Source of the DNA: Egicoccus halophilus | Lineage (GTDB): Bacteria > Actinomycetota > Nitriliruptoria > Nitriliruptorales > Nitriliruptoraceae | Assembly (NCBI RefSeq): GCF_004300825.1 | Contig: NZ_CP036250.1 | Span: forward strand, 868,001 to 932,000 | DNA length: 64,000 nucleotides | Direction: 5' to 3' | Part shown: one piece after another, positions 1-64,000 of the stretch | Layout of the letters: each line of letters opens with the position of its first letter | How positions within the stretch are numbered: position 1 is the first letter of the stretch | The notes under the pieces: generated by a model | Database searches by the model: none | What the model was told of the DNA's origin: nothing | Seen by the model: the letters and a program-made list of their open reading frames with translations, nothing else | Made by a program: the position numbers and the translations under genes

Positions 1-2
1 CG

Positions 3-560
3 CGCCTCATCGAGCGTGAGGGGCCGGCGTCGGTGACGACCAAGCGGATCGCCCGGGAGGCCGGCTGCTCGGAGGGCTCGATCTACAACCACTTCGGCAG
101 CAAGGAGCACCTCGTCGGCGCGGCCGTGAAGGAACGGCTGATGCGCTTCCCCGCCCGGGCCGCGGAGCTGCGGCACACGCCCGGCGAGCAGGACGTCCGC
201 GAGCGCCTGGCCGAGATCGCCGAGCTGGCGCTGGCGTTCTACCGCCGCGGCGCCGGCCACCTCGCGGCGATGCTCTCCACCCCCGACGCGATGCGCGAGC
301 ACGTCCAGGAGGTGGCCGCGCGCGGCGGCGGTCCCTGGTCCACGCTCGACCATCTCGCCGCCTGGCTCGCGGCCGAGCAGCGGCTGGGCCGGGTCCATCC
401 CGACGCCGACCCGCACGCGGTCGTGACCGCGCTGCTCGGCAGCGTCCTCTTCCACGCCGTCACCTCCCACGCCTGGGGCGTGGTCCCCGGCGCCCCCGAC
501 GACGCCACCGCGCTCACCCGCGCGGTCGACGGCGTCTGGCGCGGTCTCGACCCCGCCTGA
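3..560 (+). CDS. TetR-family transcriptional regulator (5' end outside window)
   Basis: The reading frame is open from the first bases, so the true start lies upstream; 185 residues are visible. The N-terminal part is a TetR helix-turn-helix (TTKRIAREAGCSEGSIYNHF), with the recognition helix around GSIYNHFGSKEHL, followed by a helical ligand-binding half. TetR proteins are dimeric, ligand-released repressors. The gene sits 63 bp upstream of a DrrAB-type ABC exporter on the same strand, so it probably regulates that exporter. The ligand cannot be inferred. An internal GTG at 33 is not a credible start because it would cut the HTH. Confidence 0.9.
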   Translation, partial: RLIEREGPASVTTKRIAREAGCSEGSIYNHFGSKEHLVGAAVKERLMRFPARAAELRHTPGEQDVRERLAEIAELALAFYRRGAGHLAAMLSTPDAMREHVQEVAARGGGPWSTLDHLAAWLAAEQRLGRVHPDADPHAVVTALLGSVLFHAVTSHAWGVVPGAPDDATALTRAVDGVWRGLDPA

Positions 561-623
561 GACGCCGACCGTCCCCGTTCGCCGCGGGCCTCGCCCGCGT
601 CGCTCCGTACTGAGGAATCCGCC

Positions 624-1643
624 ATGTCCCTCGCGCCACCCACCGACCCGCTGGTGTCGGTGCGCGACCTGCACCACACCTTCGGCGACGACGTGCGTGC
701 CCTGGCGGGGGTCGACCTCGCCTTCGAGGCCGGCATCGTCTACGGGTTGCTCGGCCCCAACGGGGCCGGCAAGACCACCCTGATCCGGGTGCTCGCGACC
801 CTGCTGCGCCCGACGCGCGGCGCGGTCCGTGTCGCCGGCATCGACGTCCTCGCCGACCCGGTCCGCGCGCGGACGCGCATCGGGCTGGCCGGACAGTTCG
901 CCGCCGTCGACGACTACCTCAGCGGCCGCGAGAACGTCGAGATGGTCGGCCGCCTCTACGGCCTCTCCGCCCGCGAGTCGCGACGCCGCGCCGACGGCGT
1001 GCTCGACGGCGTCGGCCTGCGCGACGAGGCCTCGCGGCTCGTGCGCACCTACTCGGGGGGGATGCGCCGCCGGCTCGACCTCGCCGCGTCGCTCGTCGGC
1101 CGCCCCGAGGTGCTGTTCCTCGACGAGCCGACGACCGGCATCGACCCGCGCAACCGCCTGCACCTGTGGGAGCTGATCGAGGGGCTCGTGCGCGACGGCA
1201 CCACCGTGCTGCTCACCACGCAGTACCTCGAGGAGGCCGACCAGCTCGCCCACCGCATCGGGGTCATCGACCGCGGGCGCATCGTCACCGAGGGCACGGC
1301 CGACGAACTCAAGGAGGCCCTCGAGACCGCCGTGCTGGAGATCGGCGCCGTCGAACCCGATCGCGGCACGGTGGCGACCGTGCTGGAGGAGCTGACCGGC
1401 GACGCCCCGACGGTCGACGCCGTGCGCGGCCACCTGCGGGCTCCGGCGCGCGCGGGCACCGCGACCTTGCTGGCGGTGGTCCGCCGGCTCGACGAGCTCG
1501 GGATCGAGCCGACCGACGTCGCCCTGCTCAAGCCCAGCCTGGACGACGTGTTCCTCGCGCTGACCGGCGAAGGGCCGGCCGGTGCGTCGACCGCCACCGA
1601 TCCGCGCGACGCCGCCGCTGCGCTCGAGGAGGTCCGCCGATGA
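624..1643 (+). CDS. DrrA-type ABC transporter ATP-binding protein
   Basis: 339-aa ATPase subunit of an ABC-2 exporter. Walker A is LLGPNGAGKTT (about residue 45), the signature is YSGGMRRRLDLA (about 145) and Walker B is VLFLDEPTTGID. The C-terminal region past residue 230 matches the DUF4162-type extension of DrrA/CcmA exporters in layout. The ATG at 624 follows a weak AGGA (AGGAAT). Its stop overlaps the permease start (ATGA), so the two are translationally coupled. The family exports hydrophobic drugs or lipids; the substrate here is unknown. Confidence 0.95.
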   Translation: MSLAPPTDPLVSVRDLHHTFGDDVRALAGVDLAFEAGIVYGLLGPNGAGKTTLIRVLATLLRPTRGAVRVAGIDVLADPVRARTRIGLAGQFAAVDDYLSGRENVEMVGRLYGLSARESRRRADGVLDGVGLRDEASRLVRTYSGGMRRRLDLAASLVGRPEVLFLDEPTTGIDPRNRLHLWELIEGLVRDGTTVLLTTQYLEEADQLAHRIGVIDRGRIVTEGTADELKEALETAVLEIGAVEPDRGTVATVLEELTGDAPTVDAVRGHLRAPARAGTATLLAVVRRLDELGIEPTDVALLKPSLDDVFLALTGEGPAGASTATDPRDAAAALEEVRR

Positions 1644-2497
1644 CCGCCGTTCCCGCCGACGTCCGCCTCCCCGGCGGTGGTGCCGACGACGGGCGCATCG
1701 GTCTGCGCCGCACGCTGACCGACACGCTGGTGCTGACCCGCCGCAACCTGCTGCGAAACGTCCGGCTGCCGCAGTTGTTGTTGTTCTCCACCATCCAGCC
1801 GGTGATGTTCCTGCTGCTGTTCAACTACGTGTTCGGTGGTGCCATCGGCGGCTCGCTGCCGGAGGGTTACGCCTACATCCAGTGGCTGATGCCGGGGCTG
1901 CTGATCCAGATCGCCACCTTCGGGGCCGGCCAGACCGCGATGGGGTTGACCGAGGACCTCGACAAGGGCGTCATCGACCGGTTCCGTTCGCTGCCGATGT
2001 CGCGGTCCGCCGTCCTCGCCGGACGCACCCTGGCCGACCTCCTGCGCAACGCCGCGGTCCTCGGGCTGATGCTGGTGGTCGGGTTCGCGATCGGGTTCCG
2101 CTGGGAGACGAGCGTGTTCGGCTTCCTCGGCGGCTTCGCGGTGGCGCTGCTGTTCGGCTACGCGCTGTCGTGGGTGATGGCGACGATCGGCCTGGCGGTC
2201 CGCAACCCGGAGGCGGCGCAGTCCGCCGTGATGCTGCCGGTCTTCCCGTTGGTCTTCGCCTCGTCGGTGTTCCTGCCGACCCAGACCATGCCCGACTGGC
2301 TGCGGGTGTTCGCCGACCACCAGCCGATCACCGTCATCGCCAACGCCTTGCGGGCCCTGATGCTGGGACCGGCGGCGCTGCTGCCCGGGCAGACCGTCGG
2401 TGGGCAGGTCGTCGCCGCGCTGGCGTGGATCGTCGGGATCACGGCCGTGTTCGCGGTCCTCGCGGTGCGCCTCTACCGCAAGGTGGAGCGGGCCTGA
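1640..2497 (+). CDS. DrrB-type ABC-2 transporter permease
   Basis: 285-aa membrane subunit of the exporter. The ATG at 1640 overlaps the ATPase stop by 4 bases; longer in-frame extensions upstream only shadow the ATPase gene. About six hydrophobic segments are visible, starting near LLLFSTIQPVMFLLLFNYVF. The EDLDKGVIDRFRSLPMSR stretch between segments 2 and 3 is typical of ABC-2 permeases and forms the coupling region. It should act with the preceding ATPase as a two-plus-two complex in the cytoplasmic membrane. Confidence 0.95.
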   Translation: MTAVPADVRLPGGGADDGRIGLRRTLTDTLVLTRRNLLRNVRLPQLLLFSTIQPVMFLLLFNYVFGGAIGGSLPEGYAYIQWLMPGLLIQIATFGAGQTAMGLTEDLDKGVIDRFRSLPMSRSAVLAGRTLADLLRNAAVLGLMLVVGFAIGFRWETSVFGFLGGFAVALLFGYALSWVMATIGLAVRNPEAAQSAVMLPVFPLVFASSVFLPTQTMPDWLRVFADHQPITVIANALRALMLGPAALLPGQTVGGQVVAALAWIVGITAVFAVLAVRLYRKVERA

Positions 2498-2546
2498 CGC
2501 GGTCGTCGCCCGACCTCGCGCGGCCTGGGCACGTGTGCGCCGCGGC

Positions 2547-2884
2547 GACGTGTGCACCGCGGGCGTGCCCGCCGGCGTGACCGGTCCGGTTCCCGCCACC
2601 GTCCGGCTTCACACCCCCCGGCGAGGGAGGAACGGCCGGTGACGCGGTGAGCACCGAGCGGTGGGCGACGTGTGCACCGCGGGCGTGCCCGCCGGCCGTG
2701 ACCAGTCCGGTTCCCGCCACCGTCCGGCTTCACACCCCCCGGCGATGGAGGAACGGCCGGTGACGCGGTGAGCACCGAGCGGTGGGCGACGTGTGCACCG
2801 CGGGCGTGCCCGCCGGCCGTGACCAGTCCGGTTCCCGCCACCGTCCGGCCTCGTGCCCCCGGCGATGGAGGAACGGCCGGCAAC
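2547..2884. repeat. Three-copy 120-bp tandem direct repeat
   Basis: Copies begin at 2547, 2667 and 2788 with GACGTGTGCACCGCGGGCGT. Copy 1 is 120 bp, copy 2 is 121 bp (one added C) and copy 3 stops after about 95 bp where the SirB1-like gene ends. A shorter partial match (CACGTGTGCGCCGCG) lies just upstream. Copies 1 and 2 differ at only a few positions, which suggests recent duplication. No frame stays in register through the three copies because of the 121-bp unit, so coding is unlikely. This fills the 387-bp gap between the exporter and the next gene. Confidence 0.9.
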
Positions 2885-3700
2885 CTAATTGAGCCGGGCG
2901 CGCGCGCGGATGGCGGCGCGGCGGACCTCCTCGGCGTCGCTGGCGTCCGGACCGACGAGGTCGAGGTAGGTCTCGTAGGCGGCGGCAGCGCGGTCGAACT
3001 GACCGGCCTGCGTCAGCAGGTCACCGTGGACGCGGTGGTCGTCGGGCATCCGGTTGGGCAGCAGCAGCTTGAGCTCGACCGCCCAGCGGGCGTCGAGATG
3101 CCGCTGCTCGGCCAGGTAGGCGCGGGTCAGTTCGTTGAGTTGGCGGCGCACGACGTTCACCGCGGGGGAGGGGCGCAGCATCGAACGGCGGAAGGCGAGT
3201 TGGCCCGTGGTGGCACGTGCGACGTGGTCGGCGAGGCGGTCCTCGTCGAGGCGTTCGCCACCCTGCGACGGATCGATGACGAGGGGACGCTCCCCGGCGG
3301 CGATGCCGACGACGACCAGTCCGGGCAGCGCGATCGGGAACGCCGGCACCCGGAGTCGCCGGGCGATCGAGACGTACAGCGTGGTGAGCGTGACCGGCAC
3401 ACCGCGTTTGCCGTCGAGCACCTCGGGGAGCAGGACCGTCGTGGGTGTGCGCTCAGGAGCGGCGTCGAAGCCCTGCTGGCGGGCGAGGTAGCCGCTCAGG
3501 GCGGCGGCGTCGCTGTGCGGGTCGCCGCTGGCGAACCCCTGGGAGCGCAGCCCGTCGGCGAGCGCGTCGAGCCGGAGCAGTGCCCGATCGACGTCGAGTC
3601 GCGGATCGGCCTCCGCCCCGATCAACAGGGCAGCCTCGGCGAGGTCCGCGTCGTGGCGGCGGACCAGGGAGACCAGGCGGCGTCGCGTGTGCTGCGGCAT
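2885..3700 (-). CDS. SirB1/transglutaminase-like protein with TPR-type C-terminus
   Basis: 271 aa. The central part has the SirB1-type transglutaminase-like signature: a LLPEVLDGKRGVPVTLTTLY block (120s), then FPIALPGLVVVG and VIDPSQGGERL. The C-terminal 80 residues (LLPNRMPDDHRVHGDLLTQ, then AAAAYETYLDL) look like tetratricopeptide helices, the usual SirB1 arrangement. Members have lost the classical transglutaminase Cys and their biochemical role is unknown. The TAG stop abuts the 120-bp repeat array. Divergent from the crotonase at 3800. Confidence 0.85.
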   Translation of the reverse strand: MPQHTRRRLVSLVRRHDADLAEAALLIGAEADPRLDVDRALLRLDALADGLRSQGFASGDPHSDAAALSGYLARQQGFDAAPERTPTTVLLPEVLDGKRGVPVTLTTLYVSIARRLRVPAFPIALPGLVVVGIAAGERPLVIDPSQGGERLDEDRLADHVARATTGQLAFRRSMLRPSPAVNVVRRQLNELTRAYLAEQRHLDARWAVELKLLLPNRMPDDHRVHGDLLTQAGQFDRAAAAYETYLDLVGPDASDAEEVRRAAIRARARLN

Positions 3701-3762
3701 GCCTGCAGGCTACTGCCTGGACGGCTGCGTACCGTGAGAGGCGCCCCGCTCGGGCGTCGCCC

Positions 3763-3768
3763 TAGGCT
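3763..3768 (+). promoter_or_regulatory. -10 hexamer TAGGCT upstream of crotonase gene
   Basis: TAGGCT lies 31 bp before the GTG start at 3800 and matches the TAnnnT hexamer seen before many genes in this window. No clear -35 is visible. Confidence 0.5.
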
Positions 3769-3799
3769 CGGCTCGTCCGTCGCGTCCCGAGGAGTCGCC

Positions 3800-4561
3800 G
3801 TGTCCGAGCCCGTCGCCGTCGAGCTCGTCGAGATCCCGGCGGGAACGCTGCGGGTGATCACGCTGTCGCGCCCGGCCGTGCGCAACGCGATGGACACGGC
3901 GTTGTTGGTGGCGCTGTCGGACGCGCTCGACGACGCCGACCGTGACGCGCGGCTGCGTGGCGTGCTGGTCACGGGGGCGGGCGGCGCGTTCTCGGCCGGC
4001 GCGGACCTGCGGGAGGAGCTCCCCGACGACGGGCGTCGGCGGATGGAGCTGTTCACCACGGTGTACGAGCAGCTGACGCTGTTGCGGGTCCCGACCGCGG
4101 CCGCCGTCGAGGGGTATGCGGTCGGTGGCGGCGTGGAGCTCGTGGGTGCCTGTGACCTGCGGGTGCTGGCGCGGGACGCGGTGCTGCGGTTCCCGGGCGC
4201 GATCCACGGTGTGCCGGTGGGAACCGCCCGCACGGTGGGGCAGGTGGGGTTGTCGGTGGCCAAGGACTGGGTGCTCTCGAGTCGGGACGTGCCCGCCGAG
4301 GAGGCGTTCGCGGCCGGGTTCGCGCAGCGATTGGTGCCGCCGGGCGGGACGTCGGACGCCGCCAGGGTGTGGCTGGACGAGGTCGCGCGACGGGACCCGG
4401 ACACGGTCGCGCTGCTCAAGCGCCTGTTCAACGACCACGGTGGGGTCCGCAACCGGGTGGCGTACGAGAACGACGCCCTGCGGGCCCACGCGGAGACGGG
4501 CGGGCTGGCGCCGGGGCTGGACCGTGACCTGCCTCGGACGGTTCGCCCCCGCCGAGTGTGA
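3800..4561 (+). CDS. Enoyl-CoA hydratase/isomerase (crotonase) family protein
   Basis: 253 aa. The oxyanion-hole blocks are present: AFSAGADLREE (about residues 62-72) and GYAVGGGVELVGACDLR (about 105-120). The first catalytic Glu of hydratases is kept (GGGVEL). The position of the second Glu appears to be Ala or Gly in RFPGAIHGVPVGT, so plain hydratase activity is doubtful and an isomerase or other crotonase reaction is possible. The GTG at 3800 follows GAGGAGTCGCC; longer frames run back through the opposite-strand neighbour and are not believed. Confidence 0.88.
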   Translation: MSEPVAVELVEIPAGTLRVITLSRPAVRNAMDTALLVALSDALDDADRDARLRGVLVTGAGGAFSAGADLREELPDDGRRRMELFTTVYEQLTLLRVPTAAAVEGYAVGGGVELVGACDLRVLARDAVLRFPGAIHGVPVGTARTVGQVGLSVAKDWVLSSRDVPAEEAFAAGFAQRLVPPGGTSDAARVWLDEVARRDPDTVALLKRLFNDHGGVRNRVAYENDALRAHAETGGLAPGLDRDLPRTVRPRRV

Positions 4562-4580
4562 TGCGGCCGCGACGGCGTCC

Positions 4581-4586
4581 TAGAGT
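4581..4586 (+). promoter_or_regulatory. -10 hexamer TAGAGT upstream of glpX
   Basis: TAGAGT in the gap between the crotonase stop (4561) and the glpX start (4635), with AGGGAG as Shine-Dalgarno further down. It suggests glpX has its own promoter. Confidence 0.5.
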
Positions 4587-4634
4587 CGGCGGTGCGCCAA
4601 CGAGGGAACCCCGTGCGGGGATGGAGGGAGTCGC

Positions 4635-5624
4635 GTGAACGCCGAGAAGCCGGATCGCAACCTGGCGATCGAGATCGTGCGTGTGACCGAGGCGGCGGCG
4701 CTGGCCGCTGCCCGCTGGCAGGGACTGGGTCGCAAGGAGGACGGTGACCAGGCCGCCGTCGACGCCATGCGCAAGATGCTCGAGACGATCGAGATGGACG
4801 GCACGGTCGTGATCGGCGAGGGGGAGAAGGACGAGGCCCCCATGCTGTTCAACGGCGAGGCGGTCGGCACCGGCCGTCCACCGCAGGTCGACATCGCCGT
4901 GGACCCGATCGACGGCACGCGGTTGCTGGCCGAGGGCCGTCCGGGTTCGTTGGCGGTCCTGGCCGCCGCTCCGGCGGGGACGATGTTCGATCCGGGCCCG
5001 TGCGTCTACATGGAGAAGCTGGTGGTCGGCGCCGAGGCGGCCGAGGCGGTCGACCTCGACCGTCCGCTGGTCGACAACCTGCGTGCGGTCGCGGCGGCGC
5101 ACGACAAGGAACTGCGGGACCTGACGGTCATCATGCTCGACCGCGACCGTCACGAGGAGGCCAAGCGGCAGGTCCGGGAGGTCGGTGCCCGCCTGCAGCT
5201 GATCACCGACGGCGACGTGGCGGGCGGCATCCTGGCCGCCTGGGACGAGCGGCCCGAGGTGGACGTCCTGTACGGGATCGGGGGCACCCCTGAGGGGGTG
5301 ATCACGGCGTGCGCGGTCAAGGCGCTCGACGGGCAGATCCTCGGCCGGTTGTGGCCGCGCAACGACGACGAGCGGCGGGCGGCACTCGACGCGGGCTACG
5401 ACCTGGACCAGGTGCTCACGGCCGACGACCTGGTCGACAGCGAGGACTGCTTCTTCAGTGCGACCGGTATCACGCCCGGGCAGCTGGTGAACGGCGTGCA
5501 GTTCCGCGGCAAGGGCGCGATCACGCAGTCGCTGGTGATGCGCGGCAAGTCGGGAACGGTGCGGCTGATCACGGCCCGGCACCGGTTCGAGAAGCTTCGG
5601 CGCTACGCCTCGGTCGACTACTGA
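4635..5624 (+). CDS. glpX: Class II fructose-1,6-bisphosphatase
   Basis: 329 aa, normal for GlpX. It hydrolyses fructose 1,6-bisphosphate in gluconeogenesis. Metal and substrate motifs are intact: VVIGEGEKDEAPML (about 59-72), DIAVDPIDGTRLL (about 86-98), and the later DGDVAGGI and GIGGTPEGVI blocks. Actinobacteria commonly use GlpX as their main FBPase. The ATG follows GGAGGGAGTCGCG. The 3' end overlaps the converging Ppx-like gene by 56 bp. Confidence 0.97.
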   Translation: MNAEKPDRNLAIEIVRVTEAAALAAARWQGLGRKEDGDQAAVDAMRKMLETIEMDGTVVIGEGEKDEAPMLFNGEAVGTGRPPQVDIAVDPIDGTRLLAEGRPGSLAVLAAAPAGTMFDPGPCVYMEKLVVGAEAAEAVDLDRPLVDNLRAVAAAHDKELRDLTVIMLDRDRHEEAKRQVREVGARLQLITDGDVAGGILAAWDERPEVDVLYGIGGTPEGVITACAVKALDGQILGRLWPRNDDERRAALDAGYDLDQVLTADDLVDSEDCFFSATGITPGQLVNGVQFRGKGAITQSLVMRGKSGTVRLITARHRFEKLRRYASVDY

Positions 5625-7179
5625 CGTCGCCGTCGGTGTCGCGGTTGCCGTCGGTGTCGGCGGCGGCGGCGGGGGCGACCACGGGCGGTGCCGCGAGCGG
5701 CGTGGCCGGGCAGACGGCGAGCACGCGCCGCAGCGCCTGCTCGATCGTGCCCTGTTCCGCCGCCACCGCCGCGAGGGTGGCGTCGACGGGAGCGTCGGCG
5801 AGCAGCAGGACCGCGAGCTGGTCGCTGGTGACCCGGACCCTCACGGCCTCCACGGCCGCGGGGGTGCCGCGGTCCAGGGCGCACGCCAGCCGGAGCGCGG
5901 CGGCGAGTTCGGTGACCGTGTGGCGACGGGCCGCCGGCAGGCGCGGGTAGATCGGGACGTGGTCGCCGGGTGGCGGCCCCTGGTGACACCACACGAGGCA
6001 GGCGAGTTCGACGACCGTGGTGGGGTCGGTGCCGGGCAGGCCGTGCCGCACCAGGTGCTCGGCGTGCTCGCGCCGTCGCTCGGGATCGGTGTGGTCGATG
6101 GGATCGCCGCCGTCGTGGAGGCGGGCGGCGTCGACCAGCAGGGCGCGGTCAGCGGCCGTCCATCCCAGCGCACCGGCGAGGCCGCCGGCGAGGGCGGTGG
6201 CGAGGTGTGCGGTCCGCCGCGCGTGCCCGGTCCGGGTCCGGGTCGTGACGGCGGCGGCCCGACGTGCGCCGGGGGCGGTGTCGAGTCCGAGCGCCTCGAG
6301 CACCTGCCCGTCGGTGGTGGCGGCGAGGGACACCTCGACCGCACGCACCTCCAGCCGGTCGACGAGGGCAAGCAGGTAGGCGGTACCGAGGGTGACGAGG
6401 TCGGCCTCCTCCGGGTCCACGGCGGGCAGCAGCAGCCGCTGGGTGGGGGTGGCGTTGGTCAGTTCGCGGTCGAGTGCGGCGAGGTCCTGGGGGCCGACGC
6501 GGAGCCGGTCGGGCGGCGGGGCGAGCGGCCCGTACCGGCGGTGCAGCAGCGTGCGGCCCACGGCAGCGGTCACCGGGCCGGTCACCACGGGTACCGGTGG
6601 GGAGGTGGCCGGCCCCCGCTGGTCCGGCTCGGGCACGACGGTGCTCGGGTACCCGACGGTCCCGTGGTGAGCGGCGACGAGGTCGCGGGCGACGGTCGCG
6701 TCGGCGGACGGGCCCGGCAGGTCCTGCACCCGCAGGCCCCGCGGGTCGCGCCGCACGAGGCGGGTGTGTCGCTCACCGATGTCGGCCACGACGGCGGGCC
6801 CGGTGCCCGGTCCGATCCCCACCGCGTGCAGGAGCAGACGCGCCTCGTCGAGGACGCTGCGGACCCGCACCGGCACCTGCAGGGTCCGGTCCAGCAGGCG
6901 GACGAGGTCGTCCCGGTCGCTCGCGACCGCCACGGTGGCGTCGACGGCGGCCACGAGGCGGGCCGCGCCGTGCCGCCGGCACTCCTGGGCCAGGCGTCGC
7001 ACGGTCTCGGCGACCAGCAGTCGCAGCCCCTCGCCGACCTCGCCGTCGCGGTCGATCGCCCGCTGCAGGCCCAGCACGATCCGGCGGTCGAGGTGCACCA
7101 CGTGCCCGCGACCGGGGGTCGGCTCGGCGACCACGGCTCGCGTGGTGGTGCCGCCGACCTCGATCACCGCGGTGCGCAT
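5569..7179 (-). CDS. Divergent Ppx/GppA-like protein (actin-like plus HD-like halves)
   Basis: 536 aa from the ATG at 7179 (MRTAVIEVGGTTTRAVVAE). The layout follows exopolyphosphatase/GppA: an actin-like N-terminal half, a retained DEARLLLHAVG segment (the EARL block holds the family's catalytic Glu), and a C-terminal HD-type half with AARLHDGGDP and LVWCHQG. Phosphate-loop motifs are degraded: DLGSNS is EVGGTTT and DLGGGS is DIGERH. A normal Ppx is encoded at 43955-45490, so this is a divergent paralogue that may bind polyphosphate or nucleotides without full activity. Its low-complexity C-terminus overlaps glpX antiparallel by 56 bp. Confidence 0.75.
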   Translation of the reverse strand: MRTAVIEVGGTTTRAVVAEPTPGRGHVVHLDRRIVLGLQRAIDRDGEVGEGLRLLVAETVRRLAQECRRHGAARLVAAVDATVAVASDRDDLVRLLDRTLQVPVRVRSVLDEARLLLHAVGIGPGTGPAVVADIGERHTRLVRRDPRGLRVQDLPGPSADATVARDLVAAHHGTVGYPSTVVPEPDQRGPATSPPVPVVTGPVTAAVGRTLLHRRYGPLAPPPDRLRVGPQDLAALDRELTNATPTQRLLLPAVDPEEADLVTLGTAYLLALVDRLEVRAVEVSLAATTDGQVLEALGLDTAPGARRAAAVTTRTRTGHARRTAHLATALAGGLAGALGWTAADRALLVDAARLHDGGDPIDHTDPERRREHAEHLVRHGLPGTDPTTVVELACLVWCHQGPPPGDHVPIYPRLPAARRHTVTELAAALRLACALDRGTPAAVEAVRVRVTSDQLAVLLLADAPVDATLAAVAAEQGTIEQALRRVLAVCPATPLAAPPVVAPAAAADTDGNRDTDGDVSSRPRRSAEASRTGAGP

Positions 7180-7348
7180 GGGGCCGACGCTACGGGCGGT
7201 CGGACACGTGGCGGTGACGGCCGGATGAACGCTTCGGTCACGCGGGGACAACGCTGCGCCGCGCCCGAACCGGGGCCCGCCGCAGGAGCCGACCGCCTCC
7301 CCGGCAGCGGCCAGCTGTCGCGTTCCCGTCGTCGCGGCGACAGCGTCC

Positions 7349-7355
7349 GTTCACC
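7349..7355 (+). promoter_or_regulatory. Isolated GTTCACC heptamer (possible PHO half-site)
   Basis: A single GTTCACC, the core unit of the actinobacterial PHO box, in the 248-bp divergent gap before the secreted protein at 7428. No second unit lies at 11-bp spacing, so this is weak. Confidence 0.25.
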
Positions 7356-7427
7356 CGGCCGGGGTTGGCTGGCCGCAACCCAGGTCGGCCCGTCGTCGAG
7401 CGGTCGGCCACGTCGGACGAGGGGTCC

Positions 7428-9140
7428 ATGCGAACGAGTTTCCTGGTGGGGGCGGCACTCGCCGCCGCGGTGAGCACGGCGAGCGCGGCGCTGGCCGCAC
7501 CGACCGCGCCCGGTCCGGTCGGCGCTCGACCGGTCGGGATCGAGTTGTCGGTCCTGGGCACCTACGAGACCGGTGTGTTCGACGCGTCGGCGGCCGAGAT
7601 CGTCGCCCACGACCCGGCCACACAGCGGCTGTTCGTCGTCAACGCCACGGCCGGGACGGTCGAGGTGCTCGATGTCGCCGAACCGTCGCGGCCCCGCAAG
7701 GTCGGCGACCTGGTGACCGCGGGCGTGCGCGCCGCCGACGGCTCACGGGTCGACGTCCGCGGCGTCGCGAACTCGGTCGCCGTGCGCAGCGGCACGATCG
7801 CCGTCGCCGTCGAGGCGGCGGACAAGACCGACGACGGCTGGGTGGTGTTCTTCGACCGGGCGCTGCAGGCGGTCAACGCGGTGCGGGTCGGTGCGCTGCC
7901 GGACATGCTGACCTTCACGCCCGACGGCCGGACGCTGCTCGTGGCCAACGAGGGGGAGCCGAACGACGCCTACACCGTCGACCCGGAGGGCAGCGTCAGC
8001 CTGGTCCCGGTCGGCAACCCACTGCGGGTCACCCAGGACGACGTGCGCACGGCGACGTTCCATGCCTGGGACGAGGACGGGGACCGCACGCTGCACCCCG
8101 AGGTCCGGGTCTTCGGTCCGGACGTGCACGGCGACCGCTACGTGTCGCGCAACCTCGAGCCCGAGTACGTCGTCGCCGACGCCCGCTCGCGGACGGCCTA
8201 CGTGATGCTGCAGGAGGCGAACGCCGTCGCGGTGCTCGACGTCCGTGCCGGCCGGTTCACCGACATCCGCCCGCTGGGGACCAAGGACCACCTGGCGGTC
8301 GGCAACGAACTCGACGTCTCGGACCGCGACGACGCCGTCAACGTCGCGAACTGGCCGGTGCGTGGGCTGTACCAGCCCGACGGGTTCGACAGCTACCTGT
8401 GGCGCGGGCAGACACTGTTGGTGACGGCGAACGAGGGCGACGCCCGCGAGTGGTCCGGCTACAGCGAGGTCAGCCGGTTCCGTGCCTGGACCGCCGACCT
8501 GCCGGCCGCGTGCCCGGGGTCACCCGTGGCGGCGTTCCTCGCCGCCGACAACGGCATCGACACCGTGGCACAGCTGCGCGACAACGCCGCCCTCGGGCGC
8601 CTGAACGTCACGACGACCCTGGGTCGCGGCGAGGACGGCTGCCTCGAGGCGGCCCACGCCTTCGGGGCCCGCTCGTTCTCGATCTGGACCGCCGACGGCG
8701 AGCAGCTGTACGACTCGGGGGCCGACTTCGAGCGGATCACCGCCGCGACCTTCCCGTCGTACTTCAACTCGAACCACCGCGAGCACTCGTTCGAGTCGCG
8801 CAGCGACGACAAGGGACCGGAACCCGAGGACGTGGTGGTCGGTCGCGTCGACGGCCGCGACTACGCGTTCGTCGGCCTCGAACGCATCGGCGGGGTGATG
8901 GTCTACGACGTCACCGACCCGCGTGCGCCGCAGTTCGTGCAGTACCTGGACAACCGCGACTTCTCGGCCGAGCCCGGCACCTCGGCGGCGGGGGACCTGG
9001 GCGCCGAGGGGTTGCTGTTCGTCGCGGGCAAGGACAGCCCGACGGGTCGGCCGATGCTGGTCGTCGCCAACGAGGTGTCGGGCACGACGACCCTGTTCTC
9101 GATCGAGCGGACGACGCCCGGCAAGGGGCCGACGCGCTGA
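7428..9140 (+). CDS. Secreted choice-of-anchor I-type beta-propeller protein
   Basis: 570 aa. A signal peptide is clear (MRTSFLVGAALAAAVSTASA, Ala-rich with cleavage near ALAAP). The mature part has propeller-like blades (PATQRLFVVNATAGTVEVLD, LTFTPDGRTLLVANEGEP) and the family blocks VTANEGDAREW and FPSYFNSNHREHSFESRSDD. Members are often annotated as alkaline-phosphatase-like, but no catalytic motif can be assigned. The ATG at 7428 has GACGAGGGG upstream. Divergent from the Ppx-like gene; followed by a strong terminator. Confidence 0.85.
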   Translation: MRTSFLVGAALAAAVSTASAALAAPTAPGPVGARPVGIELSVLGTYETGVFDASAAEIVAHDPATQRLFVVNATAGTVEVLDVAEPSRPRKVGDLVTAGVRAADGSRVDVRGVANSVAVRSGTIAVAVEAADKTDDGWVVFFDRALQAVNAVRVGALPDMLTFTPDGRTLLVANEGEPNDAYTVDPEGSVSLVPVGNPLRVTQDDVRTATFHAWDEDGDRTLHPEVRVFGPDVHGDRYVSRNLEPEYVVADARSRTAYVMLQEANAVAVLDVRAGRFTDIRPLGTKDHLAVGNELDVSDRDDAVNVANWPVRGLYQPDGFDSYLWRGQTLLVTANEGDAREWSGYSEVSRFRAWTADLPAACPGSPVAAFLAADNGIDTVAQLRDNAALGRLNVTTTLGRGEDGCLEAAHAFGARSFSIWTADGEQLYDSGADFERITAATFPSYFNSNHREHSFESRSDDKGPEPEDVVVGRVDGRDYAFVGLERIGGVMVYDVTDPRAPQFVQYLDNRDFSAEPGTSAAGDLGAEGLLFVAGKDSPTGRPMLVVANEVSGTTTLFSIERTTPGKGPTR

Positions 9141-9153
9141 CCGGTCGAGCCCC

Positions 9154-9190
9154 GACGGGGCGCCGGACCACAAGGGTCCGGCGCCCCGTC
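9154..9190 (+). terminator. 16-bp perfect hairpin terminator
   Basis: GACGGGGCGCCGGACC (9154-9169), a 5-base loop, then its exact reverse complement (9175-9190), 13 bp after the stop of the secreted protein. There is no T-run, which is common for high-GC actinobacterial terminators. Confidence 0.85.
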
Positions 9191-9283
9191 GCGTCGCGGG
9201 GTCGCGCCGCGGGCGCGGAAACTCCACAAGACGAGGGCACCGCTCCTGACGAGGGTTGCCGAACCGTTGGTGCCGACCTGGCG

Positions 9284-9289
9284 TAGGGT
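9284..9289 (+). promoter_or_regulatory. -10 hexamer TAGGGT upstream of NCS2 permease
   Basis: TAGGGT 41 bp before the ATG at 9331, downstream of the terminator, so the permease starts a new transcription unit. No purine riboswitch fold is evident in the leader. Confidence 0.5.
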
Positions 9290-9330
9290 CGGCCCCGCGG
9301 TTGGGAGGCCGCCATCTCGAAGGAGCGAAC

Positions 9331-10764
9331 ATGAGCACCGTGGATCGGTCCGACGTCGACGTCCTCTACGACGTCGAGGACATGCCGCCACTGCGTGAGG
9401 CGATCCCCCTGGGCCTGCAGCACGTGCTGGTCATGGTGGCGAGCAACGTCACCATCCCGATCATCCTCGCCGGAGTCGTGGGCGCGGCCACCGGCGAGAC
9501 GGCGTTCCTGGTGCAGGTCGCCCTGCTGGTGGCCGGCCTGACCACGCTGTTGCAGACCATCGGCATCGGGCCCGTGGGTGCCCGGCTGCCCGTCGTCCAG
9601 GGCACCAGCTTCGGGTTCCTGGTCATCTCCATCCCGCTGGCCTCGGAGTTCGGCCTCTCGGCGATCTTCGGCGGCGCCATCGTCGCGGGGGTCGTGCAGG
9701 TCGCGCTCGGGTTGAGCCTGCGCTGGCTGAAGTCGCTGTTCCCGCCGCTGGTGAGCGGCATCGTGGTGCTGGTCATCGGCATCGGGCTGTTGCCGACCGG
9801 CGTCAACCTCGCCGGCGGCGGTGCGGGCGCGGAGGACTTCGGCTCGCCGAGCAACCTGCTGTTGGCCGGCCTCGTGCTGCTGACCATCCTCGTGACCTAC
9901 GCCATGGGCCGTGGCGTCCTGAGCGCCGCGGCGGTGCTGGTCGGTCTCGTCGTCGGCTACCTCGCCGCGATCCCGTTCGGCAAGGTCGACGGGTCCCAGA
10001 TCGCCGAGGCGGCCTGGTTCTCGTTCCCGATGCCGCTCGAGTTCGGTCTGAGCTTCCCGGCCGCCGCGGTGATCGGCATGTCGGTCATGGCCATCGCCAC
10101 GTCGGTCGAGACGATCGGTGACCTCGCCGCAGTGACCAAGGGAGGGGCCGGGCGTGACGTGACCGACCGGGAGCTGTCGGGCGGCGTGATGGCGGACGGC
10201 GTCGGCACGGCCTTCGCCTCGCTGTTCAGCGCGCTGCCCAACACCTCGTTCAGCCAGAACGTCGGCCTGGTCGCGTTCACCGGCGTGATGAGCCGCCACG
10301 TGGTCTCGATCGGTGCCGTCTTCCTCGTCCTGGCCGGGCTGTTCCCGAAGATCGCGGCGGTCATCGCCGTGATGCCGCCCGCCGTGCTGGGGGGCGCGGC
10401 GATCGTCATGTTCGCGATGGTGGGGGCGGCCGGGGTGCGCCTGCTGGCCGAGTCCCGGCTCGACCGCCGCGACCTGCTGATCATCGCCGTCGCGGTCGGC
10501 GTCGGGCAGGGGATGGCCGCGGTGCCCGACCTCGTGGCGCTGGCGCCGGAGCAGCTGCGCGTGCTGCTCGTGACCGGGATCGTGCCGGCCGGCTTCCTGG
10601 CCGTGCTGCTCAACGTCGTCCTCCCGGGGCGGCCGGACACGGAGGACACCACCCTCGGAGTGGCGGCCGCGCCGGACGCGTCCCTGGGAGACACGGAGGC
10701 GACGGCGGGCGAGCGGGACCGCAACGGCACACGGACGGGTCGAGACGCTCCGCCCGTGCCGTGA
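9331..10764 (+). CDS. NCS2-family purine (xanthine/uracil/urate-type) permease
   Basis: 477-aa membrane transporter with about 12-14 hydrophobic segments. Diagnostic NCS2 blocks are PVVQGTSFGFL (about 87-97), ATSVETIGDLAA with the substrate-binding Glu (about 259-270), and the Gln-containing LPNTSFSQNVG (about 302-312). The NTSFSQN form resembles xanthine/urate rather than uracil carriers. The ATG at 9331 is preceded by AAGGAGCGAAC. The C-terminal 40 residues are polar and variable. It is coupled to the MFS gene by a 4-bp overlap. Confidence 0.93.
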   Translation: MSTVDRSDVDVLYDVEDMPPLREAIPLGLQHVLVMVASNVTIPIILAGVVGAATGETAFLVQVALLVAGLTTLLQTIGIGPVGARLPVVQGTSFGFLVISIPLASEFGLSAIFGGAIVAGVVQVALGLSLRWLKSLFPPLVSGIVVLVIGIGLLPTGVNLAGGGAGAEDFGSPSNLLLAGLVLLTILVTYAMGRGVLSAAAVLVGLVVGYLAAIPFGKVDGSQIAEAAWFSFPMPLEFGLSFPAAAVIGMSVMAIATSVETIGDLAAVTKGGAGRDVTDRELSGGVMADGVGTAFASLFSALPNTSFSQNVGLVAFTGVMSRHVVSIGAVFLVLAGLFPKIAAVIAVMPPAVLGGAAIVMFAMVGAAGVRLLAESRLDRRDLLIIAVAVGVGQGMAAVPDLVALAPEQLRVLLVTGIVPAGFLAVLLNVVLPGRPDTEDTTLGVAAAPDASLGDTEATAGERDRNGTRTGRDAPPVP

Positions 10765-11948
10765 CCGGGCGCGTCTCGTGGGCGGGTGCGCTGGCACTGA
10801 GCCTGCTGATCGGCACCTTCCCGCCGTTCGCGCTCGGGGCGTTCGGGCCACAGCTGCGCGACGACCTCGGCCTGGCCACCGCCGACGTCGGGTTGCTGTT
10901 CGCCGGGCTCTACACCGTCGCGGTGTTCGGCTCGCCCCTCGCCGGTCCGCTCGTGGACCGGCTGGGCGGCCGGCGATCCTGCCTGCTGCTGCTCCTGCTC
11001 TCCGTACCGGCACTGACCGCGGCGTCGCTGGCGGGGTCCCGCGGCGCGCTCCTGCTGGCGTTGGTGCCGTGTGGCGCCGCGATGGCCTTCGCCAACCCGG
11101 GCACCATCCGGTGGGCGACGGCGGCACCGACCGAGGACCTGCGCAACACCCTCGTCGGGGTGGCGCAGGCGGGCGTGCAGGCCGGGGCGCTCGCGGCCGG
11201 CGGCCTCGCCGCGGCGCACGTGGTCGGGCTCGGCTGGCGTGACGCGCTGCGGGTCACCGCCGTGGTCGCGGCGGCAGGTCTGGTGGTCGCCTGGCGGGCC
11301 CCCGACGACCGTCGTCTGGTGTCGACCGGGACCGCGAGGTCGGCTGGTGTCGCCGAGGCGGCGCTCGACGTCCCGACCCGCCGCGCGCGTTCGGTCCAGC
11401 GGGCACTGGCCGGGTATGCCGCCTGCATGGGTGCCGGGACCTCGGTGGTGATCGCCTACCTCCCGTCCTTCGGGGTCGATGCCGTGGGCCTGTCCATCGG
11501 GGTCGCCGGCGCGACCGCCGCGCTGTACGGCGCCGTGGCGCTGGTGTGCCGTTCGGTGTTGGGACCGGTGCTGCGTCGCACCGGCGGGGCCGATCACCGC
11601 GCCTTGCTGGTGATGTCGGGTGGTGCGATCGCCGCGGTTCTCGTGGTGGCCGCCGGTGCCTGGAGCCCTCCAGCCGTGTGGATCGGCACGGTGCTCTTCG
11701 GTGCCACCGGCACCACCTGGCCGGCGGTCGCCTTCCTCCTGGTCGCCATCCACAGCCCGGTGGCGGATGCAGGGCGCACGGCGGCGTGGGTCACCGCGGC
11801 CTTCTACACCGGCATGTGGCTGGCCCCACCGTTGGCGGGACGGCTCGTCGCCACCGGCGGGTACCCGCGTGCCTGGGGGCTGGTCGGGCTCGCCTACCTC
11901 GCCGCGGTGGTGCCGGCGCTGCGGGTCCGTCGGCAGGTCCGCGCATGA
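10761..11948 (+). CDS. MFS transporter (CynX/NimT-like)
   Basis: 395 aa with about 12 hydrophobic segments. The loop between segments 2 and 3 carries GPLVDRLGGRRS, the MFS motif A. The GTG start lies inside the stop of the NCS2 permease (GTGA), so translation is coupled. Cyanate/nitroimidazole-type MFS carriers have this size and layout, but the substrate is not deducible. It is convergent with the arsC gene, and no terminator is obvious in the 91-bp gap. Confidence 0.88.
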   Translation: MTGRVSWAGALALSLLIGTFPPFALGAFGPQLRDDLGLATADVGLLFAGLYTVAVFGSPLAGPLVDRLGGRRSCLLLLLLSVPALTAASLAGSRGALLLALVPCGAAMAFANPGTIRWATAAPTEDLRNTLVGVAQAGVQAGALAAGGLAAAHVVGLGWRDALRVTAVVAAAGLVVAWRAPDDRRLVSTGTARSAGVAEAALDVPTRRARSVQRALAGYAACMGAGTSVVIAYLPSFGVDAVGLSIGVAGATAALYGAVALVCRSVLGPVLRRTGGADHRALLVMSGGAIAAVLVVAAGAWSPPAVWIGTVLFGATGTTWPAVAFLLVAIHSPVADAGRTAAWVTAAFYTGMWLAPPLAGRLVATGGYPRAWGLVGLAYLAAVVPALRVRRQVRA

Positions 11949-12039
11949 CCCTGGCCGACGTCGGCCCGGGTCCCGGGCTGGCAGGGGACGTCGCCCGACG
12001 CGCTCGGGACCGGCGTGGGCGGACGCCGCCGGATCTCGA

Positions 12040-12684
12040 TCAGGCCGGGGTGCGTGGACCGACGAGCTCCTCGAGCAGGGTGTGCACCCGCTGCTGGATC
12101 GCGTCGCGGATCGGACGGACCTCCTCGAGCGCACGGCCCGCGGGGTCGTCGAGCTCCCAGTCCAGGTAGCGCGTGCCCGGCAGGACGGGGCAGGCGTCGC
12201 CGCAACCCATGGTGACCACGACGTCGGCCGCTGCCAGGGTCTCCTCGGTCCACGGCTTGGGGTAGCTCGCGGTGATGTCGATGCCGACCTCCGCCATCGC
12301 CTCGACGACGGCGGGGTTGATCCGCTCCGAGGGCGCCGACCCACCCGAGAGCACGTGGACGCGCCCGGCGGCGAGGTGTTCGAGGAACCCGGCGGCCATC
12401 TGCGAGCGGCCGGCGTTGTGGACGCACAGGAACAACACGGTCGGGGTGCGGTCCGCGGCCCCGTCCCGCGTGCGGGCCACGGCGAGCAGCCGCTCGACGG
12501 CGAACCGCTCCGCGAGCAGTGGCAGGAACGCGTCGTAGTGCGCCGAGGCCCGCAACCGGTCGAACGAGTCGGCGAGGAGTCGCTCGATCGTCTGCTCGTT
12601 GAAGGTGCCGGCGAACTGGCGGTGGAGGCGTTCGGTCATCGGGCCCAGCGCCTGTCGGCGCCCGAGGTCGTGGTCGTGATCCAT
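12040..12684 (-). CDS. arsC: Arsenate reductase, low-Mr phosphatase type, with N-terminal helical domain
   Basis: 214 aa. Residues 1-75 form a helical domain like the three-helix dimerisation domain seen fused to such reductases. The reductase part begins VLFLCVHNAGRSQMAAGFLE, with the CX5R loop CVHNAGR, and ends with the second Cys region VVTMGCGDACPVLPG. The DWELDDPAG block supplies the general-acid Asp. It reduces arsenate to arsenite for efflux. The ATG at 12684 lies 31 bp after the ArsR-ArsC fusion gene, so they form one operon. Confidence 0.9.
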   Translation of the reverse strand: MDHDHDLGRRQALGPMTERLHRQFAGTFNEQTIERLLADSFDRLRASAHYDAFLPLLAERFAVERLLAVARTRDGAADRTPTVLFLCVHNAGRSQMAAGFLEHLAAGRVHVLSGGSAPSERINPAVVEAMAEVGIDITASYPKPWTEETLAAADVVVTMGCGDACPVLPGTRYLDWELDDPAGRALEEVRPIRDAIQQRVHTLLEELVGPRTPA

Positions 12685-12715
12685 GCTTCGCTGCTCCCGG
12701 ACGGGCCGACCTACC

Positions 12716-13399
12716 TCAGGCCGGCGCCAACGCACGGGCGAGTCGGTCGACCCGCCCGTCGATGTCCTCCAGGGTCTGGAGGAAGTCGTCGTGACCGCCG
12801 GCGGCCGGGTCGGGGACCGACCAGTGCAACGACGGGACCTCGAAGGGCAGCGCGGACTCGTGCGCCCGGTCGCACACCGACACCACGAGGTCGGGCGACT
12901 CGATCAGCGTGTCGAACCCGCGCGGGACGGCGTCCTCGAGGTCGACGCCGCAGCTACGGGCGACCTCGACGGCCAGGGGATGGACCCGTGGCGCCGGCCG
13001 GGTCCCGGCGGAGAGCGCCGGTCGACCCGTGCGGGCGTGCCAGAGCGCGGCGGCGAGCTGCGAGCGGGCCGAGTTGCCGGTGCAGACGAACAGCACGCCG
13101 TCTCCCGGGTGGTCGAGCGGCGGCGGAGCGAGCGTCCCGGCGAGCCGGTCGGCGCGCAGCATCACGTAGCGGCGACGTTGGTCGCCCTGGGACGGCGAAC
13201 GCGTGACCAGGCCGATGTCCTCGAGCACGTTGAGGTGGAACGCCAACAGGTTGGTCGACACCCCGACCAGATCGGCGAGGTCCTTCGGCGAGCGGTCGGA
13301 CACGTGCAGGGCGTCGACGATCCGCAGGCGCGTCGGCTCGCCGAGCGCGCGGTGGACGGCGGCGCGCCGCTCGATCCCAGATTTCGACTCAGTGATCAT
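12716..13399 (-). CDS. ArsR-type regulator fused to low-Mr phosphatase (ArsC-like) domain
   Basis: 227 aa. Residues 1-85 are a winged-helix ArsR domain (LGEPTRLRIVDALHVSD, then VSTNLLAFHLNVLEDIGLV). Residues 98-227 are a low-Mr phosphatase/arsenate reductase domain with CX5R (FVCTGNSARSQLAAALW) and the VVSVCDRAHES segment that carries a Cys. One chain thus holds both a DNA-binding and a putative reductase domain. The ATG at 13399 follows a -10-like TATTGT by 7 bases, suggesting a leaderless mRNA. First gene of the operon that continues with arsC. Confidence 0.9.
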   Translation of the reverse strand: MITESKSGIERRAAVHRALGEPTRLRIVDALHVSDRSPKDLADLVGVSTNLLAFHLNVLEDIGLVTRSPSQGDQRRRYVMLRADRLAGTLAPPPLDHPGDGVLFVCTGNSARSQLAAALWHARTGRPALSAGTRPAPRVHPLAVEVARSCGVDLEDAVPRGFDTLIESPDLVVSVCDRAHESALPFEVPSLHWSVPDPAAGGHDDFLQTLEDIDGRVDRLARALAPA

Positions 13400-13401
13400 T
13401 G

Positions 13402-13419
13402 ACTCAACAATAGCTGAGT
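13402..13419 (-). promoter_or_regulatory. Putative operator/promoter of the ArsR-ArsC fusion
   Basis: Inverted repeat ACTCA...TGAGT (13402-13406 and 13415-13419) spans a TATTGT -10-like hexamer on the minus strand, directly against the ATG at 13399. A repressor bound here would block its own leaderless promoter. Confidence 0.5.
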
Positions 13420-13516
13420 GGACCGCCGGCGTCGAGGTTTCCGAATGGAAGGAGCGCCGGCGGGGCGCCGGTTCGACGGACCCGTGATCGTCGCGAGCGC
13501 GGGGGCCGTTCGTGGA

Positions 13517-13852
13517 TCAGGATGGCAGGTCGAGTGCTCGCCGCAGCACGGCCACTCGCTCGCGGTCCACCCGGAAGTAGGCCCAGCGTCCGCGCTGCTC
13601 GCGTTCGACCAGCCCCGCGGCGGCCAGCGCCGACAGGTGATGGGAGATCGTGGGCTGCGACCGCTCGAGGGGTGCGGTGAGATCGCAGACGCATGCCTCG
13701 CCGTCGGGTGCGTTGGCGATCAGCGACAGCAGTCGGAGGCGGACGGGGTCGGCGAGCAGCTTGAACGCCGCCGCGAGCTGCTCGGCCTGGTTGTCGTCGA
13801 TCGGGGACTGCAGCACCGGCGCGCAGCACGGCTCGATGGTCTGGACGTCCAC
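13517..13852 (-). CDS. arsR: ArsR-family arsenite-responsive repressor
   Basis: 111 aa from the GTG at 13852, chosen because AAGGGAATCGCC sits just before it; a longer start at 13891 would run into operator sequence. The N-terminal PCCAPVL is the vicinal-Cys pair used by several actinobacterial ArsR proteins. The core has LLADPVRLRLLSLI, a GEACVCDLT segment (CxC arsenite site) and the helix SQPTISHHLSALAAAGLV. It probably represses itself and the divergent arsI through the three palindromes in between. Confidence 0.92.
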   Translation of the reverse strand: MDVQTIEPCCAPVLQSPIDDNQAEQLAAAFKLLADPVRLRLLSLIANAPDGEACVCDLTAPLERSQPTISHHLSALAAAGLVEREQRGRWAYFRVDRERVAVLRRALDLPS

Positions 13853-13888
13853 GGCGATTCCCTTCGTCTGCTGGCAGGGTGACCAGCG

Positions 13889-13984
13889 CATCGATGTTCG
13901 TCAATGCGTTGTGCGCACGGACGGGAGAAACCCATCGACGACCATCGATGGAAAGGCCTACAGTTCCATCGATGCTCATCGATG
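13889..13984. promoter_or_regulatory. Three palindromic ArsR-like operators and arsI promoter
   Basis: Three 18-bp sites built on CATCGATG: 13889-13906 (imperfect), 13933-13950 (CATCGACGACCATCGATG) and 13967-13984 (CATCGATGCTCATCGATG). A -10 hexamer TACAGT (13959-13964) lies between sites 2 and 3, so site 2 covers the -35 region and site 3 the start point of the arsI promoter. Site 1 is placed to block arsR. Confidence 0.75.
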
Positions 13985-14026
13985 GATGGCGCACGACGGA
14001 AGCACGACGAAAGAAGGGAAACGACC

Positions 14027-14431
14027 ATGTCCCGGGTACAACTCGCGCTCGATGTGCAGGACCTCGACGCTGCCGTGGCCTTCTACACCACGCTCTTCGG
14101 CGTCGAGCCGGCCAAGCGGCGTCCCGGTTACGCCAACTTCGCCGTCGAGGAACCGCCGTTGAAGCTCGTGCTGCTCGAGGGGCCGTCGGGCGGGACGCTC
14201 AACCACCTCGGTGTCGAAGCGGACGGGCCCGCCGAGGTCGAGCAGGCGGCCACCCGGCTCTCGGCGGCCGGGCTGGCGACCGACGAGCGGCGCGGCGAGA
14301 CCTGTTGCTACGCGACGCAGGACAAGGTCTGGGTCACCGACCCCGACGGTGCCCCCTGGGAGATCTACACCGTCCTCGCCGACAGCGCGACGTTCGCTGC
14401 CGGGCCCTCCGCGGCGTCGTCCTGCTGCTGA
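14027..14431 (+). CDS. arsI: ArsI/CadI-type glyoxalase-fold protein (organoarsenical lyase family)
   Basis: 134 aa, one vicinal-oxygen-chelate unit. It opens MSRVQLALDVQDLDAAVAFY and contains the signature ETCCYATQDKVWVTDPDG with the adjacent Cys pair that binds trivalent organoarsenicals in ArsI; H of LNHLGVE and E of PWEIY would be Fe(II) ligands. Characterised ArsI enzymes break C-As bonds of methylarsenite; CadI homologues are metal-induced. The C-terminal tail ends SSCC. The ATG at 14027 follows AGAAGGGAAACGACC. Divergent from arsR, with operators between them. Confidence 0.88.
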   Translation: MSRVQLALDVQDLDAAVAFYTTLFGVEPAKRRPGYANFAVEEPPLKLVLLEGPSGGTLNHLGVEADGPAEVEQAATRLSAAGLATDERRGETCCYATQDKVWVTDPDGAPWEIYTVLADSATFAAGPSAASSCC

Positions 14432-14472
14432 GCCCCTTCCAACCGAGTACGACGTTCGAGAGGAGACGACCG

Positions 14473-14658
14473 ATGGAACCGACGAGCTTGTTGTACGTGA
14501 TGACGATGGAACGGCGGATCGCCTACGAGGCGGCCGCGCGCCACAACACCCGGGTCCGCGAACGACGCGCCGCCCGTTCGCGTGTCGCGGGTCGGCGCCT
14601 GACGTCGGGGCGGCTCTGGCGGCGGGCGTCGGCGGCCCCGGCCTGCGCCACCTGCTGA
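14473..14658 (+). CDS. Small basic protein with Cys-containing tail, downstream of arsI
   Basis: 61 aa, starting MEPTSLLYVMTMERRIAYEA and ending PACATC. No family is recognised. Support comes from a strong Shine-Dalgarno (GAGAGGAGACGACC before the ATG at 14473), its position 41 bp after arsI on the same strand, and a Cys-rich end that echoes the SSCC end of ArsI. The body is Arg-rich and probably helical. It could bind metalloid or be a regulator partner; that is inference. Confidence 0.5.
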   Translation: MEPTSLLYVMTMERRIAYEAAARHNTRVRERRAARSRVAGRRLTSGRLWRRASAAPACATC

Positions 14659-14670
14659 GACGCCGCCGGG

Positions 14671-15672
14671 TCAGTCGGGGAGCGGGGTCGCCGGCACGAT
14701 CCGCCCCGGGGCGCCGCGCCGCGGCCGTGACGGGGCGCCCAGACGCCGGTGCAGGAAGTCCGCCACCGTGTCGGCGATCTCGTCCGGGAACTCGATCAGC
14801 GCCCCGTGGGTGCCGTCCTCGACGATGGCGAGCTCCGCGTCCGGCATCGTGGACGCCATTCCCTCGCCGACCTCCGGAGGCGTCCACGGGTCGGCGCCGC
14901 CGGTGAGGATCAACGTGGGGACGTCCACCTCGGACAGCCAGGGGCCGGCGTCGAACTCGTGCATGCCCCGGGCGACCTGCAGCATCGCCTCCGGGTCGAG
15001 CTCGCCGAGGTGACGGAAGTAGCCGACCATCGCCTCGTCGGGCGTGTAGGGGCCGAGCGCACGCAGGGCGCGTGCGACCGGCATCGCCACCGGTAGGCGG
15101 GGTGTCTGCATGGCGAGTCGTCGTACCACGGTCGGGATCAGCGGCGCGGCCGCGTAGGCGAGGGGGAACAGCCGGGCGCCGAGGTCGCGGCCGTAGAAGG
15201 TGCGCAGCGGTGACGCGTAGGGGCCGGTGACCAGGACCAGCCCGGCGACGAGGTCCGGACGGGCCCGCCAGAGCGCGAAGGCGACCTGACATCCCATCGA
15301 GTGCCCGATCACGACCGCGGCAGTGACCGCTTCCGCGTCGCAGACGGCGGCGACGTCCTCGGCGAGGCGCTCGATGCGGAAGTCCTCGGCGCGGTCCCGT
15401 CGGCGACGCCCGGACCGGTCCGGCGAGGTCGAGGCGCCGATGCCACGATAGTTGAGGACCACGACGCGATGCCGGTCGGCGAGGTCCTCGGCCAGCGAGC
15501 GCCAGTACGTGTCCGGGCACACGTAGCCGGCGCAGAGCACGATCGGTGGTGTGGCGCGGTGCTCCCGTCCGAGGACGGTGTAGCGGACGCGGACGCCGTC
15601 GGACGCGACCGCTTCGTGGTCCTTGGGCCACAGGTGTCCACCGCGGTCGTTCTCCCAGGTGTGCTCGTCCAT
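14671..15672 (-). CDS. Alpha/beta hydrolase
   Basis: 333 aa. Alpha/beta fold with nucleophile elbow VVIGHSMGCQVAF (GHSMG, Ser about 123), oxyanion region IVLCAGYVCPDTYW, acid in LILTGGADPWTPP and His in VEDGTHGALIEFP. The substrate is unknown. The N-terminal 20 residues are polar with no signal peptide. It is convergent with the small ars-locus gene (12-bp gap) and divergent from pstS, sharing the intergenic region that holds the PHO box. Confidence 0.88.
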   Translation of the reverse strand: MDEHTWENDRGGHLWPKDHEAVASDGVRVRYTVLGREHRATPPIVLCAGYVCPDTYWRSLAEDLADRHRVVVLNYRGIGASTSPDRSGRRRRDRAEDFRIERLAEDVAAVCDAEAVTAAVVIGHSMGCQVAFALWRARPDLVAGLVLVTGPYASPLRTFYGRDLGARLFPLAYAAAPLIPTVVRRLAMQTPRLPVAMPVARALRALGPYTPDEAMVGYFRHLGELDPEAMLQVARGMHEFDAGPWLSEVDVPTLILTGGADPWTPPEVGEGMASTMPDAELAIVEDGTHGALIEFPDEIADTVADFLHRRLGAPSRPRRGAPGRIVPATPLPD

Positions 15673-15708
15673 GCGCCTCGCTCGTGGTCGTCGCGGCTGG
15701 CGTTCGGC

Positions 15709-15753
15709 GTTCTCCCAACGTTCACGTTCGCGTTCAGCGGCCGTTCACCTCGG
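15709..15753 (+). promoter_or_regulatory. PHO box (four GTTC direct repeats) upstream of pstS
   Basis: Units begin at 15709 (GTTCTCCCAAC), 15720 (GTTCACGTTCGC), 15732 (GTTCAGCGGCC) and 15743 (GTTCACCTCGG), spaced 11-12 bp. This is the actinobacterial PhoP/RegX3-type direct-repeat operator. It should activate pstS at low phosphate. Confidence 0.8.
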
Positions 15754-15780
15754 CGCAGGTTGGCGGCCAGAAAGCGACCG

Positions 15781-15786
15781 TAGCTT
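15781..15786 (+). promoter_or_regulatory. -10 hexamer TAGCTT of pstS
   Basis: TAGCTT lies 27 bp after the last PHO-box unit and 42 bp before the pstS ATG at 15829. AGGAG follows as ribosome-binding site (GTAGGAGAACCCATCC). Confidence 0.5.
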
Positions 15787-15828
15787 CCTTCTCATCCGCT
15801 CCAACTACTTGCGTAGGAGAACCCATCC

Positions 15829-17013
15829 ATGCGCGTTCGCGCACACTCCCGCACCCTGGCTGCCGTCGCGGCCTTCTCGCTCGCGGCTGCCGCATGCGGC
15901 GGCGGTGACGACCTCGACTCCGCGCCCAGCGCCGAGGAGGCCGAGCAGCAGGCCGACGACGACCCCGAGGCCACCACGGACGCGACCGACGACGTCGCTG
16001 GGGACGACGCCGCCTCCGACGACGCCGCTGGCGAGGGCATCTCGGCCGACCTCCTCGGCGCCGGAGCCTCGTTCCCCAACCCCCTCTACCAGACCTGGAT
16101 CGGTGAGTTCCAGGGCGTCGAGCCGGGTGTCAGCCTGCAGTACGAGTCGATCGGCTCGAGCGGCGGCCGTGAGCAGTTCATCAGCCAGCAGGTGGCGTTC
16201 GCCGGTACCGACGCCGCCATGGGCGACGAGGAGCAGGACGAGGCGCTCGAGGCCCGGCAGTGTGAGGCCGACGAGGTCCTGCACATCCCGACCGTCTTCG
16301 GTGGTGTCGTCATCGCCTACAACATCGACGGCCTGGACGACCTCGTGCTCGACGGGGAGACCATCGCCGACATCTTCGCCGGTGAGATCACCAACATCAA
16401 CGACCCGGCCATCGCCGAGCTCAACGAGGGCGTCGAGCTGCCGGACCAGGAGCTGACGGTCGCCGTCCGCGCCGACGGTTCCGGGACCACGTCGATCTTC
16501 ACGACCTACCTCGACGACGAGTCGTCCTCGTGGTCGGAGGCCTACGGGGCCGGCTCGGAGATCGAGTGGTTCGACGGGGTCGTCGCCGGTGAGCAGAACG
16601 ACGGTGTCGCCAACGCGATCGTCTCGCAGCCGGGCGGCATCGGGTACCTGTCGCTGGAGTACGCGGTCGCCGCCGGCCTCGACGTCGCCGACGTGATCAA
16701 CGCCGACGGCAACGCGGTCGAGCCGACCACCGAGACGGTCTCCGCGGCCGCCGACGGCATCGAGCTGCCCGACGACCTGCGCTTCAACATCCTGGGCGTC
16801 GGGGGCGAGGGCTACCCGATCGCCGGTGCGACCTGGATCCTGGCCTGGACCTGCGGGTACGAGCAGGCCGACGCCGAGGCGCTCCAGGCCTTCCTGACCT
16901 GGACGCTCGAGGAGGGCGACCAGGACGCGTCCGACCTCGGCTACGCACCGCTCGCCGAGAGCGCGCAGCAGTTGGCGCTCGAGAAGGTCGAGCGCATCAA
17001 CGAGGAAGGCTGA
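15829..17013 (+). CDS. pstS: Phosphate ABC transporter substrate-binding lipoprotein
   Basis: 394 aa. A lipoprotein signal ends FSLAAAACGGG with lipobox Cys about 24, then comes a very acidic linker (residues 30-70). The mature PstS domain starts LLGAGASFPNPLYQTW, with phosphate-binding loops in SIGSSGGREQF (about 106-116), FAGTDAAM and the ADGSGTT block. It captures phosphate outside the membrane for PstCAB. Preceded by a PHO box; followed by a hairpin before pstC. Confidence 0.96.
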   Translation: MRVRAHSRTLAAVAAFSLAAAACGGGDDLDSAPSAEEAEQQADDDPEATTDATDDVAGDDAASDDAAGEGISADLLGAGASFPNPLYQTWIGEFQGVEPGVSLQYESIGSSGGREQFISQQVAFAGTDAAMGDEEQDEALEARQCEADEVLHIPTVFGGVVIAYNIDGLDDLVLDGETIADIFAGEITNINDPAIAELNEGVELPDQELTVAVRADGSGTTSIFTTYLDDESSSWSEAYGAGSEIEWFDGVVAGEQNDGVANAIVSQPGGIGYLSLEYAVAAGLDVADVINADGNAVEPTTETVSAAADGIELPDDLRFNILGVGGEGYPIAGATWILAWTCGYEQADAEALQAFLTWTLEEGDQDASDLGYAPLAESAQQLALEKVERINEEG

Positions 17014-17040
17014 GCCACGGGCTCTCCCTGACACCGCTCG

Positions 17041-17069
17041 CGGCGGTGGGCCGCGACGGCCCACCGCCG
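17041..17069 (+). terminator. Intercistronic hairpin between pstS and pstC
   Basis: CGGCGGTGGGCC (17041-17052), loop GCGAC, then the exact complement (17058-17069), 28 bp after the pstS stop and 74 bp before pstC. A partial terminator or 3' stabiliser would allow more PstS than PstCA. Confidence 0.7.
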
Positions 17070-17142
17070 CCGGCGCGCTTCCCGACCTTCCGCATCCGAC
17101 GCGACCCGGTCACTTCCGTCCGACACTCCTCCCGAGGCAGCA

Positions 17143-18129
17143 ATGGCGCTCTCCGCCCCTCCTGAACCTTCCCGCCTGCGGGCGTCCCGCCGTGCCCGTA
17201 TGGCGGACCCGACCTTCAAGGCGGTCGTCATGGGCGCGGGCATCCTCGTGCTCCTCGTCCTGGCCTGGATGCTCACCTCGACGGCCAGCGATGCCCTGCC
17301 CGTCTTCCAGAAGGAAGGCGTCCTCGGCTTCCTGTTCGGCACGACCTGGCAACCCGGCGATGCGCGGGGTGGGGAGATCACCGGGACCTACGGCGCGCTG
17401 CCGTTCCTCGCCGGCACCGTCTACTCGAGCCTCATCGCCCTCGCCATCGCGGTCCCCCTGGCGGTCGGCATCGCGCTCTACCTCACGCAGCTGGCCCCGA
17501 AGCGCATCAAGCAGCCGTTGACCTACACCGTCGACCTGCTCGCCGCGGTGCCCAGCGTCGTCTACGGCATCGTCGGTGCGCAGTTCCTCGCCCAGGTGCT
17601 CTACCCGTTCTGGGTGTGGCTCAATGACGTGCTGAGCTTCCTGCCCTTCTTCGGCGGCAACGTCCGGGCCTTCAATCTGCTGTTCGCCAGCGTCGTGCTC
17701 GCGATCATGATCCTGCCCATCACCAGCGCGGTGATCCGCGAGGTGTTCGCCCAGGTGCCGACCGACGAGCGGTGGGCCGCCTTCGGCCTCGGCGCCACCC
17801 GCTGGGAGGTCATGCGCCACGTGGTCCTGCCGCGCAGCCGCGCGGGCATCATCGGGGGCGCGATGCTCGGTCTCGGCCGGGCCCTGGGGGAGACCATCGC
17901 GGTGCTGCTCATCATGGGTGCCGGCGCGCAGGTCGCCTTCGAGCCGCTCAACACGGCCAACACCGTGGCCGCCCAGATCGCCGCCGCCTTCCGGGAGGCC
18001 TCGCCGGAGTACCTGCGGGCGCTGATGGCCCTCGGCGTGTCACTGTTCCTGCTCACCATGCTCGTCAACGTCGGCGCGCGCATCGTCGTCAGCCGTATGG
18101 GCACCGTCTCCGGAGACGCCGCACTGTGA
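17143..18129 (+). CDS. pstC: Phosphate ABC transporter permease PstC
   Basis: 328 aa with six hydrophobic segments after a basic N-terminus. The permease EAA loop is AAFGLGATRWEVMRHVVLPRSRAGI (positions about 206-230, shown by FGLGATRWEVMRHVVLP). The pairs VPSVVYGIVGAQFL and GRALGETIAVLLIMGAG are typical of PstC. The PstC partner of PstA forms the membrane channel for phosphate import. The stop overlaps the pstA GTG by 4 bp. Confidence 0.96.
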   Translation: MALSAPPEPSRLRASRRARMADPTFKAVVMGAGILVLLVLAWMLTSTASDALPVFQKEGVLGFLFGTTWQPGDARGGEITGTYGALPFLAGTVYSSLIALAIAVPLAVGIALYLTQLAPKRIKQPLTYTVDLLAAVPSVVYGIVGAQFLAQVLYPFWVWLNDVLSFLPFFGGNVRAFNLLFASVVLAIMILPITSAVIREVFAQVPTDERWAAFGLGATRWEVMRHVVLPRSRAGIIGGAMLGLGRALGETIAVLLIMGAGAQVAFEPLNTANTVAAQIAAAFREASPEYLRALMALGVSLFLLTMLVNVGARIVVSRMGTVSGDAAL

Positions 18130-19040
18130 CCACGCTCACGACCCCCGACGCCCCCGCCGCGCGCCGCAGCCTGCGGACCAAGGTCGGCAACGCCCCGGCG
18201 CGCGAGCGCACGGACTTCGCCATGCGCAGCCTGCTGCTGTTCGCCGTCGCCTGCGCCGTCATCCCCTTGTTCATCGTCATCGGGGTGACCGTGCAACGAG
18301 GGCTGCCGGCCTTCGGCTGGGAGTTCCTGACGTCCAATCCACCGTTCAACCCGACGGCGGAGGGCGGCGGCTACCTCCCGATGATCTTCGGCACCATCTA
18401 CATGACCGCGATCGCCGTGCTCCTCGCCGTTCCCCTCGGCGTGACGGCCGCGATCTTCCTGGTCGAGTACCGCGAGTCGAAGCTGGTCCCCGTCGTGCGG
18501 TTCTTCACCGACGTCATGACCGGGGTGCCGTCGATCTTCGTCGGTCTGTTCGTCTTCTCGTCCCTGGTGATCAGCGGTGGCCTCGGTTTCGGCACGCTGC
18601 CCGGCGCCGTCGGTCTGGCCGTCCTGATGCTGCCGATCGTCGTGCGCTCCAGCGAGGAGGTGCTGCGGCTGGTGCCGCAGGACCTGCGCAACGCCGCCTA
18701 CGGGCTGGGGGCACGTCGACGGCAGGTCGTCACCCGCGTGGTACTGCCAGCCGCCGGTCCGGGGCTGGCCACCTCGTCGATGCTCGCCGTGGCGCGAGGT
18801 GCCGGTGAGACCGCTCCACTGCTGCTGACCGCGCTCGGCGCGCGGGCGTTGGTGACCGACCTCGTCGGCCGACCCCAGGGCGCGATCCCTCTGCAGGTGC
18901 TCGAGGGCGCGCGCGGGGCCTTTCAACCGGCGATCGCGCGCGCCTGGGCCGGCGCGCTCACCCTGATGCTGCTGGTGCTGCTGTTCACGATCGGCGCTCG
19001 CCTGATCGCGCGCAGGAGCCAGCTGACCGGCGGGAACTGA
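18126..19040 (+). CDS. pstA: Phosphate ABC transporter permease PstA
   Basis: 304 aa from the GTG at 18126, which overlaps the pstC stop (GTGA). Six hydrophobic segments, VPSIFVGLFVFSSLVI, and the EAA loop AAYGLGARRRQVVTRVVLPAA, then ARGAGETAPLLLTALG. Forms the membrane pore with PstC. The normal next gene, pstB, is not downstream; a terminator follows and pstB is read from the other strand. Confidence 0.96.
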   Translation: MTTLTTPDAPAARRSLRTKVGNAPARERTDFAMRSLLLFAVACAVIPLFIVIGVTVQRGLPAFGWEFLTSNPPFNPTAEGGGYLPMIFGTIYMTAIAVLLAVPLGVTAAIFLVEYRESKLVPVVRFFTDVMTGVPSIFVGLFVFSSLVISGGLGFGTLPGAVGLAVLMLPIVVRSSEEVLRLVPQDLRNAAYGLGARRRQVVTRVVLPAAGPGLATSSMLAVARGAGETAPLLLTALGARALVTDLVGRPQGAIPLQVLEGARGAFQPAIARAWAGALTLMLLVLLFTIGARLIARRSQLTGGN

Positions 19041-19059
19041 GCCCCACGTCCTGCGGACG

Positions 19060-19096
19060 CCAGAAGGCCCGACCTCGAGGAGGTCGGGCCTTCTGG
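19060..19096. terminator. 16-bp perfect hairpin between converging pstA and pstB
   Basis: CCAGAAGGCCCGACCT (19060-19075), loop CGAGG, exact complement (19081-19096). It sits between the 3' ends of pstA (+) and pstB (-) and can serve both strands. Confidence 0.85.
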
Positions 19097-19160
19097 CTTG
19101 CGCGGCGATGCCGTGCCGCCGGGTCCGGACGTCAGCCAGTGCCAGCCGGACCCGGGCAGG

Positions 19161-20084
19161 TCAACCGAAGCGGCCGGTGATGTAGGCCTCGGTGCGCTCG
19201 TCGGACGCCTGCGTGAAGATCTTCTCGGTGTCGTCGTACTCGACCAACGCCCCGGTGCGCATCCCGACGTGGTCGTCGATGTTGACGGTGAAGAACGCGG
19301 TCCGATCCGAGACGCGGGCCGCCTGCTGCATGTTGTGCGTCACGACCACGATCGTGTAGGACTCACGCAGTTCGCGCATGAGGTCCTCGATCTTGAGGGT
19401 CGCGATCGGGTCCAGCGCGGAGCAGGGTTCGTCCATGAGGATGACGTCGGGTTCGGTGGCGATGGCTCGGGCGATGCACAACCGCTGCTGCTGACCGCCG
19501 GACAGGGCCAGCCCGGAGTCGCCGAGCTTGTCCTTGACCTCGTCCCACAGGGCGGCGCCGCGCAGCGCCTGTTCGACCGTGTCGTCGAGGCCCTTGCGCT
19601 GACCGTTGAGCCGCGGCCCGAACGCCACGTTGTCGTAGATCGACTTGGGGAAGGGATTCGGCTTCTGGAACACCATGCCGATCCGACGCCGCACCTCCAC
19701 CGGGTCGATGTCGGCGTCGTAGATGTTCTCCCCGTTGTAGATCACCTCGCCGGTCACGCGCGCGGATCCCACCAGGTCGTTCATGCGGTTCAGGCAGCGC
19801 AGCAGGGTCGACTTACCGCACCCGGACGGACCGATCAACGCGGTGATCTGGTTGCGAGGCAGCCCCATGCTCACGTCCTGGAGCGCGGTGAAGTCGCCGT
19901 AGTGGACGCCGACGCCGCGAAGGTCGAAGACGTGCTCGACCGCCGTGGCTTCCTCGGTGGGTGCGTCGTGGTGGTGCGCGGCCACGTGCGCCTCCGACGG
20001 CTCCACGCGCACCCGGCGCTGCTCGACGCCCACCGGAGGTGACGCCGGTGCGGGTTCGGTGTTCAGGTGCTGATGCTCGGCCAC
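19161..20084 (-). CDS. pstB: Phosphate ABC transporter ATP-binding protein
   Basis: 307 aa from the GTG at 20084. An ATG at 20177 is rejected because the PHO box and -10 lie inside that extension. Walker A is [20 protein letters not shown], the Q-loop is [21 protein letters not shown], the signature LSGGQQQRL and Walker [13 protein letters not shown], all standard for PstB. The N-terminal 50 residues are a His-rich extension ([12 protein letters not shown]). It energises PstCA but is separated from pstSCA and oppositely oriented, with its own PHO box. Confidence 0.95.
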
Positions 20085-20129
20085 GAAGGACTCCGGGTGC
20101 GGGGAGAGACGCCAGCGCTGCAAGCTCGA

Positions 20130-20162
20130 TGTGTACCCTCGCCAGGTGAACCGCTGGTGAAC
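20130..20162 (-). promoter_or_regulatory. PHO box and -10 of pstB
   Basis: On the minus strand two GTTCACC units (20162-20156 and 20151-20145) are spaced exactly 11 bp, followed 9 bp later by TACACA (20135-20130). They place transcription start just upstream of the GTG at 20084. Confidence 0.8.
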
Positions 20163-20341
20163 GGTGGGCGACGGCATGCCGTCGGTCCGGGCGGTGGTGG
20201 CGCGGGCCGCGCGAGCGCACCGTGCCGTCGCCCCGGGCGAGGTGTCCGGAGGGCGACGGCGTTCACCGGGCCGCTACCCGACGCTCGTCGTCTCGTCACC
20301 CGCGGACGCTTGACTGCCGTCTACCGAGCGAGGACGTCGAT

Positions 20342-21100
20342 GTGGTCAAGGGTCAGGCCGGCCAGCGCCCCACGCGGCGCGAGGCGTCCCTCGCCGCGCG
20401 ACTGCGCGACATCGTGATGCCCCCGTTCCCGGAGCCGACGGGCCCCGTCCGTGCGGGGTTCCAGGAGTGGCTCGACGAGATCGACGACGAACTGATCAGC
20501 AGCGCGCTGACGCTGGTCGATGCCCTGCCTCGGGCCGTGCGCGCCCTGCTGCACGCCGACCACGGAGCGGTGGACGAACTGCGCGTGGCGACCTACGACG
20601 TCCAGGGGCGGTGCCGGCACGTCGAGGAACAGGGCTTCCTGCTGCTCGCGCGTGAGGCACCGGTGGCCGGGGACCTGCGCCGGCTCGTCGGCATCCTGCG
20701 CCTCATCCTGTCGGTCGATCGGACCGCCGCGCTGGTCCGTCACGTCGCCGAGGCGACCGACCACGTGGACGCCACCCGCATGCCGCAGGAGATCCGGACC
20801 ACGCTCGAGGACTTCGCCGCCCGCACCGTCGAGGTGCTGCGGCGTGGGATCGACGCCTGGCGCCAACGCGACGGCCTGGCCGTCCACGAGGTCAACCAGC
20901 TCGACGAGTCCGTCGACCACCTGCAGGTGCACCTGCTCGCCGAGGTCCGGGAGCAGGTGACCGACCCGGCCGAACTCGTCCTGCTCGGTCTCCTCGCGCG
21001 CTACCTCGAGCGGATCGCCGACCACGGGGTCGCCTTCGCCCAGCATGCGTGCTTCGCGGTGACGGGGGAACGCGTCGACGTCGGACGTCTGGAGCCGTGA
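20342..21100 (+). CDS. PhoU-domain protein, copy 1 (first metal motif degenerate)
   Basis: 252 aa from the GTG at 20342, supported by GCGAGGACGTCGAT upstream. Two PhoU helical repeats. The second keeps the metal motif (LARYLERIADHGVAFAQHA). In the first, the expected ERxGDxxxxIA is replaced by SVDRTAALVRHVAEATD. The N-terminus has an extra basic stretch (RPTRREASLAARLR). PhoU proteins dampen Pst uptake and PhoR/SenX3 signalling. This copy is divergent from pstB and converges on the orthodox PhoU at 21115. Confidence 0.85.
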   Translation: MVKGQAGQRPTRREASLAARLRDIVMPPFPEPTGPVRAGFQEWLDEIDDELISSALTLVDALPRAVRALLHADHGAVDELRVATYDVQGRCRHVEEQGFLLLAREAPVAGDLRRLVGILRLILSVDRTAALVRHVAEATDHVDATRMPQEIRTTLEDFAARTVEVLRRGIDAWRQRDGLAVHEVNQLDESVDHLQVHLLAEVREQVTDPAELVLLGLLARYLERIADHGVAFAQHACFAVTGERVDVGRLEP

Positions 21101-21114
21101 CCGCCTCTCGGGCG

Positions 21115-21783
21115 TCAGCCCGCGTCGAACGACGAGAGCTCGACGGTGCGGCCGGTGACGGCGAACACGGCCTGCTCGGCCACGTCGACGCCGTGGTCGG
21201 CGTAGCGTTCGAGTTGGCGCACCAACTGGATCATGTGGGTCGCCCACTCCAGCCGGTGTTCGTCGGCGGCGGCGAGCCGCACCAGGCGATGGAAGATGCC
21301 GAGGTAGAGCCGGTCGACGTCGTCGTCGAGGCGGGCGCAGGTCTTGGCGGCCTCGACGTCGAGGTGCACGAACGACTGCATGGCCGCCCGCGTGACCTCG
21401 CGCGCCCGGCCGCCCATCTCCAGCAGCTGATCGACCAGACCTGGATCGGCCGGCAGTTCGCGGACGCGCTCGACGGTACGGGCCACGCCCGACGCGTAGT
21501 CACCCATGCGCTCGACGTGGAGGCTGACGTGGATGAGCGAGGTCAGCAGGCGCAGGTCGCTGGCCACCGGCCCGTGCAGCGCGACCACCGCGAGGACGCC
21601 CTGCTGGACCTGCTCGTAGGCGCGGTCGACCTCGGCGTCGGCCGCCGTGACGCGTCGGGCCGCCGCCACGTCACCGAGCTCGAACGCCTGCAGTGCCTCG
21701 GTCAGCATGCCGTCGGCACGCTCGCTCATCCCCACCACGCGGGTCAGCAGCTGGTCGAGCTGGGACTCGAGATCGTTGCGCAC
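21115..21783 (-). CDS. phoU: Phosphate signalling protein PhoU (canonical copy)
   Basis: 222 aa, standard length, from the GTG at 21783 with GGAAGGGGG as ribosome-binding site. Both PhoU metal motifs are intact: SLHVERMGDYASGVART and LVRQLERYADHGVDVAEQA. Expected to couple Pst transporter status to the kinase at 22518. It is divergent from the response-regulator gene (51-bp gap) with a TAGGCT -10 at 21809-21804. Confidence 0.93.
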   Translation of the reverse strand: MRNDLESQLDQLLTRVVGMSERADGMLTEALQAFELGDVAAARRVTAADAEVDRAYEQVQQGVLAVVALHGPVASDLRLLTSLIHVSLHVERMGDYASGVARTVERVRELPADPGLVDQLLEMGGRAREVTRAAMQSFVHLDVEAAKTCARLDDDVDRLYLGIFHRLVRLAAADEHRLEWATHMIQLVRQLERYADHGVDVAEQAVFAVTGRTVELSSFDAG

Positions 21784-21834
21784 ACGCCACCCCCTTCCGT
21801 TGCAGCCTAACCCCACCACGAGGACGGACCACCG

Positions 21835-22521
21835 ATGCCGAAGCTGCTGCTCGTCGAGGACGAGAAGTCGATCGCCGAGGGCCTGGCCATCACGCTCGAG
21901 GCCGAGGGCTTCCAGGTCGCCTGGGTCAAGGACGGCCTCGACGCGGTTCCCGCCTGGGAGCGGGTGCGGCCTGACCTCGTGGTGCTCGACCTGATGCTGC
22001 CCGGCATGTCGGGCACGGAGATCTGCCGCACGATCCGCGCCCGCTCCGACGTGCCGATCATCATGCTGACCGCCCGCGAGGCCGAGGTCGACCGCGTGGT
22101 CGGGCTCGAGCTCGGAGCGGACGACTACGTCACCAAGCCGTTCTCCACCCGGGAACTGGTGGCCCGGATCAAGGCGGTGCTGCGACGGGCCCCGCTGCAG
22201 GACGTCGCCGACGACGAGGCACCGGTCGAGGCGGCCGGCGTGCGCGTCGACCGCGTCCGCCACGAGGTCCGCGTCGACGGGGAGCTCGTCGACCTGCCGC
22301 CCAAGGAGTTCGAGCTGCTCGCCTACCTGGTCGAGCACGCCGGGCGGGTCCTGACCCGCGGGCAGCTGATCGACGAGATCTGGGGCAGCGACTACGTCGG
22401 GGACACCAAGACCCTCGACGTCCACATCCGCCGACTGCGGACCCGGGTCGAGAAGGAGCCGGAGGCGCCGTCCCGGATCCAGACCGTGCGCGGGGTGGGC
22501 TACCGGTTCGCCGACTCGTGA
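21835..22521 (+). CDS. OmpR/PhoB-type response regulator (RegX3-like)
   Basis: 228 aa. Receiver domain with acidic pocket (LLVEDEKS), phospho-Asp in VVLDLMLPGMSG (about 52), Thr in MLTAREA and Lys in VTKPFS. The C-terminal winged helix has PPKEFELLAYLVEH, DVHIRRLRTRVE and VRGVGYRF. Its place next to phoU and pst genes makes it the probable PHO-box-binding regulator (RegX3/PhoP-like). It is translationally coupled to the kinase by a GTGA overlap. Confidence 0.93.
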   Translation: MPKLLLVEDEKSIAEGLAITLEAEGFQVAWVKDGLDAVPAWERVRPDLVVLDLMLPGMSGTEICRTIRARSDVPIIMLTAREAEVDRVVGLELGADDYVTKPFSTRELVARIKAVLRRAPLQDVADDEAPVEAAGVRVDRVRHEVRVDGELVDLPPKEFELLAYLVEHAGRVLTRGQLIDEIWGSDYVGDTKTLDVHIRRLRTRVEKEPEAPSRIQTVRGVGYRFADS

Positions 22522-23822
22522 ACCCGCGCCCGCTGCTGCTCGCCCTCGGCCTGGGGCTGGCGGCGTTCGCGCTGGCTCGCGCGGCGCCGGCCGGCCTCGG
22601 GCTCGCGCTGGTGCTGGCCCTGGCGATCCTCGTCGGTGTGGGTGCGGACGCGGCCGAGAACCGGCGCCTGGCCCGGCTCGCCGAGCGGGTCAACGCCTGG
22701 GTCGGCGCGCCGGACCACCGGACGCTGGTGCTGCGTGGTGGCGCCGGCTGGCGCCAGCTCGGCATCGCCCTCAACGCGCTGGGCGCGGCGTACGCCCGCC
22801 GGGGGGAACGCATCGCCCGTGAGCGACCCTGGCGCCGGGAGCTGGTGGACTCGCTGGTGCAGCCCTCGCTGCTGTTCTCGGCCGAAGGACGCCTGCTCGC
22901 CGCCAATGACGCCGCCCGCGACCTGCTCGGGATCCCCGTCGACGCCGGGGACATCACGGTCGTGCAGGCGGTCGGCTCGGCGGCACTGGCGGGCGCGGTC
23001 CGCGAGGCCCGCGAGTCGCGCACGCCGGTCGTCGTGGATGCCGAGCACGGCGAGCACGAACTGCGATCGGCCGTGTCGCTCGTGGGCGACGAGACACTGG
23101 TGCTGATCACCGACCGGACCCGCGAACGGCGCGTGGAGGAACTGCGACGCAACTTCGTCGTCAACGCCTCCCACGAGCTCAAGACCCCGGTCACCGGCAT
23201 CCAGTCGCTCGCCGAGGCCCTGCAGGTCACCATCAAGCGGGACCCGGACCGGGTGCCCTCGCTGGTCAACCAGCTCAACGGCGAGGCGGAGCGTCTCACC
23301 CGACTCGTCCACGACCTGCTCGACCTGCGGCGGCTCGAGGAACGTGGACCGCTCGAGCGGGTGCCGGTCGACCTCGCCGAGCTCGTCCGCCAGGTCGTCG
23401 TCGGCCAGTTGGCGCGCGCCGAGCAGCGCGAGGTCGAGATCGGCGTCGACGCGCCCGACCGGGCGTTCGTCGCCGGCGTGCCCGGTGACCTCGAGGTGAT
23501 CGTGAAGAACCTCGTCGGCAACGCCGTCCAGTACAACCGGCCCGGCGGCAGTGTCGACGTCAGCCTCGTGCCCGAGGGCGGCACCTACGTGCTGCTCGTG
23601 CGCGACACCGGGATCGGGATCCCGCAGCAGGACCTGTCGCGGGTCTTCGAGCGCTTCTACCGGGTCGACACCGCCCGCTCACGCGAGACGGGCGGCACCG
23701 GGCTCGGCCTCGCGATCGTCCGGCACGCCGTGGAACGACATGGTGGCAGCGTGCGCGTCGAGAGCCTGCTGGGCGAGGGGACCACCTTCACCGTGACGAT
23801 CCCCGTCGAGCCGCGCGGCTGA
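22518..23822 (+). CDS. Sensor histidine kinase (SenX3/PhoR-like)
   Basis: 434 aa. Two closely spaced N-terminal helices (LLLALGLGLAAFALA, LALVLALAILVGVG) with almost no external loop, then a PAS-like segment (LFSAEGRLLAANDAARDLLG), HisKA with phospho-His in NFVVNASHELKTPVTG, and HATPase_c with NLVGNAVQYNRPGG, DTGIGIP and GTGLGLAI. The lack of an extracytoplasmic sensor fits SenX3/PhoR-type kinases that read Pst/PhoU instead of external ligand. GTG start inside the regulator stop. Confidence 0.93.
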   Translation: MNPRPLLLALGLGLAAFALARAAPAGLGLALVLALAILVGVGADAAENRRLARLAERVNAWVGAPDHRTLVLRGGAGWRQLGIALNALGAAYARRGERIARERPWRRELVDSLVQPSLLFSAEGRLLAANDAARDLLGIPVDAGDITVVQAVGSAALAGAVREARESRTPVVVDAEHGEHELRSAVSLVGDETLVLITDRTRERRVEELRRNFVVNASHELKTPVTGIQSLAEALQVTIKRDPDRVPSLVNQLNGEAERLTRLVHDLLDLRRLEERGPLERVPVDLAELVRQVVVGQLARAEQREVEIGVDAPDRAFVAGVPGDLEVIVKNLVGNAVQYNRPGGSVDVSLVPEGGTYVLLVRDTGIGIPQQDLSRVFERFYRVDTARSRETGGTGLGLAIVRHAVERHGGSVRVESLLGEGTTFTVTIPVEPRG

Positions 23823-23891
23823 CGCCGGGGGACGTCCGCCGACGATGCCGGCCCGGCGGCCCGGGGCGGGGCCCACGGTGCGGGCGGGGGC

Positions 23892-24212
23892 TCAGGCGCC
23901 GGTGGCCGGCAGCGCTTCGGCGCCGTCGAGCTGCAGCCGGCGCCACCGGCCGATCCCCACCGCGTCGAGCTCCCAGCGGCCGGCACTGGCGAGCAGATCC
24001 GGCTCGACGTACCAGACCGTTGCCTCGTGCTCGAGGCGGTGGTAACCGGCCGGGTTCACGGGAGGGCCGAACTCGGCCACGGGCACGCGCACCTGGCCGC
24101 CGCAGCAGCCGTTGCGGGCGGCGGTGCGCAGCACGACCGCACGGTCGCGCAGCGACGCCCGTGCCGCGGCCGTGAGGCGTGGCAGGCGGCGCTCACCGTC
24201 GAGGCCGCTCAT
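23892..24212 (-). CDS. Small CCGG-motif protein of the acr3 operon, function unknown
   Basis: 106 aa. The ATG at 24212 overlaps the acr3 stop (ATGA), so the two are co-translated. The chain has a vicinal Cys pair in AARNGCCGGQVRVPVAEFG, then YHRLEHEATVWYVEPDLL and a C-terminal GRWRRLQLDG. No family is recognised with confidence. The paired Cys and tight coupling to an arsenite exporter suggest arsenite binding or redox work; this is inference. Confidence 0.8.
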   Translation of the reverse strand: MSGLDGERRLPRLTAAARASLRDRAVVLRTAARNGCCGGQVRVPVAEFGPPVNPAGYHRLEHEATVWYVEPDLLASAGRWELDAVGIGRWRRLQLDGAEALPATGA

Positions 24213-25342
24213 GCGGGCTCGGTGGTCGCCGTCGGGAACCGGTCGCGGGTGCGGTTGGCGTAGCGCACGAGCGCGAGCATCAGCGGCACCTCGACCAGGA
24301 CGCCGACCACGGTCGCGAGCGCCGCACCCGACTGCAGCCCGAACAGCGCGATCGCCACCGCCACCGCCAACTCGAAGAAGTTGCTGGCGCCGATCATCGC
24401 GCCCGGCGCCGCGATCTCGTGGCGCAGGCGCATCGCCTGCATGACCCGGTACCCGAGCCAGAAGATGAACACCGTCTGGACCGTCAGCGGCACGGCGATC
24501 AGCACGATGTGCAGTGGGTTGTCGAGGATCACCTCGCCCTGGAAGGCGAACAGCAGCACCAGCGTGACGATCAGGCCCGTCGGGGTGACGGGGGCGATCC
24601 GGCGCAGGAAGTCGCGCTCGAACCAGGCGGCGCCGCGGCGACGGACCAGTGCCGTGCGGGTCAGCCAGCCGGCGACCAGGGGGATCACGATGTAGAGCAG
24701 GACCGACAGTCCGACGGTGTCCCACGGCACCTGGATGTCGGAGATCCCGAGCAGCAACACCACGACGGGGGCGAAGGCGACCAGCATGACGAGGTCGTTG
24801 ACCGCCACCTGCACCAGGGTGTAGCCGGCGTCACCACGGGTCAGGTAGCTCCAGACGAACACCATGGCGGTGCACGGGGCGGCACCGAGCAGGATCGCGC
24901 CGGCGAGGTACTCGCGGCCGAGGTCCTCGGGGATGAGCGGGGCGAACACGACCAGCAGGAAGAACCAGGCGATGGCGAACATGGTGAACGGCTTGACCAG
25001 CCAGTTGACCGCGGTCGTGACCGCGAGCCCGCGCGGTTCCCGGCGCACGCCCACGATGGCGCCGAAGTCGACCTGCACCATCATCGGGAAGATCATGGCC
25101 CAGATCAGGACGGCCACCGGCAGCGACACCGAGGCGTACTCGAAGCGGGCCAGCGTCTCGGGGACGGCGGGAGCGAGCTGACCGAGCGCGATCCCCGCCA
25201 CGATCGCCAGCGCGACCCACAGCGACAGCAGCCGCTCGAAGGTGCCGAGTCCGCCGGTGGGGGCCTCGTCGGCCGGCGTGCCGGTGGCGACGTCGAACGC
25301 GTCGACGGTGTCGTCGACGGCGTCGTCGAGGTGGTCACGCAC
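24209..25342 (-). CDS. acr3: ACR3-family arsenite efflux permease
   Basis: 377 aa with ten hydrophobic segments. The ACR3 signature GAILLGAAPCTAMVFVWSYL carries the conserved Cys needed for arsenite transport; NDLVMLVAFAP and GASNFFELAVAVAI are further family blocks. It exports arsenite using the proton gradient. The GTG at 25342 follows AAGGAATACGCC. The N-terminal 35 residues are polar and acidic. Operator-like inverted repeats lie in the 164-bp gap to the upstream arsR. Confidence 0.95.
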   Translation of the reverse strand: MRDHLDDAVDDTVDAFDVATGTPADEAPTGGLGTFERLLSLWVALAIVAGIALGQLAPAVPETLARFEYASVSLPVAVLIWAMIFPMMVQVDFGAIVGVRREPRGLAVTTAVNWLVKPFTMFAIAWFFLLVVFAPLIPEDLGREYLAGAILLGAAPCTAMVFVWSYLTRGDAGYTLVQVAVNDLVMLVAFAPVVVLLLGISDIQVPWDTVGLSVLLYIVIPLVAGWLTRTALVRRRGAAWFERDFLRRIAPVTPTGLIVTLVLLFAFQGEVILDNPLHIVLIAVPLTVQTVFIFWLGYRVMQAMRLRHEIAAPGAMIGASNFFELAVAVAIALFGLQSGAALATVVGVLVEVPLMLALVRYANRTRDRFPTATTEPA

Positions 25343-25394
25343 GGCGTATTCCTTGCGGGAGCGCGGAGTCGCGGGCAGGCGATCCGGCGGCGGG

Positions 25395-25425
25395 CTTCAT
25401 CGTGAAACGACGATACGCGATGAAG
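25395..25425 (-). promoter_or_regulatory. Operator-like inverted repeat upstream of acr3
   Basis: CTTCATCG (25395-25402) and its complement CGATGAAG (25418-25425) flank 15 bp, giving an ArsR/SmtB-like two-fold site about 50 bp before acr3. It suggests acr3 has a separately repressed promoter although arsR lies upstream on the same strand. Confidence 0.55.
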
Positions 25426-25506
25426 GCCGGTGGCGCACCCCCGATCACGTGTGGTCTCGCGCGTGCCGGGCGTCGCGGGCGGGTGACCGGGCGCCGCCGG
25501 CCGCGG

Positions 25507-25869
25507 TCAGAGGTTGGCGACGCCCGCCTTGAGCAGCGCCAGGCCGGTGGGCGAGACGCAGTAGGTGCTGCGCACCCCGTCGGCCGAGACCTGGACCAGG
25601 CCCGCCTCACGCAGGATGCGCAGGTGCTCGGAGACGGTCGACTGCGCCAGCGGCAACTCGTCGACCACGTCGCGGGTGATGCACGTCTCGCGCTCGGTCA
25701 GCAGCCGGAGGATCTTCAGCCGCGAGGGGTGCCCCAGCGCCTTGGCCAGCGCGGCGAGCGCCTCGTCGTCCGGGGGGTCCGCCACGACGGCGGCCGCGTC
25801 GGGCGGCGCACAGCTCGCGCACCCCTCGTCGGTCGCGGCCGCGGACGGCGTCGGCGCGTGCGTGCTCAT
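25507..25869 (-). CDS. ArsR-family regulator of the acr3 operon
   Basis: 120 aa from the ATG at 25869. Winged helix with LAKALGHPSRLKILRLLTE, recognition helix LAQSTVSEHLRILREAGLV and a wing ending SADGVRSTYCVSP. Cys pairs at DEGCASCAPP (N-terminus) and ERETCITRD can sense As(III) or another soft metal. Seven bases separate a TAGGTT -10 (25882-25877) from the ATG, so the mRNA is probably leaderless. Confidence 0.92.
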   Translation of the reverse strand: MSTHAPTPSAAATDEGCASCAPPDAAAVVADPPDDEALAALAKALGHPSRLKILRLLTERETCITRDVVDELPLAQSTVSEHLRILREAGLVQVSADGVRSTYCVSPTGLALLKAGVANL

Positions 25870-25876
25870 GTTCTCC

Positions 25877-25882
25877 AACCTA
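25877..25882 (-). promoter_or_regulatory. -10 hexamer TAGGTT, leaderless promoter of arsR (locus 2)
   Basis: TAGGTT on the minus strand, then GGAGAAC (7 bases), then ATG. The transcription start would coincide with the start codon. Confidence 0.55.
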
Positions 25883-26022
25883 CCCCACCGCCTCCGCCAC
25901 CCACCTCCGCCCCCCGGCACCAGCCGGGTCCCAGGCCCGGTCGGCCGCCGCAGGGAAGCGAACCGGCGCAACCCACCGGGCACCACGCGGCAAGGCCCGG
26001 CGGACCGGCGGCAGCGGCCGGC

Positions 26023-26028
26023 TAGCCT
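26023..26028 (+). promoter_or_regulatory. -10 hexamer TAGCCT, leaderless promoter of nth
   Basis: TAGCCT, then 8 bases (CCGGCGGC), then the ATG at 26037. No room for a ribosome-binding site after the predicted start point. Confidence 0.55.
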
Positions 26029-26036
26029 CCGGCGGC

Positions 26037-26717
26037 ATGATCCCCGACGACCTCACCCGTGAGCGCGGCAAGACGCTGCGCGCCCCCGTGATCCTCGACG
26101 AGTTGGCGCGGGTGCTGCCGGACGCCACGATCGCGTTGGCGTTCTCCGACCGGTGGGAACTGCTGGTCGCGACCATGCTCTCGGCGCAGTCGACCGACGT
26201 GAAGGTCAACGAGGTCACCCGGGTGCTGTTCCGGGAACTGCCCGGTCCCGAGGCCTTCGCCGAGGCGCCGCTCGAGCGCATCGAAGGGCTCATCGGATCG
26301 CTCGGGCTGTTCCGGCAGAAGGCCAAGAACGTGCAGGCGACCGCCCGGCTGCTCCTCGAGCACCACGACGGCGAGGTGCCGGGCACGATGGAGGAGCTGC
26401 TGGCCCTGCCGGGCGTGGCCCGCAAGACCGCCAACGTGGTGCTGTCCAACGGCTTCGGGACCCACGTCGGGGTGGTGGTGGACACCCACGTCGCCCGGCT
26501 CGCCCGGCGACTGCGCCTGACCCGCGAGGAGGACCCGAAGAAGATCGAGCGCGACCTGATGCAGCTGTACCCCCGTGAGCGCTGGCTCGACGTCTCGGAC
26601 CTGCTCATCCACCACGGGCGGCGCACCTGCCACGCGCGCCGTCCCCACTGCGAGGACTGTGTCGTCGAGCCGCTGTGCCCGTCCTCGCAGGAGGCCGGCC
26701 TGACCGACAAGCGCTGA
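26037..26717 (+). CDS. nth: Endonuclease III (DNA glycosylase/AP lyase)
   Basis: 226 aa, normal size. Removes oxidised pyrimidines and cleaves AP sites. Helix-hairpin-helix LLALPGVARKTANVVLSNGF carries the catalytic Lys; the catalytic Asp is in VVVDTHVARLARR. The [4Fe-4S] loop near the C-terminus has C-x6-C-x2-C-x5-C (CHARRPHCEDCVVEPLC). ATG at 26037 directly follows the predicted leaderless promoter. It is the last rightward gene before the leftward K+ operon. Confidence 0.97.
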   Translation: MIPDDLTRERGKTLRAPVILDELARVLPDATIALAFSDRWELLVATMLSAQSTDVKVNEVTRVLFRELPGPEAFAEAPLERIEGLIGSLGLFRQKAKNVQATARLLLEHHDGEVPGTMEELLALPGVARKTANVVLSNGFGTHVGVVVDTHVARLARRLRLTREEDPKKIERDLMQLYPRERWLDVSDLLIHHGRRTCHARRPHCEDCVVEPLCPSSQEAGLTDKR

Positions 26718-26755
26718 CGCGCGCACCGCCCGGCCACGGCGTCACCGCGATCGCG

Positions 26756-27475
26756 TCACCGTCGCCCGGTCGCGCGTGACCACAGCAGCGTCGCTGCGGC
26801 CAGCGCCGCGAGTACGCCCGCGACGATCGCCTGAAGGGCGTGGAAGGGCTCGGGGACCTCCACGGTCGGCGCGACGACCTCGAGGTGGTCGGCACGCAGC
26901 GTGATGCCACCGCCGTCGTCGGGATCGGCGCGCAGCAGGACCCCTTCGAGCAGCACGATGTCACCACGGCGCCCGGGTCGCCCGACCCCGTCGATCTGCT
27001 CGTGCAAGCCGTCGGGCAACCACACCGACAGGCCGCTGCTGAAGCCGCGGGACTCGCGGTGCGCGCCCATCGGGCCGACCTCGAGCGCGTAGTCGTCGTC
27101 GTTGACCTGGACCCAGACGCCACTGCGGCGCCGAATGAGTTCGCCGACGGGCTCGCCGACATAGGTCACGCGCCGTCCGTCGAACGCGGCGGGACAGGCG
27201 TAGACGTGCGGGGAGGTGATGCGGCCGCCTGCGCCGATCGTGGCGCCGATCGTGTCGACGAGATCTTGGTCGGCACCACGTCGACAGACCGATGGTTCGG
27301 TCTCGAGCGCGACCGGCGGGAGGTCGGTCACGAGGAAGGGTGTGGTGTCGACCAGTGGTTTGGCGCGCAGCAGCAGCTCGGTCCCGGCGAGGACGGATAC
27401 CAACAGGGCGAGTGCGGCGACCAGGATCCAACGCGTCGGACGCCGACGATGACGGTTTGCGCGAACTGTGCTCAT
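26756..27475 (-). CDS. Membrane-anchored TrkH-associated protein A (unrecognised external domain)
   Basis: 239 aa. Two membrane helices, at about 16-36 (WILVAALALLVSVLAGTELL) and about 212-232, with a 170-residue domain between them that should lie outside. Conserved with the second copy at 34882: ACPAAFDGRRVTY, then WVQVNDDDYAL, VWLPD, RRGD and DGGG. Two Cys (SVCRRG and YACPAAF) match the other copy and may form a disulfide. The beta-rich G-rich pattern looks OB-like. The ATG overlaps the TrkH stop (ATGA). Function unknown; probably a TrkH accessory. Confidence 0.85.
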   Translation of the reverse strand: MSTVRANRHRRRPTRWILVAALALLVSVLAGTELLLRAKPLVDTTPFLVTDLPPVALETEPSVCRRGADQDLVDTIGATIGAGGRITSPHVYACPAAFDGRRVTYVGEPVGELIRRRSGVWVQVNDDDYALEVGPMGAHRESRGFSSGLSVWLPDGLHEQIDGVGRPGRRGDIVLLEGVLLRADPDDGGGITLRADHLEVVAPTVEVPEPFHALQAIVAGVLAALAAATLLWSRATGRR

Positions 27476-28986
27476 GTCGACGCCCGCCCGCGGGCGAGGG
27501 ACACGAGGTAACCGAGCATGGCGAAGACGGCCACGAACTCGAGCCGACCGAGCCACATCTGCACGAGGTAGACCGCCATCAGCCCGCGTGGCATGCCGGG
27601 ATCGGTGACCCCGATGGACAAGCCGATGTTGGAGGCGGCGGACACCGACTCGAACAGCGTCTGGGTGATGTCGTAGGAGCCGTAGGCCAGTCCGATCATG
27701 GCGCCGGCGAGATAGGTGACCACGAACAGCAGCAGTACGGACGTGGCGGCGCGGGCGGTCTGGTCGCGCAGGATCTGCCGCTTGCCGACGTGGTAGGTCG
27801 TGACGACCACGGCCGACTCCGGGTTGAGCAGCTTGCGGACGTCGTGCACCAGGGTCTTGGCGGCGATGCCCACCCGCAGGGCCTTGATCCCGCCGGCGGT
27901 GGAGGACGCCATGCCGCCGATCGCCATTGCCGCCACGATCGCGGCCGGCGCCAGCACGCCCCAGTCGGTGAGGTAGGTCTCGCCGGCGTTGACCTGCGCC
28001 CCGGCGCTGGACACCGAGGACAACAGGGTGAAGAAGCCCTTGCGGATGAGCGGTTCGAGCTCGTCGTACGCACCCGAGCGCACCAGGCCGAAGCAGACGA
28101 CCAGGAACAACAGGCCGGACGACAGGGCGAGCGTACGGGTCTCGAGGTGACGCAGCACCTGGCGCCAGTCCGCGTTCCACAGGGCGAAGTGCAGCCCGAA
28201 CGACAGCGAGCCGGCGAGCAGCAGCACCATGACCACCACCTCGACCGCGAACGAGTGGTAGTAGGCGATGGATGCCTGCATCGGCGCGAAGCCGCCGGTG
28301 TCGAAGGCGGCGAAGAACAGCAGCACGGCGTGGTAGACGGCGCGGCCCGGGGTGAAGCCGGCCACCAGCAGCGCCACGAACAACGCCGCGGTCCCGACCA
28401 CGAGGAACGTCGCCGCCACGCGGAAGATGAAGCGGGCCGTACGGATGAAATTGGGCAGGATGCGTTCGTCACGCGCCTCGGCCACGTACAGCGTGCCGAT
28501 GCGACCACCGCCGGCGGCGAACAACGACAGCACTACGATGATGATGCCCTGGCCACCGGCGAAGTGGAGCAGATGCCGGTAGAAGTCCATCGACAGGGTG
28601 GTGTGGTCGAGGTCGCTGACGACCGACAACCCGGTCGTCGTGAGCGCCGACATGCCCTCGAAGACCGCGGACAGCCAGTCCTCATAGTGACCCGAGAGGT
28701 GGAACGGCACGGCGGCGAAGATGGCGCCGACCAGCCAGGCCAGCGCCACGGTCACCATGCCGTGGGCCCACGTCAGCTGCTGACGCGTCGCGAGTTTGGC
28801 CTCGCTGGCACCCCCGACGATGCCGCACAGCGACGCGCCGATCACGAACGCCGACAGCGTGTTCCACTCCGCCAGCGCGGCCGCGACCACGGCGGCGCCG
28901 GCCATGACGAGGCCCAACCCCAGCAGCACCTTGCCGAGGTAGTACCCGATCAACCGCAGGTCGTCGGCGCCCGGGCGCAGCAGCAC
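27472..28986 (-). CDS. TrkH-family potassium uptake membrane subunit, copy A
   Basis: 504 aa with four M-P-M repeats. Filter-type Gly segments: ALTTTGLSVV (about 114), FDTGGFAPM, SSVSSAGAQVN and SAASNIGLSIG. The TrkH core GGQGIIIVVLSLF and GGMASSTAGGIKALR are present. It carries K+ across the membrane and is gated by RCK subunits, here the two TrkA genes just upstream in the same operon. GTG start at 28986, 3 bp after the 45-aa protein; the stop overlaps the next gene. Confidence 0.95.
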   Translation of the reverse strand: MLLRPGADDLRLIGYYLGKVLLGLGLVMAGAAVVAAALAEWNTLSAFVIGASLCGIVGGASEAKLATRQQLTWAHGMVTVALAWLVGAIFAAVPFHLSGHYEDWLSAVFEGMSALTTTGLSVVSDLDHTTLSMDFYRHLLHFAGGQGIIIVVLSLFAAGGGRIGTLYVAEARDERILPNFIRTARFIFRVAATFLVVGTAALFVALLVAGFTPGRAVYHAVLLFFAAFDTGGFAPMQASIAYYHSFAVEVVVMVLLLAGSLSFGLHFALWNADWRQVLRHLETRTLALSSGLLFLVVCFGLVRSGAYDELEPLIRKGFFTLLSSVSSAGAQVNAGETYLTDWGVLAPAAIVAAMAIGGMASSTAGGIKALRVGIAAKTLVHDVRKLLNPESAVVVTTYHVGKRQILRDQTARAATSVLLLFVVTYLAGAMIGLAYGSYDITQTLFESVSAASNIGLSIGVTDPGMPRGLMAVYLVQMWLGRLEFVAVFAMLGYLVSLARGRAST

Positions 28987-28989
28987 GGC

Positions 28990-29127
28990 TCAGCCCGCCA
29001 GCAACAGGGTGAGGGCGGCGACGCCGGTGGCGGCGGCGATGGCGAGCACGAACAACGCCACGAGCAGCCCGATGCCCCGGGCCGCGGCCCGCGGCCCGGT
29101 CCCACCACGGTCGTCGCGGACCCTCAC
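28990..29127 (-). CDS. 45-aa one-helix membrane protein of TrkH cassette A
   Basis: GTG start at 29127 overlaps the stop of the TrkA gene (GTGA) and the TGA stop is 3 bp before TrkH. The first 18 residues are basic (MRVRDDRGGTGPRAAARG); residues 19-45 form one hydrophobic helix (GIGLLVALFVLAIAAATGVA and beyond). A protein of exactly the same length with the same layout precedes the second TrkH (37093-37230). That supports a real gene, perhaps a small subunit comparable in concept to KdpF of the Kdp pump. Confidence 0.75.
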   Translation of the reverse strand: MRVRDDRGGTGPRAAARGIGLLVALFVLAIAAATGVAALTLLLAG

Positions 29128-29786
29128 CGCCGACCCAGCAGCGAGCTCGTGATCCGGTGCTCGAGGTCGGGGCTGGTCAGCAGCACGACCTCGTCACCGG
29201 GCAGCAGTTGGGCGCCACCACGCGGGATGACGGTCTCGTCGCCCCGGAAGATGGCGACCAGCACGGCCTCGTTGGGCAGGTCGAGCTTCTCGATCGCCCG
29301 CGGCCTGGGCGCGCCGGGGCCGCTCGGGATGCGCAGTTCGACCAGGCTGACCCGGCCGCCCTTGAGGCTGGTCAGGTGGATCAGCTCGCCGATGGAGAAC
29401 TCGTTCTCGAGCAGCTCCGAGATCAGTCGGGTCGAGGACACCGGCTCGATGCCGAGACGGTCGAAGATCTCGACGTTCTTGGGCGTGTTGACCCGGCTGA
29501 TGGCCCGCTTCACGCCGAACTCGATCTTCGCGAGCTGGCAGGACACGAGGTTGTCGTCGTCCTCGTGGGTGGTGGCGACGAAGACGTCGGCGCGGTCGGC
29601 ATGGGCCTGCTCGAGGTAGCGCACGTCGCACGCGTCACCCTCGATGACGAGCACGTCGGTCTCGGCCACCAGCTGTTCGCAGCGCGAGCCGATGCGCTCC
29701 ACCACGGTCACCTCATGGCCCTTCTCGACCATGTCCCTGGCGATGTAGCGGCCGATCTTGCCACCGCCGGCGATCACGACGTACAT
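29124..29786 (-). CDS. trkA: TrkA-type RCK potassium channel regulator, copy 1
   Basis: 220 aa. RCK_N Rossmann fold with VVIAGGGKIGRYIARDM (GxGxxG), acidic end of strand 2 (VVER), and GDACDVRYLEQA; then RCK_C (VELRIPSGPG, LPGDEVVLLTS). Binds NAD(H)/ATP and gates TrkH from the cytoplasmic side. ATG at 29786, 4 bp after the other RCK gene; the stop overlaps the 45-aa gene. Confidence 0.94.
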   Translation of the reverse strand: MYVVIAGGGKIGRYIARDMVEKGHEVTVVERIGSRCEQLVAETDVLVIEGDACDVRYLEQAHADRADVFVATTHEDDDNLVSCQLAKIEFGVKRAISRVNTPKNVEIFDRLGIEPVSSTRLISELLENEFSIGELIHLTSLKGGRVSLVELRIPSGPGAPRPRAIEKLDLPNEAVLVAIFRGDETVIPRGGAQLLPGDEVVLLTSPDLEHRITSSLLGRR

Positions 29787-29790
29787 GTCC

Positions 29791-30477
29791 TCACCTCCGG
29801 TCCGCGTAGCTGCGTTCGCGGTCGAACGGATCGCGCACGAGCTCGGCGATGCGTCGGTGCGCGGCCGGCTTCATCGCGGCGGTGACCACGTCGTCGCGCT
29901 CGAGGCGGTCGCTGCGGTCGGGAATGAACACCCGGGTGCCCCGCCGGACCGCGGCCACCCGCAGCTGACCGTCGACCTCGAACTCCTCGACGGTCATGCC
30001 GTGACCCGGGGTGTCCATCTCGAGTTCGACGACCGAGACGTCGGTGTCGGAGAAGGCCACGTGCAACGGATAGCTCTCGTCGCGGAACTCGTTGAGGAAC
30101 AGCTTCGCGATCAGGCCGGTACCCGAGACGTAACGCACGCCGAGCTTGCGGTAGACGTCCTCGCGTTCGGGGTTGAACAGCCGGGCGATCGTGCGGGGGA
30201 CGTCGTAGAGGTGGGTGGCGATCTCGACCGCCATCAGGTTGGCGTTGTCGAACCGCGTCACGGCGATCAGTCCGTCGGCGCGCTGGACCCCGGCCTGCTC
30301 GAGCACGTCGCGGTCGGTGCAGTCGCCCACCACGGTCTCGCCGTTGAACGCCGAACCCAGGCGGTCGAACGCCAGGGGGTCGACGTCACACACGACGACG
30401 TCGGTGTCGGCGTCCTCGGACAGACGGTCGGCGATCTCCGCGCCCAGCCGCCCGCACCCGCCGATGATGATGTGCAC
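29791..30477 (-). CDS. trkA: TrkA-type RCK potassium channel regulator, copy 2
   Basis: 228 aa from the GTG at 30477, with GAGGAAGTTC before it. RCK_N with HIIIGGCGRLGAEIADRL, VVCDVDP and GDCTDRDVLEQAG; RCK_C with VVELEMDTPGHG and LERDDVVTAAM. First gene of the five-gene K+ operon. Two adjacent single RCK proteins may form a hetero-octameric ring, in place of the fused double-RCK TrkA of enterobacteria. Divergent from ispH. Confidence 0.94.
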   Translation of the reverse strand: MHIIIGGCGRLGAEIADRLSEDADTDVVVCDVDPLAFDRLGSAFNGETVVGDCTDRDVLEQAGVQRADGLIAVTRFDNANLMAVEIATHLYDVPRTIARLFNPEREDVYRKLGVRYVSGTGLIAKLFLNEFRDESYPLHVAFSDTDVSVVELEMDTPGHGMTVEEFEVDGQLRVAAVRRGTRVFIPDRSDRLERDDVVTAAMKPAAHRRIAELVRDPFDRERSYADRR

Positions 30478-30500
30478 GGCACGAACTTCCTCACGACACG

Positions 30501-30520
30501 GCCCGGTCTTCCGACCGGGC
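30501..30520 (-). promoter_or_regulatory. 5'-UTR hairpin of the trkA-trkH operon
   Basis: On the minus strand GCCCGGTC-GGAA-GACCGGGC: an 8-bp perfect stem capped by a GNRA-type tetraloop, between a TACTCT -10 (30535-30530) and the GTG at 30477. It may affect mRNA stability or translation of the K+ operon. Confidence 0.55.
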
Positions 30521-30563
30521 CACCAGCGCAGAGTATGCCCAACGGCCCCCGCGCCCGTGTCGC

Positions 30564-30569
30564 TACCCT
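30564..30569 (+). promoter_or_regulatory. -10 hexamer TACCCT, leaderless promoter of ispH
   Basis: TACCCT, then CGGGGC (6 bases), then the ATG at 30576, so transcription and translation starts would coincide. Confidence 0.5.
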
Positions 30570-30575
30570 CGGGGC

Positions 30576-31529
30576 ATGGCTCCCACCACGCTCCTGCTCG
30601 CGGCACCGCGCGGTTTCTGCGCGGGCGTCGACCGTGCCGTGCTGATCGTCGAGAAGGCCCTCGAGGTCCACGGCGCCCCGGTCTACGTCCGTCACGAGAT
30701 CGTCCACAACACCCACGTGGTCGCGTCGCTGCGCCGTGAGGGGGCGGTGTTCGTCGAGGACGAGACCGAGGTCCCCGAGGGTGCGGTGGTCGTGTTCTCC
30801 GCGCACGGCTCGCCCCCGGAGGCGTTCGAGAACTCCAAGCGCCTCGGCCACACGCTCGTCGACGCGACGTGCCCGCTGGTCACGAAGGTCCACAACGAGG
30901 CGCGCCGGTACGCGCAGGCCGAGATGGACATCGTGCTGATCGGCCACGAGGGCCATCAGGAGGTCGTCGGCACCATGGGCCAGGCGCCCCGGTCGATCCG
31001 CCTGGTCGAGACGGCCGACGACGTGGACGCACTCGACTACGCCGACGACGCCAACGTGGCCTACATCACGCAGACCACGCTGTCGATGGACGAGACCTCG
31101 GCGGTCGTGGACCGGCTGCGCCAGCGTTTCCCCCTGCTGCACCAGCCCCGCAAGGACGACATCTGCTACGCGACGCAGAACCGCCAGGACGCGGTGAAGG
31201 AGTTGGCCGAGGCGACCGACGTCATCCTGGTGGTCGGTTCGCAGACCTCGTCGAACTCCAAGCGCCTCGTCGAGGTGTCCCGCGACCGCGGCACGCCGGC
31301 GTACCTGATCGACTCGGCCGCCGACATCGACCCGGCCTGGGTCGAGGGCGCGGACACCGTCGGGCTGACCTCCGGGGCGTCCGCACCGGAGGTGCTCGTG
31401 GAGGACGTGATCGACTGGTTCCGCCAGCGCGGGCTGCAGAAGGTCCGCACCGTCACGGTGATCGACGAGGACGTCGAGTTCGCGCTGCCCGCGGCGCTCT
31501 CGCGTCGGCTGCAGGGCCGCCCGGCCTGA
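30576..31529 (+). CDS. ispH: 4-hydroxy-3-methylbut-2-enyl diphosphate reductase
   Basis: 317 aa. Last step of the MEP isoprenoid pathway, making IPP and DMAPP. Cluster-binding Cys are in APRGFCAGVDRAV (about 15), VDATCPLVTKVH (about 99) and KDDICYATQNRQ (about 200). HEIVHNTHVV, GHEGHQEVVGTMGQ and SQTSSNSKRLVEV are substrate blocks. Single-copy-type gene with normal length. Confidence 0.97.
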   Translation: MAPTTLLLAAPRGFCAGVDRAVLIVEKALEVHGAPVYVRHEIVHNTHVVASLRREGAVFVEDETEVPEGAVVVFSAHGSPPEAFENSKRLGHTLVDATCPLVTKVHNEARRYAQAEMDIVLIGHEGHQEVVGTMGQAPRSIRLVETADDVDALDYADDANVAYITQTTLSMDETSAVVDRLRQRFPLLHQPRKDDICYATQNRQDAVKELAEATDVILVVGSQTSSNSKRLVEVSRDRGTPAYLIDSAADIDPAWVEGADTVGLTSGASAPEVLVEDVIDWFRQRGLQKVRTVTVIDEDVEFALPAALSRRLQGRPA

Positions 31530-31569
31530 GTGGGCGTGACGGGCCGGTGACCGCTTCGGCGGTCCCGGC

Positions 31570-32760
31570 TCAGCCCTCGTCGCCGTCGACGGCACCGTCG
31601 GGGGCGGGGCGGTCGAGGCCGCCCGCCGCCACGTAGGCCTCCCACAGCGGGGTCGCGAGCACCTCGGCCTGCCACGGCCGCAGTCCGACCGACGCGCACA
31701 GCTCGCCGCCGTCGCCGGGGGCGCCGGCGACGGCCCGCCACAGCGGCTTGGACGGGCACAGCACGCCGGCGTCGATGCCGAGTTCCTCGGCCACGGCGGA
31801 ACGTGCCTTGCGCAGCTGGTCGTAGAGGTCACGGTCGCGGTCCGTCCAGCGACGGCCCGAGGACTCGCGGAGGACGGGTGGGCCTGCCTGCCCGCGCTCG
31901 ACGGCGGCGAACAGGGCCTCGCCGTGCCGGCGCAGCAGGTTGCGACGACGCTGGCTGCGGCGTACCAGCTGCGGCATGGTGCGCGGTGGTTCGGTCGCGA
32001 TCGACCGCAGGACGTCGTCGTGGACCAGCCGGTTGGGGGCGATGTCGTGCTCCCGCGCGAGTCGCTCGCGCTCCTGCCAGACCTCGCGCAGGACGGCGCG
32101 CTGCTCGCCCGACAGGCGGCCGGCGCCCTTGACGCGGGTCCAGTCGCGGGCGTCCTGCCGGGAGCGGTCGATCGTGGCCGCGAGCTCCTGCTCGTACCAG
32201 GAGCTGCGCCCGCTGTCCGCCAGCCGCTGCGCCAGGCGCTGCCACAACTGTGGGAGGTGCACCACGTCACCGGCGGCGTAGGCCGCCATGCCGTCCGAGA
32301 GGGGACGCTCTTCCCAGTCGGCGCGCTGGTAGGCCTCCTTGTCGGCGGTGAGCTCGACCTCGAGCACCTCGGCCAGCAACGCGCTCAGGCCGGTCGGCAG
32401 CCCCAGCACCGACGCCGCGACGGCCGTGTCGGCCACCCGCGGGGGACGGATCGCCTTGGCGGCCAACGGTTCGAAGTCGTTCTCCAACGCATGGAGCACG
32501 ACGAGTCGGTCCCCGGCGGCCAGGAAGTCGTCGACGTCGGGCAGGGCGCCGAGCGTCACCCCGTCGAGCAGCAGGCAGTGCCCCGGCACCCCGATCTGGA
32601 TCAGCGCGGCCCGCCGGTAGTAGCGGTCCGCGTCGGCCCGCTCGACGTCGACGCCGAGCACGGGTGCGTCCAGCGCCGTCAGCGCGTCGGACACGTCCGC
32701 GGCGGTGTCGACGAAGTGCACGCGCAGGCCGTCGTCGACCCTCGACCCGCCGCTGCCCAT
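31570..32760 (-). CDS. rnd: Ribonuclease D-like 3'-5' exonuclease
   Basis: 396 aa. DEDD exonuclease domain: VLGVDVERADADRYYRRAAL (exo I; Glu and Asp), VLHALENDFEPL (exo II), and YAAGDVVHLPQLW (exo III). Two HRDC-like helical domains follow (RDWTRVKGAGRLSGEQRAV; RDRDLYDQLRKARSAVAEEL). Trims structured RNA 3' ends. ATG at 32760 with CAGGGAGCATCC; TAGCCT -10 at 32794-32789. Converges on ispH. Confidence 0.93.
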   Translation of the reverse strand: MGSGGSRVDDGLRVHFVDTAADVSDALTALDAPVLGVDVERADADRYYRRAALIQIGVPGHCLLLDGVTLGALPDVDDFLAAGDRLVVLHALENDFEPLAAKAIRPPRVADTAVAASVLGLPTGLSALLAEVLEVELTADKEAYQRADWEERPLSDGMAAYAAGDVVHLPQLWQRLAQRLADSGRSSWYEQELAATIDRSRQDARDWTRVKGAGRLSGEQRAVLREVWQERERLAREHDIAPNRLVHDDVLRSIATEPPRTMPQLVRRSQRRRNLLRRHGEALFAAVERGQAGPPVLRESSGRRWTDRDRDLYDQLRKARSAVAEELGIDAGVLCPSKPLWRAVAGAPGDGGELCASVGLRPWQAEVLATPLWEAYVAAGGLDRPAPDGAVDGDEG

Positions 32761-32944
32761 GGATGCTCCCTGCCGTGTCCGACCCGCAAGGCTAGCCGCG
32801 CCGGGGGACCGGGCCGTGCTGTGGCACGATGCCCGGTGCCCGCGGCCCGCGGGTCGTCGCACGTACCTCGGCGGGACGTCGGCAGCACGTCGGCAGCGCG
32901 TCGGCGGTCCCGATGCGGCGTCGTCCTCGTGAACAGGAGCTGTC

Positions 32945-33826
32945 GTGGCCCGGGTTCCGACCCTGCTGTGCGTCCATCCCCATCCCGACGACGAGTCGAT
33001 CGCCTGTGGCGGGTTGCTCGCCCGCACGGTCGACGACGGGCGTCGTGCCGTCGTGGTGACGTGCACGGGCGGCGAGGAGGGCGAGAACCTGGCGGGGATC
33101 GACCTCGGTGGCGAGGACCTGGTCGCTCACCGGCGCCGCGAACTGGCCGCGGCGCTCGACGCCCTGGGCGTCCGCGAGCACCACCGGCTCGGGTACCGCG
33201 ACAGTGGGATGGCCGGCAGTGCCGCCAACGACCATCCCGACAGCTTCCACCGCGCCGACCTCGACGAGGCCGCAGCACGCCTGGCTGCCGTCGTACGGCA
33301 GGTGCGGCCGCACGTGGTCGTCTCCGACGACGAGCGCGGCACCTACGGCCATCCCGACCACGTCAAGGCCCACGCCGTCACCGTGCGGGCGGTGACGCTG
33401 GCGGCCGACGCCGAGGCCGACGTGCCGGGTGAGCCGTGGCAGGTCCCCAAGCGCTACGTGCACGCCTTCGGGCAGCAGCGACTGCTGCGGATGCACCGGG
33501 CGCTGCTCGGTGCGGGACTGGCGTCGCCGTTCGGGGAACACGAGGTGGCCGACGCCGCGGAGCTGCCGTTCGGGGTCCCCGACGAGGCGGTCACGGCCGA
33601 GATCGACATCACGCGGTGGCTGGCACGCAAGCGGGCGGCGATGGCGGCGCACCGGACGCAGATCGGTGAGGGCAGCTTCTTCCTCAACACCCCCGATGCC
33701 GCGGTGGTCGACGCGTTCGCGCTCGAACAGTACGTCCTCGAGGACGGGACGCCGCCGGACGAGCGGCCGGAGACGGACCTGTTCGTCGGCATCGAGGGCG
33801 CCGGTGGGTCCCCGGACGCTGGCTAG
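32945..33826 (+). CDS. LmbE/PIG-L-type N-deacetylase (MshB/Mca-like)
   Basis: 293 aa. Zn-binding AHPDDE-type motif VHPHPDDESIACGG at the N-terminus, TCTGGEEGEN, and the third ligand region YGHPDHVKAHAV. In Actinobacteria this size and motif set are typical of MshB (mycothiol synthesis) or Mca (mycothiol S-conjugate amidase); which one cannot be told. GTG at 32945 with AGGAGCTGTC. It supports a mycothiol-using host. Confidence 0.9.
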   Translation: MARVPTLLCVHPHPDDESIACGGLLARTVDDGRRAVVVTCTGGEEGENLAGIDLGGEDLVAHRRRELAAALDALGVREHHRLGYRDSGMAGSAANDHPDSFHRADLDEAAARLAAVVRQVRPHVVVSDDERGTYGHPDHVKAHAVTVRAVTLAADAEADVPGEPWQVPKRYVHAFGQQRLLRMHRALLGAGLASPFGEHEVADAAELPFGVPDEAVTAEIDITRWLARKRAAMAAHRTQIGEGSFFLNTPDAAVVDAFALEQYVLEDGTPPDERPETDLFVGIEGAGGSPDAG

Positions 33827-33836
33827 GGTGGGGCAG

Positions 33837-33893
33837 ATGCCCGAAGCCCGTCGACCAGGACCTGGGATGTGGCCGACCCTCAGCCGCCGCTGA
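33837..33893 (+). CDS. Possible 18-aa leaderless leader peptide
   Basis: TAGGGT (33824-33829, overlapping the LmbE stop) is followed after 7 bases by an ATG that opens an 18-codon frame (MPEARRPGPGMWPTLSRR). It ends 25 bp inside the flavin reductase gene in another frame. The promoter hexamer could be chance, because TAG is also the stop codon. Confidence 0.25.
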   Translation: MPEARRPGPGMWPTLSRR

Positions 33894-34396
33894 CGCCGCC
33901 GCGACGTGATGCCGTCGATCCGGGGAACGAGTTCCGGACGGTGCTCGGCCGGTTCGCGACCGGTGTCAGCGTGATGACGACCGTCGTCGACGCCGTCCCG
34001 CACGGGATGACCGCCAACGCGGTCTCCTCGGTGTCGCTCGAGCCGAAACTCGTGCTCGTCTGCGTGGAGCGTGGCGCCGTCATGGCCGAACGGGTCCGGG
34101 ACGCGGCCGCGTTCGCGCTGACCTTCCTGGCCGCGGACCAGGCGGCGCTGTCGGCCTGGTTCGCCGACCCGGGCCGGCCCGACACGGACCAGTTCGCCGA
34201 CGTCGGTCACACCACCGCGGTCACCGGGGCGCCGGTGCTCGACGGTGGCGTCGGGTGGGTCGACTGTCGGCTGGCGGCCGTCCACGTCGCGGGCGACCAC
34301 GACATCGTCGTCGGCGAGGTCGTCGACCTGGGCGTCGGTCCGGCCGGCGACCCGCTGCTGTACTACGCCTCCGACTACCGCCGGCTGCAGGGGTGA
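33869..34396 (+). CDS. Flavin reductase-domain protein
   Basis: 175 aa. FMN-binding split barrel of the flavin-reductase-like type: FRTVLGRFATGVSVMTTV, HGMTANAVSSVSLEPKLVLV and later GVGWVDCRLAAVHVAGDHDIVVG. It is the size of the small component of two-component monooxygenases, but no oxygenase partner is adjacent. The GTG at 33869 is the best start. It is followed after 3 bp by the YjbQ-type gene. Confidence 0.88.
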   Translation: MADPQPPLTPPRRDAVDPGNEFRTVLGRFATGVSVMTTVVDAVPHGMTANAVSSVSLEPKLVLVCVERGAVMAERVRDAAAFALTFLAADQAALSAWFADPGRPDTDQFADVGHTTAVTGAPVLDGGVGWVDCRLAAVHVAGDHDIVVGEVVDLGVGPAGDPLLYYASDYRRLQG

Positions 34397-34399
34397 GAC

Positions 34400-34804
34400 G
34401 TGCGCACCACCGAAGTGACGCTGCACACCGGTGACCGACGGATCACCGACGTGACCGACGCGTGTGCGGCCTTCGCAGCCGACGTCGGCGGCGACGGCCT
34501 GCTGCACGTGTTCCTGCCCCACGCCACCGCCGGGCTGGCCCTGCTGGAGACCGGCGCCGGCTCCGACGACGACCTCGCGGGGCACCTCGACACGTTGCTG
34601 CCGCGCGACGAGCGCTGGCGGCACCGTCACGGCAGCCCCGGGCACGGGGCCGACCACGTGCTGCCGGCGTTCATCAGCCCGAGCCTGAGCGTGCCGGTCG
34701 ACGACGGGCGGCTGGCGCTGGGCACCTGGCAGAGCATCGTGGTGGTCGACGCCAACGCGGACAACCCGCGTCGCACGTTGCGACTGTCGCTGCTGGCGGG
34801 TTGA
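34400..34804 (+). CDS. YjbQ/UPF0047-family protein
   Basis: 134 aa. The family pattern is intact: GLLHVFLPHATAGLALLET (about 32-50), then GHGADHVLPAFISPSLSVPV and a C-terminal LGTWQSIVVVDAN. Members form beta-barrel trimers with a His/Cys metal-like site and weak thiamine-phosphate synthase activity in some reports; physiological role uncertain. GTG start 3 bp after the flavin reductase, so co-expressed. Confidence 0.9.
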   Translation: MRTTEVTLHTGDRRITDVTDACAAFAADVGGDGLLHVFLPHATAGLALLETGAGSDDDLAGHLDTLLPRDERWRHRHGSPGHGADHVLPAFISPSLSVPVDDGRLALGTWQSIVVVDANADNPRRTLRLSLLAG

Positions 34805-34810
34805 GCCGCA

Positions 34811-34839
34811 CCGGCGGCGGCGGCGCGCGCCGCCGCCGG
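34811..34839. terminator. 12-bp GC hairpin between converging genes
   Basis: CCGGCGGCGGCG (34811-34822), loop GCGCG, exact complement (34828-34839), 6 bp after the YjbQ stop and 42 bp before the converging gene end. Likely serves both strands. Confidence 0.75.
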
Positions 34840-34881
34840 ACCCGGTCGGTCGAGCCGAGCCGAGCCGAGCATGCGTGCGTC

Positions 34882-35577
34882 TCAGGGCCCCTGACGCCGG
34901 CGCAGCAGCCAGATCGCCGCGGCTGCAGCGATCGCGACGCCGGCCAGCACGGCCTGGCCGGGATCGACCGCCAGCTCGACGTCGGTCGCCGGCGCCAGCA
35001 CCTCGAGGCGGTCGGCACGCACGCTCAACCCGCCACCGTCGGCCGGGTCCTGGCGGTGCACGACGCCGGTGACCAGGACGACGTCGCCGCGGCGGTCCGC
35101 TCGTCCCGCGACCAGGCCGTCGGGCAGGTCGTCGGGCAACCAGACGGCCAGACCCTGGTTGCCGCCGCGACGCTCGGTGTGGCTGCCGAGCGGCCCGGTG
35201 ACGAGCGCGTAGTCGTCGTCGTTGACCTGCACCCAGGCGCCGCCGTCGCGACGCAGCAGATCGCCGACCAGTTCGCCGGCGTAGGTCACCCGGCGGCCGT
35301 CGAAGGCCGCGGGACAGGCCGTCACCATCGCCGAGGTGACCCGCCCGTCGGGGTCGAAGCGTTCGGCGAGTTGCTCGGCGGGCAGGGTGTCGAGTTGCTC
35401 GCGTTCGCAGCGCACGACCTCGCCGGCCTCGGCCGGCAGGCCGGCGCGCAGGTCGAGGGCGGGGTCGGGCGTGCGCGCGACCGTGGTGTCGAGCAGTTGC
35501 AGTCCGACGACGAGGACGATCAGGAAGACGACCGGGGCGATCAGCAGTCGGCCGGCGGGGCCGCGTCCGCGCACCAT
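34882..35577 (-). CDS. Membrane-anchored TrkH-associated protein B (unrecognised external domain)
   Basis: 231 aa, paralogue of the protein at 26756. Helix 1 at about 11-29 (LIAPVVFLIVLVVGLQLL), external domain, helix 2 near the C-terminus (AVLAGVAIAAAAAIWLL) ending RRRQGP. Shared blocks: ACPAAFDGRRVTY, WVQVNDDDYAL, VWLPD and DGGG; the two Cys are kept (VVRCERE, TACPAAF). The linkers differ widely while the core is nearly the same, so the core is under selection. ATG overlaps the TrkH-B stop by one base (TGATG). Confidence 0.85.
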   Translation of the reverse strand: MVRGRGPAGRLLIAPVVFLIVLVVGLQLLDTTVARTPDPALDLRAGLPAEAGEVVRCEREQLDTLPAEQLAERFDPDGRVTSAMVTACPAAFDGRRVTYAGELVGDLLRRDGGAWVQVNDDDYALVTGPLGSHTERRGGNQGLAVWLPDDLPDGLVAGRADRRGDVVLVTGVVHRQDPADGGGLSVRADRLEVLAPATDVELAVDPGQAVLAGVAIAAAAAIWLLRRRQGP

Positions 35578-37085
35578 CAGCGTCGCCTCCCGACCAGGGA
35601 GACGCCGTAGCCGACCAGCGCGAACGCCGCCATGAACTCCAGCCGGCCGAGCCACATCTGCAACAGGTAGGTGACCTGGAGACCGCGCGGCATGTCGGGT
35701 CCCGTGATGCCGACCGACAGCCCGACGTTGGCCGCCGCCGAGACCGACTCGAAGATGGTCTCGGTGACCTCCCACTGCCCGTAGAGCAGACCGACCAGCG
35801 CCCCGGCGAGATAGGTCAGCACGTACAGCAGCAGCACCGTGGTGGCCGCGATCAGCGCCGGCGGCTGCAGGATGCGCCGCTTGCCCGAGTGGTAGGTCGC
35901 CACGGTCACGGCCGACTCGGGGCGCAGCAGGCGCTCGACCTCTCGCAGCAGGCCCTTGACCGTCAGCCCGATGCGCAGGGCCTTGATGCCGCCGGCCGTC
36001 GATCCGGCCATGCCACCGAGGGCCATCACGGCGACCACGGCTGCCGGGGCGAGCACGCCCCAGTCGGTGACGTACAGGGTGCCGGCGTTGACGGCGAAGC
36101 CCGTCCCGGAGTGCGCCGAGAGCATGGTGAAGAAGCCCTTGCGGAACAGCCCCGCGGTCCCGGTGTAGGTCCCCGCCCTCGCCAGCCCGTACAGGGCCAG
36201 GACGCTGAAGGCGGCCAGGGTGAGCGTGATCGTGCGCACCTCGAGGTTGCGCAGCAACTCCCGGTGGCGCCCGTTCCACAACGCGTAGTGCAGGGCGAAC
36301 GACATGGTGCCGGCCACCATCAGCACCATGACGACCGACTCGACCCCGAGCGAGTGGTAGTAGGCGATCGAGCTCGAGTACGGCGAGAACCCCCCGGTGT
36401 CGAAGGCGGCGAAGAAGATGTTGACCGCGTGCCACAGGCCACGCCACCCGCCGAGGCCGGCCGCGCTCATCGCCGCGAACAACGCCAGCGTGCCGGCCAG
36501 CAGGTAGGCACCGGCGATGAGGTAGATGAAGCGGGCCGTGCGCACGACGCTGGGAACGATGCGCTCGTCGCGGCCCTCGGCGACGTAGAGCGTGCCGATC
36601 TGCGCGCCACCGGCGGTGAACAGCGACAGCGCCACGATCACGATGCCCTGCCCGCCGGCGAAGTGCGTCAGGTGCCGGTAGAAGTTCATCGAGTACGACA
36701 GGTGGTCGACGTCCTGCACCACCGACAACCCGGAGGTGGTCAGGCCCGACATCGCCTCGAACCAGGCGTCGAGGAAGTCACCGAAGTGTCCCGAGAGGAA
36801 CAGCGGCACGGCGGCCAGCAGGGATCCGACCAGCCAGGCCAGGGCGACCACGACCGTGCCGTGGGCCCAGGTCAGTGAAGCGCGGGTCTGCAGCCGCCAC
36901 TCGGCCATCTGCCACACGACCGCGGCGATGCCCACTCCCGCCAGCAGGGCGGTGGCCGAGTCCCACTCCCCGAGCGGGACGGCGACCAGCAACGGCAGCG
37001 CCATCATCAACGCCAGCGCCATGGCGATCTTGCCGAGGTAGAAGCCGATGATGCGCAGGTCACGGCCGTCGGGGCGCAGGGACAC
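35577..37085 (-). CDS. TrkH-family potassium uptake membrane subunit, copy B
   Basis: 502 aa, closely similar to copy A along its length (RPDGRDLRIIGFYLGKIAMA against RPGADDLRLIGYYLGKVLLG). Filter segments are LTTSGLSVV, FDTGGFSPY, AHSGTGFAVN and SAAANVGLSVG. No TrkA gene is adjacent, so it may borrow the RCK pair at 29124-30477 or work without it. GTG start at 37085, 7 bp after the 45-aa gene. Confidence 0.95.
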   Translation of the reverse strand: MSLRPDGRDLRIIGFYLGKIAMALALMMALPLLVAVPLGEWDSATALLAGVGIAAVVWQMAEWRLQTRASLTWAHGTVVVALAWLVGSLLAAVPLFLSGHFGDFLDAWFEAMSGLTTSGLSVVQDVDHLSYSMNFYRHLTHFAGGQGIVIVALSLFTAGGAQIGTLYVAEGRDERIVPSVVRTARFIYLIAGAYLLAGTLALFAAMSAAGLGGWRGLWHAVNIFFAAFDTGGFSPYSSSIAYYHSLGVESVVMVLMVAGTMSFALHYALWNGRHRELLRNLEVRTITLTLAAFSVLALYGLARAGTYTGTAGLFRKGFFTMLSAHSGTGFAVNAGTLYVTDWGVLAPAAVVAVMALGGMAGSTAGGIKALRIGLTVKGLLREVERLLRPESAVTVATYHSGKRRILQPPALIAATTVLLLYVLTYLAGALVGLLYGQWEVTETIFESVSAAANVGLSVGITGPDMPRGLQVTYLLQMWLGRLEFMAAFALVGYGVSLVGRRR

Positions 37086-37092
37086 GGGTGCT

Positions 37093-37230
37093 TCAGCGCA
37101 GCCCGGCCGCGAGCGCGGCCACGCCCAACGCCACGAGGCCGAGCACCGCGGTGGCGGCGACGACCAACGCGATGCCGGTCACCGCGCCCCGCCAACCGGC
37201 GGACGCACTACGGGAGGTGGCGGGATGCAC
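37093..37230 (-). CDS. 45-aa one-helix membrane protein of TrkH cassette B
   Basis: GTG at 37230 to TGA at 37093. Same length and place as the protein at 28990: polar basic start (MHPATSRSASAGWRG), then one hydrophobic helix (GIALVVAATAVLGLVALGVA and on). GI-L-VA and GVAAL are shared with copy A. Upstream Shine-Dalgarno is weak. Conservation of the position next to both TrkH genes is the main support. Confidence 0.7.
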   Translation of the reverse strand: MHPATSRSASAGWRGAVTGIALVVAATAVLGLVALGVAALAAGLR

Positions 37231-37323
37231 GGCAGACCTGTCTGGGGGACGGCGGGACGGCGGTGTCGTCGCCCGACCCGTCCGACCGCGACGAGCAGCG
37301 CAGTGTGACCGATCGCGTGCGGC

Positions 37324-37950
37324 TCAGTGCGGCGTGCCGAACAGCCGGTCGCCGAAGTCGCCCAGTCCCGGGTCGATGTAGCCGTTCTCGTCCAGTCGCG
37401 GGTCGATCGCGGCGGTCACGATCCGTACCCCGGGGTTCTCGTCGAGGATGCGGTCCACCCCCTGCCGGGTGGCCACGACGGACAGCACGGTGACCTGCTC
37501 GGCGCCTTCGGCGTCGAGGGCCTTGACCGCGTCGGAGGCCGAGCCGCCGGTGGCCAGCATCGGTTCGAGCACGAGCACCCACGCACCGTCGAGCGGTGGC
37601 ACCTTGAAGTAGTAGCGGCGGGCCTGGAGGGTGGCCGCGTCACGCTCCAGCCCGATCATGCCCACGAGCGCGGTCGGCAGGACGTCGTGGACACCGGCCA
37701 GCAACCCGAGGCCGGCACGCAGGACCGGGACCGCGACGATGGTGCGACCCGGTCCGTTCGCCGGCGAGGGTCCCAACGGCGTCTGCACGGTCGAGGTGGC
37801 ACCCGGCAGGTCCGCCACCGCCCGCAGCGCCAGCATCGACCCGAGGCGCTGCGCATGATGCCGGAAGTGCTCCGGCGTCGTGCGCTCGTCGCGCAACGAG
37901 GCGAGCTGGATGCCAGCGACCGGGTCGTCGAGGACGGTGACTGCGGACAC
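37324..37950 (-). CDS. upp: Uracil phosphoribosyltransferase
   Basis: 208 aa from the GTG at 37950, with AGGAGTGCCCC before it; the frame extends further upstream but without family similarity. Converts uracil and PRPP to UMP. VPVLRAGLGLLAGVHDVLP is the UPRT hood/active-site block; the PRPP loop is LVLEPMLATGGSASDAVKAL (about 124-143); the C-terminus IDPRLDENGYIDPGLGDFGDR is diagnostic. Confidence 0.96.
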   Translation of the reverse strand: MSAVTVLDDPVAGIQLASLRDERTTPEHFRHHAQRLGSMLALRAVADLPGATSTVQTPLGPSPANGPGRTIVAVPVLRAGLGLLAGVHDVLPTALVGMIGLERDAATLQARRYYFKVPPLDGAWVLVLEPMLATGGSASDAVKALDAEGAEQVTVLSVVATRQGVDRILDENPGVRIVTAAIDPRLDENGYIDPGLGDFGDRLFGTPH

Positions 37951-38001
37951 GGGGCACTCCTGCACGGATCGCTTCGCGGCCGTCGTGGGTACGGCCGCCG
38001 G

Positions 38002-38007
38002 TAGCCT
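38002..38007 (+). promoter_or_regulatory. -10 hexamer TAGCCT upstream of BMP-type lipoprotein
   Basis: TAGCCT 39 bp before the ATG at 38047, in the divergent gap with upp. Confidence 0.45.
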
Positions 38008-38046
38008 ACGCGTGTCCGAGGCGCTGCCAACTGCGTGGGGACGTCG

Positions 38047-39252
38047 ATGAGGGTGCGCCGGCGGTCGACCGGCCGCCGGGTGCGGATCGCCGGTTGGCTG
38101 CGGCTGGTCGGTCTGGCGGCGCTCGCGGTCGTGCTCGGCCCCGCCGGCTGCACCGGCCCTCAGCCGGAGCCGGTGCCCGTCCCGGCACCCGAGCCGCCTC
38201 CCGCCCCGACCGCCGCGGGCCTGCGAGCGGCGGTGGTGGTGCCACCCGTCGCGGGGCCGGGGGACCCGCAGGCGGCGCAGCTGCGGGCGCTGGGCAACGT
38301 GTCGGCCCACCGGCTGCCCGACGGGGTCGGTGAGCTGCGCATGGTGACGCCGGACGGACCTGCGTTCGTCGGGGACCTCGCGCGGCTGTTCGCCCGGCGG
38401 GGCACGGACCTGGTGTGTCTGGTCGGTGACGACGGGGGGCGGCTGGCGACCGAGCTGGCCGAGCGCCATCCCCGCACCCGGTTCTGTGTCGTGCCGGCCA
38501 CGGCGGCCCCCGGCGCCGACCGCCCCGACGGCGTCTGGCTCGTCGACGTGCGCTTCGAGGAGCTGGGCCACCTGGTGGGTGTGGCCGCCGCGGCCGCCGC
38601 CGGGGACGGCGCCGTGGCGGCCGTCCTGGCTCCGGACCGGGTCGGGATGCCACGGTTCCGGGCGGGCCTGCGGGCGGGCGTGGGTGGGACCGAGCTGCAC
38701 GAGTCGTTCCCGACGTCCGCCGCCGCGGCCGCCGACGCCGTCGCGCAGGCGGCGGCCGAGGGAGCGTCGGTGCTGGTGCTCGACGTCGGGTGGCAGACCG
38801 ATGCGTTGCTCGCCACCGCGCGGGACGCGGGCCTGCGGCTGTCGGCACCGATGGAGGCGCTGGCGGGGGAGCGGTTCGAGGCGTCGACGGTGCTGGCGTG
38901 GTCGGTGCGCTGGCAGCCGATCCTGCTCCCGGTGGTCGAAGCGGTCGTCGCCGACGAGGTCGAGACCGAGTGGGACCTCGGCCTGGTCGACGACGTGTTC
39001 GTGCTCACCCCCGGGCCGCTCGCCGAGCGCGACCCCCTGGACGCGGCGTACGTCGAACTGCGCGACGGTGTGCGGTCCGCGATCCCCGGCGCGCCGGCGC
39101 GTGCGGGCGACCCGGCCGCCCCGGAGGGGACCGACCCCCCGACCGAGGGGACCGACCCCCCGACCGAGGGGACCGACCCCCCGACCGAGGGGACCGACCC
39201 CCCGACGGAGGGGGCCGACCCCCCGACGGAGGTGGGCGACGACGGCGGCTAG
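38047..39252 (+). CDS. BMP/Med-like substrate-binding lipoprotein with heptapeptide tail
   Basis: 401 aa from the ATG at 38047 (a GTG at 38035 is also possible). Lipoprotein signal ends VLGPAGCTGPQ. The middle resembles periplasmic-binding fold of the basic-membrane-protein type (DLVCLVGDDGGRLATELAE, VAAVLAPDRVGMPRFRAGLRAG, GASVLVLDVGWQTDALLATA). The C-terminus has five tandem heptads (EGTDPPT). Near upp, so nucleoside binding is plausible, but no ABC permease is adjacent; the fold call is moderate. Confidence 0.7.
   Translation: MRVRRRSTGRRVRIAGWLRLVGLAALAVVLGPAGCTGPQPEPVPVPAPEPPPAPTAAGLRAAVVVPPVAGPGDPQAAQLRALGNVSAHRLPDGVGELRMVTPDGPAFVGDLARLFARRGTDLVCLVGDDGGRLATELAERHPRTRFCVVPATAAPGADRPDGVWLVDVRFEELGHLVGVAAAAAAGDGAVAAVLAPDRVGMPRFRAGLRAGVGGTELHESFPTSAAAAADAVAQAAAEGASVLVLDVGWQTDALLATARDAGLRLSAPMEALAGERFEASTVLAWSVRWQPILLPVVEAVVADEVETEWDLGLVDDVFVLTPGPLAERDPLDAAYVELRDGVRSAIPGAPARAGDPAAPEGTDPPTEGTDPPTEGTDPPTEGTDPPTEGADPPTEVGDDGG
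39124..39228 (+). repeat. Five 21-bp in-frame tandem repeats in the BMP-type lipoprotein gene
   Basis: Unit GAGGGGACCGACCCCCCGACC (with minor changes in the last two), encoding EGTDPPT five times near the C-terminus. Such arrays change copy number by slippage, and here would alter tail length. Confidence 0.9.
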
Positions 39253-39306
39253 GGACCGCCTACGATGCGGCCTTCCGCCGCCTGCTCCCAAGCTCCTGAG
39301 GCTCTC

Positions 39307-40740
39307 GTGCGTCGTGCCAAGATCGTCGCCACCCTGGGTCCTGCCCTGGACGACCCCGACCGCCTGCGTGCCGCGATCGCGGCCGGGGTCGACGTGGTCC
39401 GCCTGAACTTCTCCCACGGCACCAAGGAGGACCACCAGCGCCGCCTGGACCGCATCCACGCGATCGCGGCCGAGGTGGGCCGCAACGTGGGCAGCCTCGG
39501 TGACCTGCAGGGTCCCAAGATCCGTCTGGGGATGGTTCCCGACGAGGGGATCCTGCTCGAGGACGGTGGTGAGGTGATCCTCGTCAGCGGTGTCGAGACG
39601 GTCGACTCCCACGACGAGGGCGGCGTCCCGGTCCTGCCGGTGGTCTACGAGCACCTCGCCGAGGACGTCGACCCGGGTGCGTTGATCCTGATGGACGACG
39701 GCCTGCTGCGTCTGGTGGTCTCGCGCGTCGAGGGCAACCGCGTGCACGCCCGGGTCGTGGCCGGGGGTCCGGCCAAGTCACGCAAGGGCGTCAACCTCCC
39801 CGGTGTCGCCGTGAGCGCGAAGTCCTTGACGGACAAGGACCGCGAGGACGTCGCCACGATGGTGGAGATCGGCGTCGACTGGATCGCCCTGTCGTTCGTG
39901 CGACGTCCCGAGGACGTGCGCGAGGTCCGCGACCTCGTGCGGGCGCACGGTGGTGACCAGCCGATCGTGGCCAAGCTCGAGCGACCGGAGGCGGTCGACG
40001 ACCTCGAGGCGATCATCAAGGAGACCGACGCGGTCATGGTGGCGCGCGGCGACCTCGGGGTCGAGGTCGGTCCGGAGAAGGTGCCGGCGATCCAGAAGGA
40101 GATGATCGACCTCGCCAACCGCCACAGCAAGCCGGTCATCACCGCCACCGAGATGCTCGACTCGATGATCCGCAGCCCACGTCCGACACGCGCGGAGGCG
40201 TCCGACGTCGCCAACGCCATCTTCGACGGCACCGACGCGGTGATGCTCTCGGGCGAGACGGCCGCCGGCCGGTACCCGGTCGAGGCCGTGCGCACCATGG
40301 CGCGCATCATCGAGTACGCCGAGGCGGCGTCCGAGCGGCTGCACCCGATCCCGCCGGTCACCGGTCAGGTGTTGGCCCGCGTCGTCGCCAAGGCGGCCAA
40401 GCAGGTCGCCGACGACGTGGACGCGACCGCGATCCTGGTGTTCAGCTTCTCGGGTGCCTCCGTGCAGCTGGTGTCGAAGTTCCGGCCCGAGCAGCCGGTC
40501 ATCGGGCTGACCACCGAGGAGGCGACCGTCCGGCGCCTGGCGCTGATGTGGGGCACCAACGGCGCGGTCGTGCCGATGAAGGACCATTCGCGCGACCTGA
40601 TCCTGGCCGCCGAGGAGATCTGCCTCGAGAAGGGCTACGGCGTGCGGGGGGACACGGTCGTCATCGTCTCCGGCATCCCCGGCGGGCACGGCGGGACCAA
40701 CCGCGTCATGGTGCACCGCCTCGGCCAGGCCGCCGACTGA
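39307..40740 (+). CDS. pyk: Pyruvate kinase
   Basis: 477 aa from the GTG at 39307 (RRAKIVATLGPALDD is the usual start; an ATG at 39265 adds an unrelated stretch). PEP to pyruvate with ATP formation. VVRLNFSHG, NVGSLGDLQGPKIRLG, DAVMVARGDLGVEVG and KPVITATEMLDSMI are intact, including the catalytic Lys in IVAKLERPEAV. Four-domain layout with C-terminal effector domain. TACGAT -10 at 39261-39266. Confidence 0.97.
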   Translation: MRRAKIVATLGPALDDPDRLRAAIAAGVDVVRLNFSHGTKEDHQRRLDRIHAIAAEVGRNVGSLGDLQGPKIRLGMVPDEGILLEDGGEVILVSGVETVDSHDEGGVPVLPVVYEHLAEDVDPGALILMDDGLLRLVVSRVEGNRVHARVVAGGPAKSRKGVNLPGVAVSAKSLTDKDREDVATMVEIGVDWIALSFVRRPEDVREVRDLVRAHGGDQPIVAKLERPEAVDDLEAIIKETDAVMVARGDLGVEVGPEKVPAIQKEMIDLANRHSKPVITATEMLDSMIRSPRPTRAEASDVANAIFDGTDAVMLSGETAAGRYPVEAVRTMARIIEYAEAASERLHPIPPVTGQVLARVVAKAAKQVADDVDATAILVFSFSGASVQLVSKFRPEQPVIGLTTEEATVRRLALMWGTNGAVVPMKDHSRDLILAAEEICLEKGYGVRGDTVVIVSGIPGGHGGTNRVMVHRLGQAAD

Positions 40741-40783
40741 GTCGAGTGGACGATCCCTGCTGTCCCGCGCCGGCGGGGTCCTG

Positions 40784-41776
40784 ATGCGCCGCCCGGCGCT
40801 GCGCGCGCTCGGGGCGCTCTACGCCGCGTTCACCGTGCTGGTGCTCGTGCTGTGGGCGACGGTCGGGGACACGCCCTGGACGGTGCTGGTCAACCTGTCC
40901 ACGTTCTGGTGGACGTTGCCGTCGTTGGGGCTGGTCGTGCTCGCCGTGCTGCTGCGCGATCCGCGAGCGGCGCTGTGGTTCGCCGTGCCGGCGCTGGCCT
41001 GGGCGTGGGCCTACGGCACCGCCTTCGTCGGTGCGCCCGCCGAGGGTGACGCCGACCTGCGCATCGCGAGCTTCAACACGTACGTGCACACCGAGGGCGA
41101 GCAGCACGTGCTCGACCTGGTCGACGAGGTGACGCCGGACGTGCTGGTGCTCCAGGAGGTCTTCCCGCCGCGTGAGCAGGCCCTCGCCGCGGCGTTGGCG
41201 GAGCGCTACCCGTACGCCCACGTCGAGCAGAGCCCCGGCGTGGGCGGCGTCGGCGTGTGGTCGCGTCACCCCGTCGTCGCGGTCACCGGCGTGGAGGAGG
41301 CCTCGGAGGTCTCGCGGGCGACGTTCGTCGTCGAACTCGAGGTCGACGGGCGAGCGCTGCAGGTCGTCCCCCTGCACCTGATCTCGCCCTGTCCGGCGTG
41401 CGGCGCGTCCGTGCTGGAGCGGCTCGAACTCGAGGGCGAGGTCCGTCGGGCCGAGGTCGGCCGTGTCCTCGACGCGCTCGACCCGGACGTCCCCACGGTG
41501 GTCGCCGGGGACCTCAACTCGAACGACCGGTCGGTCGCCTACCGTCGCCTGACCGGTGTCGGCTTCCGCGATCCGCAGCGGGAGGTCGGCCGGGGGATGG
41601 GGTTCACCTGGCCGGCCGACCGGAGTGTGCCCGCCGTGCTGCGCATCGACTGGATACTGGTACGGGACCTCGATCCGGTGGACGCCTGGGTGGGCGACGC
41701 CCGAGGCTCCGACCACCGCCCGGTCGTCGTCGACGTGGCCTTCCCGGATGTGGCGGGTGCCGAACAGGAGGAGTGA
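40784..41776 (+). CDS. Membrane-anchored endonuclease/exonuclease/phosphatase-family protein
   Basis: 330 aa. Three hydrophobic segments in residues 8-85, then an EEP domain: LRIASFNTYVH, VLVLQEVFPP (metal Glu), VVPLHLIS, TVVAGDLNSND (catalytic Asp/Asn) and GSDHRPVVVDV (His). The active site should be extracytoplasmic. Similar proteins hydrolyse phosphodiesters of lipids or nucleic acids. First of four tightly linked genes (4-bp gap, then two 4-bp overlaps). Confidence 0.88.
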   Translation: MRRPALRALGALYAAFTVLVLVLWATVGDTPWTVLVNLSTFWWTLPSLGLVVLAVLLRDPRAALWFAVPALAWAWAYGTAFVGAPAEGDADLRIASFNTYVHTEGEQHVLDLVDEVTPDVLVLQEVFPPREQALAAALAERYPYAHVEQSPGVGGVGVWSRHPVVAVTGVEEASEVSRATFVVELEVDGRALQVVPLHLISPCPACGASVLERLELEGEVRRAEVGRVLDALDPDVPTVVAGDLNSNDRSVAYRRLTGVGFRDPQREVGRGMGFTWPADRSVPAVLRIDWILVRDLDPVDAWVGDARGSDHRPVVVDVAFPDVAGAEQEE

Positions 41777-41780
41777 GACG

Positions 41781-42152
41781 GTGGACGTGCCGGCGGACCT
41801 GCTCGACGAGCACTACTGCCTGCTCTCGACGCAGGGCCGGGTCACGGCGCGTCGTCACACGGCCGAGCTGTGGTTCGTGCCGGCCGAGGGTGGGGTCTTC
41901 CTGATGTCGGGCTCGGGTGGTCTGACCCAGTGGTGCCTGAACCTGCAGAACGAGGAGCAGGGCGTGCTGCGCGTCGGCGGGCGTGCCTGGCTCGGGCGGG
42001 CGTCGTTCCTGCAGGACGACGATCCGCGGCGCGATGCCGCGCTGGCCGCCTTCCACGCCAAGTACGACCCGCCGGGCAAGGACCGGACCGAGCCCTGGAC
42101 CCGCAACGCGACCGTGCTGACCCTGGTGCTGACCCGTCAGCTCGAGTCGTGA
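41781..42152 (+). CDS. DUF385-like split-barrel protein (deazaflavin/FMN-type)
   Basis: 123 aa from the GTG at 41781. Pattern TQGRVTARRHTAELWFVP, GGVFLMSGSGGLTQWCLNL, EEQGVLRVGGRAWLGRA matches small F420/FMN-binding split barrels of Actinobacteria. Cofactor and substrate are not resolvable. It overlaps the next gene by 4 bp (GTGA). Confidence 0.75.
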   Translation: MDVPADLLDEHYCLLSTQGRVTARRHTAELWFVPAEGGVFLMSGSGGLTQWCLNLQNEEQGVLRVGGRAWLGRASFLQDDDPRRDAALAAFHAKYDPPGKDRTEPWTRNATVLTLVLTRQLES

Positions 42153-42784
42153 ACGTCGCCGCGAGCTTTCTGGCGACCGCCGGCGCGGCACGGCCGCTGC
42201 TGGCCTCCGACGCGGTCGCGCGACGGTGGGACGACGCCAGCGCGCTGCCCGACTACTCCGTGGCCGGGCTCGCCGCCCACCTCGCCCGGGCCGTGCTGAC
42301 GGTGGACGGCTACCTGAGCTCGGCGAGCCCGGACGTCCCGGCCACGAGCGACGCGGTCGGCTACTTCCTCGCCGTGCTCGCCGACCACGACCCGGTCGAC
42401 AGCGCGTTCCACCGCTCGGTGCGTGCGCGTGCCACCGCCGCGGCCGCCGCCGGGCGCGACGGTCTGCTCGACGCGTTCACCGCGGCGCAGCGGTCGCTGA
42501 CCGACGCGCTCGACCGCGTGTCGCCCGACGACACCGTCACGGTCCTCGACGGCGTGACGATCTCGGTCGACGAGTACCTGCGGACCCGGCTGGTGGAGCT
42601 GGTCGTGCACGTCGACGACCTGTCCGTGAGCGTGGACGCCGAACCGGTCGCGCTGCCGGACGCCGCCCACGAGGAGGTCGCGGCCGTCCTCGCGCGGTTG
42701 GCGGTCCGGCGGCACGGCGGCCTCGCCGTGGTCCGCTCGCTGGCTCGGCGCGAGCGGCACCCCGACCCCGTGCGGGCGTTGTGA
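42149..42784 (+). CDS. DinB/MDMPI-type putative mycothiol-dependent enzyme
   Basis: 211 aa. Four-helix DinB-like fold of the maleylpyruvate-isomerase N-terminal type: PDYSVAGLAAHLARAVLTV has the first metal His and RLVELVVHVDDLSVSVD the later His/Asp. Such proteins use Zn and mycothiol. GTG at 42149 in the preceding stop; its own stop overlaps the ATL gene. Confidence 0.75.
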   Translation: MNVAASFLATAGAARPLLASDAVARRWDDASALPDYSVAGLAAHLARAVLTVDGYLSSASPDVPATSDAVGYFLAVLADHDPVDSAFHRSVRARATAAAAAGRDGLLDAFTAAQRSLTDALDRVSPDDTVTVLDGVTISVDEYLRTRLVELVVHVDDLSVSVDAEPVALPDAAHEEVAAVLARLAVRRHGGLAVVRSLARRERHPDPVRAL

Positions 42785-43101
42785 CGCGGCCACCGCCACC
42801 GCTGCCACCCGGTGGGCACCCCGAGCCGCCCGAGGCGCTCACGCCCTACCAGCGCGCCGTCGTCGCGGTGGTGCAGGCCCTGGCGGCCGGGGAGGTCGTG
42901 ACCTACGGCGACGTCGCGGCGGAAGCCGGCCGACCCGGCAGCGCGCAGGCGGTCGCCAACGTCCTGCGGCGCGTGCCCGGCCTGCCGTGGTGGCGGGTCG
43001 TTCCGGCGACCGGCAGGCTCTACCGGACCCACGCCCCGGTGCAGGCGCCGCTCCTGCGCGCCGAGGGCGTCGAGGTGGACGACGAGCGCCGGGTGAGGTG
43101 A
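42781..43101 (+). CDS. Alkyltransferase-like (ATL) protein, MGMT fold without the acceptor Cys
   Basis: 106 aa. HTH segment VVTYGDVAAEAGRPGSAQAVANVL and the active-site strand LPWWRVVPATG. In MGMT this is PCHRV; here Trp replaces the methyl-accepting Cys, as in ATL proteins, which bind O6-alkylguanine and flag it for nucleotide excision repair. A Pro-rich start (RPPPPLPPGGHPEPP) is unusual. Last of the four-gene operon. Confidence 0.88.
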   Translation: MTRPPPPLPPGGHPEPPEALTPYQRAVVAVVQALAAGEVVTYGDVAAEAGRPGSAQAVANVLRRVPGLPWWRVVPATGRLYRTHAPVQAPLLRAEGVEVDDERRVR

Positions 43102-43150
43102 CCGGCCCCGCGGTCGGTCCGCGCGGCATCGCCCGTCCACGGTCGCGCGC

Positions 43151-43933
43151 TCAGGAGCCGACGTCGACGGGCTCGGCGGGCGGGCCGTCCGCGAGGAGCG
43201 TCACCAGGTGCTGCGGCAGTGCCGCCGGCGCCAGCAGCTCGGGCGTCGTCGACAGCTCGTCGAGCGTCCACCAGCGGGCCTCGACGGCGCCGAGGTCGTC
43301 CAGCGGCGCGGCGGCGACGTCCACCTCCGCACGGGCCAGGAACCAGCGCTCGGCCTGGTCGAGCCACAGGCCGCGGAACGCGAACGACACGCGCCGCCAC
43401 CAGACCCACGGGCCGAGTTCGACCTCGATGCCGAGCTCCTCGCGCAGCTCCCGCACCGCCGCCTGCTCGTGCGACTCGCCGGGCTCCAGTCCGCCACCCG
43501 GCGCGGTCCACACGCGGCGGGTCGTCGACGGCGCATGCGCGACGAGCAGGAGTCGTTCGAGCGGGTCGAGCACCACCACCCGGGCGGCCTGGCGTTCCAG
43601 CGGCCGCTCGCGGGTGCCGACCCCCTCCGGTTCCGCGGGGAGGCGGGGATGTGGCGGCACCACCCGGGACGCGAGGACGCCCGCGGCGTCGACGACCTGC
43701 AGCCGGTGCTCGCGGTCGACGAGCAGCAGCACGTCGTCGTCCATGGCGAGCAGGCGTCCCACCACGTCGGTGGGGACCGGACCGCGGTCGGCGTCGGGCA
43801 CCAGGTGACGCACCGACACGCGCCGCCCGACGTCGTCGGGCGTGACGCGGTGCACGGCGCGGGCCCGCAGCCCGGCACGCGGTGGGACGCGGTCGGGGGA
43901 CCGTGGATCGGGGTCATGCGGGTCGTCGCTCAT
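43151..43933 (-). CDS. NUDIX hydrolase with extra N-terminal domain
   Basis: 260 aa from the ATG at 43933 (a GTG 2 codons earlier is possible). Residues 20-90 form a small beta domain (VGRRVSVRHLVPD, DVVGRLLAMDDDVLLLVDRE). Residues 108-250 are NUDIX with box GGGLEPGESHEQAAVRELRE plus ELG. A nucleotide or sugar-nucleotide pyrophosphatase is likely. It lies 21 bp after ppx on the same strand, so may belong to the polyphosphate operon. Confidence 0.85.
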   Translation of the reverse strand: MSDDPHDPDPRSPDRVPPRAGLRARAVHRVTPDDVGRRVSVRHLVPDADRGPVPTDVVGRLLAMDDDVLLLVDREHRLQVVDAAGVLASRVVPPHPRLPAEPEGVGTRERPLERQAARVVVLDPLERLLLVAHAPSTTRRVWTAPGGGLEPGESHEQAAVRELREELGIEVELGPWVWWRRVSFAFRGLWLDQAERWFLARAEVDVAAAPLDDLGAVEARWWTLDELSTTPELLAPAALPQHLVTLLADGPPAEPVDVGS

Positions 43934-43954
43934 AGGCACGACCGTAACCGAGGG

Positions 43955-45490
43955 TCAGTGCAGTGCGTCGTCGGTGTCGGCGTCGACAAGCTGCAGCCGG
44001 CGCTCGAACACGCGCTGGAACCACGCCACCCGGCGACCGAGGTCGGAGGGCACCAGGTGCGGATCGCCCTGGACGGCGATCGTCAGCACCTCGCCGTCGT
44101 CGTCGAGCGCGTGCACGTCGTGGACCGCCTGGTCGCGGGCACGGTCGAGCACGTCGGCGACCTGCAGCAGCGGCAGCAGCCGTTCGCAGCGGCCACGGCG
44201 ATCCGGGTCGAGGCTGGCGGTCGGCGGGAACCGGCGGTCCAGGCCCCGGGCACCGTGGAAGCGCACCAGGGTGGCGAGCATGGCGACGTCGCGGGGGGAG
44301 AAGCCGCGGAGCTCGGCGTTCTCCAGCAGGTAGGCCCCGTGCCGGTGTGAGCGCCGCAGGGCGAGTGCTTCGCCGATCGTGTGCAGGGCAGCGGCGTGCA
44401 CCAGCAGTTCGCGGTCGTCGTCACCGAGCCCGTGCAGGTCGACGAGCTCGTCGAACAGCAGACCGGCCAGTGCGGCGACGTGCGTCGGGTGCGGGTCCTC
44501 GGGCACGAACGTGGTCGCGACCCGCTCGATCTCCCGCCGCCGCAGCTCCGCGGCGGGTGGCACCTCGGTGACGCCGCGCGCATCGAGCAGCAGCCCCTCG
44601 CGGATACCGGCGTCGCTGATGACCACCTCGTCGACGGCGAGGCGCTCGAGCACGTCGACCAGCACGGTGGCCGCGACGTGGACGTGGTCGGCCCGGGTGT
44701 CCTTCATCCCGGGCAGGTCGAGTCGCTGGACGTAGTCGAGCTCGAGCAGGCGGTCGCGCACGGCCCGCAGCGCCCCGGCGGGGACGTGCAGTTGGTTGGT
44801 GACCGTCTCCGCCGGCAGCCACACGCCACGGTCGGCGGCGACCAGGCGCGCCAGCGCCCGCACCGTCCCGCCCAGGGCGATGACCGTGCGCGGCGCACTG
44901 GTCCACACCGTGGGGACCAACGGGTCGACGTGCTCGTCGACCAGTGCACGCAGACGACGCAGGTCGCCCTTGCCCGGGGGGTCCTTCTTCAGCGAGGTGG
45001 ACAGGCGGCTGCTGCCGAGCGGGGTCGACGCGGCCCAGTCCAGCGTGCCGCCGTGCCCGATCGCGAACTCGAGCGACCCACCACCCAGGTCGAGCACGAG
45101 CGTGGGATCCGCCTCGAGCGCGACCGACGAACGCACGCCGAGGTAGGACAGGCGGGCCTCCTCCTCGCCGGGCAGGATCCGCACGGGGACGCCGGTGGCG
45201 GCCTCGATCGCCGCCAGCACCTCGCTGCCGTTGTCGGCGTCGCGGATCGCGGCGGTCGCGACGGCGGTCACCTCGCCGGCGCCCGACCGTCGCGCGAGGT
45301 CGGCGAGGTGACCGGCCGTGGCGGCGGCGTTCGCCCGCTCCTCGTCCGGGATGGCCCCGTGGCGGGCGACGACGGCCCCCAGGTGCAGCATCTCGCGTTG
45401 TCGCAGGACCGGCACCACGCGACCGTCGTCCACGTCGGCGACCAGGACGTGGAACGAGTTGCTGCCGAGGTCGAGGACGGACGCACGCAT
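43955..45490 (-). CDS. ppx: Exopolyphosphatase / GppA phosphatase
   Basis: 511 aa. Phosphate loop SVLDLGSNSFHVLVAD, catalytic block ILPGEEEARLSYLGV, second loop LVLDLGGGSLEFAIG, and ISDAGIREGLL; then a C-terminal HD-type half (AAALHTIGEALALRRSHRHG, LATLVRFHG). Degrades polyphosphate or pppGpp. It follows the SixA-like gene by 11 bp in an operon headed by ppk1. Confidence 0.94.
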   Translation of the reverse strand: MRASVLDLGSNSFHVLVADVDDGRVVPVLRQREMLHLGAVVARHGAIPDEERANAAATAGHLADLARRSGAGEVTAVATAAIRDADNGSEVLAAIEAATGVPVRILPGEEEARLSYLGVRSSVALEADPTLVLDLGGGSLEFAIGHGGTLDWAASTPLGSSRLSTSLKKDPPGKGDLRRLRALVDEHVDPLVPTVWTSAPRTVIALGGTVRALARLVAADRGVWLPAETVTNQLHVPAGALRAVRDRLLELDYVQRLDLPGMKDTRADHVHVAATVLVDVLERLAVDEVVISDAGIREGLLLDARGVTEVPPAAELRRREIERVATTFVPEDPHPTHVAALAGLLFDELVDLHGLGDDDRELLVHAAALHTIGEALALRRSHRHGAYLLENAELRGFSPRDVAMLATLVRFHGARGLDRRFPPTASLDPDRRGRCERLLPLLQVADVLDRARDQAVHDVHALDDDGEVLTIAVQGDPHLVPSDLGRRVAWFQRVFERRLQLVDADTDDALH

Positions 45491-45501
45491 GGGGATCGAG
45501 C

Positions 45502-45975
45502 CTAGGGTCGCTGGGGCGGCGGCAGGTACCGGACCGAGGCCGGCCGGCGGGGGTCCGCGCCGGCGAGCAGCCAGGTGCTGCCCTTCGCCCAGCGCAGCCC
45601 GTCGGGGCCGCCGACGTCGACGCCCCGGTCGTGCAGGTCCCGCACGACCATGCCGATCACGTCCCCATGGGAGCACAGCACCGCGTCGGGACCGGCCTGG
45701 GCGAACAGGCGGTGCACCACGTCCAACGGCACCCCCTCCGCGAGCGCGTCGTCGCGCTCGACCTCGACGCCCCGCGCGGCCGCGAGCGGCTCGACACTCT
45801 CCACGCAGCGGGTGTAGGGGCTGGTGAGGATGCGGCGCACGGGGAGGTCGGCGTACTGTTCGACGATGCCGACGGCCTGGCGGCGACCGCGCTCGGAGGC
45901 GGGTCGGCGCCGGTCGTCGCCGTCCCAGGACCGGCGGTCACCGGCATGGACGTGGCGGAGCAGCAACAGGGGCAC
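45502..45975 (-). CDS. SixA-like histidine phosphatase
   Basis: 157 aa. Starts MPLLLLRHVHAGDR: the phospho-His motif RHxxAG has Val in place of the usual Ala. Second His in AVLCSHGDVIGMVV, Arg in SPYTRCVESVEPLA. Small phosphohistidine phosphatases are common beside polyphosphate genes in Actinobacteria. It lies 23 bp after ppk1 and 11 bp before ppx. Confidence 0.9.
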   Translation of the reverse strand: MPLLLLRHVHAGDRRSWDGDDRRRPASERGRRQAVGIVEQYADLPVRRILTSPYTRCVESVEPLAAARGVEVERDDALAEGVPLDVVHRLFAQAGPDAVLCSHGDVIGMVVRDLHDRGVDVGGPDGLRWAKGSTWLLAGADPRRPASVRYLPPPQRP

Positions 45976-45998
45976 GTCGAACCTTTCGGTGCGCCCGG

Positions 45999-48227
45999 TC
46001 AGCGCAGACGCTGGCGGGCCCGCTCACGCAGGGTCTGGTGGGTGTCGAGCCCCACGTGCGCTTCGACGGGGACCCAGGTGCTGTCCGGTCGCAGTTCCCA
46101 GGCCAGCAGGTCGTCGTGCAGGGCCACCTGCAGGATCTCCTCGAGTCGGGCCTGCAGACCGGGGTCCTCGATCGGGACCAGGGCCTCCACCCGGCGGTCG
46201 AGGTTGCGCGGCATCCAGTCGCCCGAGCCGATGACGTAGTCGAACCCACGCGCCGGGCTGCCGAAGCGGTAGATCCGCGAGTGCTCGAGGAACTGTCCGA
46301 CGACGGAGCGGACCCGGATGTTGTCGGACAGTCCGGGCACGCCGGGACGCAGGCAGCACACGCCGCGCACGATCAGGTCGACGGGGGTGCCGGCCTGGGA
46401 GGCGGCGTAGAGGCCCTCGATGATCCGGGGGTCGACCAGACTGTTCATCTTGGCCAGGACGTGGCCGTCCTCGGCGTCGCGTTCGCGGTCGATCAGCTCG
46501 AGCATGCGTCGGCGGAAGGTCGTCGGTGCGATCAGCAGCTTGCGGAAGTCGGCCTGCCGGGAGTACCCGGTGAGCACGTTGAACAGGTCGCTGAGGTCGG
46601 CCCCGATGTCCGGGTCGGCGGTGAGCAGCCCCACGTCCTCGTAGATGCGCGCGGTCTTGTCGTTGTAGTTGCCGGTCCCGATGTGGGCGTAGCGGCGGAC
46701 GCGGTCGCCGTCGTCGCGCACGACCAGACAGATCTTGGTGTGGGTCTTGAGGCCCACGACGCCGTAGGCGACGTGCACGCCCGCCTCCTCCAGCACCCGC
46801 GCCCAGGCGATGTTCGCCTCCTCGTCGAAGCGCGCCTTGAGCTCCACGAGCGCCACGACCTGTTTTCCCTCGGCGGCGGCGTCGAGCAGGGCCTGGGTGA
46901 TCGGGCTGTTGCGTCCGGAGGTCCGGTACAGGGTGATCTTGATCGCCAGCACCTGCGGATCGGTCGCCGCCGCCTCCAGGAAGGCGCGTACGGAGGTGGT
47001 GAACGAGTCGTAGGGGTGCTGGACCAGGACGTCACCCTCGCGCAGGGTGGCGAACAGTCCCTGGTGATCACCGGTCATCGCCGTGGTCAGGCGCGGCTGG
47101 GTCACCGTGACCATCGGTGCGTACTTCAGGTCGGGACGGTCGAGCTCGTACAGCGCCCACAGTCCCGAGAGGTCGAGTGGTCCCGGCAGCAGGATCACCT
47201 CGTCGTCGGTGATCTCGAGCTCGCGCAGGAGCAGTTCGAGCACCGAGGCGGACATCTCGGGCTCGACCTCGAGCCGCACCAGGCTCCCGAAGCGGCGTCG
47301 GGTGAGCTCGGTCTCGATGGCGAGCAACAGGTCGTCGGCCTCGTCCTCCTCGACCTCGAAGTCGGCGTTGCGGGTGACGCGGAAGACGTGGTGCTCGACG
47401 ATCTCGAGGCCGGCGAACAGCCGCGGCAGGTGGGCCGCGATGACCTGCTCGAGCGGAACGAACCGTTCGCCGTCGGGCAGCACGACGAAGCGCGGCAGGA
47501 CCGGTGGCACCTTGATGCGGGCGAAGCGCCGCTCGCCGTCGTCGGGGTCGCGGACCACCACGGCGAGGTTGAGCGAGAGGTTCGACAGGTACGGGAACGG
47601 GTGGGCCGGGTCCACGGCCAACGGCGTGAGCACCGGGAAGATCGTCTCGTCGAACACCTGGACGAGGTGGTCGCGGTCCTCGTCGTCGAGGGTGTCCCAG
47701 TTCGAGAAGCGGATGCCGTGGGCGTCGAGCGCCGGCACCAGTTCGTCGCGGAACAGCCGGGCGGCGCGGGTGGAGAACTCCGAGGCGAGCGCGTCGATGA
47801 CGAGCAGCTGGTCCGCAGGGGGGATCCCGTCGGCCCCGGAGCCGGTCACCCCGGCGGCGACCTGCTCCTTGAGCCCGGCGACCCGGACCTGGAAGAACTC
47901 GTCGAGGTTCGAGGTGAAGATGGCGAGGAACTTCGCCCGTTCCAGCAGCGGCACACCGGGGTTCTCGGCCAGCGCCAGCACCCGCTCGTCGAACTGCAGC
48001 CACGACAGCTCGCGGTTGAGGTGTCGGACCTGCCCGTCGGCGCCCTGCGGGTGGAAGTCGAGGATCGACACGGTGCGCTCGCGCGTCCGCACCCAGTCGG
48101 CGGGGACGGTGCCGGGCACGATCGCCGGAGCGCGGGGCTTCGCGGGCTCCGGGTCCCCGAGGTCGGTCCCGGGCGGTGCCAGTGCTGGCGCGACCCGCGG
48201 GTTCCCACGGCGGCGTGCATCCGTCAT
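45999..48227 (-). CDS. ppk1: Polyphosphate kinase
   Basis: 742 aa. Reversible polymerisation of ATP gamma-phosphate. N-terminal domain LNRELSWLQFDERVLALAE; PPK head; catalytic domains with the phospho-His in GLKTHTKICLVVR and GTGNYNDKTARIYEDVGLLT, plus second PLD-like half (HSRIYRFGSP, GSGDWMPRNLDRRVE). A 60-residue polar extension precedes the domain. Head of the polyphosphate operon; a TAGGTT -10 (48283-48278) and PHO-like GTTCACC lie upstream. Confidence 0.96.
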   Translation of the reverse strand: MTDARRRGNPRVAPALAPPGTDLGDPEPAKPRAPAIVPGTVPADWVRTRERTVSILDFHPQGADGQVRHLNRELSWLQFDERVLALAENPGVPLLERAKFLAIFTSNLDEFFQVRVAGLKEQVAAGVTGSGADGIPPADQLLVIDALASEFSTRAARLFRDELVPALDAHGIRFSNWDTLDDEDRDHLVQVFDETIFPVLTPLAVDPAHPFPYLSNLSLNLAVVVRDPDDGERRFARIKVPPVLPRFVVLPDGERFVPLEQVIAAHLPRLFAGLEIVEHHVFRVTRNADFEVEEDEADDLLLAIETELTRRRFGSLVRLEVEPEMSASVLELLLRELEITDDEVILLPGPLDLSGLWALYELDRPDLKYAPMVTVTQPRLTTAMTGDHQGLFATLREGDVLVQHPYDSFTTSVRAFLEAAATDPQVLAIKITLYRTSGRNSPITQALLDAAAEGKQVVALVELKARFDEEANIAWARVLEEAGVHVAYGVVGLKTHTKICLVVRDDGDRVRRYAHIGTGNYNDKTARIYEDVGLLTADPDIGADLSDLFNVLTGYSRQADFRKLLIAPTTFRRRMLELIDRERDAEDGHVLAKMNSLVDPRIIEGLYAASQAGTPVDLIVRGVCCLRPGVPGLSDNIRVRSVVGQFLEHSRIYRFGSPARGFDYVIGSGDWMPRNLDRRVEALVPIEDPGLQARLEEILQVALHDDLLAWELRPDSTWVPVEAHVGLDTHQTLRERARQRLR

Positions 48228-48277
48228 GCGTCGGCGTCCTCACGGTACGGCGGTGCCGGCAGCACCGGCCGTGCGAA

Positions 48278-48299
48278 AACCTAGGTGACCGAGGTGAAC
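48278..48299 (-). promoter_or_regulatory. Promoter of ppk1 with PHO-like sequence
   Basis: Minus strand GTTCACCTCGGTCACC directly followed by TAGGTT. The two CACC units are 9 bp apart, not 11, and the element abuts the -10, so PhoP/RegX3 control is possible but not secure. Confidence 0.35.
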
Positions 48300-48440
48300 G
48301 GTGGGTGTCGAACCTCGCCCGCCCCCGGACCATCGCCCGTCCCCGGTGGCGATCCCCGGCTCGGGGAGGCAGTAGGTTGTCGCCCCGGAAACTCGGTCGG
48401 CCGGACCCGCGATGGCCGCGCACGACCGGGGTCCAGCGCC

Positions 48441-48446
48441 TAGCGT
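48441..48446 (+). promoter_or_regulatory. -10 hexamer TAGCGT upstream of first ferredoxin
   Basis: TAGCGT 27 bp before the GTG at 48474; AGGAGGT serves as ribosome-binding site. A second TAGGTT lies at 48373-48378. Confidence 0.45.
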
Positions 48447-48473
48447 GCGCACCGAGCAGCCAGGAGGTCGTCC

Positions 48474-48797
<324 letters not shown>

Positions 48798-48918
48798 GCG
48801 GCCGGACGCCGGTGCAGGTGACGACGGGGTGGCCTGCCGGTGCCCCGTCGTCGTGGCGTGTCCGCCCCGTACCGGGCGGCCTCCCGGATTCGATGGGCCG
48901 CGACGCGCCGCGGCTCGT

Positions 48919-49024
48919 TAGACTGGCGATCGTGACGGGTCGACCGAGGACGGGCGGTCGGCAGGGCGGTCCCGCTGGGAGCGGGCCGACTCGGGAGCCG
49001 TTGACCGTGAGGAGAGCCGCGTGA
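48919..49024 (+). CDS. Possible 30-aa leaderless leader peptide coupled to ferredoxin 2
   Basis: TAGACT (48919-48924), then 7 bases, then a GTG at 48932 opening a 30-codon frame (MTGRPRTGGRQGGPAGSGPT and on). Its TGA (49022-49024) overlaps the GTG start of ferredoxin 2, so translation of the two would be coupled. The coordinates include the -10. The peptide itself is Gly/Arg-rich with no known match. Confidence 0.35.
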
Positions 49025-49356
49025 CGTACGTCATCGCCGAACCGTGCATGGACGTCAAGGACACCGCCTGCGTGCAGGAGTGCCCGGTCGACTGCATCTA
49101 CGAGGGTGACCGGATGCTCTACATCCACCCCGTGGAGTGCATCGACTGCGGCGCCTGCGAACCGGCCTGTCCGGTGGAGGCGATCTTCTACGCCGACGAC
49201 GTCCCGTCCGAGTGGGGCCAGTTCACGGCCATCAACGCCGAGTACTTCGAGCCGGCCGTCACCGGTCTGGGTTCGCCCGGCGGCGCCAGCAGCGTCGGTG
49301 TGACCAAGGTCGACCACCCCAAGGTCTCGGCCTACGAGATCCCGGACGCGACCTGA
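49021..49356 (+). CDS. fdxA: 7Fe ferredoxin (FdxA type), copy 2
   Basis: 111 aa, near identical in the cluster part to copy 1: AEPCMDVKDTACVQECPVDC and VECIDCGACEPACPVEA. Differences concentrate after residue 60 (SEWGQFTAINAEYFEPAVTG). GAGGAGAGCCGC precedes the GTG. A tandem duplication with some divergence; the two may serve different partners or conditions. Confidence 0.95.
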   Translation: MTYVIAEPCMDVKDTACVQECPVDCIYEGDRMLYIHPVECIDCGACEPACPVEAIFYADDVPSEWGQFTAINAEYFEPAVTGLGSPGGASSVGVTKVDHPKVSAYEIPDAT

Positions 49357-49373
49357 GCCGGGCCGACCGTCTC

Positions 49374-50114
49374 GTGCCCCGGTTCCTGCGGCGCACCCCT
49401 CCGGTGGCGCCCGACCCGGGTGCGCTGGTCGCCGAGCACCTCGAGGCGGGCCGCCCGACCGGCTGGTTCGAGCCGCTGTACGCCGGTGCCGACCGCGACC
49501 CGGACGCCGTTCCCTGGGCGCAGCAGACGCCGCACCCGTACGTCGTCGACTGGCTCGACGACCCGGTGGTGACCCCACCCGGACGCCGGGCGGTCGTGGT
49601 CGGCTGTGGACTCGGTGACGACGCGGCGGAGCTGGCGCGGCGGGACTTCGACGTGGTCGCCTTCGACGTCGCTCCGAGCGCCGTGGCCTGGGCGCAGCGG
49701 CGCTTCCGCCGCTCGCCGGTCGACTGGCGGGTCGTGGACCTGCTCGAACTGCCCGACGAGCTGGTCGGGGCCTTCGGCCTCGTCGTCGAGGTGCGCACGG
49801 TGCAGTCGCTGCCCGGTGTGGTCCGCGACGCGGCGATGCACGCCGTCGGCCGGCTGGCGGCGCCCGGCGGGGTGGTCCTCGCCGTCTCGCTGGTGGCGAG
49901 CTCGAACGAGGTCTCGCGTACCTGGCAGGGCCCGCCGTGGGCGCAGGCCCCCAGCGAGCTGGCCGCCTACCGGGCCGCCGGTCTGGAGCGCCTCGCCCTC
50001 GAGCATCCCGACCCCGACGAGCACGGCGCGATGGAGGTCCGGCTCACGCTGCAGCGCCCGGCCGGTTCGGTCCCGCCGGGCGCCGGGCTCCCGATCGTGC
50101 CGACGCCCGGCTGA
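49374..50114 (+). CDS. Class I SAM-dependent methyltransferase
   Basis: 246 aa from the GTG at 49374 (start not certain). Motif I is AVVVGCGLGDDAAELARRDF, motif II VVAFDVAPSAVAWAQ, and DWRVVDLLELPDEL. It resembles thiopurine-type/small-molecule methyltransferases, with WFEPLYAGADRDPDAVPWAQ in the N-terminal part. Substrate unknown. It is 17 bp after ferredoxin 2 and converges on the crotonase. Confidence 0.85.
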   Translation: MPRFLRRTPPVAPDPGALVAEHLEAGRPTGWFEPLYAGADRDPDAVPWAQQTPHPYVVDWLDDPVVTPPGRRAVVVGCGLGDDAAELARRDFDVVAFDVAPSAVAWAQRRFRRSPVDWRVVDLLELPDELVGAFGLVVEVRTVQSLPGVVRDAAMHAVGRLAAPGGVVLAVSLVASSNEVSRTWQGPPWAQAPSELAAYRAAGLERLALEHPDPDEHGAMEVRLTLQRPAGSVPPGAGLPIVPTPG

Positions 50115-50120
50115 GCCGGG

Positions 50121-50819
50121 TCAGACCGGCAGGTGCGCCGTCAGCGCCGCGATGTCGGTCGGCAGACCGGCCAGCACCGCCTGCGCGTCGGTGGCGCGCA
50201 GCCGGCGCTTGGTGCCGGCGTAGCTGCGCGACGGCAGGCTGGCGAGCTCGGCCGCGCGGGCGCGTGCGGTCGCGAGGACGTCGTCCGCAGCGACCACCTC
50301 GTCGGCGAACCCGGCCTCGACCGCCGCGGCCGCGTCGATGCGTCGGCCCGGCAGCAGCAGGTCCTCGAGCCGGTCGGTGCGCACGTTGTGCCGGGCCAGC
50401 GCGATGCCGAACTCGGGCAGCTCGAAGTCGATCTGCGTCTCGGTCAACCCCCACCAGCCGCCCTCGGCGGCGACGGCGTGGTCGCAGGCCATGGCGAACA
50501 TCGTGCCGGCGGCGATCGCGTGCCCCGTCGCGGCGCAGACGGTGGGCCGGGGGTCGGTCCACACCCGCATCAGGCACTCGCCGAAGCGGACCAGCAGGCG
50601 CTCGACGCCCGCGCCACCGTTCGCGGCCATCCACTTGACGTTCAGCCCGGCGGTGAAGATGCCCGGCCGTCCGGCGAGGACCACGGCCTGCGCGTCGGTG
50701 TCCGCGTCGAACGCGTCGATCAACGCGTCGAAGGTCTCGGGCACGAGCGCGTTCTTCTCCCCGTCGTCGAGCGTGATCGTCAGCACGCCCGCGTCGTCCA
50801 CCTCGCGGCTGATGGCCAT
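50121..50819 (-). CDS. Crotonase-family protein lacking the first hydratase Glu
   Basis: 232 aa. Crotonase fold: LTITLDDGEKNALVPETFDAL, GIFTAGLNVKWMA (oxyanion hole), and TGHAIAAGTMFAMACDHAV. The hydratase GGGxE Glu is Met here (AAGTMFA), so it is not a standard enoyl-CoA hydratase; an isomerase or thioesterase-like role is possible. ATG at 50819. Confidence 0.85.
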   Translation of the reverse strand: MAISREVDDAGVLTITLDDGEKNALVPETFDALIDAFDADTDAQAVVLAGRPGIFTAGLNVKWMAANGGAGVERLLVRFGECLMRVWTDPRPTVCAATGHAIAAGTMFAMACDHAVAAEGGWWGLTETQIDFELPEFGIALARHNVRTDRLEDLLLPGRRIDAAAAVEAGFADEVVAADDVLATARARAAELASLPSRSYAGTKRRLRATDAQAVLAGLPTDIAALTAHLPV

Positions 50820-50990
50820 GGCAGCTCCCCATATCTGCCCGCGTGCGCCGGCGTGTCGGTGCGCCGGCGCGGCGGACCGCCTCGTCGAGCGGGCATCGTA
50901 GATCGCGGTACGCCCGCGGCCACGACCCGGGACGGTCGGGGCCACGTGACCCCGCGAGGTGGTCGACGGGGAGCCGCAGGACGGTGCCGC

Positions 50991-52574
50991 TCAGACGAGC
51001 AGCCGGGTGGGGGCGCGCGAGGCGATCGGTTCGTAGGCCTGCCAGGCCGCGGCCAGTCGGCGGACCCCTTCGCGCAGGACCGGCTCGGGCCGGGAGAACA
51101 CCAGCCGCAGCCCCCGCCGGTTGCCCTCGTCGACCGACAGGGCCGGACCCGGGACGACCGACACCCCGTGGCGCAGGGCCAGCTCCGCGAACTCCTCGGC
51201 GTTGCCGGCCGGCAAGGTGACCCACAGCGACAGCCCGCCCGAGGGCAGCTGCCACTGCCACTGCGGCAGGTGCTCGGTCAGCAGATCGGCGAGCAGGTCG
51301 CGCTGCGGCAGCAGTTCCGCCCGCCGGTCGGCCAGGACCTGGTCCGCGTGCTCGAGCAGCCGGACGGCCAGCAGTTGACTGAGCAGCGGGGTGCCGAGGT
51401 CGGCGACCGTCTTGGTCGCCAGCATGCGCACGGTCCAGCTCGCCGGGGACCGCAGCCAGCCCACCCGCAGTCCGGCCCAGAACAGCTTGGCCGTGGAACC
51501 CAGGGTGTGGATGGCCCCCGTACCGTCCGAGAACGCCGCGATCGGTGGCGGCAACGGTGCCGCGTCGAGGTCGACGTCGCCCATCGCGAGGTCCTCGAGG
51601 ACCACGATCCCGGTGCGGTCCGCCAGCTCGGCGAGCACGCGCCGACGTTGCTCCGGCAGGACCGTCCCCGTCGGATTGTGGAAGTTGGGGGACACGTACA
51701 CCAGCTTGGGCTCGGTCCGGGCCAGCAGGTCGGGCAGCACCTCGGTCCGTGCACCGTGGCCGTCGACCGGCAGGGGCACCATGCGGGCACCGAAGCGACG
51801 GAAGACGTCGAGGGCGCCGGGAAAGGTCGGGCTCTCCACCAACACGGTGTCCCCGCGCTGGAGCGTCTGGCGGGCCACCAGCGAAATGCCCTGGTGGGCA
51901 CCGGTCGTGGCCAGGATCTGGTCCTCGCTGGAGGGCAGGCCCGCGACGGTGAAGCGGGCGGCGACGATCTCGCGCAGGGCCCGCAGGCCGTGCGGGACGT
52001 ACCCGTGGTGGGCGACCAGCGAGGAGACGTCGTCGGGGGACAACGAGGTGAGGATGTCCACCACCATCGGCGAGCCGGTCACCGCGGCGACGGAGAGGTC
52101 GATCAGGTCCTCGTCGTCGGGCATCGGCGGCTCGCCGGGACCCGTCCGCTGGTCGGCCTTGTCGTCGGAGAGGAACAGACGGGCGGTGGCCACCGCGTCG
52201 ACGCCGCCCCGGTCCTCGCCCTCCGGGCGGCGGACCCACGTGCCCGAGCCCTGCCGGCTCTCGAGCCAGCCCTCGTTCTTGAGGCGGTCGTAGGCCGCGA
52301 CCACGGTGGCGCGGCTGACCGACAGCGACCGCGCCAGGACACGCTCGGGCGGCAACACCGTGCCCAGCGGGATCTCGCCCCGGTCCACGGCCCGCTTGAG
52401 ACCGTCGGCGAGCTGTCGGTACAGCGGTCCGTCGCCGGTCAGCGCCTGGTCGAGAATGCCAGCGAGGTGCGGACCACTTTCGCGGATTGGATCATCCAAT
52501 GGCAGTCCAATGTGAAGGCTCGGAAGAGTTGGACCGGAACGCCGGCCGTGGTACCGTACCTCGTACCAGGCCAA
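50991..52574 (-). CDS. MocR/PdxR-type GntR regulator with aminotransferase domain
   Basis: Up to 527 aa. Winged helix at about 50-120 (GPLYRQLADGLKRAVDRGEI, LSVSRATVVAAYDRLKNEGW), then a fold-type I aminotransferase domain with PLP Lys in LGSTAKLFWAGLRVGW and SPNFHNPTGTVLP. Such regulators sense PLP or an amino compound. The start is unresolved: only TTG codons are available (52574, or 52499 inside the palindrome). Not obviously paired with a target gene. Confidence 0.85.
   Translation of the reverse strand: MAWYEVRYHGRRSGPTLPSLHIGLPLDDPIRESGPHLAGILDQALTGDGPLYRQLADGLKRAVDRGEIPLGTVLPPERVLARSLSVSRATVVAAYDRLKNEGWLESRQGSGTWVRRPEGEDRGGVDAVATARLFLSDDKADQRTGPGEPPMPDDEDLIDLSVAAVTGSPMVVDILTSLSPDDVSSLVAHHGYVPHGLRALREIVAARFTVAGLPSSEDQILATTGAHQGISLVARQTLQRGDTVLVESPTFPGALDVFRRFGARMVPLPVDGHGARTEVLPDLLARTEPKLVYVSPNFHNPTGTVLPEQRRRVLAELADRTGIVVLEDLAMGDVDLDAAPLPPPIAAFSDGTGAIHTLGSTAKLFWAGLRVGWLRSPASWTVRMLATKTVADLGTPLLSQLLAVRLLEHADQVLADRRAELLPQRDLLADLLTEHLPQWQWQLPSGGLSLWVTLPAGNAEEFAELALRHGVSVVPGPALSVDEGNRRGLRLVFSRPEPVLREGVRRLAAAWQAYEPIASRAPTRLLV
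52486..52511. promoter_or_regulatory. Perfect palindrome ATTGGATCATCCAAT plus half-site
   Basis: ATTGGATCATCCAAT (52486-52500) is a 15-bp perfect palindrome, followed by another CCAAT at 52507-52511. It lies at the 5' end of the MocR-type gene with TACGGT (-10-like, minus) at 52558-52553 upstream. Probable autoregulatory site. Confidence 0.6.
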
Positions 52575-52702
52575 AGGGCACGGTTCGGCTCTCCCTCCGA
52601 ATCGAGCACCGGGCCAACCGGAATCGACACTCCGCGGCGCTCGGGGTAGGCACTACGACCGGCCCCACCGCGCGACTCCGGCACAACTGCATAAACGTAC
52701 GC

Positions 52703-52896
52703 GAGGCGGCAACGCTCCCTCTCCCAGCCTCCTCGCGTCACCGCTCGGGCGATGACCGGTCTCGCACCTCTCCCACCCGGCGGCTCTCCCACCGCCCGGA
52801 TGCTCTCTCTCCCACTTACAGCATCCCCCCGCGAGTCCCGAGCCCGAGCGCAAGACGTCCCCCCGGCCCTCCCACCGGGGGGACGCTTCTTTTCCC
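52703..52896 (+). ncRNA. Possible small non-coding transcript ending at a T-tailed terminator
   Basis: No + strand gene ends here, yet a rho-independent terminator does. Upstream, CTGCATAAACG (52688-52698) could hold a weak -10. Two CCCCCC runs (about 52825 and 52859) recall C-rich actinobacterial sRNAs, but the known 6C fold is not recognisable. The 5' end is a guess. Confidence 0.3.
52856..52896 (+). terminator. Rho-independent terminator with T-rich tail
   Basis: CGTCCCCCCGG (52856-52866), 8-base loop, exact complement (52875-52885), then CTTCTTTTCCC. The T-rich tract is on the + strand only. It is the one terminator in the window with a T tail. Confidence 0.75.
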
Positions 52897-52904
52897 GACC
52901 ATCT

Positions 52905-52930
52905 CGCCCGCAGCGGGTCCGCTGCGGGCG
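52905..52930 (-). terminator. 11-bp hairpin, candidate hppD terminator
   Basis: CGCCCGCAGCG (52905-52915), loop GGTC, exact complement (52920-52930), 160 bp past the hppD stop on the minus strand. Confidence 0.5.
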
Positions 52931-52987
52931 GGGTGGTCGCCTGCGCAGGGGTCGTTCGGTGGGCGGGTTGGCGGGGCGGGGGATCGG

Positions 52988-53077
52988 CGGTTTCCGTCGT
53001 GGGCGCGGGAAACCGCGTGGTGCGAGGGCCGGCCGGGGTGCGGGCGTTGGTGGTTTCCGTCGTGGGCGCGGGTAACC
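52988..53077. repeat. Twin inverted-repeat element after hppD
   Basis: Two copies, 63 bp apart, of GGTTTCCGTCGTGGGCGCGG followed by GAAACC or TAACC. Copy 1 (52988-53015) has a perfect 8-bp stem CGGTTTCC/GGAAACCG with 12-base loop; copy 2 (53052-53077) has one mismatch. A REP-like hairpin element. Confidence 0.75.
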
Positions 53078-53092
53078 GCTCGCCGGAGTGCG

Positions 53093-54196
<1,104 letters not shown>

Positions 54197-54457
54197 GGGG
54201 AACGGCTCCCTCCTGCGCGGGCGGACGGGTGGCGTCGCGAGCGTCTCGGGTGCGGGCGCTGGCAACGACGCACGGGTCACGTGCCGTCGATGCCGTCGTC
54301 GAGGGCGGGAGAGCGGCGTTCTCGCCGGCGTCCCGCCTCTGGACGTGCCGCGTCAAGGGTACGGACACCCGCGGGGAAGGCGGCATTTCCGGCCGCTGAC
54401 GCAGCGTGGTGGCGCGGTCACCGCAGACCGACGAGCGGTCGGCGTGCGTCGGTCGTG

Positions 54458-54844
54458 TCAGGCCGGAGGGATCATGCCCGGCGGGAGATCGGTGCGGCCC
54501 TGCAGCGGAGAGAGTGCGAACTCCTCCCGGCCGATGCGCAGGAATTCCACCGGACGGTCGCCGGCGAGATGCTCCTCGACGATCCGCGGGACGTCCTCGA
54601 CGGTCACGCCGCCGTACCAGACGTCGTCGGGGGCCACGTAGATGCCGGGTCCGACCATGCAGGGCTCGAGGCAGCCGGAGGCGACCACCTTGACGTCGAC
54701 GAGTCCCTGCCGGCCGGTCTCCTCGCGCATGGCCTCGAACACGTCGGCCGCACCCCGGCGGAGGCACGACGGTCGCGGGTGCTCCTGCGGTCGCTCGTTG
54801 ATGCACACGAACACCCACTTGCGGGGCATACCGACACGTGCCAT
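54458..54844 (-). CDS. Thioredoxin-like [2Fe-2S] ferredoxin-domain protein
   Basis: 128 aa. KWVFVCINERPQEHPRPSCL has Cys pair C-x12-C and ASGCLEPCMVGPGIYVAPD the C-x3-C pair, the layout of thioredoxin-like 2Fe-2S ferredoxins. VWYGGVTVEDVPRIVEEHL is the conserved C-terminal block. Electron carrier or cobalamin-type partner; partner unknown. ATG at 54844; divergent from the CoA-binding protein. Confidence 0.88.
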   Translation of the reverse strand: MARVGMPRKWVFVCINERPQEHPRPSCLRRGAADVFEAMREETGRQGLVDVKVVASGCLEPCMVGPGIYVAPDDVWYGGVTVEDVPRIVEEHLAGDRPVEFLRIGREEFALSPLQGRTDLPPGMIPPA

Positions 54845-54882
54845 GCGGCCATCCTCCCGGGGGTGCGCGGCTCGTCGCACCG

Positions 54883-54888
54883 TAGCCT
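54883..54888 (+). promoter_or_regulatory. -10 hexamer TAGCCT upstream of CoA-binding protein
   Basis: TAGCCT 28 bp before the GTG at 54917, with GAGGAGGT as ribosome-binding site. Confidence 0.5.
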
Positions 54889-54916
54889 GTCCGGTCCCAC
54901 ACGAGGAGGTCGCCCC

Positions 54917-55336
54917 GTGGACGTCACCGACGACGCCGGCATCGACGAGCTGCTGCGCCGGACCCGACGCATCGCCGTGGTGGGTGCGTCCGACGACCCG
55001 TCGCGTCCCAGCCACGGCGTGATGCGGCGATTGCTCCAGGCCGGCTACGAGCTCGTGCCGGTCAATCCCCGGGTCGGGGAGGTGCTCGGTACGCCCGCGG
55101 TGGCGAGTCTCGCGGAGCTCGACGCCCCCGTGGACCTGGTCGACGTCTTCCGTCGCGTCGAGCACACGCCGCAGGTGGCCCGCGAGGCCGCCGCGATCGG
55201 TGCTCCCGCGCTGTGGCTGCAGACGGGCCTGCGGTCGTCCGAGGCCCGCACCGTGGCCGAACAGGCCGGGATGGACTACGTCGAGGACCGCTGCCTGGCC
55301 GTCGAGGTGGCGGTGCGCGGCATCACGGTCGGCTGA
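54917..55336 (+). CDS. CoA-binding (YccU-type) Rossmann protein
   Basis: 139 aa. IAVVGASDDPSRPSHGVMRR, GYELVPVNPRVGEVLGTPAV, DLVDVFRRVEHTPQVARE and APALWLQTGLRS are the CoA_binding_2 blocks. The domain binds CoA; physiological role unknown. GTG at 54917. Its 3' end overlaps the converging CapA-like gene by 14 bp. Confidence 0.9.
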   Translation: MDVTDDAGIDELLRRTRRIAVVGASDDPSRPSHGVMRRLLQAGYELVPVNPRVGEVLGTPAVASLAELDAPVDLVDVFRRVEHTPQVAREAAAIGAPALWLQTGLRSSEARTVAEQAGMDYVEDRCLAVEVAVRGITVG

Positions 55337-56378
55337 GCAGGTCGGTGCAGGCGACGGCGGCCGCGTAGCGCTCGGCGCCCGCCGCGGCCTGCTGGCCCTC
55401 GAGCAGGACCGGCAGACCACCGTCGAGACGCACGGGCAGCCACCGGTCGATCGTGGTGCCGTCGAGCGCGACCTCGACGACGTAGACGCCGGCGTGCTCG
55501 CCCTCGCCGGGCGGCGTGTCGAACACGAAGTTGCCGAGCCCGTAGTGCACCAGTGCGCCGTCGGGGGACCGGCCGCCGCCCTGCACGCGGTGGGCGTGCG
55601 TGCCGACCACGACGTCGGCGCCGGCCTGCGCGAGCCGCTGCGCGAGCTCGCGCTGACGGTCGGTGGGACAGGTGTCCTTCTCGCGACCCCAGTGCAGGTA
55701 GACGAGCGTCAGGTCGGCCTCGGCCGCCGTCGTGGCGACCTGCTCCACGAAGTGGTCGGTGTACGGCTCCTTCACCGAGGCGATGCCCGTCCGCCCGTCA
55801 CCGGCGACCCAGGTCTCCTGCGCGAACGAGTCGAGGACGTCGGTGGCGGCGAGGACGGCGACGTCCCACCCGTGCCGCTCGAACCAGACCGGTCCGGCGG
55901 CCTGGCGCTCGTCGGCGCCGATCCCGACGAAGGCGAGTCCGCTGCCGTCGGCGGCGGCCAGGGTGTCGCGGAGTCCGTCCGCGCCGTAGTCGCCGGCGTG
56001 GTTGTTCGCCAACGACACCGCGTCGATCCCGGCGCTCGACAGCGCTGCGAGCGACGTCGCCGGGGTGCGGAAGGTGAACTGCTTGGGTTCCGGGGTGCCG
56101 CCCTCGGTGACGGCCGTCTCGAGGTTGCCGATGACGAGGTCGGCATCGGCCCAGGCGGCCCTGACCCCGGCGAGCACCGCCCCCGGGTCCGTGGCGGCGA
56201 TTCCGCCGAGCTGGTCGGCGAAGTGGATGTCGCCCACGAACGCGAGCGTCAGTGGGGCCGACGGGGCGGGCTCGGTCGTCGCCTCGTCGGCCGCCGCGAC
56301 CACCTCGGGGTCGGCGGGCGTGGACGCGCAGGCGCCGGCCAGCAGGGCGACGCCGACGAGGGGGGCACGGACGCGCAT
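55323..56378 (-). CDS. CapA/PgsA-like metallophosphatase-fold lipoprotein
   Basis: 351 aa from the ATG at 56378. Lipoprotein signal GVALLAGACASTP. PGA_cap domain: LAFVGDIHFAD (Asp), VIGNLETAVTEGG (Asn, Glu), VSLANNHAGDYG (NNH), YLHWGREKDT and VVGTHAHRVQGG (His). The fold is that of calcineurin-type phosphoesterases. Members occur in poly-gamma-glutamate capsule loci, but no capsule synthase is here, so the role may be general. Confidence 0.9.
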   Translation of the reverse strand: MRVRAPLVGVALLAGACASTPADPEVVAAADEATTEPAPSAPLTLAFVGDIHFADQLGGIAATDPGAVLAGVRAAWADADLVIGNLETAVTEGGTPEPKQFTFRTPATSLAALSSAGIDAVSLANNHAGDYGADGLRDTLAAADGSGLAFVGIGADERQAAGPVWFERHGWDVAVLAATDVLDSFAQETWVAGDGRTGIASVKEPYTDHFVEQVATTAAEADLTLVYLHWGREKDTCPTDRQRELAQRLAQAGADVVVGTHAHRVQGGGRSPDGALVHYGLGNFVFDTPPGEGEHAGVYVVEVALDGTTIDRWLPVRLDGGLPVLLEGQQAAAGAERYAAAVACTDLLSRP

Positions 56379-56506
56379 TCCCTGGACCTTCGTACGGGTG
56401 TACGCAGCATGCCGGGTGGCGGTGGGAACGCCGACATCCGCGTGCGCAGGTACCCGTGCGACGACGCCGGCTCGGCCCGTCGGCGCGTGAGAGACGGCGC
56501 AGGTGC

Positions 56507-57388
56507 TCAGGACCCCGCGGCTGCGGCAGCACCGGTGCCGCCGCTGCGACCGTCGGAGCGGTACAGCGCCGGGTCGAGCACCGCGTCGCGGTCGAGGGTC
56601 GCTCGGCCCTCGAGCACGCCGAGCACGTCGAGGAACTGCCGCGCGGCCGCGACGTCGTGGACCCGGGCGATGGTGTCGTCGATCCGCACCAGCGGGACCA
56701 GGGCGGCGAGCGTGCCGGGACCGCGCTCGTGGGGGACCGCCCGGGCGATCGTGCCGATGAAGTCCTTGCGGGAGATCGCCACGAGCAGGGGGTTGGAGAA
56801 CCTGGCGCGCAGGTCGGGCAGGCCGGCGAGGACCGCGACGGTCTGTGCCGGGGTCTTGGACAGGTCGATGCCGGGGTCGAGCACGACGCGTTCGGGCGCG
56901 ACGCCGTGCGCGGCCAGTCGCTCGAGTTGCCGGGCGAACCAGTCCCCGACCTCGAGCACCACGTCGTCGTAGAGGTTGGGGTCGGTGAGTCGTTGCTTCA
57001 CCGGCCCGATGTTGTGGGTGAGCACGAACTGCGCGTCGGTGCCGGCCACGACCTCGAGCATCTCGGCGTCGTCGCTGCCGGAGTAGTCGTTGACGAGGCG
57101 GGCGCCGGCGGCGACGACGCCGGCGGCCACGGCCGGCTTGTAGGTGTCGACACTGACCGTCACGCCGCGGGCGGCCAGCTCGGTGACCACCGGGGTCAGC
57201 ACCGCGAGCTCGTCCTCGGCCGGGACGACCGGCGTGCTCGGCGAGGCGCTCTGTGCGCCGAGGTCGATCACCTCGGCGCCGGTGTCGACCAGCCGCAACG
57301 CGCGGGCGGTGGCGTCGTCGACCTCCTCGCCCGCGGTGGAGAACGAATCGGGATTGAGGTTGACGATCCCCATCAGGCGCGGGTTCAC
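56507..57388 (-). CDS. folP: Dihydropteroate synthase-like protein
   Basis: 293 aa. MGIVNLNPDSFSTAGEEVDD is the DHPS start (usual NVTPDSF), followed by VIDLGAQSASP, VSVDTYKPAVAAGVVAAGA, NDYSGSDD, LDPGIDLSKTPAQT and AISRKDFIG. The DHPS reaction joins pABA to pterin for folate. Several positions differ from classic FolP (NLNPDSF, GAQSASP), as in FolP2-like actinobacterial paralogues, so the exact activity is not certain. Coupled by 4-bp overlap to the upstream glycosyltransferase. Confidence 0.82.
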   Translation of the reverse strand: MNPRLMGIVNLNPDSFSTAGEEVDDATARALRLVDTGAEVIDLGAQSASPSTPVVPAEDELAVLTPVVTELAARGVTVSVDTYKPAVAAGVVAAGARLVNDYSGSDDAEMLEVVAGTDAQFVLTHNIGPVKQRLTDPNLYDDVVLEVGDWFARQLERLAAHGVAPERVVLDPGIDLSKTPAQTVAVLAGLPDLRARFSNPLLVAISRKDFIGTIARAVPHERGPGTLAALVPLVRIDDTIARVHDVAAARQFLDVLGVLEGRATLDRDAVLDPALYRSDGRSGGTGAAAAAGS

Positions 57389-58125
57389 GGTCGCTCCGGG
57401 TCCGGGTCGGGGCGCCAGGATGCCCCGCGCGCGGCTGCGGCGCCCAGCGCGACCGCCAGGACCTCACGGGCGACGACGGCCAGTTCGTCGACGTCCTTGT
57501 GCCGGTGGGCGATCGGTTCGAGGTCCACCTCGGCAACGGCCCCGGCGCCGTGGCGCTGTTCGAGGGCGAGCAGCATCGACAGCTCCAGCCCGTAGCCGGG
57601 GTGCAGGTCGAGGTCGCGGACGGAGGGAACGTGCACGGCGACCTGACCGGAGAGGGGATCGCGCAGGCCGGCCAGCCGGCTGCCGAGGAGTTCGAGGGCG
57701 GGCCGGGCGACGAGTTCGCTGACACGGCCGGAGCGCACGGTGCCGGTCGCGGGATCCAGACGCCGGCACACCCCCTTGACCAGCGCGACCGGCCGGGTGA
57801 GCGCCGCGAGCAACCGGGTCACGCTGGCGGTGGCCAGCCCCTCGACGTCGGCGTCGAGCAGCACCAGCCGGTCGTGGTCGGTCGTCCGCAGCAGCGCGGC
57901 GACGGCGTCGCCCTTGCCGCGCAGTGCCCGTCCACCGGTCAGCGCCCGCGCGTCGACGACCTCCAGGCCGTGCCGGGCCGCGAGCTGCGGGGTGCCGTCG
58001 CGGGAGCCACCGTCGAGCAGCAGTGCCCGGTCCACGACCCCGGCGGCGACGGCGTCGGCGGCGAAGGCCGCGAGGCGCGCCACGTGCGGCGCCTCGTCGA
58101 GCGCGGGGAAGGCGAGTAGCGTCAC
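57385..58125 (-). CDS. GpgS-like family 2/81 glycosyltransferase
   Basis: 246 aa. GT-A fold: LLAFPALDEAPHVARLAAF, LLLDGGSRDGTPQLAARHGL, ALRGKGDAVAALL and the DxD in VLLDADVEGLA; HPGYGLELSMLLALE and AHRHKDVDELAV follow. These match glucosyl-3-phosphoglycerate synthase (methylglucose lipopolysaccharide or glucosylglycerate synthesis), also found next to a FolP-like gene in mycobacteria. It is short compared with typical GpgS (about 320 aa). GTG start. Confidence 0.78.
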   Translation of the reverse strand: MTLLAFPALDEAPHVARLAAFAADAVAAGVVDRALLLDGGSRDGTPQLAARHGLEVVDARALTGGRALRGKGDAVAALLRTTDHDRLVLLDADVEGLATASVTRLLAALTRPVALVKGVCRRLDPATGTVRSGRVSELVARPALELLGSRLAGLRDPLSGQVAVHVPSVRDLDLHPGYGLELSMLLALEQRHGAGAVAEVDLEPIAHRHKDVDELAVVAREVLAVALGAAAARGASWRPDPDPERP

Positions 58126-58428
58126 GGCGGTGCTCCGCGGGAGGCCGGCGCGCCCGACCGCAACGGAAGGCCCACCGTGCTCACGTGGTTCGTCGCCGCC
58201 GCGACGGCGGTCGTGTCCGCCGCGGTCCTGCTGGTCGCGACCCTCGACGAGCCCCTGACGTCAGGCGAGCGGAGCGAGCGAGACGATCGGGGAGGTGGGT
58301 GGGATCGATCAGGTGGGGCAACGAGCGAGCGGAGCGAGCGAGACGATGGGGGTGGTGGATGGGATCGATCAGGTGGGGCAACGAGCGAGCGGAGCGAGCG
58401 AGACGATGGGGGTGGTGGATGGGATCGA
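58126..58428. other. 303-bp gap with small gene candidate and repeat array
   Basis: Between the divergent glycosyltransferase and the converging hydrolase. It holds a GGAAGG ribosome-binding site, a small membrane-protein frame on + and most of the 60-bp triple repeat; no other structure is evident. Confidence 0.7.
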
Positions 58429-58485
58429 TCAGGTGAGGAACTCGAGGACGGCGGCGGCGACGGCGCCGGGGGACTCGACCGGTGA
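58177..58485 (+). CDS. Possible small membrane protein running into the repeat array
   Basis: 102 aa if read to the first stop. GGAAGG lies 6 bases before the GTG. Residues 3-23 form one helix (TWFVAAATAVVSAAVLLVAT). Beyond residue 28 the frame reads the 60-bp repeat as three 20-residue units (SERSERDDGGGGWDRSGGAT). The 3' part overlaps the hydrolase on the other strand by 57 bp. The helix part may be real and the rest a result of repeat expansion. Confidence 0.4.
   Translation: MLTWFVAAATAVVSAAVLLVATLDEPLTSGERSERDDRGGGWDRSGGATSERSERDDGGGGWDRSGGATSERSERDDGGGGWDRSGEELEDGGGDGAGGLDR
58261..58440. repeat. Three-copy 60-bp tandem repeat
   Basis: Exact 60-bp period: 58261-58320, 58321-58380, 58381-58440. 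Core GCGAGCGGAGCGAGCGAGAC then GGGATCGATCAGGTG. Copies 2 and 3 are almost identical. The last copy contains the TGA stop of the hydrolase (58431-58429). Confidence 0.93.
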
Positions 58486-59199
58486 CCAGTGGCCGACGTC
58501 GGGCAGCACCTTGACGCGGCTGACCGGGATCGAGGCCTTGAGCTCCTCCGCCATGGCCAGCGGGGTGGAGCGGTCGTGGGCGCCCGTGACGACCAGCGTC
58601 GGCTGGCCGATCTCGTCGCGGCGGATCTTGGGGGCGTCGGCCAGGGCACGGCAGGACTTGGCGTAGCTCTGCGGCTCGTTGCGCAGGAACAGTTCGCGCA
58701 GCAGCCCGACGGTGCCGCCGTGCGTGGCGTGCGACTGGGGGGAGACGGCGCCCTCCAGCCAGGCGTCGACCAGCGGGTCGAGACCGTCCTTCTCCACCAG
58801 TTCGGCGCGCTCGCGGTAGGCGTCGGCGGTGGGGGGCTGGAAGTAGGAGATCCCGCCGACGAGCACGAGCTGGTCGCAGGTCTCGGGCGAGGTCTGGGCG
58901 AGGTGCTGGACGATCAGCGTGCCCAGCGAGTGGCCGACGAGCGTCACCGCGGGCAACTCGAGGTGGCGGATGAGCTTGTGCACGTCCTTGGCCCAGCCCT
59001 CCACGGAGAACTTGCCGCGGCCCTGGCTGCGGCCGTGACCGCGGAGGTCGAGGGCGATGCAGTGGTGGTGCTGCTTCATGGCCTGCATGACGCCGTGCCA
59101 GACGTTGGCGCTGCCGCCGAGACCGTGGACGAACACGACGGGTGGGCCCTCGCCGTAGCTGTTGTACTGGATGGTGTTGCCGTCGATGTCGGCGAACAT
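58429..59199 (-). CDS. Alpha/beta hydrolase
   Basis: 256 aa. VVFVHGLGGSANVWHGVMQA (oxyanion HG), nucleophile elbow VTLVGHSLGTLIVQHLA, acid in LVVTGAHDRSTPLAMA and His in DVGHWSPVESP. Typical of hydrolases or esterases near the DhlA/BpoC group. The C-terminal residues are encoded in the 60-bp repeat. ATG at 59199. Confidence 0.92.
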   Translation of the reverse strand: MFADIDGNTIQYNSYGEGPPVVFVHGLGGSANVWHGVMQAMKQHHHCIALDLRGHGRSQGRGKFSVEGWAKDVHKLIRHLELPAVTLVGHSLGTLIVQHLAQTSPETCDQLVLVGGISYFQPPTADAYRERAELVEKDGLDPLVDAWLEGAVSPQSHATHGGTVGLLRELFLRNEPQSYAKSCRALADAPKIRRDEIGQPTLVVTGAHDRSTPLAMAEELKASIPVSRVKVLPDVGHWSPVESPGAVAAAVLEFLT

Positions 59200-59425
59200 G
59201 GGCCGGTCCTTGGAGGTCGGGTGCCCTGGTCGCGGCGCCGCCTGGCGCGCGCCCGAGCGGGCGGGGATGCGGTCCGGCGGTGCCGGACCGTGGCGCCGGG
59301 TCGGGCGCCGATGGCGAGCGAAGCCTAATGGGGGACCGCCGTCGCCGTGATCGGCCCGCCCGCCCGCCCCGTCCGGACGCCGGTCACCGTGGCGGGTCGG
59401 ACCCCGCGACCCATCGCGGACGGCG

Positions 59426-59431
59426 TAGGGT
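59426..59431 (+). promoter_or_regulatory. -10 hexamer TAGGGT upstream of SRPBCC protein
   Basis: TAGGGT 36 bp before the ATG at 59468; GGCAGGAGG is the ribosome-binding site. Confidence 0.5.
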
Positions 59432-59467
59432 CCGAACCCCGGTCACGACCGGCAGGCAGGAGGTCCG

Positions 59468-59938
59468 ATGCGGCTCGAGGTGGTCCAGGACGTGGCGGCA
59501 CCCCGCGCCCGGGTCTGGGACGTGCTCACGACGTGGGAGCGCCAACCGGACTGGATGCTCGACGCCAAGGCGGTCGAGGTCCTCACGCCGGCGCGCGAGG
59601 GCGTGGGGGTGACCCTGCGCTGCCCCACCAACCTGCTCGGGGTGACCGTGCAGGACGTGATGCGGGTCACCGGCTGGGAGGCGCCGGGCTATCTCGAGGT
59701 CACCCACCTCGGCTCGATCATCACCGGGACGGGCGCGTTCGTGCTGACCCCGCTCGGCGAGGACGTCACCCGGGTGACCTGGTGGGAACAGATCGATCCG
59801 CCGCTGGGCCGGCTGGGCGAGTGGGGCGCCTCGACGCTCGTGCTGCCGGTGCTGCGACGCATCTTCGGGCGGAGTCTGGCCCGGCTGGCCGCGCTGGCCG
59901 AGTCGGACCCACCGGGCGCGGACGCGGCTGCGCGCTGA
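59468..59938 (+). CDS. SRPBCC/polyketide-cyclase-like lipid-binding protein
   Basis: 156 aa. START-like fold: EVVQDVAAPRARVWDVLTTW, WMLDAKAVEVLTPA, YLEVTHLGSIITGTGAFVL, VTRVTWWEQIDPPLG and a long C-terminal helix. Such proteins bind hydrophobic ligands; ligand unknown. Stand-alone gene. Confidence 0.85.
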   Translation: MRLEVVQDVAAPRARVWDVLTTWERQPDWMLDAKAVEVLTPAREGVGVTLRCPTNLLGVTVQDVMRVTGWEAPGYLEVTHLGSIITGTGAFVLTPLGEDVTRVTWWEQIDPPLGRLGEWGASTLVLPVLRRIFGRSLARLAALAESDPPGADAAAR

Positions 59939-60001
59939 CCGAACCGCACCACGCCGACGCTCCGGGACGGTGCCCGCCCGGAGCGTCGGACCGGGCGTCC
60001 G

Positions 60002-60538
60002 TCAGCTGCGCGTGGGGGCCGGCTCGTGCGGCAGGTGCGTGAGGTCGACGACCTCCCGGACGCCGTCGACGTCCGCGACCCGCTGCAGCAGTTCCCGCCG
60101 CTGGGTGTCGGTGTCGACCTGCCCCCGGACCTCCACCACGCCGTCACGGACGGTGGTGACGAGCTTGGCGGTCGCGGCGTCGGCCGGACCGATGGCCTGG
60201 GCGCGGACCCGTTCGTGCAGCTTCTCGTCGGAGGGGTCGCTCACCTCGGGCACGGCATCGATCGCCGCACCGACCGAACGCTGGGCGAGGTCGCGCCCCT
60301 GGTCGACGGCCTGCTCCTGCAGGTCCCGGCCGGTGGAGGAGGCGCGTTGTGCGAGCTCCGCCCGGCGGGCGTTGCCACGGTCCGGGTCGGCGAAGTAGGT
60401 CGCCACGGCGCCGAGCACGGCACCGATGGCGAGCCACAGCAGGCGGCCGGCCCAACCGGAACCGCCGCCGCCGTCGTCGTCGCGGTCGATCCCGAGGTCG
60501 TCGTCGGGAATGATCAGGGCGTGCTCGGCGTCGTGCAT
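60002..60538 (-). CDS. Membrane-anchored BON-domain protein
   Basis: 178 aa. Acidic N-terminus (IPDDDLGIDRDDDGGGGSG), one helix (LLWLAIGAVLGAVATYFADP), a heptad-like helical stretch (RGNARRAELAQRASSTGRDL) and a C-terminal BON domain (LVTTVRDGVVEVRGQVDTDT, LLQRVADVDGVREVVDLTHL). BON domains bind lipid. The helix plus RRAELAQ pattern is common in YtxH-like actinobacterial proteins. ATG at 60538. Confidence 0.85.
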   Translation of the reverse strand: MHDAEHALIIPDDDLGIDRDDDGGGGSGWAGRLLWLAIGAVLGAVATYFADPDRGNARRAELAQRASSTGRDLQEQAVDQGRDLAQRSVGAAIDAVPEVSDPSDEKLHERVRAQAIGPADAATAKLVTTVRDGVVEVRGQVDTDTQRRELLQRVADVDGVREVVDLTHLPHEPAPTRS

Positions 60539-60681
60539 CGTGGGTTCGGTCCTCCGTCGGGATGGCTGCCGTGGGAAACGGCGACACCGAGGCAAGCGGT
60601 CGGGTCGGCCGGACGCCACCGACGAACGATCAACCGCGCCGCTCGCGGTCGACGCGCCGACCGAGGGATCCGAGCGGGACG

Positions 60682-61164
60682 TCAGTCGCCGCCGAGGAAG
60701 CGCGTCAGCGCGCGGCGCAACGGCCCGGGCGCGGCCTCGTCGTAGCGGATCGCCAGACCGTCGTCGGCCTCGGGGACGTCGGGAGGCGTCGGATCGGGCG
60801 GGGAGGTGACGGCCAGCACGATCAGCGGATCGGGGGCCCGGTTGTCGATCCCGTGGACGGTGCCGGCACGGACGAGCAGGGCACCCATCGGGTCCAGGCC
60901 GATCTCGCCCTCGTCGGTCACGAACCACGATCGACCACCGACCACGGTGTAGCTCGTGTCGCGCTCGGGATCGTGCAGGACGCCGGTCGCCTGCTGTGGC
61001 TGCAGACACCACAGGTCGAGGGCGAGCCGCGGTGTCGCGAACACGCGCACGCGGGTGGCCGCTGCGTCGCGGAAGCGGACGTAGTCGCGCAGGTCGACCG
61101 GCAACACCGCGGGGTCGGCGGCCGGACCGGGCGTGTCGGGTGCATCGGGAGGCGTGGCGTCCAT
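60682..61164 (-). CDS. Cupin-fold protein
   Basis: 160 aa. Central beta region VRVFATPRLALDLWCLQPQQ, VLHDPERDTSYTVVGGRSWF, DPMGALLVRAGTVHGIDNRA is a cupin with a partly kept metal site (His in VLHD and VHGI). C-terminal DGLAIRYDEAAPG. Function unknown. The ATG at 61164 lies 6 bases after TACGAT, so the mRNA is probably leaderless. Confidence 0.75.
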   Translation of the reverse strand: MDATPPDAPDTPGPAADPAVLPVDLRDYVRFRDAAATRVRVFATPRLALDLWCLQPQQATGVLHDPERDTSYTVVGGRSWFVTDEGEIGLDPMGALLVRAGTVHGIDNRAPDPLIVLAVTSPPDPTPPDVPEADDGLAIRYDEAAPGPLRRALTRFLGGD

Positions 61165-61170
61165 GTGCCC

Positions 61171-61176
61171 ATCGTA
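61171..61176 (-). promoter_or_regulatory. -10 hexamer TACGAT, leaderless promoter of cupin gene
   Basis: TACGAT on the minus strand, then GGGCAC, then the ATG at 61164. Confidence 0.5.
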
Positions 61177-61194
61177 GGGGCGCGCGCGGGTCAC

Positions 61195-61200
61195 TAGGCT
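61195..61200 (+). promoter_or_regulatory. -10 hexamer TAGGCT upstream of pepA
   Basis: TAGGCT 36 bp before the GTG at 61237, with AGGAGAGCCC as ribosome-binding site; divergent from the cupin promoter. Confidence 0.5.
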
Positions 61201-61236
61201 CGCGCAGGCCGACCCCCGACCTGTCCAGGAGAGCCC

Positions 61237-62730
61237 GTGCCCCGCGTGGACGTCACCGCCGAACCACTCGCCAGCAGCGACGCCGCCCTGCTGGCCGTCG
61301 CCGCCTTCGCCGGCGAGGGCGACCAGGCGCCGCCCGTCCTGGCCGGTGCCGCCGCGCAACTCGGCGAGGCGCTGGGCGTCGACCTGACCGCCGAGCTGTC
61401 CGCCGTCGGCTTCCGGGCCGGCCCGGGTGAGCTGGCACGCGTGCCGACGCGGGGCGCGGTCGCCGCCGCGACGGTCGTCGTGGTCGGTCTCGGGCCGGTG
61501 GAGCGGGCCGGTACCGACCAGTTGCGCCGCGCCGCCGCGGCCGTCGCCGGCGCCGCCGAGCGGATCGAGTCCCTGGCCACCGACCTGCCAGGGGCCGTGA
61601 CCGACGCCGACGCCGGCGACGCGGTCGCCGCCGTCGTCGAAGGGTTGCTGCTCGGCAGCTACCGGTTCTCGGCCTACCGCTCGGCGCCCGCGGCCCACCA
61701 GCTCGAGTCGGTGACGTTGCAGGTCGCCGACGTCGAGGCGGCGCGCACGGCGGTGCACGAGGCCGAGGCCGTGGCGGGGGCGACCCGCTTCGCGCGCGAC
61801 CTGGTGAACACGCCGCCGCAGGACAAGCGCCCGCCGGCGCTGGCCGATCGGGTCGCGGAGGCCTTCGCGGGCACCGACGTCCGGGTCCGGATCCTCGACG
61901 AGCAGGCGCTGGTCGAGGGTGGCTACGGCGGCATCCTCGGGGTCGGGCGGGGGTCGTCGGAGCCGCCGCGGCTGGTGGAGCTCACCTACGAGCCCGACGG
62001 CGCCGAGCGCTCGGTGGCGCTGGTCGGCAAGGGCATCACCTTCGACACCGGGGGCATCTCGCTCAAGCCGTCCGAGTCGATGGAGACCATGAAGATGGAC
62101 ATGGCCGGGGCGGCCACGGTCGCCGCGGTCGTGCGTGCCGCCGCCGAACTGCGACTGCCGGTGAAGGTGACCGGTCTGCTGGCGCTGGCCGAGAACATGC
62201 CCTCGGGCACCGCGACCCGTGTCAGCGACGTGCTCACCATGAAGGGCGGGACCACCGTCGAGGTGATCAACACCGACGCCGAGGGCCGCCTGGTGCTCGG
62301 CGACGCGCTGGTGCACGCCTCAGAGCTGCAGCCCGACGCGATCGTGGACGTCGCGACGCTCACCGGTGCGGCGGTCGTCGCACTCGGTGAACGCATCGGC
62401 GTGCTGATGGCGTCCGACGACACGCTCGCCGAGCGACTGCTCGACGCGTCGGCCCACAGCGGCGAGCCGTTCTGGCGGCTGCCGCTGGCGAACGAGCAGT
62501 ACGGCGAGCGGCTCGAGGGTGCCATCGCCGACCTGCGCAACTCCGGCAGCCGCTCCGCCGGCACGATCTTCGCCGGGCTGTTCCTGCACCGGTTCGTCGG
62601 TGAGGGCATCCCGTGGGCCCACCTCGACATCGCCGGGGTCGCCTGGACCGACGAGGCGAGCGGCTACCACACCAAGGGGGCGACGGGCGTGCCGGTGCGG
62701 ACGCTGCTGCGCTGGTTGCGGGCCGGATGA
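61237..62730 (+). CDS. pepA: Leucyl aminopeptidase (M17)
   Basis: 497 aa. N-terminal macro-like domain (VVVVGLGPVERAGTDQLRRA), C-terminal peptidase with VALVGKGITFDTGGISLKPS (metal Lys, Asp), METMKMDMAGAATV, and the signature VEVINTDAEGRLVLGDALVH. Zn/Mn aminopeptidase forming hexamers in the cytosol. Also ARDLVNTPPQDKRPPALAD as in the family. Coupled by ATGA to the next gene. Confidence 0.96.
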   Translation: MPRVDVTAEPLASSDAALLAVAAFAGEGDQAPPVLAGAAAQLGEALGVDLTAELSAVGFRAGPGELARVPTRGAVAAATVVVVGLGPVERAGTDQLRRAAAAVAGAAERIESLATDLPGAVTDADAGDAVAAVVEGLLLGSYRFSAYRSAPAAHQLESVTLQVADVEAARTAVHEAEAVAGATRFARDLVNTPPQDKRPPALADRVAEAFAGTDVRVRILDEQALVEGGYGGILGVGRGSSEPPRLVELTYEPDGAERSVALVGKGITFDTGGISLKPSESMETMKMDMAGAATVAAVVRAAAELRLPVKVTGLLALAENMPSGTATRVSDVLTMKGGTTVEVINTDAEGRLVLGDALVHASELQPDAIVDVATLTGAAVVALGERIGVLMASDDTLAERLLDASAHSGEPFWRLPLANEQYGERLEGAIADLRNSGSRSAGTIFAGLFLHRFVGEGIPWAHLDIAGVAWTDEASGYHTKGATGVPVRTLLRWLRAG

Positions 62731-63629
62731 ACGCCGCGGCCGGTGCGGTGGGCGGGGGGTACGTGCTGCTCGTCAACGCCGCGGCGGGCAGCGCCCAGGA
62801 GTCGGCGGTCGACGCCGCCGGCGAGGTCCTGACCGGGGCCGGTGCCGAGGTCGAGGTCCGCGCCTGCGAGCGCGAGTCGGACGTCGACGGGGTGCTCGAC
62901 GACCTGGACGGGCGCACGCTGGTGGTGTGCGGCGGCGACGGGTCGTTGCACGTCGCGGTCGGCCGTCTGCACGCGACCGACCGACGCGACATCCCGGTCG
63001 GACTGCTGCCGTTGGGGACCGGGAACGACTTCGCCCGTGCCCTGGGCGTGCCGCTCGAGGACCCGGCGGCGGCGGCGCGCCACCTGCTCGCTGCCGTCCC
63101 ACGACCGATGGACCTGCTGGTCGAGGACGGCGGGCGCGCCTGTGTCAACGCCCTGCACCTGGGGCTCGGGGCGACGGCGGCGGCCAGGGCCGACGCCCTG
63201 AAGTCCTCGCTGTCCGGGCTCGCCTACCCCGTCGGTGCGCTGCTGGCCGGGGTGACCGAGACCAGCGAGCCGGTCGAGGTGGTGGTCGACGGCCGACGTC
63301 TCAGCGACGGGCCGACGTTGCTGGTCGCGGTCTGCAACGGCACCAGCTTCGGCGGAGGCGCCCGGGTCGCCCCGGACGCCGACCCGACCGACGGGCTCCT
63401 CGACGTGGTCGTGGTGCAGGCGACCGGGCCGCTCGAGCGGGCGGCCTTCGGCCTGGCGTTGCAGCGCGGCACCCATCTCGAGCGCGACGACGTGCTGCTC
63501 GCCCGTGGCCGCGAGGTCAGCGTGCAGGGGCACGACCTGCGTGACGACGTCGACGGGGAGCTCGGCGAGCCCAGCGACGCGCGACGGACCTGGCGGACCC
63601 ACGCCGGTGCCTGGCGCTACGTGGGATGA
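62727..63629 (+). CDS. Diacylglycerol kinase-type lipid kinase
   Basis: 300 aa. DAGK catalytic domain: VLLVNAAAGSAQESAV, TLVVCGGDGSLHVAVGRLHA (GGDGS) and IPVGLLPLGTGNDFARALGV. C-terminal GFGATAA-like segment (LHLGLGATAAARADALKSSL) and DGLLDVVVVQA. Phosphorylates a lipid (diacylglycerol or sphingoid-like). ATG inside the pepA stop. Confidence 0.9.
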   Translation: MNAAAGAVGGGYVLLVNAAAGSAQESAVDAAGEVLTGAGAEVEVRACERESDVDGVLDDLDGRTLVVCGGDGSLHVAVGRLHATDRRDIPVGLLPLGTGNDFARALGVPLEDPAAAARHLLAAVPRPMDLLVEDGGRACVNALHLGLGATAAARADALKSSLSGLAYPVGALLAGVTETSEPVEVVVDGRRLSDGPTLLVAVCNGTSFGGGARVAPDADPTDGLLDVVVVQATGPLERAAFGLALQRGTHLERDDVLLARGREVSVQGHDLRDDVDGELGEPSDARRTWRTHAGAWRYVG

Positions 63630-63674
63630 CCGGCCCCGGACACGTGCCGACGCGAGCCGACGCGCGGCGCGTGG

Positions 63675-64000
63675 TCAGGCCGTGGTGGCGGCGGTGGTGC
63701 GCTGGACCTTGGCCAGGAAACGCTCGCGGTCGACGAGCACGCGGCGATGGCGGATCCGGGCCACCGGCTCGCCCTCGTCCTCGACCAGGACGTTGAACTC
63801 GAGGCGGCGCCCGTGGTGCCCGATCAGGGTCGCGCTGGCGCGGACGGTGCGCCCCACGGGGGTGGCACGCAGGTGCTCGACCTCGGCCCAGGCGCCCACC
63901 GAGGTCTGCCCCTCGGGCAGGTCCTCGCAGATGGCCTGCACGCAGGCGCTCTCGGCCAGCGCCAGCAGCGCCGGCGTCCCGAGCAGCGGGACGTCGCCGG
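63675..64000 (-). CDS. FlK-like thioesterase-family protein (5' end outside window)
   Basis: The frame runs through the window edge; an internal GTG at 63941 would cut the domain. Visible: GDVPLLGTPALLALAESACV, DLPEGQTSVGAWAEVEHL, ATPVGRTVRASATL, GRRLEFNVLVEDEGEPVAR and a basic C-terminus. This is the hot-dog fold of FlK-type thioesterases, in which Thr/Glu/His act; the EGQTSVG and EHL blocks are kept. Substrate unknown. Confidence 0.82.
   Translation of the reverse strand, partial: GDVPLLGTPALLALAESACVQAICEDLPEGQTSVGAWAEVEHLRATPVGRTVRASATLIGHHGRRLEFNVLVEDEGEPVARIRHRRVLVDRERFLAKVQRTTAATTA

Follow-up and report, generated by a model that had tools for sequence, protein, structure and literature searches.

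A 45-aa membrane microprotein encoded directly in front of trkH in Egicoccus halophilus is, as judged from comparison with related loci, a conserved small protein under purifying selection and not a chance frame, and in the genomes searched it is linked near-exclusively to trkH. It is likely to be a dedicated single-span accessory subunit of one TrkH clade that would stabilize or tune the channel in a KdpF-like manner.

A small gene at the trkA-trkH junction

The window, i.e., the whole 64,000-nucleotide stretch of DNA that was analysed, contains two trkH genes, each preceded by a microprotein gene; these are the only TrkH-family matches in this genome.

29127..28990, minus strand: microprotein copy A, 45 aa, GTG start, TGA stop, predicted single-span membrane peptide directly 5' of TrkH copy A
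29127..29124, minus strand: GTGA overlap of the copy A start (GTG at 29127-29125) with the TrkA stop
28986..27472, minus strand: TrkH copy A, 504 aa (Pfam TrkH, E=8.3e-36)
29786..29124, minus strand: TrkA, 220 aa, directly upstream of the copy A peptide (Pfam TrkA_N and TrkA_C)
30480..29791, minus strand: second TrkA, 229 aa, upstream of the first TrkA (Pfam TrkA_N and TrkA_C)
37230..37093, minus strand: microprotein copy B, 45 aa, paralogue of the copy A peptide, before TrkH copy B
37085..35577, minus strand: TrkH copy B, 502 aa (Pfam TrkH, E=6.7e-42)

A sequence-only reading had proposed an unannotated 45-aa peptide at 28990-29127, starting at a GTG that overlaps the TrkA stop, ending 3 bp before TrkH, basic at its head, with a single helix, and equal in length to the peptide before TrkH copy B. 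The position, overlap, spacing, length, basic head and predicted helix are borne out. The coding strand is minus (the plus-strand reading of the same positions is a different, hydrophilic frame), the peptide is MRVRDDRGGTGPRAAARGIGLLVALFVLAIAAATGVAALTLLLAG (45 aa), the TGA ends at 28990 and is followed by gcc and then by the TrkH GTG at 28986, and hydropathy agrees with an AlphaFold model of copy A that consists of one helix (residues 12-44, mean pLDDT 88.6). The copy B peptide ends 7 nt 5' of TrkH-B, which has no adjoining trkA; the gene ahead of this peptide is presumably upp. In most of the family relatives, the peptide start overlaps the TrkA stop by 1-4 nt. With the GTGA of copy A, such overlapping starts make it likely that translation of copy A is coupled to the upstream trkA. 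The copy A TGA is in frame with TrkH (28992..28986, minus strand), so that stop-codon read-through would yield a fusion; this candidate was rejected since the frame relation is lost in most relatives. The nearest named relatives are metagenome genomes of Nitriliruptoraceae and Euzebyaceae.

For the comparative analysis, trkH loci were collected from relatives, and position and hydropathy were the sole criteria for picking ORFs before each trkH. Nearly every trkA-trkH gap of the class is occupied by an ORF with a basic head and a single helix, mostly of 43-55 aa, and many further families of the phylum have this kind of ORF 5' of trkH. A chance ORF in GC-rich DNA was considered as an alternative, since the genome has a high GC content and the window abounds in long spurious ORFs; however, 52 of the 53 class junctions are spanned by a hydrophobic ORF of full length, whereas order-1 Markov resampling of this junction DNA produces one with a mean probability of about 0.0002, and genomes whose proteins are of low-GC style (e.g., L141 and L144) carry the peptide as well. 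Stops or frameshifts in close relatives, named beforehand as the refutation of the peptide, were looked for in 25 family relatives and none was found: the frame contains 0 internal stops, and the other two same-strand frames contain stops in 14/25 and 5/25 of these relatives. The comparative data thus already refute the chance reading, to which we assign a practically negligible probability. The dN/dS check proposed for this frame drew on 27 close pairs belonging to several classes. The pooled dN/dS is 0.36, with 322, 236 and 520 differences at codon positions 1, 2 and 3, respectively, but the two nearest comparisons of copy A itself yield 0.52 and 1.03, so that the case is carried by the family and not by copy A taken singly.

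The peptide sequence is loosely conserved, including within the window's own genus. Of the 107 aligned copies, 105 have retained a single glycine at the helix's cytosolic end, and 40 have a glutamate four residues further on; the cytosolic head differs between copies in both sequence and length, the conserved glycine lying at the membrane entry. Lysine and arginine average 4.9 in the head versus 0.5 beyond this glycine, which by the positive-inside rule points to a cytosolic N-terminus; we infer a single-span, N-in/C-out topology. A one-sided conserved face of the helix was not significant overall (p=0.25 when the glycine is left out, 0.06 in the non-class set). With a model built from class copies, the junction peptides of other classes are the top four of 5106 ORFs; reciprocally, with a model of the other classes, the copy B peptide ranks first of the 868 window ORFs (E=0.019; copy A was unreported). 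Given these reciprocal rankings, the class and other-class peptides appear to form one family, the statistical support between classes being modest.

Linkage to trkH and distribution among TrkH proteins

In a six-frame search of the genome with the class model, there are only two significant places, copy A (E=3.6e-8) and copy B (E=6.9e-7), both abutting trkH; the next match has E=0.022. Across 66 class genomes, the strong matches lie at trkH; five class genomes that were left out of the model also carry the peptide at trkH, and those without a peptide-type trkH gave weak matches or none, with no convincing copy. A second model, run against 296 genomes of the phylum, produced 38 matches, spread over 37 genomes; every one adjoins trkH, and in two cases the contig stops within that gene. 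Most of the matched copies were themselves part of the model or near it, those in G215, G192 and G245 being exceptions. One locus (L110, in the region of 2304-2432 and 4283-4411) holds a tandem pair of trkH genes, and a separate peptide directly precedes each of them.

In a FastTree phylogeny of 140 TrkH proteins, all 103 carriers fall within one clade of 124 (support 99), and presence or absence of the peptide requires at least eight changes of state on this tree. Among the clade members with an adjacent trkA, the peptide is found at 76 of 77, and among those without one, at 25 of 45; two carriers could not be scored for adjacent trkA. Outside the clade, the peptide is present at none of the 16 TrkH, 10 of which have an adjacent trkA. 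The 25 carriers without trkA, together with the 10 trkA-adjacent non-carriers of the outgroup, indicate that the peptide goes with TrkH rather than with TrkA.

The peptide does not appear to be universally required, given that it is missing beside 21 of the 124 clade trkH genes, among them entire lineages (L137-L140 and L146). In the latter, a clade TrkH lineage is adjoined by neither trkA nor the peptide. Several other peptide-less members are second trkH genes in operons where a peptide is already encoded (L046, L052, L063, L064 and L066), in which case one peptide could serve both channels. No copies were seen downstream of trkH in the peptide-less members. A moved peptide gene was sought in G063 (L131), where trkA abuts trkH; the ORF after trkH encodes a different, 219-aa protein and no peptide was found. 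Hydrophobic candidates 5' of peptide-less and outgroup trkH genes are mostly tails of upstream genes with poor scores, the best, at L069, reaching 10.6 bits. Beyond the phylum, five plasmid records were sampled: trkA overlaps trkH in those from cyanobacteria and fusobacteria, and those from haloarchaea leave too few bases between the genes, so that the trk genes checked in these three groups have either no room or no ORF for a peptide.

The strongest residue difference between TrkH of carriers and non-carriers is at Glu174 of TrkH-A (window position about 28465), which we take to lie in the D1-D2 loop. This position is acidic in 99 of the 101 scored peptide-bearing TrkH versus 15 of the 21 peptide-less clade TrkH; the difference is driven mainly by one lineage and is therefore only a hint of a contact site.

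Predicted role and alternative readings

Under the proposed mechanism, the peptide would be translated by coupling between trkA and trkH, would insert into the membrane as one helix and, as the genomic linkage suggests, would pack against TrkH. There it could stabilize the TrkH assembly or tune gating, as KdpF serves Kdp, the choice between stabilization and gating being conjectural. We also lean, with less assurance, toward the broader view that this large actinobacterial clade of Trk channels is a three-part system of TrkH, TrkA and an undescribed one-helix subunit, acquired a single time close to the clade's base and needed for TrkH assembly or gating.

Several other readings of the conserved gene were considered. 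The peptide might be jobless, its translation serving only to deliver ribosomes to the trkH start by coupling, as the overlapping starts, the short distances to trkH and the loose conservation in the window's own genus would allow. A mere leader, however, needs neither the conserved glycine (105/107), nor the glutamate four residues on (40 copies), nor a membrane helix, and the pooled dN/dS of 0.36 also argues against it. In addition, the peptides of L106, L116, L150 and L153 end about 14-80 nt before trkH, where coupling would be loose, and the outgroup trkA-trkH pairs couple directly by overlap without any peptide; a leader role is thus held to be unlikely. The location between trkA and trkH, and the presence at nearly all clade TrkH with an adjacent trkA (76/77), would also suit a peptide that acts on TrkA instead of TrkH, e.g., by anchoring the TrkA ring to the membrane or serving as its receptor. 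This appears quite improbable: 25 clade TrkH without adjacent trkA, copy B among them, carry the peptide, 10 trkA-adjacent TrkH outside the clade do not, and what is conserved is the glycine at the membrane entry, the cytosolic head being variable in both its sequence and its length. The interaction with TrkH is deduced from linkage, and single-span hydrophobic peptides have many roles, so that a free-standing small membrane protein (a regulator, stress peptide or toxin-like protein) could merely ride in the trk operon. We give this reading very little credence, considering that convincing matches in whole-genome searches occur only at trkH and that the linkage persisted through several duplications and separations from trkA.

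The preferred reading, an accessory subunit of TrkH, accords with the earlier suggestion of a Trk counterpart of KdpF. A conserved, basic-headed membrane microprotein of one helix that goes with TrkH makes this the best working idea; kinship with KdpF at the sequence level did not stand, as none of the 38 class and 6 other-class members compared with Pfam-A matches the KdpF family (PF09604). Both KdpF and the microprotein have a single transmembrane helix, and kdpF lies directly 5' of the gene for a channel-like subunit, as the microprotein gene does before trkH. The E. coli KdpF is about 29 aa long; unlike KdpF, the microprotein has a basic cytosolic head and a length of about 43-55 aa. KdpF is part of the KdpFABC pump and goes with kdpA, whereas the microprotein adjoins trkH, the gene of a channel-type transporter, and KdpA was not found in this genome. 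TrkH and KdpA belong to one superfamily, KdpA being a distant relative of TrkH (PMC6987127), and KdpF is said to stabilize its complex (PMC8385062). If the proposed role is correct, helper helices of the KdpF kind have arisen in two branches of the superfamily, and the two apparently share no sequence ancestry.

The TrkH-TrkA and KtrB-KtrA complexes, which by Pfam comprise the same channel and regulator families as the window genes, consist of a membrane protein and a cytosolic partner, and no small membrane subunit was found in the account of these complexes (PMC6987127). Trk/Ktr systems are described as a channel with a cytosolic regulator; a conserved small subunit in this large branch would change the co-expression needs for functional and structural study of its channels. 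Other small single-span proteins are known to bind larger membrane complexes with partners different from TrkH: AcrZ binds AcrB (PMC7267776), and CydX tolerates every single alanine change tested and works despite wide sequence plasticity (PMC6005532). Such tolerance leads one to expect loose sequence constraint for helices of this kind and fits the loose conservation of the microprotein. There is no match to the microprotein in Pfam or NCBIfam, scans that are also the sole comparison with AcrZ and CydX; among solved structures (PDB), no relatives were detected, the best match (E=0.44) being an unrelated soluble enzyme, and the freely accessible literature yielded no paper describing a small subunit of Trk. 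Within these four sources, the microprotein thus appears to be undescribed, and by sequence and operon it is no KdpF. The channels of the clade probably have a small extra subunit of which no description was found, which adds to the small proteins a widespread family absent from Pfam and NCBIfam.

A further gene at the trkH loci

Each trkH of the window is followed by a gene with overlapping codons, encoding a protein of 239 aa (27475..26756, minus strand) after copy A or 231 aa (35577..34882, minus strand) after copy B. Neither protein has a Pfam match, nor the copy A one an NCBIfam match. The two share 48% identity, and in both a soluble middle part is flanked by one hydrophobic stretch at either end. 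Similar frames occur at many trkH loci of the clade, suggesting that the trkH operon may hold this gene as another undescribed member.
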